Shown here: in pieces, positions 1 to 64,000 of the stretch
How positions within the stretch are numbered: position 1 is the stretch's first letter
Layout: each line of letters starts with the position of its first letter
DNA from: Marinobacter profundi
GTDB lineage: Bacteria; Pseudomonadota; Gammaproteobacteria; Pseudomonadales; Oleiphilaceae
DNA length: 64,000 bases
Assembly (NCBI RefSeq): GCF_002744715.1
Contig: NZ_KZ319367.1
Span: forward strand, 1 to 64,000
Direction of reading: 5' to 3'
Notes under the pieces: model-generated
Database searches by the model: none
Told to the model about the DNA's origin: nothing
The model's input: only the letters and a program-made list of their open reading frames with translations
Position numbers and translations under genes: made by a program

Positions 1-492
1 ATAGACTCGTGGTCCATTTGAGCTTCCATGCTCGCCCTGGACTCCGGGCACACTGTAGGTGATGTCACCACACCAGACTTGGTTAGGCCGTTCTACTGCA
101 AACTCCCGGTCCAGATGGTTCGGGATATCTGGTCGTTCAACGGTAGCCTGCTTGTAGGCATGAGGGCCTGGCTGCTTACAGATCAGCCCCAACTCGCTCA
201 TCAGTCGTCGAACTTTAAAGCGACCAACGACAACGCCTTCCTCGCGGAGCAAGCCTATGATTGTACGACTGCCGGCAGAGCTGCGGCTCTTGGTAAACAG
301 GCGGTTTACCTGAGCCCTCAGGGCCAGGCGCTCCACATCTACACGGTTCCGCCGTTGGCGGTACTCGTAATAGCTGGAACGACTGATATCAAACGCTTCA
401 CAGACCAGTTCAATTGACTCCTGCTCCCCCAACCGGTCTATCAGCGCGTACGATTCATCTCGTCCGACATCAAGAGAGCTGTAGCCTTTTTT
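1..492 (-). CDS. IS3-family transposase OrfB (partial)
   Basis: No independent start is obvious. The frame is entered from orfA by -1 slippage at 486-492. Translation of the minus strand gives an HTH_21-type region (RLGEQESIELVCEAFDISRS, SRTIIGLLREEGVVVGRFKV) followed by NQVWCGDITY, the first catalytic Asp region of the rve integrase core. OrfB would act fused to OrfA as the DDE transposase. The 15 or so codons between GDITY and the window edge do not read like the usual family continuation (expected W.YLA.V.DL), so the copy may be mutated or interrupted there. The rest of the gene is outside the window. Confidence 0.75.
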
Positions 493-749
493 AATATTTC
501 TTTCTCTCGCTCCAGGCGATTGCAGCGGGCTTCCAGCTCCTGAATACGTCGCTGCTCCGGGGTTAACGCCTTGCCTTTCGGAGTGACGCCCTTACGCTCG
601 TCCGTCAGTTGTTGAACCCAACGCCGAACAGCGCTTTCACCAATTCCCAGAGACACGCTGGCCTGCGGAATCGTGTAACCTTGATCCAGCACCAGGCTGG
701 CTGCTTCCTGTTTGAACTCAGGAGAAAAAGAACGTCGCTTTCTGGTCAT
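441..749 (-). CDS. IS3-family transposase OrfA
   Basis: A 102-residue protein with an N-terminal helix-turn-helix (residues about 1-50: RRSFSPEFKQEAASLVLDQG, then ASVSLGIGESAVRRWV) that binds the element ends, and a C-terminal leucine-zipper-like helix (RRIQELEARCNRLEREKEIL) used for OrfA/OrfAB multimerisation. Length and layout are typical of IS3-family OrfA (HTH_Tnp_1). The C-terminal KKA codons contain the slippery run that gives the OrfAB fusion transposase. Expressed alone, OrfA usually moderates transposition. Confidence 0.88.
   Translation of the reverse strand: MTRKRRSFSPEFKQEAASLVLDQGYTIPQASVSLGIGESAVRRWVQQLTDERKGVTPKGKALTPEQRRIQELEARCNRLEREKEILKKATALLMSDEMNRTR
486..492 (-). other. 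programmed -1 frameshift slippery site
   Basis: The minus strand reads A AAA AAG in the orfA frame. A -1 slip moves the ribosome into an open frame that continues as KKGYSSLDVGRDE into orfB. A_AAA_AAG is the classic IS3-family slippery heptamer. Confidence 0.75.
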
Positions 750-968
750 CAGACACCTCGTTTATGGTGGCGATCTTACCACCTACGTTGGTGTCCGGAA
801 TCATTGAACCACTACAGGTGGCATCGCGGCGATTGGTCGCGAGCTGCCGTTCTTAGCCTCATTGAGAAGCGCTACAAAGAGTTTTTAGCGACTCATATCT
901 GAACTTTTTTTCCGAATTCAAACTCATTTCAAAGTTTGCACTTATTATCTCGATCTTTTCCTGCCTCG

Positions 969-991
969 TCATAGGCGCCTTACACCTATGA
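969..991 (+). promoter_or_regulatory. inverted repeat upstream of czcC, candidate operator
   Basis: TCATAGG (969-975) and CCTATGA (985-991) form a perfect 7-bp inverted repeat with a 9-bp spacer, 33 bp before the czcC start codon. It could be the binding site of a metal-responsive regulator. No regulator has been matched to it. Confidence 0.35.
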
Positions 992-1024
992 TTTTTGGCT
1001 ATTAATCGCTTCGGGAGAAAGTCG

Positions 1025-2242
1025 ATGAAGGCAAGCAAGCACTCGCCTCGGGCGTTGCTGTGTTCAGTACTATTGTCCATTCCTCTGTTCGGTCAAGCTG
1101 AGACTGTTAATTGGGCGAATTGGCTCACTGGCCAGATAAGCAAGCACCCGGAGGTACTGGCAGCGACAGAGCAGGCGGCAGCGCGGAAAGAGGACGCTGA
1201 GGCAAGCGAACAACCGCTGTATAACCCGGAGTTGTCCGTAGGAGCAGACAGAACGGGCAGTGAGAATAACTTTGAGGCAGGGCTGTCACAAACGATCGAT
1301 TGGTCTGATCAACAGGGCGCATTACAGGAGAAGGCAAAGCTGATCAGGCTGTCTGCGCAAGCTGGCTTGAGCGAAGCAGTTCTGACACAAACGTCTGAAT
1401 CATTGTTTGCGCTTGTCGAGTGGCGCGCTACTACGCTGTTTGAGGAAATTGCTGAATCCCAACAGCAGCGCCTGGATGCCTTGCTGGACCAGGTTGAACA
1501 GCGCCAGCAGGCAGGTGATCTGGGGCGTGCCGACGCAGAGCTTCTGTTTTTAAATCTATCCCGTCAGTTGAGCGAAGTCGCCCAGGCAAAGGCCGCAGTT
1601 GATCGGGCAGAAACTCAGGTTAGAGAACGTCTGCCGGACTGGAGGCCTCAGGATGGGGGAATCCCCGAGTATATCTGGTCAGCGCTGGAGTCCCAGATTG
1701 GTGAGGCTGATCTGTTGGCACACCCGTCAATTGCAGCCGCTCGAGCCAAGTGGCAGGTGTTGAAAAGTGAGGCAGAGGTTGCGAGACGCAAAGCCACAGC
1801 ATCGCCGACAGTAGGGCTGAGCGGAGGGCGTGACGGCGGCGAGAACGTGGTTGGCCTGACATTCTCGATCCCTCTGAACGTCCGTAATAACTACAGCGCT
1901 GAAATCCGGGCCGCGAATCGACGGGCTCTGGAGGCCGAAGCGCGGTTTCAGGCGCTCTACCGGAAACAACAATATGACCTGGCAGGCGCTCGCGCTTCCT
2001 GGAAGCGATACGACAAGCAACTTCGTCGATGGAAAGAACTATCCCAGGGGCGTGTACAGCGAAGTGCCGATTTGCTTGAGAAGCAGTGGCAGGTCGGCGA
2101 CCTCTCCACCTCTGAGTATCTCCAGGCGTTAGGCCAGCGCGCGGAGAGCCTGAAAACCGGTATTGAACTGGAAAAGCTGGCGCAGCTGGGCCTGATTGAA
2201 CTCTTGAGCCAGTCTGGCGAACTGATCACCCCCTTCCAATAA
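1025..2242 (+). CDS. czcC: CzcC-like outer-membrane efflux protein (TolC family)
   Basis: A 405-residue outer-membrane channel component of a tripartite heavy-metal efflux pump. The ATG at 1025 follows GGGAGAAA and gives a signal peptide (residues 1-25, hydrophobic core ALLCSVLLSIPLFGQA). A TTG 30 bp upstream would place polar residues before the signal and is less likely. The mature part is helix-rich, Gln/Glu/Ala-rich and has the two-fold repeat of TolC-like proteins (for example the second-repeat segment VGLTFSIPLNVRNNYSAEIR). It is first in the order C-B-A and is followed after 24 bp by czcB, so the three genes are very likely one transcript. Which metal is exported cannot be read from this gene. 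Confidence 0.85.
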   Translation: MKASKHSPRALLCSVLLSIPLFGQAETVNWANWLTGQISKHPEVLAATEQAAARKEDAEASEQPLYNPELSVGADRTGSENNFEAGLSQTIDWSDQQGALQEKAKLIRLSAQAGLSEAVLTQTSESLFALVEWRATTLFEEIAESQQQRLDALLDQVEQRQQAGDLGRADAELLFLNLSRQLSEVAQAKAAVDRAETQVRERLPDWRPQDGGIPEYIWSALESQIGEADLLAHPSIAAARAKWQVLKSEAEVARRKATASPTVGLSGGRDGGENVVGLTFSIPLNVRNNYSAEIRAANRRALEAEARFQALYRKQQYDLAGARASWKRYDKQLRRWKELSQGRVQRSADLLEKQWQVGDLSTSEYLQALGQRAESLKTGIELEKLAQLGLIELLSQSGELITPFQ

Positions 2243-2266
2243 TATTCTGGAAACTGGATAGTCATC

Positions 2267-3517
2267 ATGAAAAAAACTCTGATTTCAGTATTTGTATTGA
2301 CGCTGTTTATAGCTCCCCCTTCATTGGTGCAGGCCGAGGAAGATGCGCATAACGAGGCGGGCCATGATCATGCCGCCGGTGGCGACGATCATCGAGAAGG
2401 TACCGGTGAAGAGGATGAGCATGAGGGCGGGCATGCTGAAGAACGTGAGCATGAAGAGGAAGAAGGTCATGGCCACGAAGAGGAGAGCGATGGTGGTCAT
2501 GAAGAATCAACTACCGCAAGCATCAATGCCAAACAGAAAGAGCTCGCCGGCATTGAGGTAGCAACCCTCGAGAGCAAGCGCGTTGACTATGAAATCTACG
2601 CTCCCGGTGAGCTGCTGACCAACGGCTATACCAGCTATCACGTGTCCCCCCGGGTTGCCTCGGTGGTGTTGAGACGTCACGTGGAATTGGGTGAGCACGT
2701 AACCAAAGGTCAGCAACTGGTAACCCTGTTCAGTGAGACGGTGGCACAGGCGCAGGCTGATTACAGGAAGGCTTTTCCTGAATGGGAGCGAATCAGCGGG
2801 CTGGGTCGTTCCGTGGTTGGTGATCAGCGGTTCAATACGGCGAAAGCGAATATTGAAGCGGCGAGGGCGACTCTGCTTGCTTATGGGCTAAACGATGATG
2901 ACATTGGTGCGTTGAAGGCCAGCGGCGTAGGTAGTCTCGGTGAATACACGCTCAGAGCTCGCGTGGATGGCGCAGTGCTGACCGATGAGTTTGAGCAAGG
3001 ACAAAGAGTTGAGGCAGGCCAACCGCTGGTGACTCTGGCTAATGAAAGCGAACTTTGGGTAGAGGCTCACCTGCCAGCAAACTCCGACATTGTCCTTAAG
3101 CAAGGGGCCGAAGCGGAAGTAAGAGTTGCAGGCCGAGTAGCTGTGGCAACGGTATCCCAGGAAGCTCATACCATTGACGCTGTGACCCGCACGCGAATTG
3201 TTCGGTTGGAGCTGGACAATCCGGAAGATCGTTTTCATCCCGGAATGTTTGCAGATGTGTATTTCCTTTTTAAAACCACGGAGCCGGTGCTTGCGGTGCC
3301 GGAGAGTGCGTTGATGCGAGGCGCCGATGGCGACTGGACGGTCTATGTGGAAGAGGCTGAAGGGGAGTACGAGCCTGTGGAAGTGGAACTGGGTCGCGCA
3401 ATTGGCGGACTCCGTGAAATTTCGGGCCTGACTGCAGGCCAACGGATCGTTTCGCGGGGCGCATTTTTTGTGGCCTCTGAAATTGCCAAAGGCGGCTTTG
3501 ACCCACACAACCACTGA
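2267..3517 (+). CDS. czcB: CzcB-like periplasmic adaptor (membrane fusion protein)
   Basis: A 416-residue HlyD-type adaptor linking the inner-membrane RND pump to the outer-membrane channel. A signal peptide spans residues 1-23 (cleavage near LVQA/EED). It is followed by a striking acidic, histidine-rich stretch (about residues 24-82) with many HE, HEE and GHDH clusters, a probable metal-binding tether. The barrel-sandwich half-motifs are visible at about 128-157 (VASVVLRRHVELGEHVTKGQ) and 235-265 (DGAVLTDEFEQGQRVEAGQP), with a beta-barrel and membrane-proximal region after them. The ATG is placed 24 bp after czcC and the stop is 14 bp before czcA. The His-rich part fits Zn/Co/Cd/Ni/Cu handling but does not specify one. 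Confidence 0.88.
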   Translation: MKKTLISVFVLTLFIAPPSLVQAEEDAHNEAGHDHAAGGDDHREGTGEEDEHEGGHAEEREHEEEEGHGHEEESDGGHEESTTASINAKQKELAGIEVATLESKRVDYEIYAPGELLTNGYTSYHVSPRVASVVLRRHVELGEHVTKGQQLVTLFSETVAQAQADYRKAFPEWERISGLGRSVVGDQRFNTAKANIEAARATLLAYGLNDDDIGALKASGVGSLGEYTLRARVDGAVLTDEFEQGQRVEAGQPLVTLANESELWVEAHLPANSDIVLKQGAEAEVRVAGRVAVATVSQEAHTIDAVTRTRIVRLELDNPEDRFHPGMFADVYFLFKTTEPVLAVPESALMRGADGDWTVYVEEAEGEYEPVEVELGRAIGGLREISGLTAGQRIVSRGAFFVASEIAKGGFDPHNH

Positions 3518-3531
3518 TTCCGGGAGCCATT

Positions 3532-6500
3532 ATGTTCAACCGAGTTGTCGACTGGGCGGTTCAGAACCGCCTGTTGGTTCTTATTGCGCTTGCAGTGCTT
3601 ATCGCCACGGCCGCGTTTCAGATCCCAAAACTGAATCTTGATGCTTTCCCTGACGTTACAAACGTCCAGGTCGCTGTTAATACAGAGGCGCCCGGACTTG
3701 CGGCCGAGGAAGTCGAGCAACTGATCACCTATCCCATTGAAGCGGTGATGTATGCGTTGCCGGATGTTGAGGAGGTTCGGTCCATCTCCAAAACCGGGTT
3801 GTCTGGTGTCACCGTGGTCTTTAAAGAGGGCACGGATATCTATTTCGCGCGCCAACTGGTGTTCGAGCGGTTGCAGGCCGCGCGGGAGCTGATTCCGGAC
3901 GGGGTCGGGGTGCCTGAAATGGGCCCGAATACGTCCGGTCTCGGCCAGGTCTACCAGTACTTGCTGATAGCGGACCCGGATTCGGGGTACGACGCAATGG
4001 AATTACGCAGCTTGCACGACTGGCTGGTCAAGCTGTTGCTGATACCTGCTGAAGGGGTAACAGAGATTCTGTCGTTTGGCGGAGAGGTCCGCCAGTACCA
4101 GGTTAACCTGAACCCGGCGCGAATGCTGTCCTATGACTTATCACAGAACGATGTCATGGAAGCCCTGGAGAACAACAACTCCAATGTTGGGGGCTGGTAT
4201 ATGGGCCGCGGGCAGGAGCAGTTGGTTATTCGCGGTATGGGCTGGCTGGGTAATGGCGAGCAGGGGCTGGAGCAGATCCGTCAAGTGCCCGTTAAAACCA
4301 GTGATGGCATTACAGTGACGGTGAGCGATGTCGCCCAGGTAGCGCTGGGCACTGAAATTCGCCAGGGTGCGGTGACCATGACCCGGAAGGATGAAGACGG
4401 TCAGGTTGAACAACTGGGTGAAGTGGTTTCTGGCATTGTACTCAAACGAATGGGGGCCAATACAAAAGCCACCATCGACGGCATCGAGGCCCGCATTGAT
4501 CGCATAAATCAGGCGCTTCCGAGTGGGGTTCGTTTTGAGCCCTATTACAACCAGGCGGATCTGGTGACCAAGGCCGTAGAGACGGTGACCAATGCACTTC
4601 TGTTGGCTTTTGTGTTTATTGCGATCGTGCTTGCCCTGTTTCTGATGAATCTTCGGGCAACAACGCTCGTGCTGCTTTCTATACCGATTTCTATCGGTAT
4701 TGCGCTGATGATCATGGCCTGGTTCGGTCTCTCGGCCAACTTGATGTCTCTGGGCGGCATTGCTGTGGCAATTGGCATGCTGGTGGACGGCTCTGTTGTT
4801 ATGGTCGAGAACATGTTCAAACATCTGACGCATCCGGATGCTGAGCATGACGCCCGTCGGGATGAATTGGTGAAAAACGACCCTGACCCATTGGACGCGT
4901 CACACGATGACCATGGCATTGCGCTTCGACTGCAGGAGGCAGGCCGGGAAGTGGCGCGACCAATTTTTTTCGCGACGGCGATTATCCTGGTCGTTTTCAT
5001 GCCTCTGTTCAGCTTTGAAGGTGTGGAAGCCAAGCTTTTCCAGCCAATGGCGATCAGCATCATGCTGGCCATTGTGTCCGCTGTGATCGTCGCTCTGGTG
5101 GTTGTACCCGCGCTGGCGTCATACATGTTCCGTAAGGGTATCCGGGAGCGGGAAAGCTTCATTCTAAAACCCCTGGAAAAGCTCTATCGCATGGGGCTTG
5201 CCTGGTCACTGAAGCATAGCCGCGTGGTTGTTGGCGCGTCGGCTGTTCTTGTTGTGCTGGCGGCGCTGATTGTGCCACGACTCGGTACTGAGTTCGTGCC
5301 TGAACTGGAAGAGGGAACGATCAACCTCCGGGTGACTCTGGCTCCCTCATCAAGCCTCGATACGGCGCTTGAAGTGGCGCCAAAACTGGAGGCCATGCTG
5401 ATGGAGTTTCCAGAGGTGACTTACGCTCTGTCCCGGGCGGGGCGGGCGGAAATAGGCGGCGATCCGGAGCCCGTGAACAACATCGAGATCTATATCGGCC
5501 TTAAGCCAACAGCCGAGTGGACCAGCGCCAGTAATCGCTATGAATTGCAGGCCCTGTTTGAGGCGAAGCTCGAACAGCACCCGGGGCTACTGTTTAACTT
5601 TTCTCAGCCTATTGCAACTCGGGTTGACGAATTGTTGTCAGGTGTCCGCGCGCAGTTGGCCATCAAACTCTTTGGCCCGGATCTCAAGGTGCTGGCCGAG
5701 AAAGGTCAGCAGATCGAAGCGGCGGTCCGAACTGTTCAGGGGACCCGGGACGTGGCCATGGAGCAGATTGCCGGTGAAGCGCAGTTGGTGGTTCAGCCAG
5801 ACCGTCAGGCACTTTCCCGGTACGGACTCGCCGTGTCTGATGTGATGAGTGTCGTCCGGGACGGACTGGGTGGTGCCGCCGCGGGCCAGATCATCAACGG
5901 AAATGAGCGGTACGATATCTATGTGCGCCTGGCCAAACGTTTCCGGGAAGACCGGGATGCCATTGCTGATCTCAGGTTGCAGGCGCCTTCCGGAGCCTGG
6001 GTGAGACTCGGTGATGTGGCCGATGTGTCTATTGAGTCTGGCCCGCCCCAGGTGCGCCGCGACGACGTTCAGCGCCGTGTGGTCATTCAGTCCAATGTGC
6101 AGGGTCGTGACATGGGCAGTGTGGTTGCCGATATTCAGGATACCATCGCGTCAGAAGTGAACCTTCCCCCCGGCTATTCGGTGGATATTGGTGGTCAGTT
6201 CGAAAACCAGCAGCGAGCTCAGAAACGATTGACCATTGTGGTACCTGTATCTCTGGGCCTGATTGCACTGCTGCTGTACTTTGCTTTCAGTTCGGTCGGT
6301 CAGGCACTGTTAATTCTGGTCAACGTGCCGCTTGCTGTCATTGGTGGCGTCTTTTCACTCTGGATCTCCGGCCAGTATCTCTCAGTGCCCAGTTCCGTTG
6401 GATTTATCACTTTGTTTGGTGTGGCGGTGCTCAACGGGGTCGTTATGGTCGAAAGCATCAATCAGCGAATACAGGATGGATTGAACGTGGATACCGCGGT

Positions 6501-6729
6501 GTTTGAAGGTGCCGTCTCCCGTTTGCGTCCTGTCTTGATGACAGCAATAACCTCGGCGCTCGGTTTGATACCGATGCTGTTGTCGACGGGCGTGGGTGCG
6601 GAAATCCAGAAGCCATTGGCCAGCGTGATTGTAGGTGGCCTCGTGACTGCGACTTTCCTAACGCTTTTTGTTTTGCCGGCTCTATTCACGCGCTTCTCAA
6701 GGTCTAAACTCGATGATATGCAACGGTAG
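3532..6729 (+). CDS. czcA: CzcA-family heavy-metal RND efflux pump
   Basis: A 1065-residue inner-membrane proton/metal antiporter of the HME-RND family, full length. An N-terminal amphipathic start and TM1 (LLVLIALAVLIATAAFQIP) lead into the first periplasmic porter loop. TM helices 2-6 follow, with the TM4 signature AIGMLVDGSVVMVEN at about residues 413-428 whose Asp is the expected proton-relay residue. A second large loop (about 560-870) and a second TM bundle (FITLFGVAVLNGVVMVESIN) follow, ending in a short cytoplasmic tail. It closes the czcCBA operon. The substrate range (Zn/Co/Cd or a monovalent metal) would need the TM4/TM6 context compared with characterised pumps. Confidence 0.9.
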   Translation: MFNRVVDWAVQNRLLVLIALAVLIATAAFQIPKLNLDAFPDVTNVQVAVNTEAPGLAAEEVEQLITYPIEAVMYALPDVEEVRSISKTGLSGVTVVFKEGTDIYFARQLVFERLQAARELIPDGVGVPEMGPNTSGLGQVYQYLLIADPDSGYDAMELRSLHDWLVKLLLIPAEGVTEILSFGGEVRQYQVNLNPARMLSYDLSQNDVMEALENNNSNVGGWYMGRGQEQLVIRGMGWLGNGEQGLEQIRQVPVKTSDGITVTVSDVAQVALGTEIRQGAVTMTRKDEDGQVEQLGEVVSGIVLKRMGANTKATIDGIEARIDRINQALPSGVRFEPYYNQADLVTKAVETVTNALLLAFVFIAIVLALFLMNLRATTLVLLSIPISIGIALMIMAWFGLSANLMSLGGIAVAIGMLVDGSVVMVENMFKHLTHPDAEHDARRDELVKNDPDPLDASHDDHGIALRLQEAGREVARPIFFATAIILVVFMPLFSFEGVEAKLFQPMAISIMLAIVSAVIVALVVVPALASYMFRKGIRERESFILKPLEKLYRMGLAWSLKHSRVVVGASAVLVVLAALIVPRLGTEFVPELEEGTINLRVTLAPSSSLDTALEVAPKLEAMLMEFPEVTYALSRAGRAEIGGDPEPVNNIEIYIGLKPTAEWTSASNRYELQALFEAKLEQHPGLLFNFSQPIATRVDELLSGVRAQLAIKLFGPDLKVLAEKGQQIEAAVRTVQGTRDVAMEQIAGEAQLVVQPDRQALSRYGLAVSDVMSVVRDGLGGAAAGQIINGNERYDIYVRLAKRFREDRDAIADLRLQAPSGAWVRLGDVADVSIESGPPQVRRDDVQRRVVIQSNVQGRDMGSVVADIQDTIASEVNLPPGYSVDIGGQFENQQRAQKRLTIVVPVSLGLIALLLYFAFSSVGQALLILVNVPLAVIGGVFSLWISGQYLSVPSSVGFITLFGVAVLNGVVMVESINQRIQDGLNVDTAVFEGAVSRLRPVLMTAITSALGLIPMLLSTGVGAEIQKPLASVIVGGLVTATFLTLFVLPALFTRFSRSKLDDMQR

Positions 6730-6767
6730 AAGAGAGGTGGAAATACACAGTTTTGATCGCGAGCAGG

Positions 6768-6783
6768 GGAGGGTAATCCCTCC
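6768..6783 (+). terminator. weak hairpin after czcA
   Basis: GGAGGG, TAAT loop, CCCTCC lies between the convergent czcA and kinase genes. There is no clear T-run, so it is at best a weak terminator. Confidence 0.3.
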
Positions 6784-6816
6784 GTCATAGCGGGGCGGAG
6801 GAATTATGGTTGTGCT

Positions 6817-8139
6817 CTACTCTGGGAAAGGAAGCACAACTGTAATTCTGGCGCCCCCTGTTTCTGAGGGGCCAATGTTCATCCGTCCGAAATTGTCTTC
6901 TAGTATTTCGGACACGATGGACAGTCCCAATCCAAATCCAGAAACGGTTTCGTCAAGCCGGGAACCTCTATCCATCACTTTTGAGGCCGCTTCTGGAGTA
7001 ATCCCAGGGCCGTCGTCTGCAACTTCTATCGTTAGCCCGGAATCGGTCTGGCTTATTGAAACGTCAATCTCAGCCTGACTCCATTTCCCGCCGTTTTCGA
7101 GCAGGTTACCGAATAACTCTGATAGGTCCTGACGCTCCATGGGCCAACTGAAGTTATTCGGCAAGGATGTATTAATACGGAAACTCTTATCGGGAAAGAT
7201 TTTTTCCATGACAGAAATGACGTTGTTCGCTATTTCAATCGGCAAACATGTTTGCCCCATCTGCCTGCCGGAGATATCTGCCTTGCTCATGCGGTAGTTC
7301 AAGGACCGGCTTAGATCCTTTAGGTTGGAGGTCATGAACTCTATGTCGTCGCGGGACGGAGGTAATGAACCAGTGTCTGACAAGATTGCGAGATTGGCAG
7401 AGATCGAGGTCTTGACCATGTGAGAAAGATCGGAATTGAGGCGGCGGTGGCGGTCAAGGCGACGACTTGCTAGTTCAAGTAGGTTATTGAACTGTTTGAT
7501 CAGCGGACTGAACTCCTCTGGTGCGTCAGGATTCAAACGAGGTTGTTTGCCAGATTGCAGTCTCCTCATGTCTTCCTTGATGTGTTCGATCGGTTTCAAA
7601 GCGAGGTAAGTAGTGGTGCCTACCAGAGCCAAGAGAACAACAAGTAATAATGCGGAGGCAGCCAGCAAGGTCAGGTGAGCCCCACTGGATCGCTCGGCGA
7701 GTCCACTTTCCATTTCCAGGATGGTGACTGACGAAAGCGGGCTGTCAATTCCGAAACCTCGTTTCAATCCAAGAAGGCCATCTGCACCTTGGGATATTTC
7801 TACAAAGCCCGCCGGCTTTCTTGAAACCATTCGCAACGTTGTTTGATCTATGTTGCTACTGGCAATGATGCTTCCGTCTTTCACTTCGACGACGAGGGCG
7901 TGCTCCAGTAGCAATTGGAATCGATCAATCATGCTGCCAATCTCGTCGGGCGTCGGAACTTCGTTTTCAATGATGGTTTGAAAACTCTCCACCTCCTTGT
8001 CAAGGCGATGTTTTCTGGACTCGTTCGAAAGCTGCTCTATTACATAAGTGTGCGAGAAAAAAATTAGTAAAAAATACAAGAGGCTGAAAGCGATGCCATA
8101 TTGGAGGACAGTTTTTCGGATGCTTTTCTGCGCTGTCAT
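6817..8139 (-). CDS. PhoQ-like sensor histidine kinase
   Basis: A 440-residue membrane histidine kinase. TM1 covers about residues 13-30 and TM2 about 156-180 (TLLAASALLLVVLLALVGTT), bracketing a periplasmic sensor. A HAMP-like linker follows, then the phospho-acceptor His at about 240 (LSHMVKTSIS). The ATPase part shows the N-box (NLLENGGKW), VADDGPGI and GFGLGLSIV. The ATG at 8139 starts just before TM1; a GTG at 8184 would add 15 polar residues. The kinase core is clearly paralogous to the kinase at 11003-12319 (KIFPDKSF versus RLYPEKSF; RLDETVSGFGLGLSIV versus RLDEQTPGHGLGLAIV). No response regulator is directly adjacent. The regulator at 10107-10793 points the same way and may be its partner. 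Confidence 0.87.
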   Translation of the reverse strand: MTAQKSIRKTVLQYGIAFSLLYFLLIFFSHTYVIEQLSNESRKHRLDKEVESFQTIIENEVPTPDEIGSMIDRFQLLLEHALVVEVKDGSIIASSNIDQTTLRMVSRKPAGFVEISQGADGLLGLKRGFGIDSPLSSVTILEMESGLAERSSGAHLTLLAASALLLVVLLALVGTTTYLALKPIEHIKEDMRRLQSGKQPRLNPDAPEEFSPLIKQFNNLLELASRRLDRHRRLNSDLSHMVKTSISANLAILSDTGSLPPSRDDIEFMTSNLKDLSRSLNYRMSKADISGRQMGQTCLPIEIANNVISVMEKIFPDKSFRINTSLPNNFSWPMERQDLSELFGNLLENGGKWSQAEIDVSISQTDSGLTIEVADDGPGITPEAASKVMDRGSRLDETVSGFGLGLSIVSEILEDNFGRMNIGPSETGGARITVVLPFPE

Positions 8140-8495
8140 GAAGGTGCTTTTGTCGATTGAGCGGAAGGCTTCAGTTGAAGGCACATAGAGGTGCTCTGAT
8201 CGGAAAGCATAGTTGGAATCGAAGCGTGCCGCAACGGGTGCGAGCCGGAGCGAGGGACGCTCTGGTCTTCAGATCGGTCTGGCTTGGTCTTATCGTTCTT
8301 AGGCATTTGAATAACTTGATTTAGTGTCATGAAATCAAAGCCGACCTAAATGGCTTTTGAGCTTGTGGTAGCCGCTGAAAAAAAACGTTTCATCAGCATA
8401 TATTTTCAAGTGTGTTTAAAGTTTCGATGTTCTACTAAACACCCAAGGCCATTGAATGTTGCTGGTCTAATTGAAAAAAATGTCGGAGCCGTTTT
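8140..8495. other. intergenic region with no supported gene
   Basis: This 356-bp stretch lies between the kinase and the small exported protein. A 64-codon minus-strand reading frame (8136-8330) is present but looks non-biological. The part from about 8340 is AT-rich and probably holds the divergent promoters. No clear operator or RNA was found. Confidence 0.5.
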
Positions 8496-8726
8496 ATGAA
8501 GAAAGTATCCATGATTATAGTAGCTTCTTTCGTGGCAAGTGGTGCTTCTATAGCCCACGCAGGAGGGCAAGCGGACAGATACAACGAGGCAAGAAGCTAT
8601 CCTAATAAGAGCATAGATGAACGTTCCTCCCAGTATCGTGTGGAAGAGAGCGAGACCATCAAAAAACTGAAGGAAGAACATAGATTGATTAAAGAGTTGA
8701 TTGGGGATCTCTTGGAAAAGCAATAA
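8496..8726 (+). CDS. small exported protein of unknown function
   Basis: A 76-residue protein. The first 22 residues form a Sec signal peptide (MKKVSMIIVASFVASGASIAHA). The mature part of about 54 residues is charged and ends in a predicted amphipathic helix (ESETIKKLKEEHRLIKELIG). GGAG lies 8-12 bp before the ATG. A hairpin with a 10-bp stem lies directly after the stop. I do not recognise the family. Its place between two sensor-kinase genes and beside a metal-efflux operon suggests a periplasmic accessory or stress protein, but that is only context. Confidence 0.65.
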   Translation: MKKVSMIIVASFVASGASIAHAGGQADRYNEARSYPNKSIDERSSQYRVEESETIKKLKEEHRLIKELIGDLLEKQ

Positions 8727-8742
8727 CATTTATCGTTGTTTA

Positions 8743-8776
8743 CTTGGAGCCAGACGGGCAATTATGTGGCTCCAAG
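8743..8776 (+). terminator. hairpin after the small exported protein gene
   Basis: CTTGGAGCCA (8743-8752) and TGGCTCCAAG (8767-8776) form a perfect 10-bp stem with a 14-nt loop. An AT-rich tail (ATTAATTTAATGG) rather than a pure T-run follows. Its position 17 bp after the stop codon supports a terminator. Confidence 0.55.
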
Positions 8777-9254
8777 ATTAATTTAATGGTAGATTTTGTT
8801 AATTTTCCCAAAATTGCGAAAGTCGCGCTTTAGTATTGATGAATCTCGTAAGGAAGACAGAGCGCAAAATGTTGGAAAGCTGCATTCTTAACTAAGATAT
8901 TTTGCAGTATTCATGGCTAATTCAGACCTCCCTCGATTTTTCATAAAACCATATCTAATCTAGAATTACCAAGTTAAAAATAGTTCTATTTTAGTCATCG
9001 TTTTTTCAATTCTTGTTCCTATTTGGTGCGCATTATTGATGAGCGCACTATCGACGAGCAATGCAACACTTGAAGCAGAGTGCTTATTGCATTGAATTGT
9101 TAAATATTTAATCATTTTTATGAACTGCGGCCCTGATTTGACAATAATTGCTCATAGAATAAGTTTTTTAAAAGGTGGCACAAAACGTGTATGCATTATA
9201 GGTGCGTTATTCAATGCGCAAATAACTAAGCTGCCCAAATAGAAGGTAAAAACG
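8777..9254. other. AT-rich non-coding stretch with a hairpin
   Basis: No open frame with coding character is visible in these 478 bp, which are clearly AT-richer than the rest of the window. An imperfect hairpin is present at 9059-9094: CAATGCAA pairs with TTGCATTG, and inside it CACT pairs with AGTG. It may be regulatory or a decayed mobile-element remnant. The porin promoter presumably lies near its right end. Confidence 0.45.
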
Positions 9255-9983
9255 ATGAAAAGACGTATCTCGACTAAAGATTGTTTGCTAAGTGTTGGTT
9301 TGCTCGTAACTCTCCAAGCGGTCCCGTTAATTGCCAGCGCAGGTGTTAGTGCTAATTTGGGCATAACAAGCAACTACTTATTTCGCGGTGTGACACAAAC
9401 AGATGGCTCAACGGCGACGCAAGGCGGGCTTGACTACGAACATGCGTCGGGGCTTTATGTTGGCGGCTGGGGCTCCAATGTGGATTTCGGCGATGGGACG
9501 AGCTACGAGCTTGATCTTTATGCTGGCTTCTCCGGTGTAATTGAGGATATCGGTTACGATGTTGGCTACATTTATTACTCTTACCCTGATGCTCCTGAAT
9601 CTATTGATTTTGGCGAAATATACGGAGAGTTGAGTTACAGCATTGTATCTATAGGTGTTGCTTACACAGCAAACAGCGACGTAAGCGGCGAAGGGCTGTT
9701 CGTTCCAGGCGATATCTATTATTACGCATCAGTTGATGTGCCACTGGAAGACGATTTCAGCACAGGTGTTTTGATTGGCTATTATGATTTCACTGATGAT
9801 GGCAAGGCGTCTATTGGCGAGGCGAGCTACGGACATGCAGCTGTTAACGTCACCAAAGATGCGGGAAGCTTTGGAGCTTTTAGTGTTAATCTGGAGTACG
9901 CTGATATCGATTCAAGTAACGCACTTGGTTCGGTCAGTTCGGACGACCCGAAGTTTTGGCTGGGCTGGACTAAGTCTTTTTAA
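9255..9983 (+). CDS. TorF-family putative porin
   Basis: A 242-residue outer-membrane beta-barrel of the TorF (TIGR02001) type. A signal peptide spans about residues 1-30 (VTLQAVPLIASAG) and is followed by the family opening VSANLGITSNYLFRGVTQTDG, where the mature protein starts with a beta-strand. The rest alternates hydrophobic and polar or aromatic residues (YELDLYAGFSG, VGYIYYSYPDAP) and ends in a terminal aromatic residue (WLGWTKSF), as expected for BAM-dependent insertion. Function in this family is not settled; transport of a small solute is inferred. It is a lone gene, with a terminator hairpin at 10026-10048. Confidence 0.8.
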   Translation: MKRRISTKDCLLSVGLLVTLQAVPLIASAGVSANLGITSNYLFRGVTQTDGSTATQGGLDYEHASGLYVGGWGSNVDFGDGTSYELDLYAGFSGVIEDIGYDVGYIYYSYPDAPESIDFGEIYGELSYSIVSIGVAYTANSDVSGEGLFVPGDIYYYASVDVPLEDDFSTGVLIGYYDFTDDGKASIGEASYGHAAVNVTKDAGSFGAFSVNLEYADIDSSNALGSVSSDDPKFWLGWTKSF

Positions 9984-10025
9984 TCTATTTGGTATTTTTC
10001 ACCGAAATGGTTAATCGTTGAGAAA

Positions 10026-10048
10026 GCTGGCCCGGTTTGTGGGCCAGC
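10026..10048 (+). terminator. hairpin terminator after the TorF-like gene
   Basis: GCTGGCCC, 7-nt loop, GGGCCAGC, followed by GCATTTATC. The 8-bp GC-rich stem lies 43 bp after the stop. The T-tract is weak. Confidence 0.6.
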
Positions 10049-10106
10049 GCATTTATCTGGCGAGCCCTGGTCCTTGAGGAAAATGGTTAAATCACAGTAA
10101 AATCAT

Positions 10107-10793
10107 TTAAGCTTCAACCCTTTTTTGAAGAGAATCTCTTGCAAAGTAATATCCTTGTCCTCTCAATGTTTTTATTCGTTTTTTTCCGAGTATCTTTCTG
10201 AGCCTGGCTATGTAGACTTGAACGACATTTCTGGTTGGGCACCTTTCGATATTATAGAGTGCTTCAACAAGTTCGTCCTGTGAGAAAACTCTGTCAGGAG
10301 AGCGAAGAAAGCATTGTAAAAGGCGGTACTCCGTTGCGGTTAGTCTGAACTCTTTATGATCGGGAGTTGTTAGGGTTCTATAGGTTGCATTAAGTAGAAA
10401 ACCATCCACGATGATCTTATCAGTTGCTCGCCCGTCTTTTCTTCGTATTATGGCGCTAAGTCGAGCTTTTAGTTCATCGAATTCGAAGGGTTTTGGAAGA
10501 TAATCGTCTGCCCCGGCATTCAAGCCCTCAACTCTCTCTGTCCAGTTGGAGCGGGCAGTTAAAATAAGAATAGCTTCATCTCTGCCACTGCTTCTCCATT
10601 TTTGCATCAAAGAAAGCCCGTTCTCGTCGGGCAGTCCTATATCCAGAATGATCGCCTGATAACTGCTTGTCTCTACGAAGAAATTTGCCTCTTTTCCGTT
10701 TTGGGCAACATCTACAGTAAAGTTTTCCTTCGCAAGCCAAACGGAGATTTTTTCTGCGAGTACCGCGTTGTCTTCGACAATTAGAACCTTCAT
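10107..10793 (-). CDS. OmpR/PhoB-family response regulator
   Basis: A 228-residue two-domain regulator. The receiver domain spans residues 1-115 with the acidic pocket (VEDN) and phospho-acceptor Asp51 (ILDIGLPDENG). The invariant Lys lies in PKPF. The winged-helix domain (about 125-220) has EFRLTATEYRLLQCFLRSP and VQVYIARLRKILG. It is AT-richer than the GC-rich core and similar in composition to the kinase at 6817-8139. On the minus strand it lies downstream of the kinase at 11003-12319 (209-bp gap) and upstream of the kinase at 6817-8139 (with two plus-strand genes between). Either kinase could be the partner. It is the only candidate here to regulate the efflux operon. Confidence 0.88.
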   Translation of the reverse strand: MKVLIVEDNAVLAEKISVWLAKENFTVDVAQNGKEANFFVETSSYQAIILDIGLPDENGLSLMQKWRSSGRDEAILILTARSNWTERVEGLNAGADDYLPKPFEFDELKARLSAIIRRKDGRATDKIIVDGFLLNATYRTLTTPDHKEFRLTATEYRLLQCFLRSPDRVFSQDELVEALYNIERCPTRNVVQVYIARLRKILGKKRIKTLRGQGYYFARDSLQKRVEA

Positions 10794-11002
10794 CTATAAG
10801 CGCCGTCTCTGGATGTTGGAAAATTGTGGCTGTCGCCCTTCTCGAGAGCAAATCAAAATTAGCTAAGAGACCGGACTTCAAGCGACCCGCTATAACAACA
10901 GACGAAGCTGAATCTAGCTTGAAAAAGGCATTACGGTGAGGAAAGTTTTCTATACAAACACTATCCACATGTGATCGCTTAACCACATACCAGGTGGCCG
11001 GG

Positions 11003-12319
11003 TCAACGATTGATCACCGGGACCGCCCTGGGAAGGTCAACTATCACGGACAACCCACTTTTCGGAGCAGGTGAGAAGTTGAGGGTTCCACTGTAGCGTT
11101 CGACAATTTCTCGAACAATCGCCAGCCCAAGGCCATGGCCTGGGGTCTGCTCGTCCAGCCGCAACCCCCGTCGACCCAGATTGCCGATTTCAGCGTCCGC
11201 GACGCCGAGCCCATCGTCTGTTACGCCGATCTGCAGATTTCCGGAGTGTTGAACGAGTGACAGCTCCACGCATCGTTCCGACCATTTGCCTGCATTGTCC
11301 AGAAGGTTGCCCATGATTTCATTCAGGTCGTGCTCCTCGATCGGCCAGCGGGCGTCCTCCGGCAGGGAGCTCGACAGTTCAAAGGACTTTTCCGGGTATA
11401 GTCGCCCCAGCATCCAGACTAGATCCCGTGCCTGTTTCAGAGGGTAAGCGCTTTTCCCAACCTGTGGCCCTGCAAAGCGACTTCGGCGCATCTCGGCTTC
11501 AAGCTGTTTGTCGATGTCATTGAGTCTCGCGGTCATCTGAAGGCGGAGATCGTTGGAGAGCGGACGACTGGTGTCCTCAAGAATCTGCCGGACGGCCGCA
11601 ATGGGGGTTTTGACGCTGTGAGACAGATTCGCCAGCGCATCCCTTGATCGTTCCAGGCGTTGATCCAGCGAGTCGAGCAATTGGTTGAGCTGCTGGACCA
11701 GCGGTCGAAATTCCTCAGGTGCTTGGACATGAATCCGCGAGACCTTGCCATCCTGAAGTCGCTTCAGCGTGGCCTTCAGTTCGACGACAGGGCGCATGGA
11801 CAGATTGATACCGAACCAGATCACAACGACCAACAGCAGAATCAGCAGAATAGAGACGATGGCCGTCCACCCGTGCAACTCTGCCTGGCTGCGTTTCAGT
11901 GCGCCAAGATCCTCGGACACGATCACTACAATCGGCGTATCGCCGATCCGGAACGACTTTCGGTACGCAAGAATGCTCTTTGGGCCTTCGACGGTGTCCG
12001 CATCCCGAACACGAACGGTCCCATCCTTTGCTGATTCTATTAACGACGTTAACACCGGTGCCCAGGAATCCGGGGAAATGATCGTTCTGGACGGAGAATG
12101 TATGGCGAAGGCGTGGTGAAAGACTTCCTGAAAATAGTCACCAGTCTGGAGACTGTCCAATTGACCGCCAGAATCACGAATCTGATGCTCCAGAAAGGCG
12201 ACCTCATCCTTGAGACGTGTCTCGACGAATTCCCGGGACATCCGGTCCAGTAAGAGGCCGTGAACCAGCCATGCAAGCCCCATTAGCGCAATGCCCGCTG
12301 GCAGTAGCAATAAAAGCAA
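11003..12319 (-). CDS. PhoQ-like sensor histidine kinase, 5' end probably lost
   Basis: A 438-residue kinase with TM1 (about 1-24), a periplasmic domain, TM2 (about 152-172: AIVSILLILLLVVVIWFGIN), a HAMP-like linker, His234 in NLSHSVKTPIA, an N-box (NLLDNAGKW), VTDDGLGV and GHGLGLAIV. The only usual start codon is a TTG at 12319, inside what should be TM1. Upstream, the frame remains open and kinase-like for about 10 codons (LTFRRQIFARPGT), then reads into sequence that belongs to a TolC-family gene on the other strand, with a stop 75 bp upstream (at about 12394). The original start therefore seems to have been removed by recombination. It is a paralogue of the kinase at 6817-8139. Confidence 0.8.
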   Translation of the reverse strand: MLLLLLPAGIALMGLAWLVHGLLLDRMSREFVETRLKDEVAFLEHQIRDSGGQLDSLQTGDYFQEVFHHAFAIHSPSRTIISPDSWAPVLTSLIESAKDGTVRVRDADTVEGPKSILAYRKSFRIGDTPIVVIVSEDLGALKRSQAELHGWTAIVSILLILLLVVVIWFGINLSMRPVVELKATLKRLQDGKVSRIHVQAPEEFRPLVQQLNQLLDSLDQRLERSRDALANLSHSVKTPIAAVRQILEDTSRPLSNDLRLQMTARLNDIDKQLEAEMRRSRFAGPQVGKSAYPLKQARDLVWMLGRLYPEKSFELSSSLPEDARWPIEEHDLNEIMGNLLDNAGKWSERCVELSLVQHSGNLQIGVTDDGLGVADAEIGNLGRRGLRLDEQTPGHGLGLAIVREIVERYSGTLNFSPAPKSGLSVIVDLPRAVPVINR

Positions 12320-12351
12320 GGTGCCTGGGCGCGCAAAGATCTGTCGCCGAA

Positions 12352-13431
12352 ATGTCAGAAGCCAAAGTGGAGGGCTCAGATACTTGGGCCGACCCGGTCA
12401 TCAAGTATGGCATTGCGCCTGAAACTCTAGAGGGACCTAATACAGTTGGGCATCGCTTTGAGGTAAGCCAGCAGCTGCCCTGGCCGGATCATCTGTCGGC
12501 GTCTCGCAAGGCAGCGGAGGCCGGAATGCTTGCCGCCCAGCAGGAGACTCAGTGGCTAATAAGGCAGCTGACAGCTCGCGTTAAGGAGGCGTATGCATAT
12601 TGGTGGTATACCAATGAAGCGATCAATCTCCATCATGAGACACGCGCTTTGGTAGAGCAACTGGCCACCGTAACGGAACAGAGGCTTGACTATGGCATCG
12701 GCTCGCAAAGTGAAATGCTCAGGGTCAAAACGGAGTTGGACACTCTAGATGCCAGACTAGTAGAGCTGCAAGCGGAAAAGGCCGGGCTAGCCAGCGACCT
12801 GATTCCTCTGCTTGGGCGTCGTCCGACGGGGGCCAGTTTGCAACTGACGGAGGCATCTGAAACGCTTCTGTTCGCCGATGGACAGTTGGAACCAGATCAT
12901 CCGCTGATTCGGGCAGCCGAGGCAAGGGAAGCCGAGGCGCGCGCGCGGCTGGATGTTGCCGAAGTCGATCGTAGACCTACGTTCACAGCTAATGCCGGCT
13001 ATAACAGCCTGTGGGCTGACGAGAGAAAACGTTGGGTCGTCGGCATTGGCGTTCGGATTCCATTTAGTGGGCAGCGCCAGCACAGCGCCGTTCGAAAGGC
13101 GACTGCCGAAGCCTCACAAAAACGATGGCTGGCCACTCAGGCTCAGCGGGAATGGCGGGCTTCGATCGCTAAACTGAGGGCAAGCGTTGAGGCCGGCCAT
13201 GGTCGCCTGAACATCCTCAACGAGCGACACTTGCCAAACCAGCGCGCGCACTGGGAAGCCAGTCTGAACGAGCTGGCCAGTGGCACTGGCAGACTGGAGG
13301 ACGCAATAAATAGCGCAAGACAGCTTACTGGGGTCAAACTCCGTCGAGCTGGGGTGATCCGTGATCTATATAGTGCCTCGGCCGGATACGAAGCCCTGAT
13401 ACCGGTGCGTACTATCAATGCGTTAAATTAA
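12352..13431 (+). pseudogene. 5'-truncated TolC-family outer-membrane efflux protein
   Basis: An in-frame ATG at 12352 would give 359 residues. Similarity to CusC/CzcC-type proteins begins immediately (SDTWADPVIKYGIAPETLEG, SQQLPWP) and runs through the usual helical repeats to a normal C-terminus (SGTGRLEDAINSARQLTGVK). The signal peptide and first 50-70 residues of the family are absent. Upstream in-frame codons back to 12217 lie antisense to the kinase transmembrane segment and have no signal-peptide character. Without export the product cannot work as a channel, so it is probably a remnant. No czcB or czcA partner follows it. Confidence 0.7.
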
Positions 13432-13450
13432 AGAGGTAATTCAATGGTCA

Positions 13451-13506
13451 AGTCTTCGGGCATTTTGGATAGCACCAGAAAGTTCCATTCCAAATGCCCG
13501 AAGACT
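13451..13506. repeat. 15-bp inverted repeat at the right edge of the island
   Basis: AGTCTTCGGGCATTT (13451-13465) is perfectly inverted at 13492-13506, and similarity extends a few bases inward on both arms. The 26-bp spacer would be the loop. It lies 20 bp after the TolC remnant, where AT-richer island DNA gives way to GC-rich core genes. It could be a mobile-element end, a recombination site or an unconventional terminator. Confidence 0.55.
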
Positions 13507-13666
13507 CGAAAAAACCACTTGGACCAAAACTCATGAACCTTCCTGAATGTTCGCTTTGCGACCGTAGCTTGCTGTCATATCGGCGAACGAGATACCTTAG
13601 TTTGATCGCCGCTTGCGATGAGAGTTTAGAGTCCGAAAACTGGCTTGACTGGGAGTTTCGACGCAT

Positions 13667-14863
13667 TCAGGCATGCTGTCCAGCGACTACTCCAGAAGCC
13701 CAGGCCCACTGGAAGTTGTGGCCGCCCAGGTGGCCGGTGACATCCACCACTTCACCGATAAAGTACAGGTTGGGACGGTCGAGCACCGCCATGGTCTTGG
13801 AGGAAAGCTGGCGGGTGTCGACGCCACCAAGGGTAACCTCGGCAGTACGGTAGCCTTCGGTGCCTGCGGGTTTGATGGACCACTGGCCGAGTTGGCTGGC
13901 AACCTCGTCGATGTCGCTGTTGCGGTAACCCTGTAGCGGCCCCTGCCACTGGTTCAGGTCATTGAAAGCCTGAGCGAACCGCTTCGGCAGGTGTTGCGCC
14001 AGGTACTGGCCAACGGTGCTCCGGGGTTTGCTGTTGCGCAGCGCCAGCAGGTCGTCACGGATATGGCAGGCGGGCAGCAGGTTGATGGCGAGGCTGTCCC
14101 CCGGGTGCCAGTAGCTGGAAATCTGCAGCATGGCGGGCCCGCTGAGGCCGCGGTGGGTTACCAGCATGGGCTCTCGGAAGTGCTGGTTGTGGCAGCTCAC
14201 ATCCACCGGGCAGCTGACGCCGGACAGCGGCGATAACTGTTCCTTTAACTCCGGATGCAGGGTGAACGGCACCAGCCCGGCCCGGGTTGGCAGAACCGTC
14301 AGGTCAAACTGCCTGGCAAGGTCGTAACCAAAGCCGGTGGCGCCCATGGTGGGGATCGACAGGCCGCCGGTGGCAATGACCAGCGACTGGCAGGACAGTT
14401 TGCCGCCACTGCTAGTCAGCAGCCGGTATCCGGTGTCCTGGGCTTCGATCTGGCTGATGCCGGTGTTCATGCGGATGGTCGCGCCCGCCCATTCACATTC
14501 GGTAAGCAGCAGGTTGAGGATGTCTTTCGCACTGTCCTTGCAGAACAGCTGGCCGGGCGCCTTCTCTTCGTACTCAACCCCGTGGCGGTCCACCAGTTCG
14601 AGAAAATCCTGGGGCGTGTAGCGCTTGAGGGCCGAGATGCAGAAGCGGGGGTTGTCCGAGAGGAAGTTGGCCGGGGTGCTGTTGAGGTTGGTGAAATTAC
14701 AGCGGCCGCCGCCGGACATCAGGATCTTCTTGCCGGGTTTATTGGCGTGATCGAGCACCAGCACCTTGCGGCCACGGTAGCCTGCGGTGGCTGCACACAT
14801 CAGCCCGGCGGCGCCGGCACCGATGATGATTACGTCGTACTGGGATGTTGAAGCTGATGTCAT
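13667..14863 (-). CDS. HI0933/BaiN-family NAD(P)/FAD-dependent oxidoreductase
   Basis: A 398-residue flavoprotein. The ATG at 14863 gives an N-terminus that opens directly into the Rossmann dinucleotide motif (YDVIIIGAGAAGLMCA). The family signature KPGKKILMSGGGRCNFTN follows at about residue 43. A second nucleotide-binding stretch (CQSLVIATGGLSIPTMGATG) and the C-terminal FAD contact (YFIGEVVDVTGHLGGHNFQW) are intact. An upstream GTG/ATG frame to 14965 exists but adds unrelated sequence. The family is widespread and its substrates are mostly unknown, so a general redox role is the safe statement. It is a monocistronic-looking core gene next to a PhzF-like gene in the same direction. Confidence 0.88.
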   Translation of the reverse strand: MTSASTSQYDVIIIGAGAAGLMCAATAGYRGRKVLVLDHANKPGKKILMSGGGRCNFTNLNSTPANFLSDNPRFCISALKRYTPQDFLELVDRHGVEYEEKAPGQLFCKDSAKDILNLLLTECEWAGATIRMNTGISQIEAQDTGYRLLTSSGGKLSCQSLVIATGGLSIPTMGATGFGYDLARQFDLTVLPTRAGLVPFTLHPELKEQLSPLSGVSCPVDVSCHNQHFREPMLVTHRGLSGPAMLQISSYWHPGDSLAINLLPACHIRDDLLALRNSKPRSTVGQYLAQHLPKRFAQAFNDLNQWQGPLQGYRNSDIDEVASQLGQWSIKPAGTEGYRTAEVTLGGVDTRQLSSKTMAVLDRPNLYFIGEVVDVTGHLGGHNFQWAWASGVVAGQHA

Positions 14864-14915
14864 GACTGCCCGCCACCGTGAATGAATGGCGGGCAGTATA
14901 CCGGTTACGTCGGGG

Positions 14916-15722
14916 TCAGGGCAGGTTGACACTGCCCTCCATGAAGAACGCAGCGCGCCCGGCAATCTCGACGCGGTCTCCCTTCAGTTCGCAGCGTAAC
15001 TCACCGCCCCGGGCCGATAGCTGGCGGGCGTTCAGCGTTGCCTTGTCCAGGCGGGCAGCCCAGTAGGGCACCAGCACGCTGTGAATGGAGCCGGTCACCG
15101 GATCCTCATCAATGCCGACGCCCGGTGCAAAGTAGCGGCTGACAAAATCGCAGTCCTCGCCGGGCGCCGTCACGATAAGGCCCTGGTTACCCAGCTGTTT
15201 CAGGCGGGCGAGATCCGGGCTTGCTCCCTGAACGTCCTGCCAGGAATCCAGTACCACCAGATAGTTGGTGTCATTGGGCACATAGAACGCCGTTTCCGGG
15301 GCGTCTGGCAGGGCCTCCCGGATCAGCTCCGGTGTCGGCTGCTCCTCGAAGGCCAGGCGCGGGAAGTCCAGTACCAGCCAGTCATTGCGTCGCCCGACCC
15401 GCAGCGTGCCACTGAGAGAGTGGAACGAAATGCCGTCGGCCGGCCAGCCCAGCTTGTTGAAGATAACCCAGGCGCTGGCCAGGGTGGCGTGGCCACAGAG
15501 CGGAACTTCCGCCGCCGGGGTGAACCAGCGGATGTGAAAGTCGGCGTCGTCGCCTGCGGTCAGGGGCACAAAAAACGCCGTTTCGGACAGGTTGTTTTCC
15601 ATCGCGAGGGCCTGCATAACAGTGTCCTCCAGCCAGTGCTCCAGCGGCATTACCGCCGCCGGATTGCCGGTAAAGACCCGGTCAGCAAAGGCGTCAACCT
15701 GATAGATTGGCAGGGTAGGCAT
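14916..15722 (-). CDS. PhzF-family isomerase/epimerase-like protein
   Basis: A 268-residue PhzF-type protein of two similar halves (DapF-like fold). The family catalytic Glu is present at residue 47 in NNLSETAF, and the typical openings PIYQVDAFADRVFTGNPAAV and RWFTPAAEVPLCGHATLASA are seen. The second half contains the conserved SRYFAPGVGIDEDPVTGSIH. Members isomerise small hydroxylated or phenazine-pathway compounds. No phenazine genes lie nearby, so this is a generic PhzF homologue (YddE-like). Its ATG overlaps the stop of the upstream gene by one base (TAATG), so the two are translationally coupled. Confidence 0.88.
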   Translation of the reverse strand: MPTLPIYQVDAFADRVFTGNPAAVMPLEHWLEDTVMQALAMENNLSETAFFVPLTAGDDADFHIRWFTPAAEVPLCGHATLASAWVIFNKLGWPADGISFHSLSGTLRVGRRNDWLVLDFPRLAFEEQPTPELIREALPDAPETAFYVPNDTNYLVVLDSWQDVQGASPDLARLKQLGNQGLIVTAPGEDCDFVSRYFAPGVGIDEDPVTGSIHSVLVPYWAARLDKATLNARQLSARGGELRCELKGDRVEIAGRAAFFMEGSVNLP

Positions 15723-16030
15723 TAGGTTCTCCTCAGATTCTGTCGGGCATAGTGTTGGGCATAGCGCCGGGCGCGGTGGCGGGCAAAATGGGCCAGTTCC
15801 GCTTCAGTATAAAAGTGAAGTTCCGGCAATGCCTGGTGGAGCCGCAACAGCCAGTGGCCCGGGTTGCAGGTGATGATATGAAAACCCAGATCACTCAGCA
15901 GGCCGTGGAGCGCTGGCAGGCTGTGGCGGATTCCAGTGGCCGGATCGGCTTCGCCGACACCCAGCAAATCCTTGCGGCTGGCGAGCGGTAACGGTTCGGG
16001 ATGGTGCAGGGCGTGGACAGCAGCAGTCAT
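15722..16030 (-). CDS. hypothetical protein coupled to the PhzF-like gene
   Basis: A 102-residue soluble protein, rich in His, Ala and Arg, with no recognised domain or membrane segment. A C-terminal basic stretch (FARHRARRYAQHYARQNLRR) could contact nucleic acid or simply be helical. It shares a one-base stop/start overlap with the PhzF gene, which supports real co-translation. The MocR regulator is divergent from it, with an operator-like inverted repeat between them, so this two-gene unit is the likely target of that regulator. Confidence 0.6.
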   Translation of the reverse strand: MTAAVHALHHPEPLPLASRKDLLGVGEADPATGIRHSLPALHGLLSDLGFHIITCNPGHWLLRLHQALPELHFYTEAELAHFARHRARRYAQHYARQNLRRT

Positions 16031-16120
16031 GGTGTCGCTCCTCTTTCCTCTTCCGTGGATGGTTGGTCCATTCTCCGACGGAAGTGACAGCCATAACAGA
16101 ACCAGCTAAGCTGATTTTGC

Positions 16121-16157
16121 ACCGGTACAGTTGATCCCGTAAACCTTCTGTACCGGT
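16121..16157. promoter_or_regulatory. candidate MocR operator between divergent genes
   Basis: ACCGGTACAG (16121-16130) and CTGTACCGGT (16148-16157) are a perfect 10-bp inverted repeat with a 17-bp spacer. It lies in the divergent promoter region of the 102-residue/PhzF unit and the MocR gene, where an autoregulated MocR site is expected. Confidence 0.55.
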
Positions 16158-16214
16158 TGCTTTCCGGGCCATCTGTACTGCCCTCTCGTGCAACCGTTCT
16201 GGCAGGATTACGCA

Positions 16215-17627
16215 ATGGGTATTCTCTACAACCAGGTGGCCGACCAGCTTCAGGCCCTGATTCGCGAAGGCGTCTATCGGGATGGCGAGCGGCTGCCCGG
16301 GGTCCGGGTGTTGAGCCGGCAGTTCGGGGTGAGTATTTCGACAGTGCTGCACGCCCACCAGACCCTGGAGGGCCGGGGCTTCCTCGAGGCCCGTGAACGC
16401 AGTGGCTATTTTGTCCGCCTGCCCCGCGGTGATGTCCCAGAGCCGGCCATGCCCACCCACCAGTCCCGCCCGGTACCGGTGAGCGCCCGGGACATGGCGC
16501 TGGAGTTGTGTGTCGATGAACAGAAGCGGATGGTCCCGCTGGCCGCTGCCATCCCCGGGCCGGAGTTTTTGCCGGTGCGGCAGATCCAGCAGGCAACGCT
16601 GTGGGCGGCGCGACGGAGCCTGGAAACCCTCGACTATGCCTTCCCCGGCAAAACCGTGTACCGGCGCCAGATCGCCCAGCGCATGGCGACGCTCGGCGTA
16701 CCGGTGACCCCGGACGAGATTCTTGCGACCAACGGTGCCCAGGAAGCCATCATCCTGGCCTTGCGGGCGGTTACCAGCCCGGGCGACATCGTGGTGGTGG
16801 AGTCACCGTCGTTCCCCGGCATCCTGCAGGCGCTGGATGTGGTCGGGTTGCGGGTCATCGAGGTGCCGAGCCATCCCACCGACGGCCTGAGCCTTGAAGG
16901 CCTGCAGGTAGCGCTCGACCAGTGGCCGGTGAAAGCCTGCGTGGTGGTGGCCAACCACAGTAATCCGATGGGCGCGCGGATGCCCGACGAGCGCAAGCGG
17001 CAACTGGTGGCGATGCTGGATAATGCCGGTGTGCCGTTGATTGAGGACGACATCTACGGCGATCTCTATCACACCGGCGAGCGGCCGCGTCCGGTCAAGG
17101 CCTTCGATCGCTCAGATAACGTGATCTACTGCAATTCCTTTTCCAAGACGATTTCCCCGGGGCTCCGGCTGGGTTGGATGATTCCCGGCCGCTATATGGC
17201 CCCGGCCCGCCAGCACAAGTATTTTGCCAACCTGGCGACCTCGTCGATACCCCAGCTGGCGGTTGCCCATTTGCTGGAGCAGGGCGGCTACGACCGTTAT
17301 CTGCGAGGGGCCCGCCAGGAATACCGTGACGCGGTGGAGCGGATGCGGGCTGCCGTTGGCCGCGCGTTCCCGGAAGGCACTGCCGTCAGTCGGCCCCAGG
17401 GCGGTTTTATCCTGTGGGTGCAGCTGCCGGCCCAGGTGTCGGGTACCGAACTCTACCAGCGGGCGCGAGCGGAGCACATCAACATTGCTCCCGGCCGGAT
17501 GTTCTCGACCGCCGACAAATACGAGAACTGCATACGCCTGAACGGTGCCAACCCCTGGTCGGCGCGAATCGAGGCTGCCATCGCGAGGTTGGGGCAGATT
17601 GCCGGTCAGCTGGCGGATGGCGGCTGA
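16215..17627 (+). CDS. MocR-type regulator (GntR HTH plus aminotransferase domain)
   Basis: A 470-residue fusion. Residues about 1-70 are a GntR winged helix (LYNQVADQLQALIREGVYRD, LSRQFGVSISTVLHAHQTLE). The rest is a fold-type I aminotransferase domain whose PLP-binding Lys lies in NSFSKTISPGLRLGW at about residue 311, with the Asn and Asp contacts in VVVANHSNPMGAR and EDDIYGDLY. Such proteins sense PLP or an amino compound. The ATG at 16215 has AGGA 7 bp upstream; a GTG at 16188 is an alternative. The divergent PhzF unit and the operator-like repeat suggest local control. Confidence 0.88.
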   Translation: MGILYNQVADQLQALIREGVYRDGERLPGVRVLSRQFGVSISTVLHAHQTLEGRGFLEARERSGYFVRLPRGDVPEPAMPTHQSRPVPVSARDMALELCVDEQKRMVPLAAAIPGPEFLPVRQIQQATLWAARRSLETLDYAFPGKTVYRRQIAQRMATLGVPVTPDEILATNGAQEAIILALRAVTSPGDIVVVESPSFPGILQALDVVGLRVIEVPSHPTDGLSLEGLQVALDQWPVKACVVVANHSNPMGARMPDERKRQLVAMLDNAGVPLIEDDIYGDLYHTGERPRPVKAFDRSDNVIYCNSFSKTISPGLRLGWMIPGRYMAPARQHKYFANLATSSIPQLAVAHLLEQGGYDRYLRGARQEYRDAVERMRAAVGRAFPEGTAVSRPQGGFILWVQLPAQVSGTELYQRARAEHINIAPGRMFSTADKYENCIRLNGANPWSARIEAAIARLGQIAGQLADGG

Positions 17628-17663
17628 CTGTCACCAGCCGTCAGCCACCAGGAATCAGGAACG

Positions 17664-18326
17664 CTAGGATGCCGTTTCGCTGTCCCGATCGTTGGCCCGC
17701 AGGTCCAGCGGGTCAACCAGGCCCGCCGCGATGGCGAGCCCGGTAACGTCCGGCAGCCGGTCGGCACCCAGTCGTTTCATCACCCGGGCCCGATACAGGT
17801 CGATGGTCTTGATGCTGACGTTCAGCCGGTCGGCAATTTCGCGGCTGGTGTAGCCCTGGGCCAGTGGCAGGAAAACATCCCGCTCCCGGCGGGTCAGGGT
17901 GGCCAGCAGGTCGGTGGTGGCGTGCTCCGGTTGCGGCGGGCGGTTATTCCGCTCCCGGTGTAACTGGACGGCCTGCTGGACGCTGTCGAGCAGCAGCTGT
18001 TCGTTGAATGGCTTTTCGATGAAATCGAACGCGCCGGACTTGAATGCCCGCACCACGATGGGGACGTCGGCGTGGCCGGACACGAAGATAATCGGCAGTT
18101 GTGAACCCCGTTTCTGCAATTCTTCCTGCACATTGAGGCCGCCCAGTCCGGGCATGCGGATATCAAGAATGACGCAGCCATTCTGCTGGTCACCAATGGC
18201 ATCGAGGAACTGGCGACCGTCGGCATACGCCTGCACAGTCAGCCCCACCGACTCCAGCAGCCATTGGGTGGATTCAAGCATCCCCGCATCGTCGTCGACG
18301 ACATAGACGGTGGTGGCATCGGTCAT
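17664..18326 (-). CDS. FixJ-family response regulator
   Basis: A 220-residue regulator. The receiver domain has VVDDDAGML and phospho-acceptor Asp in CVILDIRMPGLGG. The LuxR-type HTH is C-terminal (LTRRERDVFLPLAQGYTSRE, DRLNVSIKTIDLYRARVMKR). The ATG at 18326 lies next to the stop of the upstream kinase (TGA at 18328-18330), so the pair is translationally coupled. A start 21 bp upstream is less likely. The kinase-regulator pair is divergent from an acyl-CoA synthetase and permease, which are possible targets. Confidence 0.9.
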   Translation of the reverse strand: MTDATTVYVVDDDAGMLESTQWLLESVGLTVQAYADGRQFLDAIGDQQNGCVILDIRMPGLGGLNVQEELQKRGSQLPIIFVSGHADVPIVVRAFKSGAFDFIEKPFNEQLLLDSVQQAVQLHRERNNRPPQPEHATTDLLATLTRRERDVFLPLAQGYTSREIADRLNVSIKTIDLYRARVMKRLGADRLPDVTGLAIAAGLVDPLDLRANDRDSETAS

Positions 18327-18327
18327 A

Positions 18328-19818
18328 TCAGGAGTTCTCCGGAGCAATCACAGCTTTGTTCTTGTTGGTGGAAGGCGGGAAGCGGCAGATCATCTGCAGC
18401 CCGCCGGTATCTGCAGGGTAGGCGTCAAGGAATCCGCCAAATCCCTCGATGATCGAGCGGCTCATTGACAGGCCGAGGCCAATGCCCTGCGGCTTGCTGG
18501 TGTAGAACGGGGTAAACATCTGGCGGCGGCCCTGTTCATCCAGGCCGGTGCCCTGGTCCGTGACCACGATCAGCGTCTCCTGTTCGCGGTTGACGCAGGT
18601 GGTAAGGGTGATCGTGCTGTGGCGCTCCGGCGGCTCACCGTTACCTGGTTGCCTTGCCTCCAGGTTGGCATCCACCGCGTTGCGGATCAGGTTGATAAGT
18701 ACCTGTTCGAGCAACATCGGATCGGCGGTGATGACCGGATCGCTGGCGCACAGCTGTTGCAGGATGGCGATGCCATGTTTGTCGCAATCCCACTGGCACA
18801 GTCGCGCGGCATTGCTGACCAGCTCGTTGACCTGAACGGGCGCGGTGCGCTTCTGGCCCTTGCTGAGGAAAGCCCGCAGGCGTTTGATCACTTCCGAGGC
18901 CCGGTTGGCGTGATGGGTAATCCGTTGCAGGCCGTCTTCGACCCGGTCCAGGCACTCGGGGTGCTCCCGGGACTGTTTCAGATAGCGCTGGCTGGCGCTG
19001 GCGAAATTGACGATGGTGGCCAGCGGCTGGTTCATTTCGTGGGCAATGCTTGACGCCAGTTCCCCGAGGGTGGCAAGGCGCGTGGTGTGGGCCAGTTCAG
19101 CGGCCAGCCGGCGGTTGTGTTCTTCCGATTCGACCCGGGCGGTGATGTCCCGGGACACGCTGATGACCTCCACTACCGAGCCGGTGTAGGTTTCGCGGAT
19201 GGCGCGGCTGGCAATCTCGAACCAGCGTTTGCTGCCGTCCCGGTGCCGGATTTCAAGGGTCAGGGTGGCGTAGCCGTCATCCCGCAGGCGATTGCGAACG
19301 TCCTCCAGGCGGGCTTCTGCCTGATTGACCTGGAACACCTCTTCCAGCCGCTTGCCCCGCAGTTCTTCCGGCCAGTATCCCAGCAACCGCCAGGACGCCG
19401 GAGTGGCGTCAATAAAGCGGCCGTCCGGGGCGTGGCGGGAGATCAGGTCGGTGGTGTTCTCGGTGATCAGGCGATAGAGCCGGCTTGAGCGGGTTGCTTC
19501 GTCCAGTGCCCGGATTTCTTCCGTGGCGTCACGCCCCCGCGCGATGACCACCCCGGCACCCGGTTCCGGAATGAAGGTCCATAACAGGATGGCTCCGGAA
19601 AACCGGCTTTCCACGCCACTGATGGCACGCTGCTGGCGCAGGCAGGCGGTGATCAGTGCCCCGGTATTGGTGGGCAGTACCAGGGCCGGCTCGCTGTCTG
19701 CGAGCCGGTTCGCCGCCCGGTTGGCGGCGAGAATGGCCCCGTGGGCATCCAGCACCAGGCCGGCATCCGGGTCGTGGTCGCTCAGGTAGCTGCTATATTT
19801 TTCTGAGTGGCTGGTCAT
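18328..19818 (-). CDS. PAS-domain sensor histidine kinase (FixL type)
   Basis: A 496-residue soluble kinase without membrane segments. Two PAS-like regions occupy about residues 15-110 and 115-230; the second contains the classical DGRFIDATPASWRLLGYWPE and a PAC motif (RHRDGSKRWFEIASRAIRET). HisKA follows, with the phospho-acceptor in LGELASSIAHEMNQPLATIV. The ATPase domain has NLIRNAVDAN, VTDQGTGLD and GIGLGLSMSRSIIEGFGG. No haem-ligand assignment is possible from sequence. It is encoded directly upstream of its FixJ-type regulator. In gammaproteobacteria such pairs often control carbon or fatty-acid use, which fits the divergent acyl-CoA synthetase, but this is inference. Confidence 0.88.
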   Translation of the reverse strand: MTSHSEKYSSYLSDHDPDAGLVLDAHGAILAANRAANRLADSEPALVLPTNTGALITACLRQQRAISGVESRFSGAILLWTFIPEPGAGVVIARGRDATEEIRALDEATRSSRLYRLITENTTDLISRHAPDGRFIDATPASWRLLGYWPEELRGKRLEEVFQVNQAEARLEDVRNRLRDDGYATLTLEIRHRDGSKRWFEIASRAIRETYTGSVVEVISVSRDITARVESEEHNRRLAAELAHTTRLATLGELASSIAHEMNQPLATIVNFASASQRYLKQSREHPECLDRVEDGLQRITHHANRASEVIKRLRAFLSKGQKRTAPVQVNELVSNAARLCQWDCDKHGIAILQQLCASDPVITADPMLLEQVLINLIRNAVDANLEARQPGNGEPPERHSTITLTTCVNREQETLIVVTDQGTGLDEQGRRQMFTPFYTSKPQGIGLGLSMSRSIIEGFGGFLDAYPADTGGLQMICRFPPSTNKNKAVIAPENS

Positions 19819-19838
19819 TAAGCGATCTTGTTATAGTG

Positions 19839-19853
19839 GTATTACTATAATAC
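19839..19853. promoter_or_regulatory. AT-rich palindrome in the divergent promoter region
   Basis: GTATTA-CTA-TAATAC is a perfect 6-bp inverted repeat between the kinase start (19818) and the acyl-CoA synthetase start (19976). The surrounding 60 bp are unusually AT-rich for this stretch, as expected for a promoter. It is a candidate regulator-binding site. Confidence 0.4.
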
Positions 19854-19975
19854 CTAGGTGTTATTTCTAGTATTTATGCTATGAAATACTATCACCGCAA
19901 ACCGAGAGTATAGCTTTTTTAGCCAGCTCCCTGAATACACCATAAGAACAACAGAGTTCACTGAGGAATGCCGCA

Positions 19976-21604
19976 ATGACCTCGATCTATGAGCAGGGGC
20001 TCGACCCCGTCGATGCCAATTACGCCGTTCAGTCTCCGATTGATTTCATCGAGCGCACCGCTAATGTGTATCCGGATTATCCGGCGGTGATCCACGGCGC
20101 CATCCGCTATAACTGGCAACAGGTTTATCAGCGTTGCCGCCGGCTTGCCTCGGCCCTGGCCGGCCGTGGTATTGGCCGTGGAGATACCGTGGCGGCCATG
20201 CTTCCCAACATTCCTGCGATGGTCGAGTGCCACTTTGGTGTGCCGATGATCGGAGCGGTTCTCAACACCCTCAATGTTCGCCTCGATGCCGAAGCCATTG
20301 CCTTCATGCTGGAACATGGTGAGGCCAAAGTAGTGATCGCTGATCGCGAATTCGGCGAAGTCATCCGCGATGCGGTCAGCCGCCTGGAAAACAAGCCGCT
20401 GGTGATCGATGTGGACGATCCGGAGTATGGCGAGGGTGTCCAGGTCAGTGACCTGGATTATGAAGCGTTCCTGCAGGAAGGAGATCCGGACTATGTCTGG
20501 AGCCTGCCAGCCAATGAGTGGGATGCGATTTCCCTCAACTACACCTCCGGCACCACCGGAAACCCCAAGGGTGTTGTCTATCATCACCGTGGCGCCTACA
20601 TCAACGCGCTGGGTAACCAGACCGTATGGTCTATGGGTATGCACCCGGTCTACCTGTGGACCCTGCCGATGTTCCACTGCAACGGCTGGTGCTTCCCGTG
20701 GACCATCACTGCAATGGCCGGTACCCATGTCTGCCTGCGCCGGGTTGATCCGGAAAAGATCCTGCAGCTGATTCGGGACCATCAGGTCACCCACATGTGC
20801 GGCGCACCGATTGTGCTGAACGCCCTGCTGAATGCGCCGGCCGCCGCCAAGGCCGGGATCGACCATGAAGTGAAGTCGATGACAGCGGGCGCGGCGCCCC
20901 CCGCCCAGGTGATCGGTGCAGTCGAGGAAATGGGTATCAAGGTAACCCACGTCTATGGCCTCACCGAGGTCTACGGACCGGTCACCGTGTGCGCCTGGAA
21001 GTCCGAGTGGGACGAGCTGCCGCTGGATCAGCGTGCCCGTATCAAGGCCCGTCAGGGCGTGCGCTATCACACCCTGGCCGGCACCATGGTGGGGGATCCC
21101 AATTCCATGCAGCCGGTACCGAAAGACGGCAAGACCATTGGTGAGATCTTCCTGCGTGGCAACACCGTGATGAAGGGTTACCTGAAGAACCCCAAGGCCA
21201 CCGAGGAAGCGTTCCGTGGCGGCTGGTTCCACACCGGTGACCTGGCGGTGTGGCACGAGGACGGTTACATGGAGATCAAGGACCGCCTCAAGGACATCAT
21301 CATTTCCGGTGGCGAAAACATCTCCACCATCGAGGTGGAAGACACCCTGTACCGCCATCCCGCGGTTCTGGAAGCGGCCGTGGTGGCCCGTCCGGATGAG
21401 AAGTGGGGGGAAACGCCCTGTGCCTTCGTTACCCTGAAGCCGGAAGCCGGCGAGGTGAGCGAAGACGACATCATCAACTTCTGTCGCGAACACCTGGCGC
21501 GGTTCAAGGTGCCGAAGACCGTGGTGTTCTCGGAATTGCCCAAAACCTCAACGGGCAAGATCCAGAAGTTCGTGCTGCGCGACCAGGCTAAAGAACTCGA
21601 CTGA
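19976..21604 (+). CDS. acyl-CoA synthetase (AMP-forming)
   Basis: A 542-residue member of the ANL superfamily that activates a carboxylic acid with ATP and CoA. The P-loop motif YTSGTTGNPKGVVYHH lies at about residues 188-203. HVYGLTEVYGP (A5), GGWFHTGDLAVWHEDGYMEI (A7) and DIIISGGENIS (A8) are intact, as is the C-terminal catalytic Lys in PKTSTGKIQKF. The overall sequence is of the AlkK/DmdB-like medium-chain or methylmercaptopropionate ligase group, so the acid is probably medium chain or a DMSP-derived acid. That cannot be decided here. GAGGA precedes the ATG. A permease gene follows after 134 bp. Confidence 0.87.
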   Translation: MTSIYEQGLDPVDANYAVQSPIDFIERTANVYPDYPAVIHGAIRYNWQQVYQRCRRLASALAGRGIGRGDTVAAMLPNIPAMVECHFGVPMIGAVLNTLNVRLDAEAIAFMLEHGEAKVVIADREFGEVIRDAVSRLENKPLVIDVDDPEYGEGVQVSDLDYEAFLQEGDPDYVWSLPANEWDAISLNYTSGTTGNPKGVVYHHRGAYINALGNQTVWSMGMHPVYLWTLPMFHCNGWCFPWTITAMAGTHVCLRRVDPEKILQLIRDHQVTHMCGAPIVLNALLNAPAAAKAGIDHEVKSMTAGAAPPAQVIGAVEEMGIKVTHVYGLTEVYGPVTVCAWKSEWDELPLDQRARIKARQGVRYHTLAGTMVGDPNSMQPVPKDGKTIGEIFLRGNTVMKGYLKNPKATEEAFRGGWFHTGDLAVWHEDGYMEIKDRLKDIIISGGENISTIEVEDTLYRHPAVLEAAVVARPDEKWGETPCAFVTLKPEAGEVSEDDIINFCREHLARFKVPKTVVFSELPKTSTGKIQKFVLRDQAKELD

Positions 21605-21648
21605 CTAGGGTCGGGATAACCAGGCCCGGGTAAGCCGGCGCACCTGCC

Positions 21649-21669
21649 AGCGCCCCGTCACGGGGCGCT
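21649..21669 (+). terminator. GC hairpin between acyl-CoA synthetase and permease
   Basis: AGCGCCCCG, TCA loop, CGGGGCGCT: a perfect 9-bp stem 45 bp after the synthetase stop. There is no T-run, so it may be a pause site or mRNA-stabilising hairpin rather than a full terminator. Confidence 0.5.
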
Positions 21670-21738
21670 CGTCAAAGCATTCTGATCGTTACAAAAACAA
21701 CATCAGACACACGCGTGCGTGTGTCAGGAGGCTTTATT

Positions 21739-23115
21739 ATGCAAATTTTCCATCGCCGTAACGGCGAAGAGCAACCTTACTGGCCAGCCGGCCCCTTCAA
21801 AGTCCGCCTGCCGTTTGTCCATTACCGCTGGGAGTTTGCGGAGATGGTCCAGGCCCTGATCATGTTTGTGGTCAGCCTGGCAATGATTCCCCTGCTGGAG
21901 AAGTATCTCGGCGTTCCTTATGACGTCGCCCTGGCCTATGTGGTGGTTTGTGGGATCGGTTTCATGCTGCCCGCCCTGCTGGGGGTGCCACTGGTGCCGG
22001 GCTGGATTACCCCGGGTATTCCGGTGGTGCTGCTGTTCCTGGCCGATTACGCACCCGGCCCGCAGGCCATCCAGGCGCTGTTTGCGTTGCAGTTCCTGGT
22101 GTTCATCATCTTCCTGGTACTGGGGGTTACCCGCCTGGGTAGCAAGCTGGTCGAGCTGATTCCCCGGTCGATGAAAGGCGGCATCATTATCGGTGCCGGT
22201 ATTGCGGCGCTGATGGGCGAGATTGAGGCGGGTGGTCGCCTGGCCAACACGCCGATCTCCCTGATCGTGGGCGGCCTGGTGTGTCTCTACCTGATGTTTT
22301 CGGTGTCGTTCAAGGGCTTTGTGGAGAGCAATTCCATCGCCCGCAAGATCGCCAACTACGGCATGGTGCCCGGAATGGTGGTGGCTATCCTGGTTGGTTT
22401 TGCCACCGGTGAGTATGCGGTGCCCAATGTGGAGTGGGGCATCACCAAACCGGCCTTTGGCGAACTGTGGAACTACCTGCCGTTTGTTGTCGGCTTTCCG
22501 GATGCCAGCGTGTTCATGTACGCCATTCCGACCGCGGTGATTGCCTATGTCATTGCCTTCGGAGACATCGTCGTGGGCCAGTCCCTGATGAATCGTGTCG
22601 ACCACCTGCGCAAGGACGAGGATATCGACAACAGCATCGACCGGGTGCACCTGGTGACCGCCATCCGCAACGGCATGCACGCTTTCTTTGCGCCCTATCC
22701 GGGCCTGGCTGGCCCGATCTGGACTGCCGTGACCGCCACCATGGCAGAACGTTACAAATACGGCCGCAACGCCATGGACTCCATCTACAGTGGCGGCGGC
22801 ACCTTCTGGATTACCGGGTTTATTGCCCTGTTTATCCTGCCGCTGGTGAGCTTCTTCCAGCCGGTACTGCCGATTGCCCTGTCGCTGACCCTGCTGCTGA
22901 CCGGTTACATCTGTCTGATGGTGGGGCTGGAGCAACTGGAGAACAACACCGAGCGCGGCATTGCCGGCACCATGGGTGTGGTGTTGGCGGTCTATGGTGC
23001 AGGCTGGGGTCTCGCCACCGGTGCCGTACTCTATTTCCTCATCGAGCGTACCCGCTTGCTGGGCTTCACTGCTGATCCGGAAGCCCCGGGTACTGTCGCC
23101 GCAGAAGAACACTGA
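21739..23115 (+). CDS. SLC23/NCS2-like membrane permease
   Basis: A 458-residue integral membrane protein with about 12 hydrophobic segments. The arrangement resembles nucleobase/ascorbate (SLC23, NCS2) or sulfate-permease-like folds: a short polar N-terminus (YWPAGPFKVRLPFVHYRWEF), then paired TMs with glycine-rich turns (IPRSMKGGIIIGAGIAALMG, AFGDIVVGQSLMNR, FFAPYPGLAGPIWTAVTATM). The start is set by AGGAGG 7 bp before the ATG at 21739. The substrate is unknown. Its position after an acyl-CoA synthetase suggests an organic-acid substrate. A strong rho-independent terminator follows. Confidence 0.7.
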   Translation: MQIFHRRNGEEQPYWPAGPFKVRLPFVHYRWEFAEMVQALIMFVVSLAMIPLLEKYLGVPYDVALAYVVVCGIGFMLPALLGVPLVPGWITPGIPVVLLFLADYAPGPQAIQALFALQFLVFIIFLVLGVTRLGSKLVELIPRSMKGGIIIGAGIAALMGEIEAGGRLANTPISLIVGGLVCLYLMFSVSFKGFVESNSIARKIANYGMVPGMVVAILVGFATGEYAVPNVEWGITKPAFGELWNYLPFVVGFPDASVFMYAIPTAVIAYVIAFGDIVVGQSLMNRVDHLRKDEDIDNSIDRVHLVTAIRNGMHAFFAPYPGLAGPIWTAVTATMAERYKYGRNAMDSIYSGGGTFWITGFIALFILPLVSFFQPVLPIALSLTLLLTGYICLMVGLEQLENNTERGIAGTMGVVLAVYGAGWGLATGAVLYFLIERTRLLGFTADPEAPGTVAAEEH

Positions 23116-23122
23116 ACGGAGA

Positions 23123-23144
23123 GCCTCCGGAGCTGACCGGAGGC
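23123..23144 (+). other. GC-rich inverted repeat after the permease gene
   Basis: GCCTCCGG, AGCTGA, CCGGAGGC: a perfect 8-bp stem just after the permease stop. It lies 23 bp before the hairpin that carries the T-run and probably adds to 3'-end stability. Confidence 0.45.
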
Positions 23145-23166
23145 TGTCTGCCCCTTGTGTGTCCTT

Positions 23167-23193
23167 GGGAGGCCTGTGTGCCTCCTTTTTTTT
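23167..23193 (+). terminator. rho-independent terminator of the permease gene
   Basis: GGGAGG, 8-nt loop, CCTCC, then eight T (23186-23193). It is oriented for the plus strand and lies between the convergent permease and kinase genes. Confidence 0.75.
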
Positions 23194-23208
23194 GTTGTCC
23201 GGCTGCGG

Positions 23209-24555
23209 TTAGTGGCTATGCTCGCGAAGCCCCGCGGGAGTCACATTCACCTCTGCTTCAAAGCCGTCGGAGCGTCCTGTTGCCGGCGATCGCAAATGCA
23301 GGGGCATACCGGAACCTGAAGCGATGGCATCCACAATCGCGAGCCCCAGGCCGGAGCCGCCTGTCTCGGTGTCGTAGCGGGCGAACCGGTTTCGTAGCAG
23401 GGCCAACTGGTCAGGTGGCACGATGGCGCCGCCGTTGCAGACTCGCACCCTTCCATCGTCGGTCATGATCACATCCACGGGGTGTTGCGCCGAGCCGTGT
23501 TTCAGAGCGTTCTCGATCAGGTTGCGGGCCAGAATGGCAAAGGCATCCGGATCAAGGAGGGAGTTCACCTCATGCTCCGGCAAGGTCAGGCGAATGCGGC
23601 CGGGCGCCCGGGGTTCGAAATCGCGGGCGATCATCGCAAGTATTGGCACAAGGTTATGGGGCTTTTGCGAAATCGCGCCTCCGCCTTCGGCCTTGGCAAG
23701 TTCGAGCAGCTTGCCGGACAGCGTGGACAGGCTGCGCAGCGCCTCTTCAATCTCAACCACATTCTTTTTCAGGTGTTGATCCGCCAGCTGTGTTTTCAGC
23801 CGTTGTACCTTGGCCAGGGCTGTGGCCAGCGGGGTGCGCAATTCGTGGGCGCTGTTGGCGGTGAAACTCCGTTCCGCGTCAAGCGCGCGGTTCAGCCGGG
23901 CCAGCAGCCGGTTGACGGCAACCGCCGTTGGTTTGAACTCTTCCGGTAGCGGGCCTTTGTCCACGGGAGAGAGATCGCTTGCCCCCCGGGATTCGATCGA
24001 GCGCTGGAACTCGACCACGCTTCGCAGGGAGAGCCGGACGACCCACCAGACCCCGAACAGGCTGACCGGAATCAGGAAGAGCAAGGGCGCCAGTAACGCC
24101 AGGCCGGCTTCCAGAGCGGCTTCGCGTCGGTGTGCCAGAGGTTCGGCCACTTCGATGTAGAGGGTATCGCTGACTGCCGACGCGCCATAGATCCGGTGTG
24201 TGGAAGTGTTGGTGAAACCTTCGCGGGGCCGTGCTGAGAATACACGGAGGTCGGCATCGTGGGACTGGAGCAGCAGGCTGCCCTGACGATCCCTGACTAC
24301 GTAGGTGAGGTATTCGTCATGCTCTTTCAGGGCAGGGGCAGTGCGGTTTCCGGTATCGGTTTCGCGATTCAGAATGTCGGTTACGGCCAGCGGCAGAATG
24401 CGTTGCGCAGTCTCTTCAAGGGCACTGTCGAAGACTTCGTTCATTTCGTGCTGTGCCACCAGTCCAGACGCCGCCACGCCCAGCAGCCACAGCAGCGTGA
24501 CCCCAAGGGTGAGGCCAATACCCAGGCGTTTTTGCAGGCTGCTGTTACGATTCAT
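23209..24555 (-). CDS. QseC/PmrB-like sensor histidine kinase
   Basis: A 448-residue membrane kinase. TM1 (about 14-33: LTLGVTLLWLLGVAASGL) and TM2 (about 155-175: LALLAPLLFLIPVSLFGVWW) flank a periplasmic region with sequence typical of QseC-type 2CSK_N domains. The phospho-acceptor His lies in FTANSAHELRTPLATALAKV. NLIENALKHG, the N-box, is present. The G1-type loop is unusually short (VRVCNGGAIVPPDQL, with N instead of D), while SGLGLAIVDAIAS is intact. The start overlaps the end of the upstream response-regulator gene by 11 bp. Divergent placement next to the redox cluster suggests it senses a metal or redox ligand. Confidence 0.88.
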   Translation of the reverse strand: MNRNSSLQKRLGIGLTLGVTLLWLLGVAASGLVAQHEMNEVFDSALEETAQRILPLAVTDILNRETDTGNRTAPALKEHDEYLTYVVRDRQGSLLLQSHDADLRVFSARPREGFTNTSTHRIYGASAVSDTLYIEVAEPLAHRREAALEAGLALLAPLLFLIPVSLFGVWWVVRLSLRSVVEFQRSIESRGASDLSPVDKGPLPEEFKPTAVAVNRLLARLNRALDAERSFTANSAHELRTPLATALAKVQRLKTQLADQHLKKNVVEIEEALRSLSTLSGKLLELAKAEGGGAISQKPHNLVPILAMIARDFEPRAPGRIRLTLPEHEVNSLLDPDAFAILARNLIENALKHGSAQHPVDVIMTDDGRVRVCNGGAIVPPDQLALLRNRFARYDTETGGSGLGLAIVDAIASGSGMPLHLRSPATGRSDGFEAEVNVTPAGLREHSH

Positions 24556-25210
24556 GGGTTTCCAGGCGGTAGCCCATGCCCCGCACCGTTACGATGGCGT
24601 CACGCCCCAGTTTTTTCCGTAGGCGGCTGACATAGACTTCAATGGTGTTGCTTTCGATTTCGGCCCCGAAGGCATACAGCCTGTCTTCCAGTTGCTGTCT
24701 TGACAGCAGCATTCCCGGCCGCTGTATGAAGCCCTCGAACAAGGCCCACTCACGGGCAGTCAGTTCTACCGGCTGGCCATTGCGCTGGATGCGATGATCG
24801 TGCAGATCCACCTCCAGGTTGCCCACCTGTATCAGTGGATTCGGGTTGCCCCGGTAACGTCGTGCCACGGCAGCTACACGGGCGGACAGTTCGGACAGAT
24901 CAAAGGGTTTTATCAGGTAGTCGTCGGCACCGGCGTTCAGGCCCTCAATCCGGTCGGATACCTGGTCCCTGGCCGTAAGAATGATTACCGGGGTGGTATT
25001 GCCACTGGCTCTGATGGTTTTCAGAAAACCGAGGCCATGACCGTCCGGGAGCATCAGGTCCAGCAGGACCAGGTCGTAGGCGGTGGTCTGCAGGCTGGCT
25101 TCAGCAAACCTCAGGGACTGTACCCAATCCACGGCATGGTCATCGTCGGTAATCTGGTCCCGTACAGCCTCACCCAGGCCCACAGTATCCTCCACCAGCA
25201 ATATTCGCAT
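24545..25210 (-). CDS. QseB/PmrA-like response regulator (OmpR family)
   Basis: A 221-residue regulator. Receiver: VEDTVGLG pocket, Asp51 in LLDLMLPDGHG, switch Thr in ILTAR, Lys in IKPF. The winged-helix effector domain spans about 125-218 (VELTAREWALFEGFIQRPGM, IEVYVSRLRKKLGRDAIVTV). It is first in its operon and overlaps the kinase gene by 11 bp. It is transcribed divergently from the ferric-reductase-like gene, with a 164-bp intergenic region that holds an 11-bp inverted repeat. Confidence 0.9.
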   Translation of the reverse strand: MRILLVEDTVGLGEAVRDQITDDDHAVDWVQSLRFAEASLQTTAYDLVLLDLMLPDGHGLGFLKTIRASGNTTPVIILTARDQVSDRIEGLNAGADDYLIKPFDLSELSARVAAVARRYRGNPNPLIQVGNLEVDLHDHRIQRNGQPVELTAREWALFEGFIQRPGMLLSRQQLEDRLYAFGAEIESNTIEVYVSRLRKKLGRDAIVTVRGMGYRLETHES

Positions 25211-25253
25211 AGCCCACCTTTGATGCGGTTTCCGAAGAACATACTACAGCCGG

Positions 25254-25328
25254 AACCTGACAGCAGCCTTAATAGTCAAGGATTTGCCCTGTTCCCGGAT
25301 CACCTTCAGCTGGCTGTCAGGTTTGCGC
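25254..25328. promoter_or_regulatory. inverted repeat and conserved motif upstream of the redox cluster
   Basis: AACCTGACAGC (25254-25264) is perfectly inverted as GCTGTCAGGTT (25313-25323), 48 bp apart. The right arm is part of TGTCAGGTTTGCGC (25315-25328), which recurs with one change at 26704-26717 before the PepSY gene, at a similar distance from the start codon (60 and 52 bp). This suggests a shared regulator site, plausibly for the adjacent QseB-like regulator. Confidence 0.5.
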
Positions 25329-25374
25329 GGTAGCCTGACCGCAATCATTCCGGGAGCTGATCCGAGGAGACACC

Positions 25375-26679
25375 ATGATCCGCCTGATTATACCCTTCGT
25401 TCTTGTCGTCACCGGCCTGTGGGCATGGAACCTGACGACATCCGCCGGGCACTGGTCCGTCTATGACCAGGGCCTGCTGCTCAGCGGGTGGTTATCCATC
25501 GCCCTGTTGTCCCTGACCATGATGCTGGCCCTTCGCCCGGCCTGGCTTGAGCGGCCCATGGGCGGGTTGGACAAGATCTATCGCACCCATAAGTGGGCAG
25601 GCATTCTGGCCGTGGCCTTCGCGGCGGCGCACTGGTTGATCGAGATGGGTGACGATGTCATCGAAGCGATCTTTGGCGGCATCAGCCGGCTCGATGACCT
25701 GCACTACAGCGGTTTCATCGAGGCGATGCGCGATGCGGCTGAAGAAGTGGGTGAATTTGCCATTTACCTGTTGTTCGCCATGGTGCTGATCACGCTGTGG
25801 CGTAAGTTCCCCTACCGGTACTGGCGTTATCTGCACCGGGCAATGCCTGCGCTTTTCCTGCTACTTGCGTTCCATGCGGCCTGGCTGGCTCCACTGGACT
25901 GGTGGCAGCAACCCATCGGTTGGCTGATGGCAGCCCTGTTGGCAGGCGGCAGCCTCGCCAGCGTGCTTTCGCTGGCCGGCAGGGTCGGCCGACGTCGTCA
26001 GGTGCAGGGCAAGATTGTGGCCATCAATTCCCCGGAACCGAGCATCACCGAGGTCACCCTGGACCTCGGCAGGGCCTGGCAGGGGCACCGGCCGGGACAG
26101 TTTGCCCTGGTAACGTTCAACAGGCTGGAGGGCTCTCATCCCTTCACCATTGCCAGCGCCGATAGCGGTAACGGCCGGGTCACTTTCCTGATCAAGTCGC
26201 TTGGCGATTTCACCCGCAACCTGGCCCATAAAATCGACGTGGGGCAGCCGGTGACCGTGGAAGGTCCCTACGGTTGCTTCGATTTCAATCGAAGAAATCG
26301 CAAGGCCCACCAGATCTGGATTGCCGGAGGCATTGGTGTAACACCCTTTCTCGCCTGGCTAGAAGCGGCGAGTGCTGCCCACCAGCCCGCACCTGAAGCG
26401 GATCTGCACTACTGCACCCGTAACGCTGACCGGGACCCGGTGGTCGAGCGGCTTCAGGCCCTTTGTCGGGACTATCCGGGCATCAAGCTGCAGATTCACG
26501 ACAGCAGTAAAGGGGAGAGCCTTTCGGCAGAAGCGTTGTCGGCCAGTGAAAGCCCGGGTGCCAGGGCTGAGGTCTGGTTCTGCGGCCCGGCAGGGCTGGG
26601 GCAGAGCCTGGAGCGGGGATTGCGGACGGCACCGTTGCGTTTGTCACGCTTCCACAAGGAAGCCTTCCAGTTCCGTTAA
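25375..26679 (+). CDS. ferric-reductase-like transmembrane flavocytochrome
   Basis: A 434-residue fusion of an N-terminal six-helix haem-binding membrane domain (about 1-205) and a C-terminal FNR-type FAD/NAD(P)H domain (about 210-434). Candidate haem ligands are the paired His in THKWAGILAVAFAAAHWL and YLHRAMPALFLLLAFHAAWL. The FAD site is SHPFTIAS, the nucleotide site IAGGIGVTPFLAWLE, and the C-terminal aromatic stacking motif FHKEAFQFR. Members move electrons from cytoplasmic NAD(P)H across the membrane to an external acceptor such as Fe(III). It is the first gene of a four-gene plus-strand cluster divergent from a two-component pair. The acceptor is unknown. Confidence 0.85.
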   Translation: MIRLIIPFVLVVTGLWAWNLTTSAGHWSVYDQGLLLSGWLSIALLSLTMMLALRPAWLERPMGGLDKIYRTHKWAGILAVAFAAAHWLIEMGDDVIEAIFGGISRLDDLHYSGFIEAMRDAAEEVGEFAIYLLFAMVLITLWRKFPYRYWRYLHRAMPALFLLLAFHAAWLAPLDWWQQPIGWLMAALLAGGSLASVLSLAGRVGRRRQVQGKIVAINSPEPSITEVTLDLGRAWQGHRPGQFALVTFNRLEGSHPFTIASADSGNGRVTFLIKSLGDFTRNLAHKIDVGQPVTVEGPYGCFDFNRRNRKAHQIWIAGGIGVTPFLAWLEAASAAHQPAPEADLHYCTRNADRDPVVERLQALCRDYPGIKLQIHDSSKGESLSAEALSASESPGARAEVWFCGPAGLGQSLERGLRTAPLRLSRFHKEAFQFR

Positions 26680-26703
26680 CCCTTCCCGGGGCGTTCAGGC
26701 CAG

Positions 26704-26717
26704 TGTCAGGTCTGCGC
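26704..26717 (+). promoter_or_regulatory. second copy of the redox-cluster motif
   Basis: TGTCAGGTCTGCGC matches 13 of 14 positions of the motif at 25315-25328 and lies 52 bp before the PepSY gene start. This may mean a separately regulated promoter inside the cluster. Confidence 0.45.
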
Positions 26718-26755
26718 CCCAGAATAGGTGGTGTGGATTCAACAGGAGACATCCC

Positions 26756-27157
26756 ATGAAGACCAAACCGGTGATTATCAGCCTCGCAGTTCTGTGCCTC
26801 AGTGCACCGGTGCTGGCGGACGATGACTGTGACGATCCGGTGGCTGACTGGCAGCCGCGGGAACACTTGCGTCAGAAACTGGAGGCGGAGGGCTGGACGG
26901 TCTACCGCATCAAGGTGGATGACGGATGCTATGAAGTGAAGGGGCTGGCCCCGGAGGGGCGGCGTGTAGAGGCTTCGTTTGCACCTGCCTCCCTCGAACT
27001 GATGGAACTGGAACGGGAAGACGACGATGACGATGACGATGACGATAACAACAGGCAGGACCAGGGCGATCGCCAAGCCGGGGACAAGGCTCAGGCCGAT
27101 CGTCCGGTTCCCCGTAATGGCATCGTCAAGGGGCGCCCAACAGTGACGGTGGAATAA
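26756..27157 (+). CDS. acidic periplasmic PepSY-domain protein
   Basis: A 133-residue protein. The ATG at 26756 follows AGGAG at 8 bp and opens a signal peptide (1-21, MKTKPVIISLAVLCLSAPVL then ADD). The mature region holds one PepSY-like unit (REHLRQKLEAEGWTVYRIKV, then DGCYEVKGLAPEGRRVEASF) with two cysteines (CDDPV and GCYEV). An uninterrupted run of nine Asp lies at about residue 90, in a long disordered Asp/Glu/Gln-rich tail. PepSY proteins of this type often accompany cytochrome b or ferric reductases. The Asp run could bind a cation such as Fe or Ca. It may be a sensor or metal chaperone for the redox cluster. Confidence 0.75.
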   Translation: MKTKPVIISLAVLCLSAPVLADDDCDDPVADWQPREHLRQKLEAEGWTVYRIKVDDGCYEVKGLAPEGRRVEASFAPASLELMELEREDDDDDDDDDNNRQDQGDRQAGDKAQADRPVPRNGIVKGRPTVTVE

Positions 27158-27229
27158 CCCGCCCATTGTTTTGACCGCTGTTTCTGCAATTCAACGTGAT
27201 AACGGAAATACGGTATGACGAGGTACGGT

Positions 27230-27700
27230 ATGAAAAAGATTCTTCTTGCTCTGGGCCTGGCTGTAGCAGTTGCCTTGCCCGCGCTGGCGCAGGCACGTGA
27301 AGTAACCTTCACAACCGAGCTATACGACTACGGTGGCGATGGCGCCTATATAGCCCTTTACCTTACGGATGCGTCCGGGGCGTACCAGGGGACGCTCTGG
27401 GTAGCCGGGAAAAAGTCAAAGTATTACAAGCATCTGAGCGGCTGGGCCCGTGGCAGCAGGCTGGACCCCGCGGAATATGACGGGCTGACGGGAGCCAGCA
27501 TTACCAGCGGACGCACCCTGAAAATCACGCTTGATCTTGATGACGCGCTGATTGACAGCGGCTACGAAGTCCGCGTCGATACCGCGGTGGAGGATATGCG
27601 TGACAACAGGGCGGATGTTGCATTACCGCTGACCACCGACGGGGCGGGCACGCCAGTCTCGGGGCGGGGTTACGTTCGTTTGTTCCGCTACGATTTTTAA
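27230..27700 (+). CDS. periplasmic DUF2271-family protein
   Basis: A 156-residue exported protein. The ATG at 27230 has GACGAGG about 6 bp upstream and gives a clean signal peptide (LLALGLAVAVALPALAQA, cleavage before REV). The mature domain has the DUF2271 pattern: YDYGGDGAYIALYLTDASGA, LWVAGKKSKYYKHLSGWARG, DGLTGASITSG and a C-terminal strand GYVRLFRYDF. DUF2271 genes usually lie with PepSY and flavin/FMN-transfer genes in predicted iron-reduction or extracellular electron-transfer loci. No ApbE-type flavin transferase is seen here. It is separated from the next gene by 22 bp and is therefore co-transcribed with it. Confidence 0.8.
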   Translation: MKKILLALGLAVAVALPALAQAREVTFTTELYDYGGDGAYIALYLTDASGAYQGTLWVAGKKSKYYKHLSGWARGSRLDPAEYDGLTGASITSGRTLKITLDLDDALIDSGYEVRVDTAVEDMRDNRADVALPLTTDGAGTPVSGRGYVRLFRYDF

Positions 27701-27722
27701 CGGGTAGCCAGGAGCCAGCGTG

Positions 27723-29948
27723 ATGTTGCGTAAATTGCACGGTCTGCCCGCTCTGTTTGCGGTGGTGTTTCTGGTGACACTGGCTGTTACCGGTTCAATG
27801 CTGGCCCTTGCGCCGGTGTTGGACCGGGCCGGCGCGGTGGTTCCGCCGGCCGGGGAGATCAGCGTTGCCCAGCTGGCAGGACGGGTGGCGGAGAACTATC
27901 CGGGCACTGAACAGATTGTGCGTGACCTCTCCGGCCAAGTGGTCGTTTACTACAGCCGGGATGGCCAGACCGGGGCCGACCTGGTCAACCCGTTGACCGG
28001 CGAGCGTCTGGCGGCCTACCAGCCAGCGGCGTTCTTTGTCTGGATCCGGGACCTGCACCGCTCCTTCCTGCTGGATACACCAGGCCGGATGGTGGCGGGC
28101 ATTTCGGCCGCATTGATGTTGTTTGTCTGCCTGTCGGGCATGGTTTTGCTGGCCCGCCGGAGTGGTGGCTGGAGAGCATTGATGCGGCCGTTGGCCGGCA
28201 CCGGCAGTCAACGGTTCCATGCCGAATTGGCCCGGCTGGCGGTTTTGGGGCTGTTGTTGTCGGCGCTGACCGGCAGTTTCCTGTCGGCCCAGCGATTTGG
28301 TCTGCTACCAGAGGCCTCCGACCCGGGGCCAGGTTTCCCGGCCGAAGTTTCCGGGGGGCAACCCCGTCCGGTTGACCGGCTTAAGGCACTCACAGAGGTT
28401 GATCTTGGCGATCTCCGGGAACTCGTGTTTCCCTATCCCGATGACCCCCGGGACGTGTACTCCCTGACCACCACGGGTGGGTCCGGATTCGTGGATCAGG
28501 CTACCGGTGAGCTACTGCAGTTCCAGCCCCGCTCCACCGGCAGCGCGGTCCAGCAATGGATCATGAGGTTGCATACCGGAGAGGGCCTGTGGTGGCTGGG
28601 CCTGATACTCGGTGTGGCTGCGCTTGCCGTGCCGGTGCTGTCGGTGACCGGAGCTATTATCTGGTGGCAGCGGCGGTGGTCGTCGGTAAAGGTCCAGCAC
28701 CGCGTGGCTGTCGATGAGGCCGATGTCGTTGTTCTGGTGGGGTCAGAGGGCGGTGCTACCTGGGGCTTTGCCCGGGCGCTGCAGACGGGCCTGACCAAGG
28801 CGGGGTTCCGGGTGCATTGTGCGGAGATGAACGCACTGGCGGACGCTTATCCAGTGGCTTCTATGTTGCTCCTGCTGACCTCCACCTACGGTGATGGTGA
28901 TGCGCCAGCCTCGGCCCGGCAGTTTATGACCCGGCTTCGCGACTTCCGCGCCGGAAGCACGCTGAACTATGCCGTACTGGGGTTTGGTGACCGTCAGTTC
29001 CCGAACTTCTGCCAGTTTGCCCTGGAGGTTGATGAAGCGCTTGCCGGCAAGGGACTGAGCCGGATACAACCCGTTGAGCTGATTGACCGCTGCTCCGCTG
29101 GCCGGTTCAGCGAGTGGGGTGACCAGCTTGGCACTGCAATCGGATCTCCGCTGTCCCTGAGCCATGATCCGGTTCCGCCCCGCACCGTGCGGCTGGAGCT
29201 TGCAGAACGTGTGGATTACGGGCTGGCAGTGCAGGCGCCGACCAGTATCTTGCGGTTCAGGCTGGCAGACCCGGGGCGGGGATGGCGGTCCTGGTTCTCC
29301 CGGTCTCGCCGCCATAGCCTGCCAGCGTTCGAGGCAGGTGACCTGCTTGGCATCCTGCCACCCCAAGGGCAGGACGCACGGTTTTACTCGCTGGCTTCGT
29401 CGGCCAGTGACGGTGTATTTGAGATCTGCGTCCGCAAACAGCCCGGTGGCCTTTGCTCCGGTTACCTGCATGGCCTGAAACCGGGTGACAGTGTTGAGGC
29501 TTTCATCCGCCAGAACCCGGGATTTCGCCCGGTCGCTGGCACAGTGCCCGTCATTCTGATTGGTGCCGGTGCAGGGATCGGTCCGCTGACCGGATTTATC
29601 CGGAACAATACCGCCCGCAACCCCATGTACCTTTATTGGGGCGGGCGAAGTGCGACTTCGGATTTTCTCTATCAGCCGGAACTGGGGCACTACCTTGAGG
29701 ATCGCCGGCTAACGGGGTTGAGTACCGCGTTCTCAAGATCCGCTGAAAGGGCCTACGTGCAGGACCGGCTCCTGCAGGATCAAACGGCCTTGCGGCAGAT
29801 GATTGATACCGGTGCCCAGGTTCTGGTGTGTGGCGGCAGAGAGATGGCCGCCGGGGTGAAACAGGTTTTCGAAGAGATTCTTCAGCCTTTGAGGCTGGAT
29901 GTGGATGATTTGAGAGTACAGGGACGTTATCTGGAGGATGTGTACTGA
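27723..29948 (+). CDS. PepSY-flavodoxin-FNR fusion, membrane flavoreductase
   Basis: A 741-residue protein. An N-terminal PepSY_TM module spans about 1-330: TM near 8-28 (ALFAVVFLVTLAVTGSMLAL), a periplasmic PepSY repeat, and TMs near 130, 180 and 295 (HTGEGLWWLGLILGVAALAV). A flavodoxin-like FMN domain follows (about 335-480: VLVGSEGGATWGFARALQTG, LTSTYGDGDAPASARQF). A sulfite-reductase-alpha-like FAD/NADPH domain ends the protein (RFYSLASSAS, ICVRKQPGGLCSGYLHGL, LIGAGAGIGPLTGFIR). This layout would carry electrons from NADPH via FAD and FMN to the membrane or periplasm. The start is ATG 27723 after GGAG; a GTG 3 bp earlier is an alternative. It is the last gene of the cluster. Confidence 0.85.
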   Translation: MLRKLHGLPALFAVVFLVTLAVTGSMLALAPVLDRAGAVVPPAGEISVAQLAGRVAENYPGTEQIVRDLSGQVVVYYSRDGQTGADLVNPLTGERLAAYQPAAFFVWIRDLHRSFLLDTPGRMVAGISAALMLFVCLSGMVLLARRSGGWRALMRPLAGTGSQRFHAELARLAVLGLLLSALTGSFLSAQRFGLLPEASDPGPGFPAEVSGGQPRPVDRLKALTEVDLGDLRELVFPYPDDPRDVYSLTTTGGSGFVDQATGELLQFQPRSTGSAVQQWIMRLHTGEGLWWLGLILGVAALAVPVLSVTGAIIWWQRRWSSVKVQHRVAVDEADVVVLVGSEGGATWGFARALQTGLTKAGFRVHCAEMNALADAYPVASMLLLLTSTYGDGDAPASARQFMTRLRDFRAGSTLNYAVLGFGDRQFPNFCQFALEVDEALAGKGLSRIQPVELIDRCSAGRFSEWGDQLGTAIGSPLSLSHDPVPPRTVRLELAERVDYGLAVQAPTSILRFRLADPGRGWRSWFSRSRRHSLPAFEAGDLLGILPPQGQDARFYSLASSASDGVFEICVRKQPGGLCSGYLHGLKPGDSVEAFIRQNPGFRPVAGTVPVILIGAGAGIGPLTGFIRNNTARNPMYLYWGGRSATSDFLYQPELGHYLEDRRLTGLSTAFSRSAERAYVQDRLLQDQTALRQMIDTGAQVLVCGGREMAAGVKQVFEEILQPLRLDVDDLRVQGRYLEDVY

Positions 29949-30013
29949 GTCGGGCGTGGCCAGGCTTGCGGCTTGCCGTGAGCCATTCGCATGCGAATAT
30001 CCGATACTGCATT

Positions 30014-30042
30014 GACAATTTGTCATATCGTGACAAATTGTC
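30014..30042. promoter_or_regulatory. 11-bp inverted repeat upstream of the COG3687 gene
   Basis: GACAATTTGTC and GACAAATTGTC are perfect inverted copies with a 7-bp spacer, in the promoter region (about 120 bp before the start codon). A TTGACA at 30013-30018 overlaps the left arm and could be a -35 box. The arrangement looks like a TetR- or GntR-type operator. Confidence 0.5.
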
Positions 30043-30162
30043 TTATCTATCCTGTCGTTTTCTTTTCGGCAGAATCCGGGTGAGGTTAAACTGGCGTCTC
30101 CGGTTAAAAATTAGACGAAGTTCAATGCGCTGATAACAATAATCTGACGACAGGAGGCCACC

Positions 30163-30996
30163 ATGTCAGTCAGCTCGACCCCGGAAGGGGTGTCTGTCGC
30201 ACCCCGGCACATCCACTTTGATGTCAGCGAGGATCTGAAATCCTTCTGGCATGGCAATGACGCCTTTCGTACCGCCTTTTTCAACGCGTTGTCCCTTCAG
30301 TTCCCTGACGGTGAGCAGCAGTTCATCAACGCGGTGCGACTGTATCGGGACAGGATTGACGATCCCAAGCTCAAGCAGGAGATCCGGGGCTTTATCGGCC
30401 AGGAGGCTTTGCACAGCCGCGAACACAAGAGTTACAACGAGGCACTGAGGGCCCGTGGCTACGAGATTGATGCGATTGACCGGCGCTTCCGCAAGCACAT
30501 GGCGTGGGTAGGCCGGCTGCCGGCCAGTCGGCAACTGGCGGGAACCTGTGGTGCCGAGCATTACACCGCGGTGCTGGCTAATGCGATTCTGCGGCACCCG
30601 GAATGGATGGCCGGTGCCAGTCCCCGGATGCAGCGATTGTGGCGCTGGCATGCCATTGAGGAAACCGAGCACAAGTCCGTTGCCTTCGATGTTTACCGCC
30701 AGTGCGTGGGTAACGAGCGCCTGCGCAAGGTAGTGTTCCTGTTTGTGACCTGGAATTTCTTCAAGTACACCTTTCTCAATACCTGCAGCCTGCTGAAAAC
30801 CGACGGCAAGTTATGGAGCCTGAGGACCTGGCTTGGGGGAATCAACTTCCTGTGGGGCAGGCCAGGTGTCCTGCGGCGCTGCCTGCCCGAGTTCCTGGCG
30901 TACCTGCGCACCGGTTTCCAGCCCTGGCAACAGGATAACCGTGACCTGTTGAGGGAGAACCTGGCAGAACTGCAGGACAGTCGCTATCCCGCCTGA
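30163..30996 (+). CDS. putative metal-dependent hydrolase (COG3687, PF10118-type)
   Basis: A 277-residue soluble protein with a four-helix, ferritin-like pattern of metal ligands: FIGQEALHSREHKSYNEAL, GTCGAEHYTAVLANAIL and WHAIEETEHKSVAFDVY. Together these give the ExxxH and EExEH clusters expected of a di-metal site. Homologues are annotated as metal-dependent hydrolases or diiron oxygenases without a settled substrate. AGGAGG stands 6 bp before the ATG. It is a single gene preceded by an operator-like inverted repeat (30014-30042), so it is probably under a dedicated repressor. Confidence 0.82.
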   Translation: MSVSSTPEGVSVAPRHIHFDVSEDLKSFWHGNDAFRTAFFNALSLQFPDGEQQFINAVRLYRDRIDDPKLKQEIRGFIGQEALHSREHKSYNEALRARGYEIDAIDRRFRKHMAWVGRLPASRQLAGTCGAEHYTAVLANAILRHPEWMAGASPRMQRLWRWHAIEETEHKSVAFDVYRQCVGNERLRKVVFLFVTWNFFKYTFLNTCSLLKTDGKLWSLRTWLGGINFLWGRPGVLRRCLPEFLAYLRTGFQPWQQDNRDLLRENLAELQDSRYPA

Positions 30997-31154
30997 CGCC
31001 AGCAAGCTCCCGATGGGATATGACGCTTTTGGGGTCAGTTTGTTCCGGGCGGCTGAAATTGTGATGGCATTGTGTTACATCTTGCCTCTGACAATAACAA
31101 TGACAAGACGGTTGGCCCGGCAGTCCGGCCAGCCTGATGACCCTGGAGGCCCCG

Positions 31155-32105
31155 ATGCGCGTTGGTCTTATTGTGGACTCTGCCTGTGACCTGCCCTATG
31201 AGTTCAGTCGCAAGCATGATCTGTTTATTCTCCCCGTAACGGCAAAGATCGACAATCAGGTATTTATCGACAACCACGACCCGGTGCTAACCCAGGAGTT
31301 CTATCAGAGCGGCCTCCTGCAGAAAGGCCACCATGCCGAGACTGAAGCCTTTTCCGCTGGCCAGATCCATGATCTGTTGATGGAAAAGGTGGTCACCCAG
31401 TTTGATGTTGCCATCTGTGAAACCGTAACCCGGTCGCGAAGCCTGATTTTCCAGAATGCTACCGATGCCTACAACACAGTGATGGGAAGCTGTCAGCAGG
31501 CGAGGGCGGCCGCCGGGGTGCCGGGAAAATTCTCCATGCGGGTGATCGACAGCAAGCAGATCTTCGCCGGCCAGGGGCTGCTGGCAGCCCACACCCTCCG
31601 GCTGATTGACCAGAAGCTGTCCAAGAACGTGTTGCGACAGGAGGTCGAGGCTTTTACCGACCGGATGTATACCTGCGTAATCCCTCGCGATCTGCACTAC
31701 ATCCGCGAACGGGCGCGCCGCCGTGGCGACAAGAGCATCTCGGCCGTCGTGGCGTTCCTGGGCAAGGCACTGAACATCACCCCGGTCATTTTTGGTCAGG
31801 GTGCCGAGGGGCAGCCGGTGGCGAAAACCCGGAACTTCGATACTGCGGTCGAGAAGGTCATGAACTACGCTGCCGGCCGGGTTGACGCTGGCCTGCTGAC
31901 TCCCTATGTGAGCCTGTCCTGCGGCCTGTCCTGGACCGAGATCGAGGAGTTGCCCGCTCTGAACAGGCTTCGGGACGCCTGTGAGCGGAATGGGGTAGAG
32001 TTGCTGTTGTCCCAGATGGGCATAACCAGCAGCATTTATATCGGGCCGGGCAGTGTTTGCCTGTCGCTGGCCGCCGAGCCTCATCAGTTCAGCGATTTTC
32101 AGTAA
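31155..32105 (+). CDS. DegV-family fatty-acid-binding protein
   Basis: A 316-residue protein with the DegV opening VGLIVDSACDLPYEF (conserved DS..D), a middle lobe with MRVIDSKQIFAGQGLLAAHT, and the C-terminal lobe. DegV/FakB proteins bind a fatty acid deep in the cleft. FakB partners a FakA kinase, which is not in this window. The ATG at 31155 has GGAGG 6 bp upstream; an ATG at 31137 is possible but less well spaced. It is longer than the usual 280 residues, with insertions after residue 50 and around 190 (ARRRGDKSISAVVAFLG). Single gene. Confidence 0.8.
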   Translation: MRVGLIVDSACDLPYEFSRKHDLFILPVTAKIDNQVFIDNHDPVLTQEFYQSGLLQKGHHAETEAFSAGQIHDLLMEKVVTQFDVAICETVTRSRSLIFQNATDAYNTVMGSCQQARAAAGVPGKFSMRVIDSKQIFAGQGLLAAHTLRLIDQKLSKNVLRQEVEAFTDRMYTCVIPRDLHYIRERARRRGDKSISAVVAFLGKALNITPVIFGQGAEGQPVAKTRNFDTAVEKVMNYAAGRVDAGLLTPYVSLSCGLSWTEIEELPALNRLRDACERNGVELLLSQMGITSSIYIGPGSVCLSLAAEPHQFSDFQ

Positions 32106-32235
32106 CCCGGATCACACTCTCGCTTGGCCCAACTGCTCCGGCAATCCGTCCTTTCGGGCAAATTGGCGCGGGCCGGTGCCGTGTTAGCCTCAACCCTGAA
32201 TCCACAGACTGGCAGTCAACCTCCGGAACCACATC

Positions 32236-33270
32236 ATGACCAAGGCTAACACCGATATTGCTTCAGCCCTTCTGGAGCAACATGTCAAACACGAGCTGGC
32301 GGCTCTCAAGGGGGCCAAGCTGAAGAAGTTCGTCGCTAACGAACTGGATGAGCTGTTCGCGCTCACCGAATCGGTCACTCTCAACCGGGTGAGTTCTGTG
32401 GAGCAGGTGATGGCGGTTATCCAGCGTATTGTCATTGACATGGAGCTGGACGCGGGGCTGCCAGAGCTGGCTGCGGACATGGCCACGGAGGTGCTGAATT
32501 CCGCGGTACAGGCCGAAACTCCCCTGAAAGACATTATCAGCCGCGAGCAGGCCACTGCATTTCTGGAGGAAGCCCTGGAGCTTCGCCAGCAGCGGGAGCA
32601 GATTATCCGTGAAGTCATGGCGCACCCGGTCTATCAGGAGCTGGTGTCCAACGTGGTGTATCACGGCCTGGTGAATTATCTGTATGAGGATAACCTGATT
32701 ACCAAGGCGGTGCCCGGGGTCGGGTCCATGATGAAGTTCGGCAAGCGCATGGCGAACAAGGCGGTGCCCGGGCTCGACGAGACCTTTGAGCGGCGACTCA
32801 AGGCCTGGCTGTCGGATAGTCTGCCCGGCCTGATTACCCGCAGTGAACAGTTTCTCCACAAGGCGTTGACCGACGATGAGCTGCGGGACAGTGTGATGGC
32901 GGCCTGGATCTCACTGGAAGAGCGCAGCCTGGCGGACCTGAACGACGGCCTGGGTGACGTCCAGCTGCAGGAATTCGTGGTCCTTGGCTATGAATTCTGG
33001 CTGACCTTCCGCCAGACTCCCTATTTCCGTGCCTGTGCCCTTGCCGTGGTGGAGCACCTGTTTGCCCGCTATGGCGACCAGCCACTCGGGGTGCTGCTGC
33101 AGGATATTGGTGTGACCCGGGCCCTGGTGATGTCCGAAATCGAGGCCCATGGCTTGCCGCTGGTGGACGTGTTGCGGGATGAAGGGTATCTCGAGGCGCT
33201 GCTGCGACGACGCCTGCAGCCCTTCTACAAGTCGGCGGCGGTGGGCAAGATTCTCTCGCAGCAAGGCTGA
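32236..33270 (+). CDS. conserved hypothetical protein, helical
   Basis: A 344-residue soluble protein, almost entirely predicted helix, with no signal peptide, cofactor motif or enzyme signature that I recognise. Notable segments are HVKHELAALKGAKLKKFVAN at the N-terminus, a Gly/Pro hinge (VPGVGSMMKFGKRMANKAVP, about residues 157-176) and a C-terminal helical region ending SAAVGKILSQQG. It is transcribed alone, between a DegV gene and a bidirectional terminator. It seems to be a lineage-specific core gene. No function can be inferred. Confidence 0.65.
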   Translation: MTKANTDIASALLEQHVKHELAALKGAKLKKFVANELDELFALTESVTLNRVSSVEQVMAVIQRIVIDMELDAGLPELAADMATEVLNSAVQAETPLKDIISREQATAFLEEALELRQQREQIIREVMAHPVYQELVSNVVYHGLVNYLYEDNLITKAVPGVGSMMKFGKRMANKAVPGLDETFERRLKAWLSDSLPGLITRSEQFLHKALTDDELRDSVMAAWISLEERSLADLNDGLGDVQLQEFVVLGYEFWLTFRQTPYFRACALAVVEHLFARYGDQPLGVLLQDIGVTRALVMSEIEAHGLPLVDVLRDEGYLEALLRRRLQPFYKSAAVGKILSQQG

Positions 33271-33286
33271 TTCGTTTCAGCTTGCG

Positions 33287-33319
33287 AAAAAAAGAGGCAT
33301 CCGCGGATGCCTCTTTTTT
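33287..33319. terminator. bidirectional rho-independent terminator
   Basis: Seven A, then a perfect 20-bp palindrome (GAGGCATCCGCGGATGCCTC), then six T. It serves both the 344-residue-protein gene (plus) and fdxA (minus), which converge on it. Confidence 0.88.
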
Positions 33320-33353
33320 GTATGCGGGTTTCAGGCGATCGCCATGGCTCCGC

Positions 33354-33677
33354 TCAGCGCTCCAGATACTGCAGCTTGTTGGGCTTGCCATCCCACTCGG
33401 CTGCATCCGGCAGGGGATCTTTCTTTTCGGTGATGTTCGGCCATTTGCCGGCCAGGTCGGCGTTGATTTCAACAAACTGGACCTGATCGGCGGGCAGCTC
33501 GTCTTCCGAGAAGATGGCTTCCGCAGGGCACTCGGGCTCGCACAGGGCGCAGTCGATGCACTCGTCCGGATCGATTACCAGAAAGTTCGGGCCTTCGTAG
33601 AAGCAGTCAACAGGGCAAACTTCAACGCAGTCGGTGTATTTGCACTTGATGCAGTTATCAGTAACGATAAAAGCCAT
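33354..33677 (-). CDS. fdxA: 7Fe ferredoxin FdxA
   Basis: A 107-residue ferredoxin carrying one [3Fe-4S] and one [4Fe-4S] cluster. The N-terminus is [20 protein letters not shown], with the cysteines of CxxCxxxxCxxxCP and of the second cluster in [16 protein letters not shown]. The C-terminal extension (about 60-107) is typical of Azotobacter FdI/FdxA-type proteins. It carries low-potential electrons, partner unknown. Placement beside mutS is as in Pseudomonas and relatives. The gene is convergent with the preceding one and shares the terminator at 33287-33319. Confidence 0.95.
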
Positions 33678-33850
33678 AGTCAGATCCCTGGTTCGGTGGT
33701 CAGTCTCATCAGTGTAATATTAATTGCGCGATATTGTAGGGATCGCCCCTATCTGCCGCAAGCGCTGCACTGCTATATGCTTATGACCCTGGTCAACTTC
33801 ACCGCTTTTTCCACCATCCCGTAACTCCTTGTTTTGAATTCCGGCACGGG

Positions 33851-36487
33851 TCATTTCGTCAGCAATTCACGGAGCTGATAGAGCTGGTTCAGGGCCTCGC
33901 GGGGTGTCAGTTCGTCCGGGTCGAGGGCGGCCAGCGCTTCCTCCACCTTGCTGGGCTCCAGACTGGCAAACATATCCCCCTGCCAGGCCGGCTCACCAAC
34001 CGTGTCTCGGCGAGATTTGTCCGGGACGGTCGCTGGCTGGCTGGCGGGTTGCGCCGCCAGGGTGGCGGGTGCCGGAGTTGCCGAGCCTTCGAGGTGCGCC
34101 AGCTGTGCCTTGGCGTTACGGATTACATCCTGGGGTACCCCGGCCAGTTTGGCCACCTGCAGGCCATAACTCTGGCTGGCCGGGCCGTCGTGGACGTTGT
34201 GCAGGAACACGATGGAGTCATCGTGCTCGGTGGCAGTCAGGTGCACGTTTACCGCGTGTTCCAGCTGGTCAGCCAGCTGGGTCAGTTCGAAATAATGCGT
34301 GGCGAACAGGGTATAGCAGCGGATTTCCTTCGCCAGTTGCTCCGCGGTGGCCCAGGCCAGGGACAAGCCATCAAAGGTACTGGTGCCGCGGCCCACTTCG
34401 TCCATCAGCACCAGACTGTGTTCGGTGGCATTGTGGAGGATGTTGGCGGTTTCGGTCATTTCGACCATGAAGGTGGAGCGGCCACCGGCAATGTCGTCCG
34501 ACGAGCCCATGCGGGTAAAGATCCGGTCCACCGGTCCCAGACGTGCGCGGTTCGCCGGCACGAAGCTGCCGGTATAGGCCAGCAGGGCAATCAGCGCTGC
34601 CTGGCGCATGTAGGTGGACTTACCGCCCATGTTGGGGCCGGTAATCACCAGCATCCGGCGCTGATTGTCCATCAGCAGGTCGTTGGGGACGTAGGGCTCA
34701 CTGAGAAGCTGTTCCACCACCGGGTGGCGGCCCTCCTCGATATCAAAACCCGGCGCCGTGCTGAACTCCGGCGCGCAGAACCGCAGGCTGGTGGCACGCT
34801 CGGCAAAATTGCTCAGCACGTCCAGCTCCGCCAGCGCCTGGGCGGCATCCTGCAACGGGGCGAGTTCGGCGGCCACCGTCTCCAGAACCTCGTCGTACAG
34901 CGCTTTTTCCCGGGCCAGGGCCCGGCTCTTTGCGCTCAGGGCCTTGTCTTCAAATTCCTTGAGTTCCGGGGTAATGAAGCGTTCGGCGTTCTTCAGGGTC
35001 TGGCGCCGGATGTAGTCTGCCGGTGCCTGCTCCGACTGGGCGCGGCTGATCTCGATGTAATAGCCGTGGACTCGGTTGTAACCGACCTTGAGGGTGCTGA
35101 TGCCGGTGCGCTCCTTCTCGCGGGTTTCCACATCCAGCAGGTACTGGCCGGCGTTCTCGCTGATATTGCGCAGCTCGTCCAGTTCGGCATCAAACCCGTC
35201 GCGAATCACCCCGCCTTCCCGGATAACCACCGGCGGGTTATCGATGATGGCCCGCTCCAGCAAGTCGGCAAGTTCCGGATAGGTGCCAATGGTCGCTGCC
35301 AGCGCACTCACGTGGCCGGAACCGACCGCCTGCAGGGTGCTCTGGAGATCTGGCAGGGCAAGGAAGGCATCCCGCAGCCGGGCCAGGTCCCGCGGTCGGG
35401 CAGAACGCAGCGCGACCCGGGCAAGTACCCGCTCGATATCGCCAACGGCTTTCAGCAGCTCGTGGACCGGCTCGTAGTGGAAGCCGTCCAGCAGCGCGGC
35501 GACTGCCTGCTGGCGCTGGCACACGGTGTCCACATCCCGCAGCGGCCGGTTCAGCCAGCGCCGCAGCTGGCGACCACCCATGGCGGTTGCGGTGCGGTCC
35601 ATCACCCAGGCCAGGGTGTGCTGGTGCCCGCCCATCAGGTTGGTGTCGATTTCCAGGTTACGACGGCTGGTGGCGTCGAGAATGACCGCCTCCTCGCGCC
35701 GTTCACGGGTCAGCTTGCGAATGTGGGGCAGGGCTGTGCGCTGGGTTTCACGGGCATACTGCAGCAGGCAGCCAGCGGCACAAATCGCCAGGGTGAGGTC
35801 TTCGCAGCCGAAGCCGGTCAGATCGCGGACCTGCAACTGCTGGGTGATGACCCGGCGGGCGGCATCGGCTTCAAACAGCCACGGGCCCTGGCGGCGGATG
35901 CCGGTAAAGCCGTCCAGCAGGTCCTGGTAGGGAAAGTCTTCGCTGATCAGGATCTCGGCCGGACGCAGACGCTGCAGTTCGCCCTGCAGCGCCTCGGTGC
36001 TGTCCAGCTCGGCGACGGCGAAGCGACCGCTGGAGATGTCGAGGGTGGCAAAGCCGAACTGTTCCCGATGGCTGTAAATGGCTGCCAGCAGGTTGTCGCG
36101 GCGGTCCTCCAGATAGGCGTCGTCGCTCAGGGTGCCGGGGGTCACAATGCGAACCACCTGACGCTCGACCGGCCCCTTGCTGGTTGCCGGGTCGCCGATC
36201 TGTTCACAGATCGCGATGGATTGACCTGCCCGGACCAGACGGGCAATGTAACCTTCAGACGAGTGATAGGGGATGCCCGCCATGGGAATCGGATTGCCAC
36301 CGGACTGGCCCCGGGCGGTCAGGGTGATGTCCATCAGCTCGGCGGCTTTCCTGGCGTCGTCGTAGAACAGCTCGTAGAAGTCCCCCATGCGGTAGAACAC
36401 CAGCTCGTTGGGGTGCTCGCCCTTGATCCGGAGGTACTGCTGCATCATCGGGGTGTGCTTGGAGAGATCGGTCTGGGCTGCTGACAT
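33851..36487 (-). CDS. mutS: DNA mismatch repair protein MutS
   Basis: An 878-residue MutS. The N-terminal mismatch-binding domain shows [20 protein letters not shown] followed by [12 protein letters not shown], whose F-x-E pair (FYE) reads the mispair. The connector, lever and clamp regions follow. The ABC-type ATPase has Walker [15 protein letters not shown] and the [18 protein letters not shown] Walker B/D-loop. ATG 36487 starts [14 protein letters not shown]; an upstream in-frame extension to 36685 overlaps the divergent pncC gene and is not used. A C-terminal tetramer-type tail is present. It is divergent from pncC and next to fdxA. Confidence 0.96.
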
Positions 36488-36569
36488 GAACGCTTCCGCA
36501 TCGGTTGGCTGGTTGTGAGGCCAAGGATTGTAAGAAAATAACGCCCGGGATGAAATGAAGGAGATCATC

Positions 36570-37067
36570 ATGACCACAACAGAAGCCGGACTCGCCGCTG
36601 CCGGTGAACGGCTGGGCGAGCTGCTCACGGCGCGCAACCTGACCATTGCCACCGCCGAGAGTTGTACCGGGGGATGGGTGGCCAAGGTGCTGACCGACCG
36701 TGCCGGCTCCTCGGGCTATGTGGTGGCAGGCCTGGTCACCTACAGCAACGAGGCGAAGCGGCGTTTGCTGGGGGTAGGGGCGGATACCCTGCAACAGTTC
36801 GGTGCCGTCAGTGAGCCCGTTGTCCGGCAGATGGTGGCCGGAGCCCTGCAGGCGACGGATGCCGATGTGGCGGTAGCCATCAGCGGTATCGCGGGCCCCG
36901 GCGGTGGCAGTGATGCCAAACCGGTTGGCACGGTGTGGTTCGCCTGGGGTAGCCGGCAAGACATCCGCGCCAGCATCTGCCACTTTGACGGTGACCGCGA
37001 TGCGGTGCGCCGGCAGGCAGTTTTGTATGTGTTGCAGGGAGTTACCGGATTTGTGACGGATGACTGA
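36570..37067 (+). CDS. pncC: nicotinamide-nucleotide amidohydrolase PncC (CinA C-terminal domain)
   Basis: A 165-residue stand-alone CinA_C domain that deamidates NMN in pyridine-nucleotide salvage. The signature [19 protein letters not shown] is at residues about 31-49. [16 protein letters not shown] and [20 protein letters not shown] complete the active-site region. ATG 36570 has AAGGAG 8 bp upstream; the 15-bp longer version starting at 36555 is not needed. It precedes recA, a common arrangement (cinA/pncC-recA) in gammaproteobacteria. Confidence 0.93.
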
Positions 37068-37119
37068 TGTTTCCCCCTGAAAAGGGGGTTGGTCTGGTCT
37101 CCGGGTTATGTTTTAATAC

Positions 37120-37135
37120 TGTTCAAATATACAGG
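37120..37135 (+). promoter_or_regulatory. LexA (SOS) box of recA
   Basis: CTGT-TCAAATAT-ACAG matches the LexA consensus CTGT-N8-ACAG perfectly at the conserved ends and has an AT-rich centre. It lies 86 bp before the recA start, where the recA promoter is expected. Confidence 0.85.
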
Positions 37136-37221
37136 GATTGGTCTGTGCAGGCCTGACCGGGATATCCCTGAGTCCAAATGACAGCCACCGCGATGGCAAC
37201 GGCGAAGAGGATTTTGCAACG

Positions 37222-38280
37222 ATGGAAGACAACCGCAAGAAAGCGTTGAGCGCAGCACTGGGCCAGATTGAGCGCCAGTTCGGCAAGGGTGCCGTGATGA
37301 AGATGGGTGACCAGCCCAGAGAAGCCATTCCTGCGGTTTCCACCGGTTCCCTTGGCCTGGATGTGGCACTGGGTATTGGCGGCCTGCCTTACGGCCGGAT
37401 TGTTGAAATCTACGGTCCGGAAAGTTCCGGTAAAACCACGCTGACCCTCCAGGTGATCGCCGAAGCCCAGAAGCAGGGCAAGACCTGTGCCTTCGTAGAC
37501 GCCGAGCACGCCCTTGACCCGATCTACGCTGAAAAGCTGGGTGTCAACGTGGATGAACTGCTGGTGTCCCAGCCGGATACCGGTGAGCAGGCACTGGAAA
37601 TTGCCGACATGCTGGTGCGTTCCAATGCGGTCGATGTCATCGTCGTTGACTCGGTCGCGGCCCTGACTCCGAAGGCGGAAATCGAGGGTGAGATGGGTGA
37701 CAGCCACGTCGGCCTGCAGGCCCGCCTGATGTCCCAGGCGCTGCGCAAGCTGACCGGCAGCGTGAAGAACGCCAACTGCCTGATGGTGTTCATTAACCAG
37801 ATCCGGATGAAGATTGGCGTCATGTTCGGCAGCCCGGAGACCACCACCGGTGGTAACGCGCTGAAGTTCTATGCTTCGGTACGCCTGGATATCCGCCGCA
37901 TTGGTTCCGTGAAGGACGGCGACGAGGTTGTAGGTAACGAGACCCGTGTCAAAGTGGTCAAGAACAAGGTATCGCCGCCGTTCCGCCAGGCCGAATTCCA
38001 GATCATGTACGGCAAGGGCATTTACCACATGGCCGAAGTGCTCGATATGGGCGTGAAGGAAGGCTTTGTCGATAAATCCGGTGCCTGGTATGCCTACAAC
38101 GGCGACAAGATCGGGCAGGGCAAGGCCAACGCCTGCAAGTTCCTGGAAGAAAACCTGGATATCGCCAACGAGATCGAAGCCAAGGTCCGTGACAAGCTGA
38201 TGCCGAAGCCGGTCAGCAAGAAGGACGCGGCTGCGGCCGCGGCGGAAACGCCGGCCGAGGCCAGCGGAGAGCTGATCTGA
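37222..38280 (+). CDS. recA: recombinase RecA
   Basis: A 352-residue RecA. ATG 37222 ([20 protein letters not shown]) is chosen over an upstream in-frame ATG at 37138 that lies within 3 bp of the SOS box. Walker A is [15 protein letters not shown] (about residues 64-78). The loop L2 and Walker B areas ([38 protein letters not shown]) are canonical. The C-terminus is Ala/Lys/Glu-rich and ends GELI. It forms the strand-exchange filament and triggers LexA cleavage. No recX follows; a flavodoxin-like gene comes next, 26 bp downstream. Confidence 0.97.
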
Positions 38281-38306
38281 TCTGATACCGACTGGAGGTG
38301 AGTGCT

Positions 38307-38777
38307 ATGGCTGGAGCGAGGAAGTTACTGATCGTTGCCCATGCACCCTCTCCAAATACCGAAACCCTCCGCAACGCGGTTGCGGAGGGGGCCAGGCACC
38401 CGGACATCGAGAATGTCGAGGTCCGGGTACTGCCGCCTCTTGAAGCGGGCCCGGATGACGTCCTGGCCTGCGATGCCATCATCCTCGGCACCACCGAGAA
38501 CCTCGGTTACATGAGCGGTGCCCTGAAAGACTTTTTTGACCGCAGTTATTACCCCTGTCTGGAGAAGACTCAGGGCCTGCCTTTTGCGTTCTACATCCGG
38601 GCCGGACATGACGGCACCGGAACCCGACGCGCTATCGAATCCATCACCACCGGGCTGCGCTGGCGTCTGCTCCAGGAGCCGTTGATTTGTCGTGGCGAAT
38701 ACCGCGATGAATTCGAGGAACAGTGCCGCGAACTGGGCATGTACGTTGCGGCCAGCCTGGATGCCGGTCTGCTGTAA
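38307..38777 (+). CDS. flavodoxin-like NAD(P)H-quinone-reductase-type protein
   Basis: A 156-residue soluble protein with a flavodoxin fold. ATG 38307 follows GGAGG at 8 bp. It begins KLLIVAHAPSPNTETLRNAV, the strand and FMN phosphate loop, and continues with AIILGTTENLGYMSGALKDFFDRSYY, an aromatic isoalloxazine loop. Members reduce quinones or serve as electron carriers; the partner is unknown. It lies 26 bp downstream of recA with its own ribosome-binding site and may be co-transcribed with it. It occupies the place where recX often sits. Confidence 0.75.
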   Translation: MAGARKLLIVAHAPSPNTETLRNAVAEGARHPDIENVEVRVLPPLEAGPDDVLACDAIILGTTENLGYMSGALKDFFDRSYYPCLEKTQGLPFAFYIRAGHDGTGTRRAIESITTGLRWRLLQEPLICRGEYRDEFEEQCRELGMYVAASLDAGLL

Positions 38778-38792
38778 CCCGCGCCGGGCAGG

Positions 38793-39167
38793 TCAGCTGG
38801 CAAAGCGGTTGTAAAAGCCTTCGATGCGCGACAGGGCATTGTCGACGGTCCGTGAGTAGCCCCGCTTTTCCGAGCAGTAACTGAAACGGATGCTTACCCG
38901 GAACCCGGCGCGCCAGGGGTGGCAGTTCACCACCAGGGCGGCGACTCTCGGTTGGTGGATGTATTTGCCCTCAAAGCGGATATAAAGCCGGGCATTGGTC
39001 TCGAAGGGGCGTGTGCTGAACACCGCCATGCCGTAGCGGTTGAGGTCGAGGCAACTGACCGGAACCGAGGGCCGGCCACGACCGAAAAAGCCACGTTCGC
39101 TGAGTTCAACCTTCAGGCATTCAGCGGGATAGCGTTCCTTGATTCTGCGTTCGACAGAGTCAGTCAT
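38793..39167 (-). CDS. PilZ-like domain protein
   Basis: A 124-residue basic protein with a PilZ-like pattern. An Arg-rich N-terminus (SVERRIKERYPAE) carries candidate RxxxR-type c-di-GMP contacts. DLNRYGMAVFSTRPFE resembles the D/NxSxxG strand. A second beta region is NARLYIRFEGKYIHQPRVAA. The Ser of the NxSxxG motif is replaced (NRYG), so c-di-GMP binding is uncertain. It is convergent with the flavodoxin-like gene, with only 15 bp between stops. It may take part in motility or surface regulation. Confidence 0.6.
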   Translation of the reverse strand: MTDSVERRIKERYPAECLKVELSERGFFGRGRPSVPVSCLDLNRYGMAVFSTRPFETNARLYIRFEGKYIHQPRVAALVVNCHPWRAGFRVSIRFSYCSEKRGYSRTVDNALSRIEGFYNRFAS

Positions 39168-39476
39168 AACGAAAAGCGTCCAGTGCTGTCAGGATTGATT
39201 GTTGTTGTCAGTGACGGCTCCCGGATTGCAATTCCGGGAAGGGAAGTGTAGTTCTCCAATCATGGCCTTAAAAATAGTACCTCTCGGTTTTGTGACGGCG
39301 CTCTCGCTTGTCATGGCCCGGATCGGTTGCGATTTATTCTGGAATAGTCATGGCAGGCCAGTTTCCGGGCTGTAGAATGTCTGCTTTTGCGTAAATTCCA
39401 CGCTTGCACGGGACATTGGCGGAGCCAGATTCTACAATGTCCCGCCGTAACCTAACGCCATCAACAGGATCCAATC
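39168..39476. other. intergenic region with an inverted repeat
   Basis: There is no supported gene in these 309 bp. TCCCGGA (39219-39225) and TCCGGGA (39233-39239) form a perfect 7-bp inverted repeat around TTGCAAT. It lies 52 bp upstream of the PilZ-like start and could be an operator for it. Confidence 0.45.
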
Positions 39477-41885
39477 TTGAAGTCATTGCCACTGCACCAG
39501 TTATACAAAGCCTGTGTCCTCAAGGAGCTTCCGTTCAAAACCACTCGGCAGCTGGAACCCCTGGCCGAGATCGTGGGTCAGAACCGGGCCCAGGAAGCGG
39601 TACGCTTCGCCCTGGCGATGCCCCATGGCGGTTATAACGTCTATGCGGTGGGCCGTAACGGCCTTGGCAAACGAACCATGATGCTCCGTTACCTTGAGCA
39701 TCATGTGGATACCGAGCACCAGAGCCACGACTGGTGTTACGTGGCCAATTTCGAGGAGCCACGCATTCCCCGGGTTCTGAAGCTGCCCGGTGGCCAGGGC
39801 CACCTGCTGAAGCAGGATATGGACCGGCTGATGACGCGGTTGATGAAAGTGATCCCGCAGACCTTCGACTCTGACAGCTTTCTGGAGCGTGCCGAGCAGC
39901 TCAAGAATGAATACGGCAAGAAGCAGGAAGATGAGCTGGAGAAAGTGGCGGCGCAGGCCCGGCGCAAGAAGATCAGCCTGACGGTCACCACTCCGGGTGG
40001 TTATCGCCTGGTGGCAATGAACGGCGATGAGCCCCATACCCAGGCAACCTTCGATGCCTTGTCGGATGAGCAGCGCGCCCGCTTCGAGGATGCTATTAAT
40101 CGGCTGGAGAAGAAGTTGCGGCAGTCCCTGCGCAAACTGGCCGACTGGGAGCAGGAGTATGCCGAGAAGCAACAGGCGCTGAACCAGGAGACCCTGGAAG
40201 GCATCTCCGGTCACCTGCTTGATGATCTCGAAAAGAAGTACGGCGAGTTGCCGGAGGTTGTGGCCTATCTTGAGGCGGTGCGCAAGGATCTGGCGGAAAG
40301 CCTCGACATCTTCCTGGAAGACAACGAGGAACAGGCGGCGATTGCCTACGCATCCCTGGATCGCAAGATGCCCCGGCGTTACCTGGTCAATCTGCTGGTG
40401 CACCAGAAAACCAACGAGGTGCCGGTAGTGGTGGAAGATAACCCCACCTATCACAACCTGTTCGGTTACGTGGAGAGCGTGACCTACAAGGGTACTGTGT
40501 TTACTGACTTCTCGCTGATCCGCCCCGGCAGTATCCACCGCGCCAACGGCGGATACCTGCTGATGGATGCCATCAAGGTGCTGGAGCAGCCGTTCGTCTG
40601 GGACGGGCTCAAGCGGGCGTTGCGTTCGCGGTCATTGCAGATCAATTCGCTCGAGCGGGAGCTGACGCTGTCCGGAACCATCTCCCTGGAACCGGAGCCC
40701 ATTCCCCTGGATGTCAAAATCGTGCTGTTCGGTGATCGCGACACCTGGATGCTGCTGCAGGAGTACGACGCCGAGTTTGCCGAGCTGTTTCGGGTAACGG
40801 CGGACTTCGAGAATGAAATGTGGCGTAACGATGACAGTCAGTTGCTCTACGCCAAGTTTATCTCCAGCCTGGTACGGGAAAAGAGCCTGTTGCACTGCAG
40901 CAACAAGGCGGTGGCACGGGTCATCGAACACAGTTCCCGCATGGCCGAGCATCAGGACCGGTTGTCGCTCCACGCTGCCGACATCGCCAATCTGCTGCGG
41001 GAGTCCGATTACTGGGCCCGCCAGGCCGGCGCCAAGCTCATCCAGGACAGTCACGTGGAGCAGGCCCTGGCCAGTGCCCGTTACCGCAGCAGCCGTATTC
41101 GTGACCAGTTCTACGATTCCATCCGCGATGGCACAACCCTGGTTTCCACGTCCGGCACCTGTGTCGGCCAGGTAAACGCACTGTCTGTCATGTCCACGGG
41201 CGGCTTCGAGTTCGGCATGGCCAACCGGATCACCGCCACCTGTTATTACGGCGATGGCGCGGTGATGGACATCGAGCGGGACGTCAAGCTCGGTGGCAAT
41301 ATCCACTCCAAGGGGGTGATGATCCTCAGTTCCTGGCTGTCGTCACGATTTGCGCTGATGGATCCCATGCACCTCTCGGCGAGCCTCACCTTCGAGCAGA
41401 ACTATGGTGAGGTTGATGGGGACAGCGCATCCCTGGCCGAGCTGTGTGCGCTGATATCCTCCCTGTCCGGGGTGCCGGTACGGCAGGACCTGGCGATTAC
41501 CGGGTCGGTCAACCAGTTTGGCGAGGTGCAGCCGATCGGCGGTGCCAACGAGAAAGTGGAAGGTTTCTTCGAGACCTGTCGGCTGACCGGCGGGCTGACC
41601 GGAACCCAGGGGGTGATCGTGCCCCAGACCAACGTCAAGAACCTGATGCTGGACAACGAGGTGCTGCAGGCTGTCCGGCAGGGCAAGTTTTCAGTCTATG
41701 CTGTAAGCAAGGTTGAGGAAGCGGTCACCCTGCTGCTGGGCAAACCGGCCGGCAAGGCCGATGAGCGCGGCCGCTACCCCAAACAGTCCGTGTTTGGCAT
41801 GATTCAGCAACGGCTTGACAGCATGCGCGAGCATGAGCGCCAGGAACACGCAAAATTTGAAGGCAAAGATCCGTCCATCCATTAA
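39477..41885 (+). CDS. Lon-like AAA+ protease (LonB/LonC type)
   Basis: An 802-residue ATP-dependent protease of the COG1067 type rather than classical Lon. The start is probably TTG 39477 (AGGA upstream; KSLPLHQLYKACVLKELPFK matches the family opening). The N-terminal region has a Walker-A-like GRNGLGKRTMM near residue 60 and is followed by a long coiled-coil insertion (about 130-270). The second ATPase half has YVESVTYKGTVFTDFSLIRP and VKIVLFGDRDTWMLLQEYD. The C-terminal protease domain shows the Ser-Lys dyad: GEVDGDSASLAELCA and PIGGANEKVEGFFE. It degrades specific or misfolded proteins in the cytoplasm. Single gene upstream of a FixJ pair. Confidence 0.88.
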   Translation: MKSLPLHQLYKACVLKELPFKTTRQLEPLAEIVGQNRAQEAVRFALAMPHGGYNVYAVGRNGLGKRTMMLRYLEHHVDTEHQSHDWCYVANFEEPRIPRVLKLPGGQGHLLKQDMDRLMTRLMKVIPQTFDSDSFLERAEQLKNEYGKKQEDELEKVAAQARRKKISLTVTTPGGYRLVAMNGDEPHTQATFDALSDEQRARFEDAINRLEKKLRQSLRKLADWEQEYAEKQQALNQETLEGISGHLLDDLEKKYGELPEVVAYLEAVRKDLAESLDIFLEDNEEQAAIAYASLDRKMPRRYLVNLLVHQKTNEVPVVVEDNPTYHNLFGYVESVTYKGTVFTDFSLIRPGSIHRANGGYLLMDAIKVLEQPFVWDGLKRALRSRSLQINSLERELTLSGTISLEPEPIPLDVKIVLFGDRDTWMLLQEYDAEFAELFRVTADFENEMWRNDDSQLLYAKFISSLVREKSLLHCSNKAVARVIEHSSRMAEHQDRLSLHAADIANLLRESDYWARQAGAKLIQDSHVEQALASARYRSSRIRDQFYDSIRDGTTLVSTSGTCVGQVNALSVMSTGGFEFGMANRITATCYYGDGAVMDIERDVKLGGNIHSKGVMILSSWLSSRFALMDPMHLSASLTFEQNYGEVDGDSASLAELCALISSLSGVPVRQDLAITGSVNQFGEVQPIGGANEKVEGFFETCRLTGGLTGTQGVIVPQTNVKNLMLDNEVLQAVRQGKFSVYAVSKVEEAVTLLLGKPAGKADERGRYPKQSVFGMIQQRLDSMREHERQEHAKFEGKDPSIH

Positions 41886-41920
41886 CAACAAGCAATGGCA
41901 CCGGAAAAGCGAGGGAACTG

Positions 41921-42547
41921 ATGACTGATATCCAGCAAACTGTGTATGTAGTGGAAGACGATGAAGCGGTTCGTGATTCACTGGAATTGCTGCTGAAATC
42001 CGATGGCAAGACGGTGAAAACCTATGAGAGCGCCACCGCGTTCCTGCGCGAGTTCTCGGATGCCATGGCCGGTTGCATTGTGCTGGATATCCGCATGCCC
42101 GGTATGGATGGCATGGAGCTGCAGAAGAAGCTCAACGAGCGTCATTCGCTGTTGCCGATCATATTTGTGACCGGTCATGGCGACGTGCCGATGGCCGTTG
42201 ATGCCATGAAAGAGGGCGCCGTGGACTTCATCCAGAAGCCCTATCGCGAGGAAGCCCTGCTGGAGAAGATCGAGGCGGCCCTTGCCCAGGACCGTGAGCA
42301 GCGCAAGTCACTGGGTGAGAAGCAGGAGATTGTTCGCCGGATCAAGACGCTCACCCCCCGTGAGGCCGAGATCATGGACCGGATGATCGCCGGCCAGGCC
42401 AACAAGGTGATCGCCATTGAACTGGACATCAGCCAGCGGACCGTTGAGATTCACCGCTCCCGGGTGATGCACAAGATGGGCACTCACTCCCTGGCGCACC
42501 TTGTTCGCATGGTGCTGTCCGTAAAGGACCTTATCGACGCCCGTTAA
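41921..42547 (+). CDS. FixJ-family response regulator
   Basis: A 208-residue regulator. Receiver: VYVVEDDEAVRDSLELLL, Asp in CIVLDIRMPGMDG, Lys in IQKPY. LuxR HTH: LTPREAEIMDRMIAGQANKV, with recognition helix ISQRTVEIHRSRVMHKMG. It is transcribed just before a hybrid kinase with its own receiver domain, with a 45-bp gap. The pair forms a two-component system of unknown signal. Its order (regulator first) is the reverse of the FixL/FixJ pair at 17664-19818. Confidence 0.92.
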   Translation: MTDIQQTVYVVEDDEAVRDSLELLLKSDGKTVKTYESATAFLREFSDAMAGCIVLDIRMPGMDGMELQKKLNERHSLLPIIFVTGHGDVPMAVDAMKEGAVDFIQKPYREEALLEKIEAALAQDREQRKSLGEKQEIVRRIKTLTPREAEIMDRMIAGQANKVIAIELDISQRTVEIHRSRVMHKMGTHSLAHLVRMVLSVKDLIDAR

Positions 42548-42592
42548 TCCGGCCGGCATCATGCAGTAATGTTTTTAACCGGCCATGGAATT

Positions 42593-44188
42593 ATGACTGA
42601 GACTGTCAGCGCGCCCACAGAGGCGACGGTTCTGCTTGTGGATGACAATCCACAGAACCTGAAAGTCCTCTATGAGACACTGAAAGACAAAGGTTATCGC
42701 CTGCTGATCGCCAACGATGGCGAGAAAGCCCTGGAGCTTGCTCACCGCAATCACCCGGAAGTCATCCTCCTCGACATCATGATGCCGGAGATGGACGGCT
42801 GGCAGGTGTGTGAGCAGCTCAAGGCCGATCCGGTGACTGCCGACAGTGCCGTGGTGTTCCTGTCTGCGCTTGATGATGTCGACGCCAAGGTGAAGGGGTT
42901 TGCCCTTGGTGGTGCCGACTATATTTCCAAGCCGTTCCAGGCCCAGGAAGTGATTGCCCGGGTCCGTACCCATGCCCGGGTCATCAAGCTCGAGCGGCAG
43001 CTGCAGAAGCGTAACCGGCAGCTGGAAAGCGATCAAAGTCGAATTCTCAATGCCATCAGTGAGGGTATCTATGGTCTGGATGCCCGGGGCAACATCATCT
43101 TTGCCAACCCCGCCGCGGCCCTGATTACCGGCTATCACGCGGATGACCTGGTCGGCCAGAATTTCTTCAAACTGCATTTTGTGGACGCCCCGAATCCGGC
43201 GGATTCCGGCGAGGAATCCCTGCCGGTGTGGATGACCTGCCATCAGGGAGTCGCCGAGCATGAGCGCGGTGTCACCATGCATCGCGCAGACGGCTCGACC
43301 TTTGCGGCCGAATACCGCGCCACCCCCAAGCTTGAAGGTGACAACGGCAAGTTGCGGGGCGCGGTAGTGGTGTTCCGGGATATTACCGCGGAGCTGGAGA
43401 ACGAGCGGGCGCTGGACGAGGCCCGGGAGCTGGTCCAGGAGCAGCGCGACCAGCTGGCTCACGCTTCCCGTCTGTCCACCATGGGTGAAATGGCTGCCGG
43501 TGTGGCCCACGAGGTGAACCAGCCCCTGACCGCCATTACCAATTATGCCCGCGTGGCCAGGCGCATGATGGCTGCGGAAACCCTTGATAAGGAACTGCTC
43601 GCGGAAACGCTGGGCAAGATCGAGGCCCAGTCCCATAGGGCCAGCGAGGTGATTCGCCGTATCCGCCGGTTCATGAAGAAGCCCGCCGCCGGCAAGGAAG
43701 TCCTGTCCATTCCGGCGCTTCTGGAAGATACCCGGCAGTTTGCCGAAGTGGATATGCGTAACAACGAGGGTGGCATCGAGATCACCGTCGCTGACGATGT
43801 GCCGGAGGTGCTGGCAGATCCGGTCCAGGTCCAGCAGGTGGCCCTCAACCTGATCCGCAATGCTCTCGAGGCGACTCGCAGTGCCGGTGCGGCCGATCCT
43901 GTGCAGGTGTCTGCCACCATGATGGGTGAGAACTGTGTCCGGATTGAAGTGACCGATCATGGCATCGGCCTGCCGGAAGACGCGGAAGAGAAGCTGTTCC
44001 TGCCGTTTTACACCACCAAGGAAGACGGCATGGGCATTGGTCTGCCGATGTGTCGGTCCCTGGTTCAGGCCCAGGGCGGTGATATCGGCTTTGAGCGCCA
44101 GCCAGAGGGCGGCGCCCGCTTCTTCTTCACCTTGCCGGTTGCCGCAGGCTCCGGCGCCAGCTGTGTGCCGGCCAGCCAGGACGACTGA
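42593..44188 (+). CDS. hybrid sensor kinase, REC-PAS-HisKA-HATPase
   Basis: A 531-residue soluble kinase with an N-terminal receiver (about 10-130: LLVDDNPQNLKVLYETLKDK, Asp in ILLDIMMPEMDGW, Lys in ISKPF). A PAS domain follows (about 150-260: ILNAISEGIYGLDARGNIIF, NPAAALITGYHADDLVGQNF). HisKA with the phospho-acceptor His is in MGEMAAGVAHEVNQPLTAIT. The ATPase is NLIRNALEATRS, VTDHGIGLPED, GIGLPMCRSLVQAQGG. The start is taken as ATG 42593 (GGA upstream); an ATG at 42569 would add 8 residues. The fused receiver allows input from a further kinase. The output is the FixJ-type regulator encoded upstream. Confidence 0.9.
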   Translation: MTETVSAPTEATVLLVDDNPQNLKVLYETLKDKGYRLLIANDGEKALELAHRNHPEVILLDIMMPEMDGWQVCEQLKADPVTADSAVVFLSALDDVDAKVKGFALGGADYISKPFQAQEVIARVRTHARVIKLERQLQKRNRQLESDQSRILNAISEGIYGLDARGNIIFANPAAALITGYHADDLVGQNFFKLHFVDAPNPADSGEESLPVWMTCHQGVAEHERGVTMHRADGSTFAAEYRATPKLEGDNGKLRGAVVVFRDITAELENERALDEARELVQEQRDQLAHASRLSTMGEMAAGVAHEVNQPLTAITNYARVARRMMAAETLDKELLAETLGKIEAQSHRASEVIRRIRRFMKKPAAGKEVLSIPALLEDTRQFAEVDMRNNEGGIEITVADDVPEVLADPVQVQQVALNLIRNALEATRSAGAADPVQVSATMMGENCVRIEVTDHGIGLPEDAEEKLFLPFYTTKEDGMGIGLPMCRSLVQAQGGDIGFERQPEGGARFFFTLPVAAGSGASCVPASQDD

Positions 44189-44216
44189 CCGGCCCATGTT
44201 CAGCCCTGGCGCTTCC

Positions 44217-45095
44217 TCAGCCCCAGCGGATCTCGCCACTGAGGTGCGGGGCGTCGCCACGGGCATTCAGCAGTTGGTAGTCCCAGCAACTCTCATTCTC
44301 CCGCCAATTGAGCTGGGCACTGCCCGGCAGAAAGAACGGCTTCTTGAACTGGCAGGTCACCGTCACCGAACCATCCTGCCAGCTGCCCTGTTGTTCCAGT
44401 AGGGCCAGCACCCGGGCCTTGCTCCACATGCCGTGGGCGATGGCCCGCGGGAAGCCGAACGCCTTTGCGGTCAGCGCATGCACATGGATGGGGTTGAGAT
44501 CCCCGGAAACCCGCCCGTACTGCCGCCCGATGGATTCCCCGGCCTTGATGTCGAGGGTATTCGGATAGCGCACCAGTTCGGGCTTACCGGCACCTTGCTT
44601 GCGGTCCGGGCTAGTGCCGGACGATTGCCGGTACAGGTTGGTGCTGGTTTCCTCCCACACCCGTTTTCCTGCAGACCTGACCTCGGTTACCAGGTCAAAC
44701 TCAAGCCCCCGTCCGGTGTGTTGCTGGCCTTCAAGCCTTACTTCGATATCCAGTACCTCGCCGGCGCCGATCGGGCGGTACTGGCAAATGGTATTGCGCA
44801 GGTGAACCAGCCCCAGCAACGGCAGGGGGAAGGTTTTTTCGGTCAGCAGCTTGAGATGAAGCGGGAATGCCAGAATGTGGGGCCAGGTGATGGGGACATT
44901 GGTGCCAGCTTCGAAACTGCAAATTTCCTGGTAGCGTGACAGGTGGCGATTGGTGGTGCTGACGCCGGTCAGTTCGGCTTTCAGGTCCGGCAGGACAAGG
45001 TCTTTGGCGGGGGGCTGGCCTTTTGGTAATAATGCCTTACCGTAAAGTGACCAGAGCCCCGGGGGCTGGTTATGGTAGCTAAGCTCGGCTGTCAT
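44217..45095 (-). CDS. MaoC-like (R)-specific enoyl-CoA hydratase family protein
   Basis: A 292-residue double-hotdog protein. The N-terminal hotdog (about 15-150) resembles FAS1-type dehydratases. The C-terminal MaoC dehydratase domain carries the hydratase-2 signature YGRVSGDLNPIHVHALTAKA, in which Asp and His are the catalytic pair. It would interconvert trans-2-enoyl-CoA and (R)-3-hydroxyacyl-CoA in beta-oxidation or PHA/lipid metabolism. It is transcribed divergently from an AraC-family regulator (187 bp apart), which may control it. Confidence 0.82.
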   Translation of the reverse strand: MTAELSYHNQPPGLWSLYGKALLPKGQPPAKDLVLPDLKAELTGVSTTNRHLSRYQEICSFEAGTNVPITWPHILAFPLHLKLLTEKTFPLPLLGLVHLRNTICQYRPIGAGEVLDIEVRLEGQQHTGRGLEFDLVTEVRSAGKRVWEETSTNLYRQSSGTSPDRKQGAGKPELVRYPNTLDIKAGESIGRQYGRVSGDLNPIHVHALTAKAFGFPRAIAHGMWSKARVLALLEQQGSWQDGSVTVTCQFKKPFFLPGSAQLNWRENESCWDYQLLNARGDAPHLSGEIRWG

Positions 45096-45282
45096 CGCAG
45101 TCTCTCCGGGTTATTGAGGATCGGATTCTGGTACGTCTGTGCGAGCGTGGCCCGATATGCTCTAATATACGACGAAAGTAAAACAGTCTGGCAAACCCGG
45201 CCGGGCTGGGCATTGACTTGGTTAACCGGCCTTGAGGTCCGGAAAGCCAGTTGGATCTGTAAACAACTATAAGCGGGACGTT

Positions 45283-46314
45283 ATGCAGGAACTTCGCGAT
45301 GCGGGAGTGATGTTGCGCCTGATCTACCAGGCCATGAAACGCAAGGGAATTGATACAGACGCAATTTTTGCCCGGTTGGGCGTTGATGAAAGCTACGTGT
45401 ACATGGATCAGTTGCGCACTCCCCACAGCGCGCAGCTGTATTTCTGGCAGGTGGTTGAAGACGTGTCCGGTGACCCGGATATCGGCCTGCACCTGGGCCA
45501 GCTGCTCCCTACCTACAAGGGACAGGTACTGGAATACCTGTTTCTCAGCAGCCCCACCTTCGGTGAGGGGTTACGCCGTGCGCAGAACTATCAGCGCTTG
45601 CTGAGTGATGCTGCCAATACCGATTTCGTGATCGAGGGTGACGAAGCGTGCATGATTCTTGACGCTGCCTCCGAGGAAGTCAGTCGGCTTCGCCATTTCA
45701 ACGAATGCTTTGTGCAAGGGCTGGTAACCTTCTTCAAGTCCATCACTGAAGAGGAATTCCATCCTTCCCGGGTCGAGTTCGAGCACAGTCGTGAGCAGAA
45801 CCGGGAGCATGTGGCCGAGGTTCTTGGCTGTGACGTGGTTTTTGATGCGCCTGAGAACCGGCTGTATTTCCCGGCCAGTCTGTTGTCCCATCCATCGCCC
45901 CACGCTGAGCCGGAGCTTCTCGACCTTCACGAGCGCTTTGCCAGCGAACAGGTCGCCCGGCTGGAGAAGAAAGACATTGTCGGCCAGGTAGAGCGGATCG
46001 TTGCCGAGCTGCTGGACAGCGGGGAAGTGACCCTGGATGCGGTGGCTGAGCGGCTCGACATCAAGCCCCGCACGCTCCGGACGCGGCTGACGGAGGCGGA
46101 AACCAGCTTTAACCAGGTGCTGGCAGATTTCCGCTATCGCCTGGCCCGGCAGTTGCTGGCCACCACCGATGAGTCTATTGACGAGATTGTGTATCTGACC
46201 GGGTTCTCCGAGCCCAGTACCTTCTACCGTGCATTCAAACGGTGGTCGGGGATGACACCGATCGAGTATCGGAAAACCTCCCAGGGTAAGGACGCCGTGG
46301 TGGACGCGATGTAA
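45283..46314 (+). CDS. AraC-family transcriptional regulator
   Basis: A 343-residue regulator of the OruR/ArgR-like AraC subgroup. A long N-terminal ligand domain (PF12625-type, about 1-220) is followed by a C-terminal double HTH (VTLDAVAERLDIKPRTLRTR, then ELTEAETSF-like and DEIVYLTGFSEPSTFYRAFK). ATG 45283 is preferred; an in-frame start at 45232 would extend it by 17 residues. Members often sense fatty acids or amino acids. Divergent from the MaoC gene, which is the likely target. Confidence 0.87.
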   Translation: MQELRDAGVMLRLIYQAMKRKGIDTDAIFARLGVDESYVYMDQLRTPHSAQLYFWQVVEDVSGDPDIGLHLGQLLPTYKGQVLEYLFLSSPTFGEGLRRAQNYQRLLSDAANTDFVIEGDEACMILDAASEEVSRLRHFNECFVQGLVTFFKSITEEEFHPSRVEFEHSREQNREHVAEVLGCDVVFDAPENRLYFPASLLSHPSPHAEPELLDLHERFASEQVARLEKKDIVGQVERIVAELLDSGEVTLDAVAERLDIKPRTLRTRLTEAETSFNQVLADFRYRLARQLLATTDESIDEIVYLTGFSEPSTFYRAFKRWSGMTPIEYRKTSQGKDAVVDAM

Positions 46315-46363
46315 TCGCGCCCACCACGATTGGCGCCTGCGGCAAATAACTTTGAAAAAAGCG

Positions 46364-46391
46364 TTGACATGCCCGCAGTCCTCTTTATAAT
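46364..46391 (+). promoter_or_regulatory. sigma-70 promoter of the tRNA-Asp gene
   Basis: TTGACA (46364-46369), 16-bp spacer, TATAAT (46386-46391), followed by a GC-rich discriminator (GCGCCCTCG) typical of stringently controlled stable-RNA promoters. It lies 62 bp before the tRNA 5' end. Confidence 0.85.
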
Positions 46392-46453
46392 GCGCCCTCG
46401 TTGTCACCGAGCAATCAACGACAGGTTGCTCGCAAAAAGGTGATGACCCGCGC

Positions 46454-46530
46454 GGAGCGGTAGTTCAGTTGGTTAGAATACCGGCCTGTCACGCCGGGGG
46501 TCGCGGGTTCGAGTCCCGTCCGCTCCGCCA
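46454..46530 (+). tRNA. tRNA-Asp (anticodon GTC)
   Basis: A 77-nt gene. The acceptor stem is GGAGCGG paired with CCGCTCC, the D-loop AGTTCAGTTGGTTAGA, the anticodon loop CCTGTCACG (anticodon GTC), and the T-loop GGGTTCGAGTCCCG. An encoded CCA ends the gene. It is a single tRNA with its own strong promoter upstream. Confidence 0.97.
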
Positions 46531-46612
46531 TTTCCTCCCTTCTTTGCCAATCCCTGAACAGTTTCTCTTCGAATCTTTTCGCTCTGAACACCTTCTAGCC
46601 CGTTATTTCAAG

Positions 46613-46664
46613 CTGTCATCCCGGTCGGGAAATCGTTGTCATCAACCTGTCACCAAACTGTCAC
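46613..46664 (+). promoter_or_regulatory. tandem PhoB-type (Pho box) repeats
   Basis: Three direct 7-mers lie at exact 11-bp periods: TTGTCAT (46636-46642), CTGTCAC (46647-46653) and CTGTCAC (46658-46664). They are separated by CAAC and CAAA, matching the Pho box pattern CTGTCAT-N4-CTGTCAT. A further CTGTCAT lies at 46613-46619, 23 bp before the first. The array ends about 60 bp before a 28-codon ORF. A weak -10 such as CATGTT (46673-46678) is correctly placed for PhoB activation. Confidence 0.7.
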
Positions 46665-46685
46665 CCGTGGGACATGTTCCGGTTG

Positions 46686-46720
46686 CACACTATCCGTGTG
46701 ATTTTGATAGGGATAGTGTG
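46686..46720 (+). promoter_or_regulatory. leader hairpin overlapping the start region of the small ORF
   Basis: CACACTATCC (46686-46695) is perfectly inverted as GGATAGTGTG (46711-46720) with a 15-nt loop. The 3' arm holds the only Shine-Dalgarno-like sequence (AGGGATAG) before the ATG at 46723. If transcription starts near 46685, the mRNA would begin with this stem and hide its ribosome-binding site. Alternatively it is a protein-binding operator. Confidence 0.5.
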
Positions 46721-46722
46721 TG

Positions 46723-46809
46723 ATGCTTGATTACGAAGAAGAACTCATCGAGTTCCAGTTGGAAGATTTCGATGACGATGAAGGTTATGACGACGGGATG
46801 GAGCTGTAA
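46723..46809 (+). CDS. 28-residue highly acidic small protein
   Basis: The ORF starts at ATG 46723 and encodes a 28-residue peptide (MLDYEEELIEFQLEDFDDDE, then GYDDGMEL). It has 14 Asp/Glu and no Lys, Arg or His, so the net charge is near -14. An amphipathic acidic helix is likely. It is preceded by a Shine-Dalgarno-like AGGG within a hairpin and by a Pho box array, which together argue that it is expressed. I know no family for it. It could be a DNA-mimic, an inhibitor or a cation-binding microprotein. It lies in the 335-bp gap between tRNA-Asp and a convergent AraC gene. Confidence 0.5.
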   Translation: MLDYEEELIEFQLEDFDDDEGYDDGMEL

Positions 46810-46865
46810 TAGCGGCTACCACCCGATTCGCGGGGCACTGACAGTTGCGGTGCCGGATTATCCGG

Positions 46866-47918
46866 TTAAGCGCCTGGAAAGTTAATAGAAAGCACCCTGC
46901 GATGTTCTCCCGGGCTGAGCCCGAACCAGCGCCGGTATGCCTTATGAAACGCCGCCGGGCCGGAAAATCCCAGTAACCAGGCAATTTCGCTCAGCGAGCT
47001 TCCGGTTTCCCGGATATAGGCAATTGCCAGATCCCTCCTTGCTTCGTCCAGAAGCTCCCTGAATCCGGTGTTTTCCGCGGCCAGTTGCCGTTGCAGGGTC
47101 CAGGGCGCAAGCCCCAGTTTTGCCGCCACGGTTGCCAGTTCCGGCGTCTCGCCTTGCAGCAGGGGTGGCAGCATGTCCTTGATCCGATCTCCGGTGGTCC
47201 AGCCACGGCGAATTTTCTTCAGTTCCCGATCACATTGCGCGCACAGTTCAGTGAACATCGCAGGTTGTGCCTGCAGCGATGGCAGGTCGGCAACCCGGGG
47301 AGCCAGCAGCAGACCATTGCGATCAGCCCCGAAGGTGACCGGGCACTGGAACCATTCCTCAAACCTGGTTTCCAGACCCTGGGCAGGGTACTCGATCAGC
47401 ACCCGTTCAAGTACCTGCTGCTGCCCGGTGAAAATCCTCAATAACTGTGTCCAGGCCGACAGTACCGAGTCGACCACAAAAAAATTGTACTGGTTGTAAG
47501 GCCGAATGGAGTAGAAGTCCGCCTGTAAGCGGTTGTCGCTGATAACCGGGATGCCGCGGCTGTTTCGGCTGGTCAGTGGCGAGTAACGGATCAGGGTGGC
47601 CAGGGCCTCGCCGGCGCTTGCTGCGCACTGGGCGGCGAGCCCGGCCAGACCGGCATCGACTGGCCGGGTCAGTTCCGCGATCATCAGCCCCAGTGCCCGG
47701 TTCCCGGTCAGCTCGATGGCCGCCTGTCCCAGCCGCATGTAGCGGGGAATGCTGATCCGTGCCTGGGGCGTGGCGAGGAAGCTGTCGTCCAGGCCGAACT
47801 GGCCGAGCCAGGGGGCGGGGTCGTGCTGCATTGCCGCCACAGCGCGGGCCATCACGGCGACGTAGAGTACGCTGATATCGCCGAGGCTGTTGCGTTGAGG
47901 GCGCGGGCTGGCGGTCAT
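46866..47918 (-). CDS. AraC-family transcriptional regulator
   Basis: A 350-residue regulator. The N-terminal PF12625-type domain (about 20-210) contains the family pattern LGLMIAELTRPVDAGLAGLA. The C-terminal AraC HTH is PELATVAAKLGLAPWTLQRQ, then SSLSEIAWLLGFSGPAAFHK and AYRRWFGLSPGEHRR. It is transcribed divergently from fadH, with a 142-bp gap that contains AGATAA/TTATCT half-sites at 47952-47970. It probably senses a fatty acid or related ligand and controls fadH. This inference rests on the context. Confidence 0.87.
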   Translation of the reverse strand: MTASPRPQRNSLGDISVLYVAVMARAVAAMQHDPAPWLGQFGLDDSFLATPQARISIPRYMRLGQAAIELTGNRALGLMIAELTRPVDAGLAGLAAQCAASAGEALATLIRYSPLTSRNSRGIPVISDNRLQADFYSIRPYNQYNFFVVDSVLSAWTQLLRIFTGQQQVLERVLIEYPAQGLETRFEEWFQCPVTFGADRNGLLLAPRVADLPSLQAQPAMFTELCAQCDRELKKIRRGWTTGDRIKDMLPPLLQGETPELATVAAKLGLAPWTLQRQLAAENTGFRELLDEARRDLAIAYIRETGSSLSEIAWLLGFSGPAAFHKAYRRWFGLSPGEHRRVLSINFPGA

Positions 47919-47951
47919 GGATCCGGGTTCCTTGCCAGTTTTGTCATGCAG

Positions 47952-47970
47952 AGATAATACACTGTTATCT
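47952..47970. promoter_or_regulatory. candidate operator between araC-type gene and fadH
   Basis: AGATAA (47952-47957) and TTATCT (47965-47970) are inverted 6-mers separated by 7 bp, in the divergent intergenic region. Short but well placed. Confidence 0.3.
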
Positions 47971-48003
47971 GAGGATATTGTTAGCGGTGCCGGGGATGGT
48001 TAA

Positions 48004-50133
<2,130 letters not shown>

Positions 50134-50299
50134 TCACAAAACGTTTCAGATTTTCTCTACCCGTTAAATCTCCTGTGACTACAATGAGAACGAGGTTCCG
50201 GCTGCACCCGGCCGGAACCCCGATAAATAATCCGATGATCCGGAGCGATCTCGGCGACCGTGGCAGAGGCCCGGCGAAGCAAGAGAGCGGGAGTGAACA

Positions 50300-51559
50300 A
50301 TGGGACCTGCCGACCAGGCAAATGACGGGTACCAGGCGGTATTCTTTATGGAGGGCGTTAAAGTTGCCCGTCAGATGACGGCCAGCGAGTTTGGCGCTTT
50401 CCTGGATGGTTACGTGGGGTTGTCGGACCTGGCTGAAACCGATGTGCGGGCAGTTTACGTTGCCCTGAGCGGTGATCTGCTGGTTCAGTCCCTGGTGTTC
50501 TTCAGAATCTATTTCGATGACGAGGGTCGGGCAGACAGCCACTGGAATATCCCGGTGGAGCGGTTTGCCACCGAGGGGGCCAAAGGCCCGGATCTTGGCG
50601 GTGGCCCGATTCGCCTGGTGTGCCGCAGCCAGTGTCCGGAGCCACGCTATGCCGAGGAGTTGTGGGACCCGGACATGACACCGGGCAGCAACCACTTCCA
50701 GTCCATTCGCAAAGCTGTTCAGGCCAACAAGCTCAAGTTCCGCAAAATCGAGCCAGCGCCGGCAGTCGAGGAAGCCATTCCAGTGCTGGCCGTACCCGCG
50801 CCAGCCCCTGTCGAACCGGATAGCTCCGGCGAGCGCGCCCGTCTCGCCCAGATGATCCGGGAACAGCGGCTTCGCATTAAAACCCTGCAGAGTGTCCATC
50901 GTGATGCCCTGGCCGATATCCAGCGCGAGCATCGCGTGGAAATGCAGGCCCTGCGCAGCGAAATGTCTGATCTGGAGCAGAAATACGAGCGCCAGAGACT
51001 GACTAACGAGCAACTCAAGGAGCGTCTCTCCGAGCGTAACGAGCAGTACCTTGCCATCCAGGAGCAGATGGCCGGTAATGAAGAAACGTCCGGACGGGAT
51101 CAGCAAACCAGCAGCGCCGAGCTGGTGTTGCTGCAGGAGCAGCTGGAACGCAAGGAGCGTGAGCTGGAAATGCGCGGCGACCGGATCGCCTTGCTGGAGC
51201 AGGAAAATCACGATCTGCGCAGCCGTGAGCCAGCCGAAGACTCGTTAATGCGCCAGTTGCAGGAGCAATCCGTCTTCCTGGTGGCTTATCACCCGGGTGT
51301 CGGTCACCTGACACTGCCGTTTGACGATATCGAGCGCTATTTCGGTAATCCGGTGAGCTATGCTGCGGAAAAGTGTGGCCTGAATGAACCGGCTTATCGG
51401 GAGTGGCTGGAGCATTATGAGAATCCGGTGTGCCGCCATGCCGGGGATGATGGCGGTGAATGCAATGAGCCCGTTATGCGGGTCAGCCAGCCTGCCGAGT
51501 TCCGGCCCGGGCAGGATGACCGGTGTGAGGCGCACCAGAGTGTTGCCGTAACCTCCTGA
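50300..51559 (+). CDS. coiled-coil protein of unknown function with Cys/His tail
   Basis: A 419-residue protein with three zones. Residues about 1-150 form a globular domain (GYQAVFFMEGVKVARQMTAS, then VRAVYVALSGDLLVQSLVFF) that I cannot assign. About 180-325 is a strong coiled coil rich in Glu/Gln/Arg. The C-terminal region (about 325-419) holds YHPGVGHLTLPFDDIERYFG and then spaced Cys and His residues (NPVCRHAGDDGGECNEP, DRCEAH), which could bind zinc. The ATG at 50300 has GGGAG upstream. It may be a scaffold or chromosome/envelope structural factor. Function is not inferred. Confidence 0.7.
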   Translation: MGPADQANDGYQAVFFMEGVKVARQMTASEFGAFLDGYVGLSDLAETDVRAVYVALSGDLLVQSLVFFRIYFDDEGRADSHWNIPVERFATEGAKGPDLGGGPIRLVCRSQCPEPRYAEELWDPDMTPGSNHFQSIRKAVQANKLKFRKIEPAPAVEEAIPVLAVPAPAPVEPDSSGERARLAQMIREQRLRIKTLQSVHRDALADIQREHRVEMQALRSEMSDLEQKYERQRLTNEQLKERLSERNEQYLAIQEQMAGNEETSGRDQQTSSAELVLLQEQLERKERELEMRGDRIALLEQENHDLRSREPAEDSLMRQLQEQSVFLVAYHPGVGHLTLPFDDIERYFGNPVSYAAEKCGLNEPAYREWLEHYENPVCRHAGDDGGECNEPVMRVSQPAEFRPGQDDRCEAHQSVAVTS

Positions 51560-51592
51560 CCTTCCCGGTTGTCATGCTGCGGGCAGCCGGGC

Positions 51593-52510
51593 TCAGTTTA
51601 CGCTGGGTCCCGGCCAGCTGTCGGGTACGACAAAATGGCGGTTAACCTCCCGATAGTACCCATCGTAACCCCGTTCCATTCTGGCCAGCAGCACCGGCCG
51701 GTGATTGCGCTCAGCTGCCGTGAGGATCTCGCGGGTTACTCCGTGGTCAGGTATCTCCCGGGACTGAAAGGGCCCCAGCCAGTCCGGTTTGGTGAGCGCT
51801 GTCCAGCTTGCCGGCGTGGCCGCCGGCAGCTCACTGAAATAGAGCCACTGTCCCCGTTCGTGATCCTTGCTGACCCACTCGGGCAGGTCCGGTTGCGTGC
51901 GCGGTGCTACCGGATAGAACAGGTTGCCTGGCATGAACAGTCGTGGCGCTACGGTCTCGTGGATACCGGCAGCGCGGAGCATGGTCAGGGTTTCCGGGCG
52001 CTCGGTCATACGGCACTGATGGTCGAACATGCGATGGAACTTCAGGTCCAGCCGGTCCCGCGCGTTCGGGCCATACCAACGGCTGTGCGGGCCGTCATCA
52101 GGTGAGGACAGGGCAAGGCCCAGGTAATACTTGACGGCGATCTCGTGGTGCTCCACCTCGCCGCTGGCCATGTTTCGCACCACAAAATCCAGCTCTCCCA
52201 GGGTACGGCCGTCGGCAGAACGCACCGCCGTATTGTGCATTAGCACCGGCCAGTGCAGCAGATCGGTCAGCAGGAAGCGGTACAGCGCCTCAAAGTAGTG
52301 GCCAAGCCTGCGGCTTTTCACGCTGGCCAGCTGGTTCAGCAGTGGAGCCGGTGAGCGGTCGAGCAGGGCCAGCCGCGCCGGTGTGTCGCGCGGCAACACC
52401 TCGGCGGGCGCAAAGACCGGCCCCCGCGACACCAGGTTGCGGGCTCGGCACAGCCAGGCCAGGTGCCTGACCGCGGGAGTGCGCCAGTGGCGGGGTTTGA
52501 CGGCTGCCAT
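51593..52510 (-). CDS. DUF1853-family protein
   Basis: A 305-residue soluble protein. The family opening AVRHLAWLCRARNLVSRGPV and the core LGHYFEALYRFLLTDLLHWP are present. GELDFVVRNMASGEVEHHEI followed by AVKYYLGLALS has the D-x10+-ExK spacing of PD-(D/E)xK nucleases, so a nuclease-like fold is plausible. The family function is unknown. It is divergent from nadK, with a 217-bp spacer that holds a 15-bp tandem repeat. Confidence 0.8.
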   Translation of the reverse strand: MAAVKPRHWRTPAVRHLAWLCRARNLVSRGPVFAPAEVLPRDTPARLALLDRSPAPLLNQLASVKSRRLGHYFEALYRFLLTDLLHWPVLMHNTAVRSADGRTLGELDFVVRNMASGEVEHHEIAVKYYLGLALSSPDDGPHSRWYGPNARDRLDLKFHRMFDHQCRMTERPETLTMLRAAGIHETVAPRLFMPGNLFYPVAPRTQPDLPEWVSKDHERGQWLYFSELPAATPASWTALTKPDWLGPFQSREIPDHGVTREILTAAERNHRPVLLARMERGYDGYYREVNRHFVVPDSWPGPSVN

Positions 52511-52665
52511 GGTGTGGGTATTTCTCCGCTGCCTGGGTTAAGCTGTGGTTATTGATGGGTGAAATGGGCGGGTTCGTTTTCAGAAAGCCACCGTAATTCG
52601 TTAAGATGCCACCTTGTGAGTCGCAAGAATACATTATGGAGCGGGGTTGGGCGCACCACTCCCTT

Positions 52666-52720
52666 TTACCCCGGGCCCAGTTACCCCGGACCCAGTTACC
52701 CCGGACCCAGTTACCACAGG
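52666..52720. repeat. 15-bp tandem repeat in the nadK leader
   Basis: TTACCCCGGGCCCAG (52666-52680), TTACCCCGGACCCAG (52681-52695), TTACCCCGGACCCAG (52696-52710) and a degenerate partial copy TTACCACAGG (52711-52720). The three full copies differ at one base. The array ends 7 bp before the nadK ATG and its last partial copy includes the only Shine-Dalgarno-like ACAGG. Confidence 0.9.
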
Positions 52721-52727
52721 AATTTTC

Positions 52728-53612
52728 ATGGACCAGTTCAGGAACATTGGCGTGATCGGCCGAATGGGCAGTGTGAAGGTGGTGGAATCCCTTCGCCAGC
52801 TCAAGCGCTATCTCATCGATAACAATTATCACGTCATCATCGAGGAAGAAACCGCCACCATGCTGCCGGGCCATGGCCTGCAGGTTGCCAGCAAGAAACT
52901 GCTGGGCGAGATATGCGACCTGGTGATTGTGGTCGGCGGTGACGGCAGCCTGCTGGGGGCGGCCCGTGAGCTGGCCAAGTCCAAAACACCGTTGCTGGGC
53001 GTCAACCGTGGGCGGCTCGGCTTCCTGACCGATATTTCTCCGGCGGATCTGGAGGAGCGGCTGAGCAAGGTGCTGGAAGGTGAGTACATCGAGGAGACCC
53101 GCTTTCTGCTGGACGGCAACGTGGAGCGTGACGGACAGCCGCTGGCTTTCGGTACTGCGCTCAACGATGTCGTGCTGCACCCTGGCAAATCCACCCGGAT
53201 GATCGGCTTCGACCTGTTTATTGACGGTCACTTTGTCTACAGCCAGCGTTCCGATGGCCTGATTGTGGCCACACCCACCGGCTCAACCGCCTACTCGCTG
53301 TCGGCAGGGGGGCCGATCATGCATCCCAAGCTGGACGCGGTGGTGCTGGTCCCGATGTTTCCCCATACCCTGAGCAGTCGCCCCATCGTGGTGGACGGCA
53401 AGAGCGAAATCAAACTGGTGATCGGGGACACCAACGAAACCTATCCGCAGATCAGTTTTGACGGACAGATGAACGTGGCTTGTGCCCCGGGTGACATTAT
53501 CCGGATCACCAAAAAGCCATTCAAAATCCGTCTGATCCATCCGACTGACCATAATTTTTACGCCACATGCCGGGACAAGCTGGGCTGGGCCAGTGAAATA
53601 GCAGCGAGTTGA
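52728..53612 (+). CDS. nadK: NAD kinase
   Basis: A 294-residue NAD kinase, which makes NADP from NAD and ATP. The GGDG catalytic motif is VVGGDGSLLGAAREL (about 64-78), followed by RGRLGFLTDISPADL. The conserved PTGSTAYSLSAGGPI and GKSEIKLVIGD regions are present. ATG 52728 (MDQFRNIGVIGRMGS) is preferred over an in-frame ATG at 52647, because the extra 27 residues are encoded by the tandem repeat. It overlaps nothing and lies 3 bp before the phosphoesterase gene, so the two are likely co-transcribed with the rhomboid gene. Confidence 0.95.
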   Translation: MDQFRNIGVIGRMGSVKVVESLRQLKRYLIDNNYHVIIEEETATMLPGHGLQVASKKLLGEICDLVIVVGGDGSLLGAARELAKSKTPLLGVNRGRLGFLTDISPADLEERLSKVLEGEYIEETRFLLDGNVERDGQPLAFGTALNDVVLHPGKSTRMIGFDLFIDGHFVYSQRSDGLIVATPTGSTAYSLSAGGPIMHPKLDAVVLVPMFPHTLSSRPIVVDGKSEIKLVIGDTNETYPQISFDGQMNVACAPGDIIRITKKPFKIRLIHPTDHNFYATCRDKLGWASEIAAS

Positions 53613-53614
53613 GC

Positions 53615-54628
53615 ATGTCAGGAACAACCAGAGCCGCAAGCCGCGGTTTCGACATCATCGGCGACATTCACGGGTGCGCCAATACCCTGGCCCATCTGCT
53701 TGAGCAAATGGGGTATCGCAAGATCAACGGGGTTTACCAGCACCGTCGACGGCAGGCCATTTTTATCGGGGATATCATCGATCGTGGTCCCCGTATCCGC
53801 GAGGCCCTGCACCTGGTGCGGGACATGGTGGAGCATGGCTCTGCCCGGATGGTCATGGGCAACCACGAATACAATGCCCTGGGTTACTGCACGCGCGCCC
53901 GCCCCGGCAGCGGCAAGAAGTGGCTGAGGGAACATAATGCCCGTCACGACCGGCTGATCCGCGAGACCCTCGAGCAGTTCGAGCATTATCCCCATGAGTG
54001 GAATGATTTCCTGGAGTGGTTCTATACAGTGCCGCTGTTCATCGAGGAAGCGAACTTCCGGGTGGTACATGCCTGCTGGGACGGAGATCTGATCAGCAAG
54101 TTCAAACAGTCCCAGGGCGGCGCCTGCATTGACGAGGACTTCCTGCACGCATCTGCGGCCCTCGAGTCGTTCGCCGGGCAGGTGATGGATACGCTGCTGC
54201 GGGGTACCGATCTGCGACTGCCCGAGGGCATGGCCATCACCGGTCGTGACGGCTATGTCCGGCAGTTTTTCCGCACCAAGTTCTGGGCAGACGAGCCACG
54301 GACCTATGCCGATGTGGTGTTCCAGCCCGATCCGCTGCCGGCGGAAGTTGCCCGCAGGCCACTTGAGCCTCATGAGCGGGCCCAGCTGATCAGCTATCCG
54401 CTGAGCGAGCCGCCGGTTTTTGTCGGACATTACTGGATGGAAGGTAAGCCGGCACCGATCACCCCCAATGTGGCCTGTATCGACTACAGTGCGGTGAAAT
54501 ACGGCAAGCTGGTAGCCTATCGGATGGACGACGAGCGCGAACTATCCCGCGACAAATTTGTCTGGGTAGACGTTGACCGCCCCGAGCAGGCTGGCGGCCC
54601 GAATACCGAAGACAGCGTCGCGAGGTAA
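53615..54628 (+). CDS. metallophosphoesterase (PrpE/ApaH-like)
   Basis: A 337-residue calcineurin-like phosphoesterase. The metal ligands are spread over GDIHGCANTLAHLLEQMG, FIGDIIDRGPRIREALH, MGNHEYNAL and VHACWD, the full five-motif set (DxH, GDxxDR, GNHE, H, GHxx near VGHYWM). The length is longer than E. coli ApaH or PrpE. The substrate could be a dinucleoside polyphosphate or a phosphoprotein; this is not decided here. It lies between nadK (3 bp) and a rhomboid gene (3 bp). Confidence 0.85.
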   Translation: MSGTTRAASRGFDIIGDIHGCANTLAHLLEQMGYRKINGVYQHRRRQAIFIGDIIDRGPRIREALHLVRDMVEHGSARMVMGNHEYNALGYCTRARPGSGKKWLREHNARHDRLIRETLEQFEHYPHEWNDFLEWFYTVPLFIEEANFRVVHACWDGDLISKFKQSQGGACIDEDFLHASAALESFAGQVMDTLLRGTDLRLPEGMAITGRDGYVRQFFRTKFWADEPRTYADVVFQPDPLPAEVARRPLEPHERAQLISYPLSEPPVFVGHYWMEGKPAPITPNVACIDYSAVKYGKLVAYRMDDERELSRDKFVWVDVDRPEQAGGPNTEDSVAR

Positions 54629-54631
54629 TCT

Positions 54632-55510
54632 GTGTACCGGGTCAAGCAGATCGATACCACCATCAACCTGGCGGGCTTCAGTCACTGGCTGCGTGACCAG
54701 GGGGTTGGGCACCGGATTACCGAAGAAAGCGGGTTTCAGGTCCTGTGGCTGGATAGTCCGGAATATACGGATGCGGTTCTGGCGGCATTAGAGCAATATC
54801 TGAACGACCCGCAAGTCCAGCAGGCTGTGGACGAGGTTAACGAGTCCCCGGTCTACGTCAGTGGCCGCTGGCAACCGGCACCTCGCCATGCCCCGTTGGT
54901 GCTGGGCATTCTGCTGGTGGCGGTGGTGCTGGCCTGGCTGACCGCGCTCGGTCGAAGTCCGCTGGCGGCGGCGCTGATGTTCGTTGACCCCCAGGTGTTT
55001 GGCTGGCAGACCTTTGCAGAGCGCCTGGATGCCCTGGAGCAGACCCTGGCCGCCGGTCAGCTGTGGCGGCTGATTACGCCGGATTTCCTGCACTTCAGCT
55101 GGACCCATATCATCTTCAACGGGGTGATGCTGTGGTTTCTGGGCAGTCAGGTCGAGTGGTTTGACGGCCGCGCCCGCCTGGTGACCCTGTTCCTGGTCAC
55201 CAGCCTGCTGTCTAACGGCCTGCAATACCTGGTTTCCGGCCCGCTGTTTGGCGGTTTGTCCGGTGTGGTGTACGGGATTCTGGGATACTGCTGGCTCAGC
55301 CAGCGTCGCCTGCCACGGTTCCAGTTTCCTCCGGCGCTGGTGACGTTTGCGGTGGTCTGGATGGTGATCGGCTTTACGCCGCTGACCGAATGGCTGGGAC
55401 TCGGCCGGATGGCCAACGAGGCGCACCTGGGCGGCTTCCTGGCGGGATTGCTGCTTGGGGCATTACTGCCCGCAAAAAAAAGACCCCGCCGGGCGGCGGG
55501 GCATAAATGA
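54632..55510 (+). CDS. rhomboid family intramembrane serine protease (GlpG-like)
   Basis: A 292-residue protein. An N-terminal cytoplasmic domain (about 1-85, with FSHWLRDQGVGHRITEESGF) resembles that of GlpG. Six TM segments follow. The catalytic Ser lies in GGLSGVVYGILGYCW (about residues 206-220) and the catalytic His in NEAHLGGFLAGLLLG. The early H/N region WTHIIFNGVMLWFLGSQVEW matches the WRxxxxxF/HxxxN conserved motifs. The start is GTG 54632 with GAGG upstream, 3 bp after the phosphoesterase stop. The last 30 bp of the gene overlap, antisense, a predicted small RNA and its terminator. Confidence 0.88.
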   Translation: MYRVKQIDTTINLAGFSHWLRDQGVGHRITEESGFQVLWLDSPEYTDAVLAALEQYLNDPQVQQAVDEVNESPVYVSGRWQPAPRHAPLVLGILLVAVVLAWLTALGRSPLAAALMFVDPQVFGWQTFAERLDALEQTLAAGQLWRLITPDFLHFSWTHIIFNGVMLWFLGSQVEWFDGRARLVTLFLVTSLLSNGLQYLVSGPLFGGLSGVVYGILGYCWLSQRRLPRFQFPPALVTFAVVWMVIGFTPLTEWLGLGRMANEAHLGGFLAGLLLGALLPAKKRPRRAAGHK

Positions 55511-55563
55511 GCGTATAGCTCCTGATGAGAGAGACCAAATGCAAACGACCGTTTTCATTTGGT
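55474..55563 (-). ncRNA. candidate Fur-regulated small RNA (RyhB/PrrF-type analogue)
   Basis: Read on the minus strand from A55563, about 90 nt. A 5' stem-loop starts exactly at the predicted +1: ACCAAATG (55563-55556) pairs with CATTTGGT (55541-55534), with inner AAAC/GTTT and a GGTC loop. A single-stranded pyrimidine-rich region follows (CTCTCTCATCAGGAG). A terminator ends it: CCCCGCC, GCCC loop, GGCGGGG, then TC and eight T (55501-55474). The promoter is 55570-55599 with an overlapping Fur box. The RNA is antisense to the last codons of the rhomboid gene but would act mainly in trans if it is a RyhB-like RNA. I do not claim sequence homology to any known sRNA. Confidence 0.7.
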
Positions 55564-55565
55564 GA

Positions 55566-55599
55566 GGCAATGATAATCATTATCATTTGAGTGTGTCAA
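55566..55599 (-). promoter_or_regulatory. Fur box and sigma-70 promoter of the candidate sRNA
   Basis: The plus strand at 55566-55584 matches the 19-bp Fur consensus GATAATGATAATCATTATC at 17 of 19 positions. On the minus strand TTGACA (55599-55594) and TATCAT (55575-55570) are separated by 18 bp, so the Fur box covers the -10 element. Repression by Fe-Fur at this promoter is the expected mode. The box could also affect the plus-strand YeaC-like gene starting at 55648. Confidence 0.8.
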
Positions 55600-55647
55600 C
55601 CTCCGTCTGAACTATTTTATTTTGACGGTTTATTCCGGGAGAACGTA

Positions 55648-55908
55648 ATGACCTACGAAGAACTGATCCAGCGTCTGGACCCCGCGGTGTACCAGAGCCT
55701 GCGCCAGGCCGTTGCCCTGGGCAAATGGCCGGATGGCCGCCAGGTGACCGAGGAACAGCGGGCAATCTGCATGGAAGCCGTCATCTACTACGAAAACCTG
55801 CACCAGATTCCTGAGGAAGAGCGGGTGGGCTATATCGGACGGCGCAAGTCCTGTGGATCCGACGAGGACAAGGGCAGTGACGGTCCTGTTGTCCAGACCT
55901 GGGGTTGA
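55648..55908 (+). CDS. YeaC/DUF1315-family small protein
   Basis: An 86-residue soluble protein starting MTYEELIQRLDPAVYQSLRQ, with GKWPDGRQVTEEQRAICMEA and VIYYENLHQIPEEERVGYIG, the DUF1315 pattern. The function is unknown. The ATG is preceded by GGGAGA. The gene lies 64 bp downstream of the Fur box and ends 8 bp before the DUF2797 gene, so they are probably one operon. Confidence 0.85.
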   Translation: MTYEELIQRLDPAVYQSLRQAVALGKWPDGRQVTEEQRAICMEAVIYYENLHQIPEEERVGYIGRRKSCGSDEDKGSDGPVVQTWG

Positions 55909-55916
55909 GGTGACTT

Positions 55917-56759
55917 TTGACTGCTGTAATTGACGTATCCGGCCGGCTCTGCAAGATGCCGGCATCCGCGGCAGAGCCGGTGGACTATACCCTGAAGGTA
56001 GGTGATACCCGGATCCCCCTGAATGACCTGATCGGTCATCCGCTGCGGCTGGATTACGACGGTGTGATCCGTTGTATCCATTGCGATCGCACCACCAAAA
56101 AAAGTTTCAATCAGGGTTACTGTTTTCCCTGCTTTCGCAAACTGGCAGCCTGTGACAGCTGCATCATGAGCCCGGAAAAATGCCATTACCATCTGGGCAC
56201 CTGCCGTGAGCCCGAGTGGGGCGAAACCCACTGCATGACGGAGCATGTGGTCTATCTCGCCAATTCCTCGGGCCTGAAGGTGGGCATTACCCGGGCATCC
56301 CAGGTGCCGACCCGCTGGATTGACCAAGGTGCCGTTGAGGCGATCCCGATGTTGCGGGTGGCCACCCGGCAACTGGCCGGACTGGTTGAAGTTGCCTGCA
56401 AGCAACACGTGGCGGACCGCACCAATTGGCGGGCAATGCTGAAAGGCGACGTTCCAGAGCTGGACCTGCCCGCGGAGCGCAGCCGGTTGCTCGGACTGAT
56501 CGCCGGTGAGCTGGCGGACCTGCGGGCGGAGCACGGTGCCGACGCTTTGCGTGAAGTGAGGGAAGAGGCACTGAGTCTCAGTTATCCCGTCGAGGTCTGG
56601 CCCGCCAAGATCAAAACCCATAATCTGGACAAGGAACCGTCGGTGGAGGGGGTCTTGCAGGGCGTCAAGGGACAGTACCTGATCCTCGACACCGGCGTTA
56701 TCAACATCCGCAAGTTCACGGCCTACCAGGTTCGCCTGCAGGTCTTCGCCAGAGCCTGA
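55917..56759 (+). CDS. DUF2797-family protein with zinc-ribbon-like cysteines
   Basis: A 280-residue protein. The start is TTG 55917 (GAGGTG upstream), 8 bp after the DUF1315 stop. A cysteine-rich region at about 60-105 (IRCIHCDRTTKKSFNQGYCF, PCFRKLAACDSC, CHYHLGTC) probably binds zinc. It is followed by HVVYLANSSGLKVGITRASQ and PTRWIDQGAVEAI, a stretch that resembles the GIY-YIG nuclease strand pattern (Y..GLKVGIT). The C-terminal half is helical and ends in VINIRKFTAYQVRLQV. The family has no assigned function. The nuclease resemblance is inference. Confidence 0.8.
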   Translation: MTAVIDVSGRLCKMPASAAEPVDYTLKVGDTRIPLNDLIGHPLRLDYDGVIRCIHCDRTTKKSFNQGYCFPCFRKLAACDSCIMSPEKCHYHLGTCREPEWGETHCMTEHVVYLANSSGLKVGITRASQVPTRWIDQGAVEAIPMLRVATRQLAGLVEVACKQHVADRTNWRAMLKGDVPELDLPAERSRLLGLIAGELADLRAEHGADALREVREEALSLSYPVEVWPAKIKTHNLDKEPSVEGVLQGVKGQYLILDTGVINIRKFTAYQVRLQVFARA

Positions 56760-56806
56760 CCGGCCCGGCAGCACAGCCCGATCATCCCGTTTTCTGGAGA
56801 GGTTTA

Positions 56807-59446
56807 ATGCGTACCAATCAGCCGCAGACTGTTTATCTCAGCGAGTACCGTGTCCCGGCCTACCTGGTGGACCATGTGGATCTGCGCTTTGAGCTGTTTG
56901 AGGAGGGGGCCAGGGTTCACAGTACCCTGGCCGTGCGGCGTAATCCGGAATCCGAGGATACCAGCGGGCGCCTCGAACTGGATGGTGACAGCCTGGTACT
57001 CGAAGGCCTGCAGCTGGATGGCCGGGACCTGGAGCCCGGGCAGTACGAGAATCAGGGTGACCGTCTGGTCATCCCCGAAGTCCCGGAGCAGTTCGGTCTG
57101 ACTGTGGTGACCTGGATTGAGCCCCAGAACAACACCCGCCTGGAGGGGCTCTACAAGTCTTCCGGTATGTTCTGCACCCAGTGCGAGGCGGAGGGCTTCC
57201 GCTGCATCACGTTCTTCCCGGATCGCCCGGATGTGATGGCGCGCTTCCGCACCCGGATCGAGGCGGACAGGGCAGGCTACCCGGTACTGTTATCCAACGG
57301 TAACGACGTTGAGCGTGGCGACCTGGAAGGTGGCCGTCATTTCGTGACCTGGGAGGACCCGTTCCCGAAACCCTGTTACCTGTTTGCCCTGGTGGCTGGT
57401 GATCTGGTCGAGAAACGGGACAGCTTCCGCACCTGCACGGGACGTGAGATCGACCTGCGGATGTACGTCGAGCCGCGCAATGCAGACAAGTGTGACCACG
57501 CCATGGATTCCCTCAAGCGTTCCATGCGCTGGGACGAAGACATCTACGGCCGCGAGTACGACCTGGATATTTTCATGATCGTTGCGGTGGACGACTTCAA
57601 TATGGGGGCGATGGAGAACAAGGGTCTCAACATTTTCAATTCGTCCTGCGTGCTGGCCAGCCAGGACACCGCGACCGACGCCACGTTCCAGCGCATCGAG
57701 GCAATCGTGGCTCACGAATACTTCCACAACTGGTCCGGCAACCGGGTGACCTGCCGCGACTGGTTCCAGTTGAGCCTGAAAGAAGGTTTCACGGTATTCC
57801 GGGATTCCCGGTTCTCGGCGGACATGGGCTCCACTACTGTGAAGCGCATTGAGGATGTGACCTTGTTGCGCACCGCTCAGTTCGCGGAAGACGGAGGGCC
57901 CATGGCGCATCCGGTGCGGCCGTCGTCCTACATGGAAATTTCCAACTTCTACACCCTGACCATCTATGAGAAGGGTGCTGAAGTGGTGCGGATGATCCAC
58001 ACCCTGCTGGGCCCGGACCTGTTCCGCAAGGGCAGTGATCTGTATTTTGAGCGCCACGATGGCCAGGCCGTCACCACCGATGATTTCGTAAAGGCGATGG
58101 AAGACGCTTCGGGTCGCGACCTGACCCGCTTCCGTCGCTGGTATGAGCAGGCCGGTACGCCGGTGGTGACGGTGCGTGATGAGTACGATGAAGCACGCCA
58201 GGTGTATCGTCTCGATATCCATCAGACTGTCCCGGACACCCCGGGCCAGACCGGCAAGCAGCCCCAGCACATTCCCTTTGCACTTGGCCTGCTGGGTGCC
58301 GATGGCCAGCCGTTGGCGCTCAAGCTGGTCGGAGACGATGCCCCGCCAGCGGAGCAACGGGTGCTGGAGCTGACCGAGGCCAGTCACAGTTTTGAGTTCG
58401 AGGGTGTTGCCGCGCGCCCGGTACCGTCGTTGCTGCGGGATTTCTCCGCTCCGGTGCGAGTGGACTATCCCTGGACCAGGGAACAGCTGCTGTTTCTGAT
58501 GAGCCACGATCCGGATGGCTTCAACCGCTGGGATGCCGGCCAGCGGCTGGCCGTGGATGTGATCGAATCGCTGGTGGATGCCGGTGAGGATGCGGAGATT
58601 GAACCGAGGCTGGTCTCTGCCTACCGTCATTTGCTGACGGATGAAGGCCTTGACCAGGCGCTGGTCGCCAAGATGCTGCAGTTGCCCTCCGAGGCCTACC
58701 TGATCGAGCTGGCTGCGGCGCCGCGGGTCCAGCAGATTTACCGTGCCCGCACCCGGGTAATGAACCACCTGGCGGCAGCCCTGCGTGAGGAACTGCTGGC
58801 CTGCTATCACCGCAACAATGGCGGTGCGGAATATCGCCTGACGTCCGACGATATCGCCCGCAGAACCCTGCGCAACACCGCCCTCGGCTGGTTGCTGGAA
58901 ATCGGCGATGCCGAAGGCCGCGTACTGGCGCTGCGCCAGTTCCGTGAAGCGGACAACATGACCGACCGGCTGGGTGCCTTGCGTGCGCTGGTGAACTCTG
59001 ACTATCACGAAGACCGCGAGCAGGTGCTGGATGCCTTCTATCAGCGCTGGCAGGACGATCCCCAGGTAGTGGAACTCTGGTTCTCGGTACAGTCCGGCAG
59101 TACCCGGGGTAGCCTGGAGCAGGTGCGGGCGTTGATGGAACATGCCGCCTTCGATTGGAAGAACCCCAACAAGGTTCGCTCGGTCATCGGGGTATTTGCC
59201 GGCCAGAACCTGGCGGCTTTCCATGCCGAAGACGGTTCCGGCTACCGGTTCCTTGCCGAACAGGTCCGTCATCTGGATGCCAGCAATCCGCAGATCGCTG
59301 CCCGGCTGGTGACGCCACTGACCCGCTGGCGCAAGTTCGCCAGTGTCCATGGCGAGCAGATGAAAGCCGCCCTGGAAACCATCCGGGATCGGGAAGGCCT
59401 GTCCAAGGATGTGTATGAAGTAGTTCACAAGAGCCTCGCCGGCTGA
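56807..59446 (+). CDS. pepN: aminopeptidase N
   Basis: An 879-residue M1-family aminopeptidase. The exopeptidase motif is FNMGAMENKGLNIFNSSCVL, the zinc site AHEYFHNWSGNRVTCRDWFQ plus the distal Glu in LSLKEGFTVF. The N-terminal beta domain (YLSEYRVPAYLVDHVDLRFE) and the long C-terminal helical superhelix are complete, at the length of E. coli PepN (870). It removes N-terminal residues from peptides in the cytoplasm. The ATG is preceded by GGAGAGG. It stands alone. Confidence 0.96.
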   Translation: MRTNQPQTVYLSEYRVPAYLVDHVDLRFELFEEGARVHSTLAVRRNPESEDTSGRLELDGDSLVLEGLQLDGRDLEPGQYENQGDRLVIPEVPEQFGLTVVTWIEPQNNTRLEGLYKSSGMFCTQCEAEGFRCITFFPDRPDVMARFRTRIEADRAGYPVLLSNGNDVERGDLEGGRHFVTWEDPFPKPCYLFALVAGDLVEKRDSFRTCTGREIDLRMYVEPRNADKCDHAMDSLKRSMRWDEDIYGREYDLDIFMIVAVDDFNMGAMENKGLNIFNSSCVLASQDTATDATFQRIEAIVAHEYFHNWSGNRVTCRDWFQLSLKEGFTVFRDSRFSADMGSTTVKRIEDVTLLRTAQFAEDGGPMAHPVRPSSYMEISNFYTLTIYEKGAEVVRMIHTLLGPDLFRKGSDLYFERHDGQAVTTDDFVKAMEDASGRDLTRFRRWYEQAGTPVVTVRDEYDEARQVYRLDIHQTVPDTPGQTGKQPQHIPFALGLLGADGQPLALKLVGDDAPPAEQRVLELTEASHSFEFEGVAARPVPSLLRDFSAPVRVDYPWTREQLLFLMSHDPDGFNRWDAGQRLAVDVIESLVDAGEDAEIEPRLVSAYRHLLTDEGLDQALVAKMLQLPSEAYLIELAAAPRVQQIYRARTRVMNHLAAALREELLACYHRNNGGAEYRLTSDDIARRTLRNTALGWLLEIGDAEGRVLALRQFREADNMTDRLGALRALVNSDYHEDREQVLDAFYQRWQDDPQVVELWFSVQSGSTRGSLEQVRALMEHAAFDWKNPNKVRSVIGVFAGQNLAAFHAEDGSGYRFLAEQVRHLDASNPQIAARLVTPLTRWRKFASVHGEQMKAALETIRDREGLSKDVYEVVHKSLAG

Positions 59447-59453
59447 GCCGGCG
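59437..59453 (+). other. GC hairpin spanning the pepN stop codon
   Basis: CGCCGGC, TGA (the stop codon) and GCCGGCG form a 7-bp palindrome with the stop as its loop. No T-run follows, so it may be a pause or stability element rather than a terminator. Confidence 0.45.
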
Positions 59454-59581
59454 GGGACAAAATCGCACTTTCGGTCGATGCACGTTGGCCGTCGATCCGC
59501 TAATCTTCAGACTGTAGGGTATTCCATGACACCATAATAAAAGCCACACCAAAGGCTTTCAGACACTCCGGGAATAAGACA

Positions 59582-60970
59582 ATGAAAAAAAACAAGAGTT
59601 TGCTTCTGGGTGGCCTGCTGGCGCTCTCGGTATCTGCTGCTCCATCATTTGCCGCCGTCCCGGCCAGTGAAGCAGCACGACTGGGCCAGGACCTGACCCC
59701 TTTCGGGTCGGTCAAGGCCGGTAACGCGGCAGGAACCATTCCACCCTGGACCGGGGGCCTCACCAAGGCTCCGGCGGGATACAAGGGCACCGGTCAGCAC
59801 CATATCAATCCGTTCCCCGATGACAAGGCGTTGTTCACCATCACCTCCGGCAATGCCAGCCAGTACGACAAAAACCTCAGCGATGGCGTCCGGGCACTGC
59901 TGGAAACCTATCCGGCTTCCTTCCGGATTCCGGTGTACCTTTCCCGTCGTACCCATGCAGTGCCGGACTGGGTAGCAGAGAATACCCGCAAGAATGCCGT
60001 CAATGCCGAAATCGTCGGCGAGGCTGAAGGTCTGGACGGCGCCTACGGCGGCTACCCGTTCCCGATCCTGCACGGCAATGATGAACAGAAAGCCTGGCAG
60101 GTCATGTGGAATCACCTCACGCGCTGGCGCGGAGTGAACGTGACCCGCCGGTCCAGTGAGGTTGCGGTACAGGCCAACGGTGACTATTCCCTGGTGACGT
60201 CCCAGCAGGAAGCCTTCTTCAATTTCTACAATCCGGAAGGCAAGGAAAAAGATCTCGATAACGTGATCTTTTACTATCTGTCGTTCACCCAGTCTCCACC
60301 CCGCCTGGCCGGTGGTGCGATCCTGATTCACGAAACCCTGAACCAGATCATCAACCCGCGTAACGGCTGGGGCTACAACGCCGGCCAGCGCCGGGTACGC
60401 CGGGCTCCGAACCTCGGTTACGACTCTCCGATTGCCGCCGCAGACAACCTGCGTACCGCCGATGACACCGATATCTTCAACGGTGCCATGGACCGGTATA
60501 ACTGGAACTATAAAGGCCTGCAGGAAATGTACATCCCCTACAACAACTACCGTATCGGGGAGAAGGGCACGAAATATTCCGAGATCCTGGGGGTCTCCCA
60601 TCTCAACCCTGACCTGACCCGCTGGGAGCTGCACCGGGTACACGTGGTCGAGGCGAAGCTGAAGAAAGGTGAACGCCACATCTACGGCAAGCGTGTGTTC
60701 TATGTCGATGCCGACAGCTGGAACACCGTTCTGGTGGATCAGTATGACGGTCGTGGCGAACTCTGGCGGGTCAGCATGGGGCTGCCGAAGAACTATTACG
60801 AGCTCCCCGGAGTGTGGACTGTACTGGATGTTTATCATGACCTTCAGGCGCGCCGTTACCATGTGCTTGGGCTGGATACCGAGGAACCGGGTACCCGTTC
60901 CTTCTCCGATGAGGTGCCCAGCAAGCGTTACTTCTCTCCGGCTTCTCTGCGCCGCAGAAGTGTTCGTTAA
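59582..60970 (+). CDS. exported DUF1329-family protein
   Basis: A 462-residue secreted protein with a signal peptide (1-24, LLLGGLLALSVSAAPSFAA). The DUF1329 pattern is KAGNAAGTIPPWTGGLTKAP, YGGYPFPILHGNDEQKAWQV, SQSPPRLAGGAILIHETLNQ-type strands and RRVRRAPNLGYDSPIAAADN. Family members are probably LolA/LolB-fold, lipoprotein-like periplasmic carriers of lipids or steroid-type molecules. In many proteobacteria the gene is next to a DUF1302 gene; none is present here, at least not in this window. It precedes YCF48 and RND genes on the same strand. Confidence 0.85.
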   Translation: MKKNKSLLLGGLLALSVSAAPSFAAVPASEAARLGQDLTPFGSVKAGNAAGTIPPWTGGLTKAPAGYKGTGQHHINPFPDDKALFTITSGNASQYDKNLSDGVRALLETYPASFRIPVYLSRRTHAVPDWVAENTRKNAVNAEIVGEAEGLDGAYGGYPFPILHGNDEQKAWQVMWNHLTRWRGVNVTRRSSEVAVQANGDYSLVTSQQEAFFNFYNPEGKEKDLDNVIFYYLSFTQSPPRLAGGAILIHETLNQIINPRNGWGYNAGQRRVRRAPNLGYDSPIAAADNLRTADDTDIFNGAMDRYNWNYKGLQEMYIPYNNYRIGEKGTKYSEILGVSHLNPDLTRWELHRVHVVEAKLKKGERHIYGKRVFYVDADSWNTVLVDQYDGRGELWRVSMGLPKNYYELPGVWTVLDVYHDLQARRYHVLGLDTEEPGTRSFSDEVPSKRYFSPASLRRRSVR

Positions 60971-61010
60971 GCACTGGCGGGTCAGCAGTCCTGATCATCG
61001 GTAATCCAGC

Positions 61011-61057
61011 CAGGCAAGGAGCCTGCGACCGCAAGGTTGCCGGCTCCTTGTGGCCTG
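61011..61057 (+). promoter_or_regulatory. long RNA hairpin between DUF1329 and YCF48 genes
   Basis: CAAGGAGCC (61015-61023) pairs perfectly with GGCTCCTTG (61042-61050). Inside, GCGACC (61025-61030) pairs with GGTTGC (61035-61040), one G-U pair, around a GCAA tetraloop. CAGG (61011-61014) and CCTG (61054-61057) extend the outer stem past a 3-nt bulge. It could be an attenuator, a processing signal or a stabiliser of the upstream mRNA. No T-run follows. Confidence 0.55.
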
Positions 61058-61111
61058 GTGTGGACGCGGAATCTCCTGAAATCGATCACTACAACACAAT
61101 AGGCAATCTGA

Positions 61112-62260
61112 ATGGCTACATGGAAGATGCGCGAAACCCTGGGGGCAGCCTGTCTTGGTTTTTCCATGGCACTGTCGGCTCCGGCGGCTTTTGCGCTCGC
61201 AGATATCATTGAAACTCCCGCCAGAAAAACTGACCTGGCACCGCAAAGCCTGCTTAACGATGCTGATCGCGCCGGCGAGCGCGTGGTGGCCGTGGGCGAG
61301 CGCGGGCATATCATCTATTCCGACGATGAGGGTCAGACCTGGAAGCAGGCTAGCGTTCCGGTTGCGGTGACCCTCACGGCAGTGGATTTCAGCACCGACC
61401 GTGACGGCTGGGCGGTCGGTCACAGTGGCGTCATTCTTCACAGCAGTGATGCCGGCGCCAGCTGGGAGTTGCAGCTGACGGGAATTCAGGCGGCAGAGCT
61501 GGCCATCGAGAGCAAGGAAACCCGGATCGGGGAGATGGAAGTTCAGATCGAGGAGGCCCCGGAAGATCAGAAAGAAGACCTGGAATGGGCACTGGATGAC
61601 CTGATTTTCTCGGTCGAGAACATGAAGGCCGATCTCAAGATCGGACCGGTCAACCCGTTGCTGGATGTCTGGTTCGAAGACGCTGAACACGGTTTCGCGG
61701 TTGGTGCCTACGGTATGTTCCTGCGCACCCTGGACGGCGGTGCAAGTTGGCAGGACTGGGCGCCCAACCTGGACAACCCCAGCGGTTATCACCTCAACGG
61801 CATTGCCCGCATCACCGGTGATGCCCTGGTTGTTGTCGGTGAGGCCGGTCAGATCCACAGCTCCGTTGACGGCGGCGAGACCTGGGAGCTGCGGGACAGC
61901 CCCTACACCGGTTCGCTATTCGGAGTGACCGGCACCGGCCAGGTCAACGAGGTGCTGGCCTTTGGTCTGCGTGGCAACGTCCTGCGCTCCACCGATATCG
62001 GGCGCAGCTGGGTGACCGTTGCCAATGATAATGGCGCCACTCTGAACGGTTCGGCCGTTGCCAGTGACGGGCGTATTTCCCTGGTCGGTAACGGTGGTGT
62101 GGTGCTGATGAGTACCGACGCCGGGCAGACCTTCAGCGAGCATGTGCGGAGCGACCGCGAAGGCATCATGGATGCGGTGCCGATCTCCGGGAACCGGCTG
62201 CTGCTGCTGGGTGAGGGGGGCGTCAAGCTCACCGATGCCCGTGGCCGTAATCCACAATAA
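61112..62260 (+). CDS. exported YCF48/BNR-repeat protein
   Basis: A 382-residue exported beta-propeller. The signal peptide (about 1-30) is CLGFSMALSAPAAFALA. BNR/YCF48-type repeats occur at about 55, 95, 225 and 260 (YSDDEGQTWKQA, HSSDAGASWELQL, RTLDGGASWQDW, SSVDGGETWELR), with a Glu-rich helical insert at about 130-180. In this context such proteins accompany DUF1329 and RND exporters in outer-membrane lipid transport modules, probably as an assembly scaffold. It lies 46 bp before the RND gene. Confidence 0.82.
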   Translation: MATWKMRETLGAACLGFSMALSAPAAFALADIIETPARKTDLAPQSLLNDADRAGERVVAVGERGHIIYSDDEGQTWKQASVPVAVTLTAVDFSTDRDGWAVGHSGVILHSSDAGASWELQLTGIQAAELAIESKETRIGEMEVQIEEAPEDQKEDLEWALDDLIFSVENMKADLKIGPVNPLLDVWFEDAEHGFAVGAYGMFLRTLDGGASWQDWAPNLDNPSGYHLNGIARITGDALVVVGEAGQIHSSVDGGETWELRDSPYTGSLFGVTGTGQVNEVLAFGLRGNVLRSTDIGRSWVTVANDNGATLNGSAVASDGRISLVGNGGVVLMSTDAGQTFSEHVRSDREGIMDAVPISGNRLLLLGEGGVKLTDARGRNPQ

Positions 62261-62306
62261 CGCCCTGATGCGGCACGACAAGAACGAAGACTAGAGGGGC
62301 AATTGA

Positions 62307-64000
62307 ATGTCGAACCCGAAGCACGACAAGGGCGAACATTACCTGACGACACCGAAGGCCGAGCCTTTCCTGGAGCGGCTCATCTTCAACAACCGGGTGG
62401 TTATCCTGGTTGCGTTTCTCATCCTTACGCTGTTTCTCGGCTACAACGCCGTCAAGATTCAGCCGGATGCCAGTTTCGAGCGGATGATACCGCTGGAGCA
62501 TCCGTACATCATCAACATGCTGGAGCACCGGGACGACCTGGAAAACCTCGGTAACTTTGTGCGAATCGCGGTGGAGTCCAGGGAAGGCGATATCTTTACC
62601 CAGGAGTACATGGAAACCCTCAAGGAAATCACCGATGAGGTGTTCTACCTGAACGGGGTCGACCGCTCCGGACTGAAGTCACTGTGGACTTCGAACGTGC
62701 GCTGGGTCGAAGTGACTGAACAGGGCTTCCAGGGCGGTACCGTGATCCCTGACGGCTATGACGGTTCCCGCGAGAGCCTGGAAGCACTGCGTCAGAACGT
62801 GCTGCGCTCCAATGAGGTAGGGCGGCTGATTTCGGATAATTTCCGCTCGACCATCGTTTACGCACCGCTTTACGAGAAAAATCCGGAAACCGGTGAACCG
62901 CTGGATTACGCCGACTTCTCCCGTCAGCTGGAAGAAAAAATCCGCGACAAGTACGAAGGCCAGAATCCGAACATTGATATCCACATCGTCGGGTTCGCCA
63001 AGAAAGTGGGCGACCTGATCGAAGGTATCGGCTCCATTGCGTACTTTGCCGGTATTACCATCCTGCTGACTACGCTGCTGCTGTTCTGGTACAGCCGCTG
63101 CATCGCCGGCACCCTGGTACCGGTGTTTTCCTCCATCATCGCGGTATTCTGGCAGCTGGGGGCCCTGCGCCTGCTGGGCTACGGTCTTGACCCTTACTCG
63201 GTGCTGGTGCCGTTCCTGGTATTTGCCATTGGTATCAGCCATGGGGTGCAGGTGGTCAACGCGATGGCGATGGAAGCCTCCAAAGGCTTTGATCCGATTA
63301 CAGCAGCCCGCCTGGCGTTCCGTGCGCTCTACATTCCGGGCATGCTGGCGTTGATTTCTGATGCCTTCGGCTTCCTGACCCTGCTGTTCATCGAGATTGA
63401 TGTGATCAAGGACCTGGCGGTTGCCGCGGGCCTTGGGGTGGCGATTGTCATTATCACCAACCTGGTCCTGCATCCGCTGATCATGTCCTACATCGGCATT
63501 ACCGCCGGTGGCGTACGTCACGTCCAGAATCGCGGCGAAAAGCAGGATCGCAAGTGGCGCCTGTTGTCCAATTTCGCCCATCCGGCGGTGGCACCGGTTT
63601 CCCTGCTGATTGCCGTGATCGGTCTGGGCGCTGGCCTGTATTTCAAGCAGGACCTCAAGGTGGGTGACCTGGACCAGGGTGCGCCGGAACTGCGGGCGGA
63701 CTCCCGTTACAACAAGGACAACGCCTACATCATTGATAACTACTCCACCAGTGCCGATGTGCTCGTGGTGATGGTGAAGACGCCGCCGGAAATGTGTACC
63801 CAGTACAACGTCCTGCGGGCGATGGACAAGCTGCAGTGGGAGTTGCAGAACACCCCGGGTGTGCAATCCTCGGTCTCGCTGGCGGACGTCTCCAAGATCG
63901 TCACCAAGGCGCTCAACGAGGGTAACTGGAAGTGGTTCGAGATCAGCCGCAACCAGACCATCATCAATGCGTCGATTCGTGAGGCGCCGGCCGGTCTGAT
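62307..64000 (+). CDS. RND/MMPL-family exporter, partial (runs off right edge)
   Basis: Only the first 564 residues are visible. A short N-terminal cytoplasmic tail and TM1 (FNNRVVILVAFLILTLFLGY) are followed by a large periplasmic loop (about 60-240). A TM bundle with the MMPL pattern is next (SIAYFAGITILLTTLLLFWY, PYSVLVPFLVFAIGISHGVQ, FGFLTLLFIEIDVIKDLAVA) and the second periplasmic loop begins at about 445. AGAGGGG lies 10 bp upstream of the ATG. It is the membrane pump of the DUF1329-YCF48 module, probably for a hydrophobic molecule. The C-terminal half is outside the window. Confidence 0.85.
   Translation, partial: MSNPKHDKGEHYLTTPKAEPFLERLIFNNRVVILVAFLILTLFLGYNAVKIQPDASFERMIPLEHPYIINMLEHRDDLENLGNFVRIAVESREGDIFTQEYMETLKEITDEVFYLNGVDRSGLKSLWTSNVRWVEVTEQGFQGGTVIPDGYDGSRESLEALRQNVLRSNEVGRLISDNFRSTIVYAPLYEKNPETGEPLDYADFSRQLEEKIRDKYEGQNPNIDIHIVGFAKKVGDLIEGIGSIAYFAGITILLTTLLLFWYSRCIAGTLVPVFSSIIAVFWQLGALRLLGYGLDPYSVLVPFLVFAIGISHGVQVVNAMAMEASKGFDPITAARLAFRALYIPGMLALISDAFGFLTLLFIEIDVIKDLAVAAGLGVAIVIITNLVLHPLIMSYIGITAGGVRHVQNRGEKQDRKWRLLSNFAHPAVAPVSLLIAVIGLGAGLYFKQDLKVGDLDQGAPELRADSRYNKDNAYIIDNYSTSADVLVVMVKTPPEMCTQYNVLRAMDKLQWELQNTPGVQSSVSLADVSKIVTKALNEGNWKWFEISRNQTIINASIREAPAGL

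Follow-up and report, generated by a model that had tools for sequence, protein, structure and literature searches.

The Pho regulon promoters that offer the closest comparison for the locus described here are those of the pstS-like and phoB genes of Marinobacter, together with the E. coli phoA/pstS type. Binding sites of OmpR-family regulators are generally direct repeats of 10-11 bp. Tiny products of stress regulons that act by partner binding are represented by MgtS, MgrB and SgrT, and the DUF1127 proteins are basic. Small DUF1127 proteins are reported to act on PhoR (PMC12501420). In the 64-kb stretch of Marinobacter DNA analysed here (the window), one interval is, as judged from its sequence, quite probably a PhoB-transcribed unit whose product, a soluble acidic microprotein, would bind a partner in the cell. 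Its features are as follows.

46454 to 46530, forward strand: tRNA-Asp (GTC), the conserved upstream neighbour (ARAGORN).
46613 to 46619, forward strand: outlying half-site CTGTCAT, 23 bp upstream of the first repeat of the array (read from the sequence).
46636 to 46664, forward strand: putative Pho box array TTGTCAT, CTGTCAC, CTGTCAC (11-bp steps, pattern counts and matrix).
46673 to 46680, forward strand: presumed -10 region (placed by the -10 offset rule of the family).
46682 to 46724, forward strand: 5' UTR stem-loop with the perfect core 46686-46695/46711-46720, overlapping the SD-like sequence and the start codon (folding).
46723 to 46809 (stop codon included), forward strand: 28-codon acidic microprotein gene (ATG ORF, homologues and codon selection).
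46866 to 47918, reverse strand: convergent AraC-family regulator gene (Pfam PF12625 and PF12833 above cut-off).

The first-pass annotation, made from the letters of the window alone, had reported three TGTCA-type 7-mers at 11 bp with a CTGTCAT 23 bp upstream, a 28-codon ORF in which 14 residues are Asp or Glu and none is basic, and a 10-bp stem, perfectly paired, at 46686-46695/46711-46720, and all three were found in the sequence as described. The repeats begin at 46636 (TTGTCAT), 46647 (CTGTCAC) and 46658 (CTGTCAC), in steps of exactly 11 bp. The exact TGTCA triple has a single occurrence in the window; with two mismatches allowed, two were found vs 0.07 expected, both inside the array. The pattern TGTCAYN5TGTCAY occurs three times in the 4.03-Mb genome (once for the reversed-pattern control), and two of the three are this array. 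The best matrix site of the window was 46647-46664 (p 0.005 vs shuffles). The window's own -10 element is weak, with TGTTCC at the 10-bp offset and CATGTT 2 bp earlier, a poor hexamer match. Further upstream, at 46364-46391, the tRNA-Asp gene is preceded by a promoter that matches the sigma-70 consensus perfectly (TTGACA, 16 nt, TATAAT).

A DNA search of 97 genomes matched 16 besides the window's own, all at query positions 185-287, around the ORF. With a profile made from 16 members, a homologue was found in 66 of 124 Marinobacter genomes (58 had no match); a wider profile detected one in 87 of 163 genomes of the family (8 of 16 genera), and a still wider profile in 51 of 390 genomes drawn from across the order (16 of 142 genera), with one match per genome in the genus, family and order searches. 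In the class sample, two of 369 matched, both from the same order, and no homologue was found outside it. The microprotein family was also present in Pseudomonas (profile scan of contigs; at least 12 confirmed among at least 592 stretches). Eighteen more matches (17 of the 21 order-search matches without a locus, and one from the family search) were fetched from families f1, f20, f28, f37 and f38, many of them weak (E up to 0.004). The lengths of the homologues across the searches were 26-33 aa. Note that many loci are near relatives and that the locus counts are not independent. Three alignments were used: A1 with 16 of 17 loci (L015 dropped), A2 from which L032, L057 and L058 were dropped (3 of 56 distinct proteins), and A3 with 42 chosen members.

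The product of the window ORF (46723-46809) is MLDYEEELIEFQLEDFDDDEGYDDGMEL, of 28 aa, with 14 D/E and no K, R or H. Selection was evaluated with the 49 distinct 28-codon CDS of Marinobacter (1176 pairs). The pN/pS ratio was 0.25 over the 1176 pairs and 0.12 in the 151 close pairs, indicating purifying selection, with values of 1.9 and 1.1 for the other two frames; variation was concentrated at the third codon positions (entropy of 1.27 vs 0.50 and 0.45). Among the 90 distinct proteins from 106 loci, the length was 26-29 or 33 aa and the number of acidic residues was 11-16; K, R or H was present in 33 of the 90, so that the absence of basic residues noted in the first-pass annotation holds for the window ORF but not for the family as a whole. 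By eye, an ATG start with an SD-like sequence ahead was seen in 18/18 of the additional homologues, and an AGGAG-like sequence precedes the start in most homologues, being weak in the window. The comparative evidence, with purifying selection on the codons, strongly supports the microprotein ORF as a real protein-coding gene, in agreement with the small protein first proposed. A chance ORF was ruled out by the purifying selection on codons. The ORF was also excluded as a leader peptide of the downstream gene, which runs convergently both here and at 100 of 111 loci.

PhoB was found above the curated cut-off in all 12 genomes tested, including that of the window (G000), and a second PhoB-like regulator, below the cut-off, in 11 of the 12. 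PstS-like genes were found in a repeat PstS search of 12 genomes. In the genomes tested for PhoB, the best box had at least 10 of 12 matches (two TGTCAY half-sites at 11 bp) in 31 of 32 pstS-like/phoB loci, where the box was the best site in 480 bp with no shuffle control and most pstS-like matches were below the family cut-off. A box matrix trained solely on the pstS-like/phoB sites of the genus gave p<0.05 within 130 bp of the microprotein gene in 49/66 loci of the genus, 14/20 of the other genera of the family and 10/20 of the order. Of 70 distinct significant sites, 49 had TAnnnT exactly 10 bp after the box, and at any other offset from 0 to 15 there were at most two. With the composite model (box and -10 element, 300 bp scanned), p<=0.05 was obtained in 97 of 111 loci (55/66 in the genus, 20/20 in the other genera of the family, 8/10 in f20, 10/10 in f38 and 4/5 of the named Pseudomonas loci) and in 16 of the 18 further loci, 113 of 129 in total; p<=0.01 was obtained in 80 of the 111 and 14 of the 18. 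The misses in the genus (p>0.05, 11 of 66 loci) belong mainly to one Marinobacter clade with degenerate repeats, and the composite matches of L162-L165 are AT-rich and unconvincing. The Pho-type sites of f38, located 174-249 bp upstream of the gene at 9 of 10 loci, were missed by the 130-bp box-only scan and found by the composite scan. For L063, the nearest relative of the window by protein, the 130-bp box-only scan gave nothing significant (p 0.28); a single good half-site with a weak -10 element lies at -140, and the composite scan scores p 0.003.

As a control, 200 bp downstream of the tRNA were scanned at 30 of the 39 tRNA-Asp sites of 20 of the 58 Marinobacter genomes that lack the ORF. 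The composite model gave one match in 30 at p<=0.05 and none at 0.01. At 16 of the 30 sites a tRNA-Val follows, and 8 have an AraC homologue 44-152 bp behind the tRNA, which is the orthologous place; none of these 8 had a composite match at p<=0.05, so that box and ORF are absent together in the places compared. The matrix and composite results strongly support PhoB-type phosphate control of the microprotein gene, and the control that the first-pass annotation had read from the repeats alone gains support from the pstS-like/phoB boxes of the genus, the fixed -10 spacing and the order-wide composite promoter. A separate observation concerns f38, in which a perfect sigma-54 -24/-12 element (TGGCAYRN4WTGCW) lies between the distal Pho-type site and the gene in 9 of 13 loci (8 of 10 from the order search and one of 3 further loci, namely L179, L181, L183, L185-L188, L190 and L232; L175 has one mismatch). 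This element suggests a second nutrient input.

The stem of the window leader is perfect at 46686-46695/46711-46720, and the pairing extends further. The 146-nt segment of the window folds at -45.5 kcal/mol (z -2.9), and the final 45 nt with the ATG at -23.3 kcal/mol (z -5.4); in the leader fold, pairing takes in four of the six bases of the weak SD-like stretch as well as two bases of the start codon. For 64 distinct Marinobacter leaders, the mean z was -1.6, and the mean unpaired probability of the SD was 0.236 vs 0.426 with the upstream part shuffled (Wilcoxon 1.9e-9, for loci that are not independent). No trend of SD occlusion was found in 20 leaders from other genera of the family and 19 of the order. 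Covariation of the stem was modest, with few compensatory changes, and no consensus fold emerged when leaders of a second clade were aligned. We take the leader stem to be a lineage-specific Marinobacter feature, probably of mRNA stability or translation, outside the conserved core. The first-pass annotation had made the hairpin part of the unit and had proposed that relatives be searched for the same order of repeats, hairpin and ORF with synonymous changes in the ORF; the repeats, the ORF and its low pN/pS (0.25) were recovered there, but the hairpin was a Marinobacter trend only.

The adjacent tRNA-Asp gene, named in the first-pass annotation, is a conserved neighbour, but not throughout. 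It lies on the same strand within 500 bp upstream in 60/66 loci of the genus, and within 500 bp upstream in 18/20 of the other genera of the family, 8/10 of f38 and 3/10 of f20; in the fetched DNA of the further loci it was upstream in 10 of 18. Of the five named Pseudomonas loci, four have it at a distance of 1.2-2.9 kb, and none was seen within 4 kb of the fifth. The tRNA-Asp was rejected as a needed partner on these Pseudomonas loci, so that its proximity elsewhere need not have a function. Downstream, 100 of 111 loci have a convergent AraC homologue within 1.4 kb (62/66 in the genus, 14/20 in the other genera of the family, 10/10 in f20, 9/10 in f38 and 5/5 of the named Pseudomonas loci). 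The AraC gene was also found without the ORF and therefore does not need the microprotein; conversely, four Marinobacter loci (L047, L048, L055 and L065) have no convergent AraC neighbour and keep the ORF and the Pho-type site. In L047 and L055 the microprotein gene adjoins a peptidase-like gene (named by eye). In L179, L183 and L145 the AraC frame overlaps the microprotein 3' end on the opposite strand, where the antisense of the acidic codons encodes a serine-rich C-terminus of the AraC protein. The gene beyond AraC has flavin oxidoreductase domains (PF00724 and PF07992), and we take it to be 2,4-dienoyl-CoA reductase-like. P. aeruginosa PA3094 may be the AraC-type gene that stands convergent at this locus. 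ChIP-seq of the PA3094 regulator and a re-analysis of PhoB ChIP-seq are described in PMC13086498.

In the alignments, the conserved start of the proteins consists of M-x-[DE]-Y and L8 among mostly acidic residues; the middle is acidic, and DDAxE[LM] forms the end. AlphaFold2 predicted a helix at residues 3-12 of a 33-residue member with low confidence (pLDDT 65, pTM 0.25), and neither a signal peptide nor a membrane stretch was seen by eye. The C-termini of the window ORF and its homologues are often [TVMIF]-E-[LMI]; ends of this type resemble PDZ-domain ligands, and could mark a protease or PDZ partner. Among 21 members there was no Pfam match and no NCBIfam family above the cut-off (one weak match, E 0.039, in one member), in line with the view of the first-pass annotation that the protein belongs to no known family. 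A search of solved structures gave a chance-level match only (E 0.28). A known RNA family was rejected, as Rfam found the tRNA alone in 46300-47000. The literature searched, which included only a minority of subscription journals, contained nothing recognisable as an acidic microprotein family and none of four peptide strings of this family; the matching passages of PMC10433244, PMC13086498 and PMC12506140 do not discuss the microprotein gene, and a term search of PMC4513871 returned no occurrence. We file it as a new family, by Pfam, NCBIfam, Rfam and the literature, of a known kind, i.e., a stress-regulon microprotein behind a classical Pho promoter.

In the explanation that we prefer, the interval would be a complete small transcription unit, with a PhoB-type promoter (11-bp repeats followed after 10 bp by a -10 element), a short leader and a single gene. 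When phosphate is limiting, phosphorylated PhoB would bring RNA polymerase to the array; the Marinobacter transcript would begin at or close to the stem-loop covering the ribosome-binding site, which would probably stabilise the mRNA or limit translation. The microprotein, whose N-terminal segment (DYEEELIE...) is probably helical, whose middle is acidic and whose C-terminus carries DDAxE[LM], would most likely bind a basic or phosphate-binding partner in phosphate-starved cells. Coding, conservation, the Pho-type promoter and the Marinobacter leader stem are borne out by the sequences compared; from these we infer PhoB binding, induction and translation of the microprotein gene in vivo, and the identity of the partner and the effect of binding it are speculative. 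That the microprotein acts by a polyanion or phosphate-mimic mode is possible, with our judgement leaning against it. A wider version, in which an order-wide new Pho output consists of a polyanionic microprotein that mimics phosphate, polyphosphate or nucleic acid and occupies a basic site (e.g., of a Pho signalling or polyphosphate-binding protein), with translation gated in Marinobacter by the 5'-terminal hairpin and with a sigma-54 promoter, gained by one family, that could couple another nutrient signal, appears unlikely as a whole.

The short unit with its strong leader stem could also be read as a gene whose working product is the RNA, i.e., a small RNA induced by PhoB that might pair as antisense with the 3' end of the AraC transcript, with the ORF secondary or the transcript dual-function; the convergent AraC gene is close by in 100 of 111 loci, and its frame overlaps the ORF 3' end in L179, L183 and L145. 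However, the four AraC-less copies keep ORF and box, the stem covering the SD has no trend outside Marinobacter and Rfam recognised only the tRNA. Selection also acts at the amino-acid level, with the third positions variable, and we regard this reading as improbable.

Doubt may also be directed at the regulator, since repeats of 10-11 bp are general among OmpR-family regulators and a second PhoB-like regulator was detected below the cut-off in 11 of 12 genomes; the 11-bp repeats would then bind another member of that family. Against this, the half-sites, their spacing and the -10 offset are those of the pstS-like/phoB promoters of the genus. The microprotein sites are also found by a model that had pstS-like/phoB sites alone as its training set, and a different regulator is very improbable. 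Short ORFs and pentamers are common enough for an acid-rich random ORF to fall near random TGTCA repeats, but both are conserved across the order and the ORF is under purifying selection; chance, already refuted on this ground, has a negligible probability.

The PhoB-transcribed microprotein gene that we favour looks like a component of the bacterial response to low phosphate that has been overlooked. The Pho response is much studied, yet a gene with two of the genome's three exact tandem TGTCAY boxes has no Pfam or NCBIfam family, perhaps because its product has 28 residues. Its function is directly testable because of its order-wide spread (including Pseudomonas), stable regulation and small size. 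The promoters resemble the pstS-like/phoB promoters of Marinobacter in having a pair of TGT(C/A)AY-like half-sites 11 bp apart and mostly a -10-like hexamer 10 bp after the box, and the window site differs in that its half-sites are three, contiguous, and its -10 is weak; unlike the pstS-like/phoB genes, the product is a microprotein and not a transporter, phosphatase or regulator. As with MgtS, MgrB and SgrT, it would be a tiny stress-regulon product, with partner binding proposed, but its sequence is unrelated to theirs, and it is polyanionic with no membrane stretch by eye. It differs from the basic DUF1127 proteins in being acidic and without a Pfam match; it is like those described in PMC12501420 in being a very small bacterial protein tied to phosphate metabolism.
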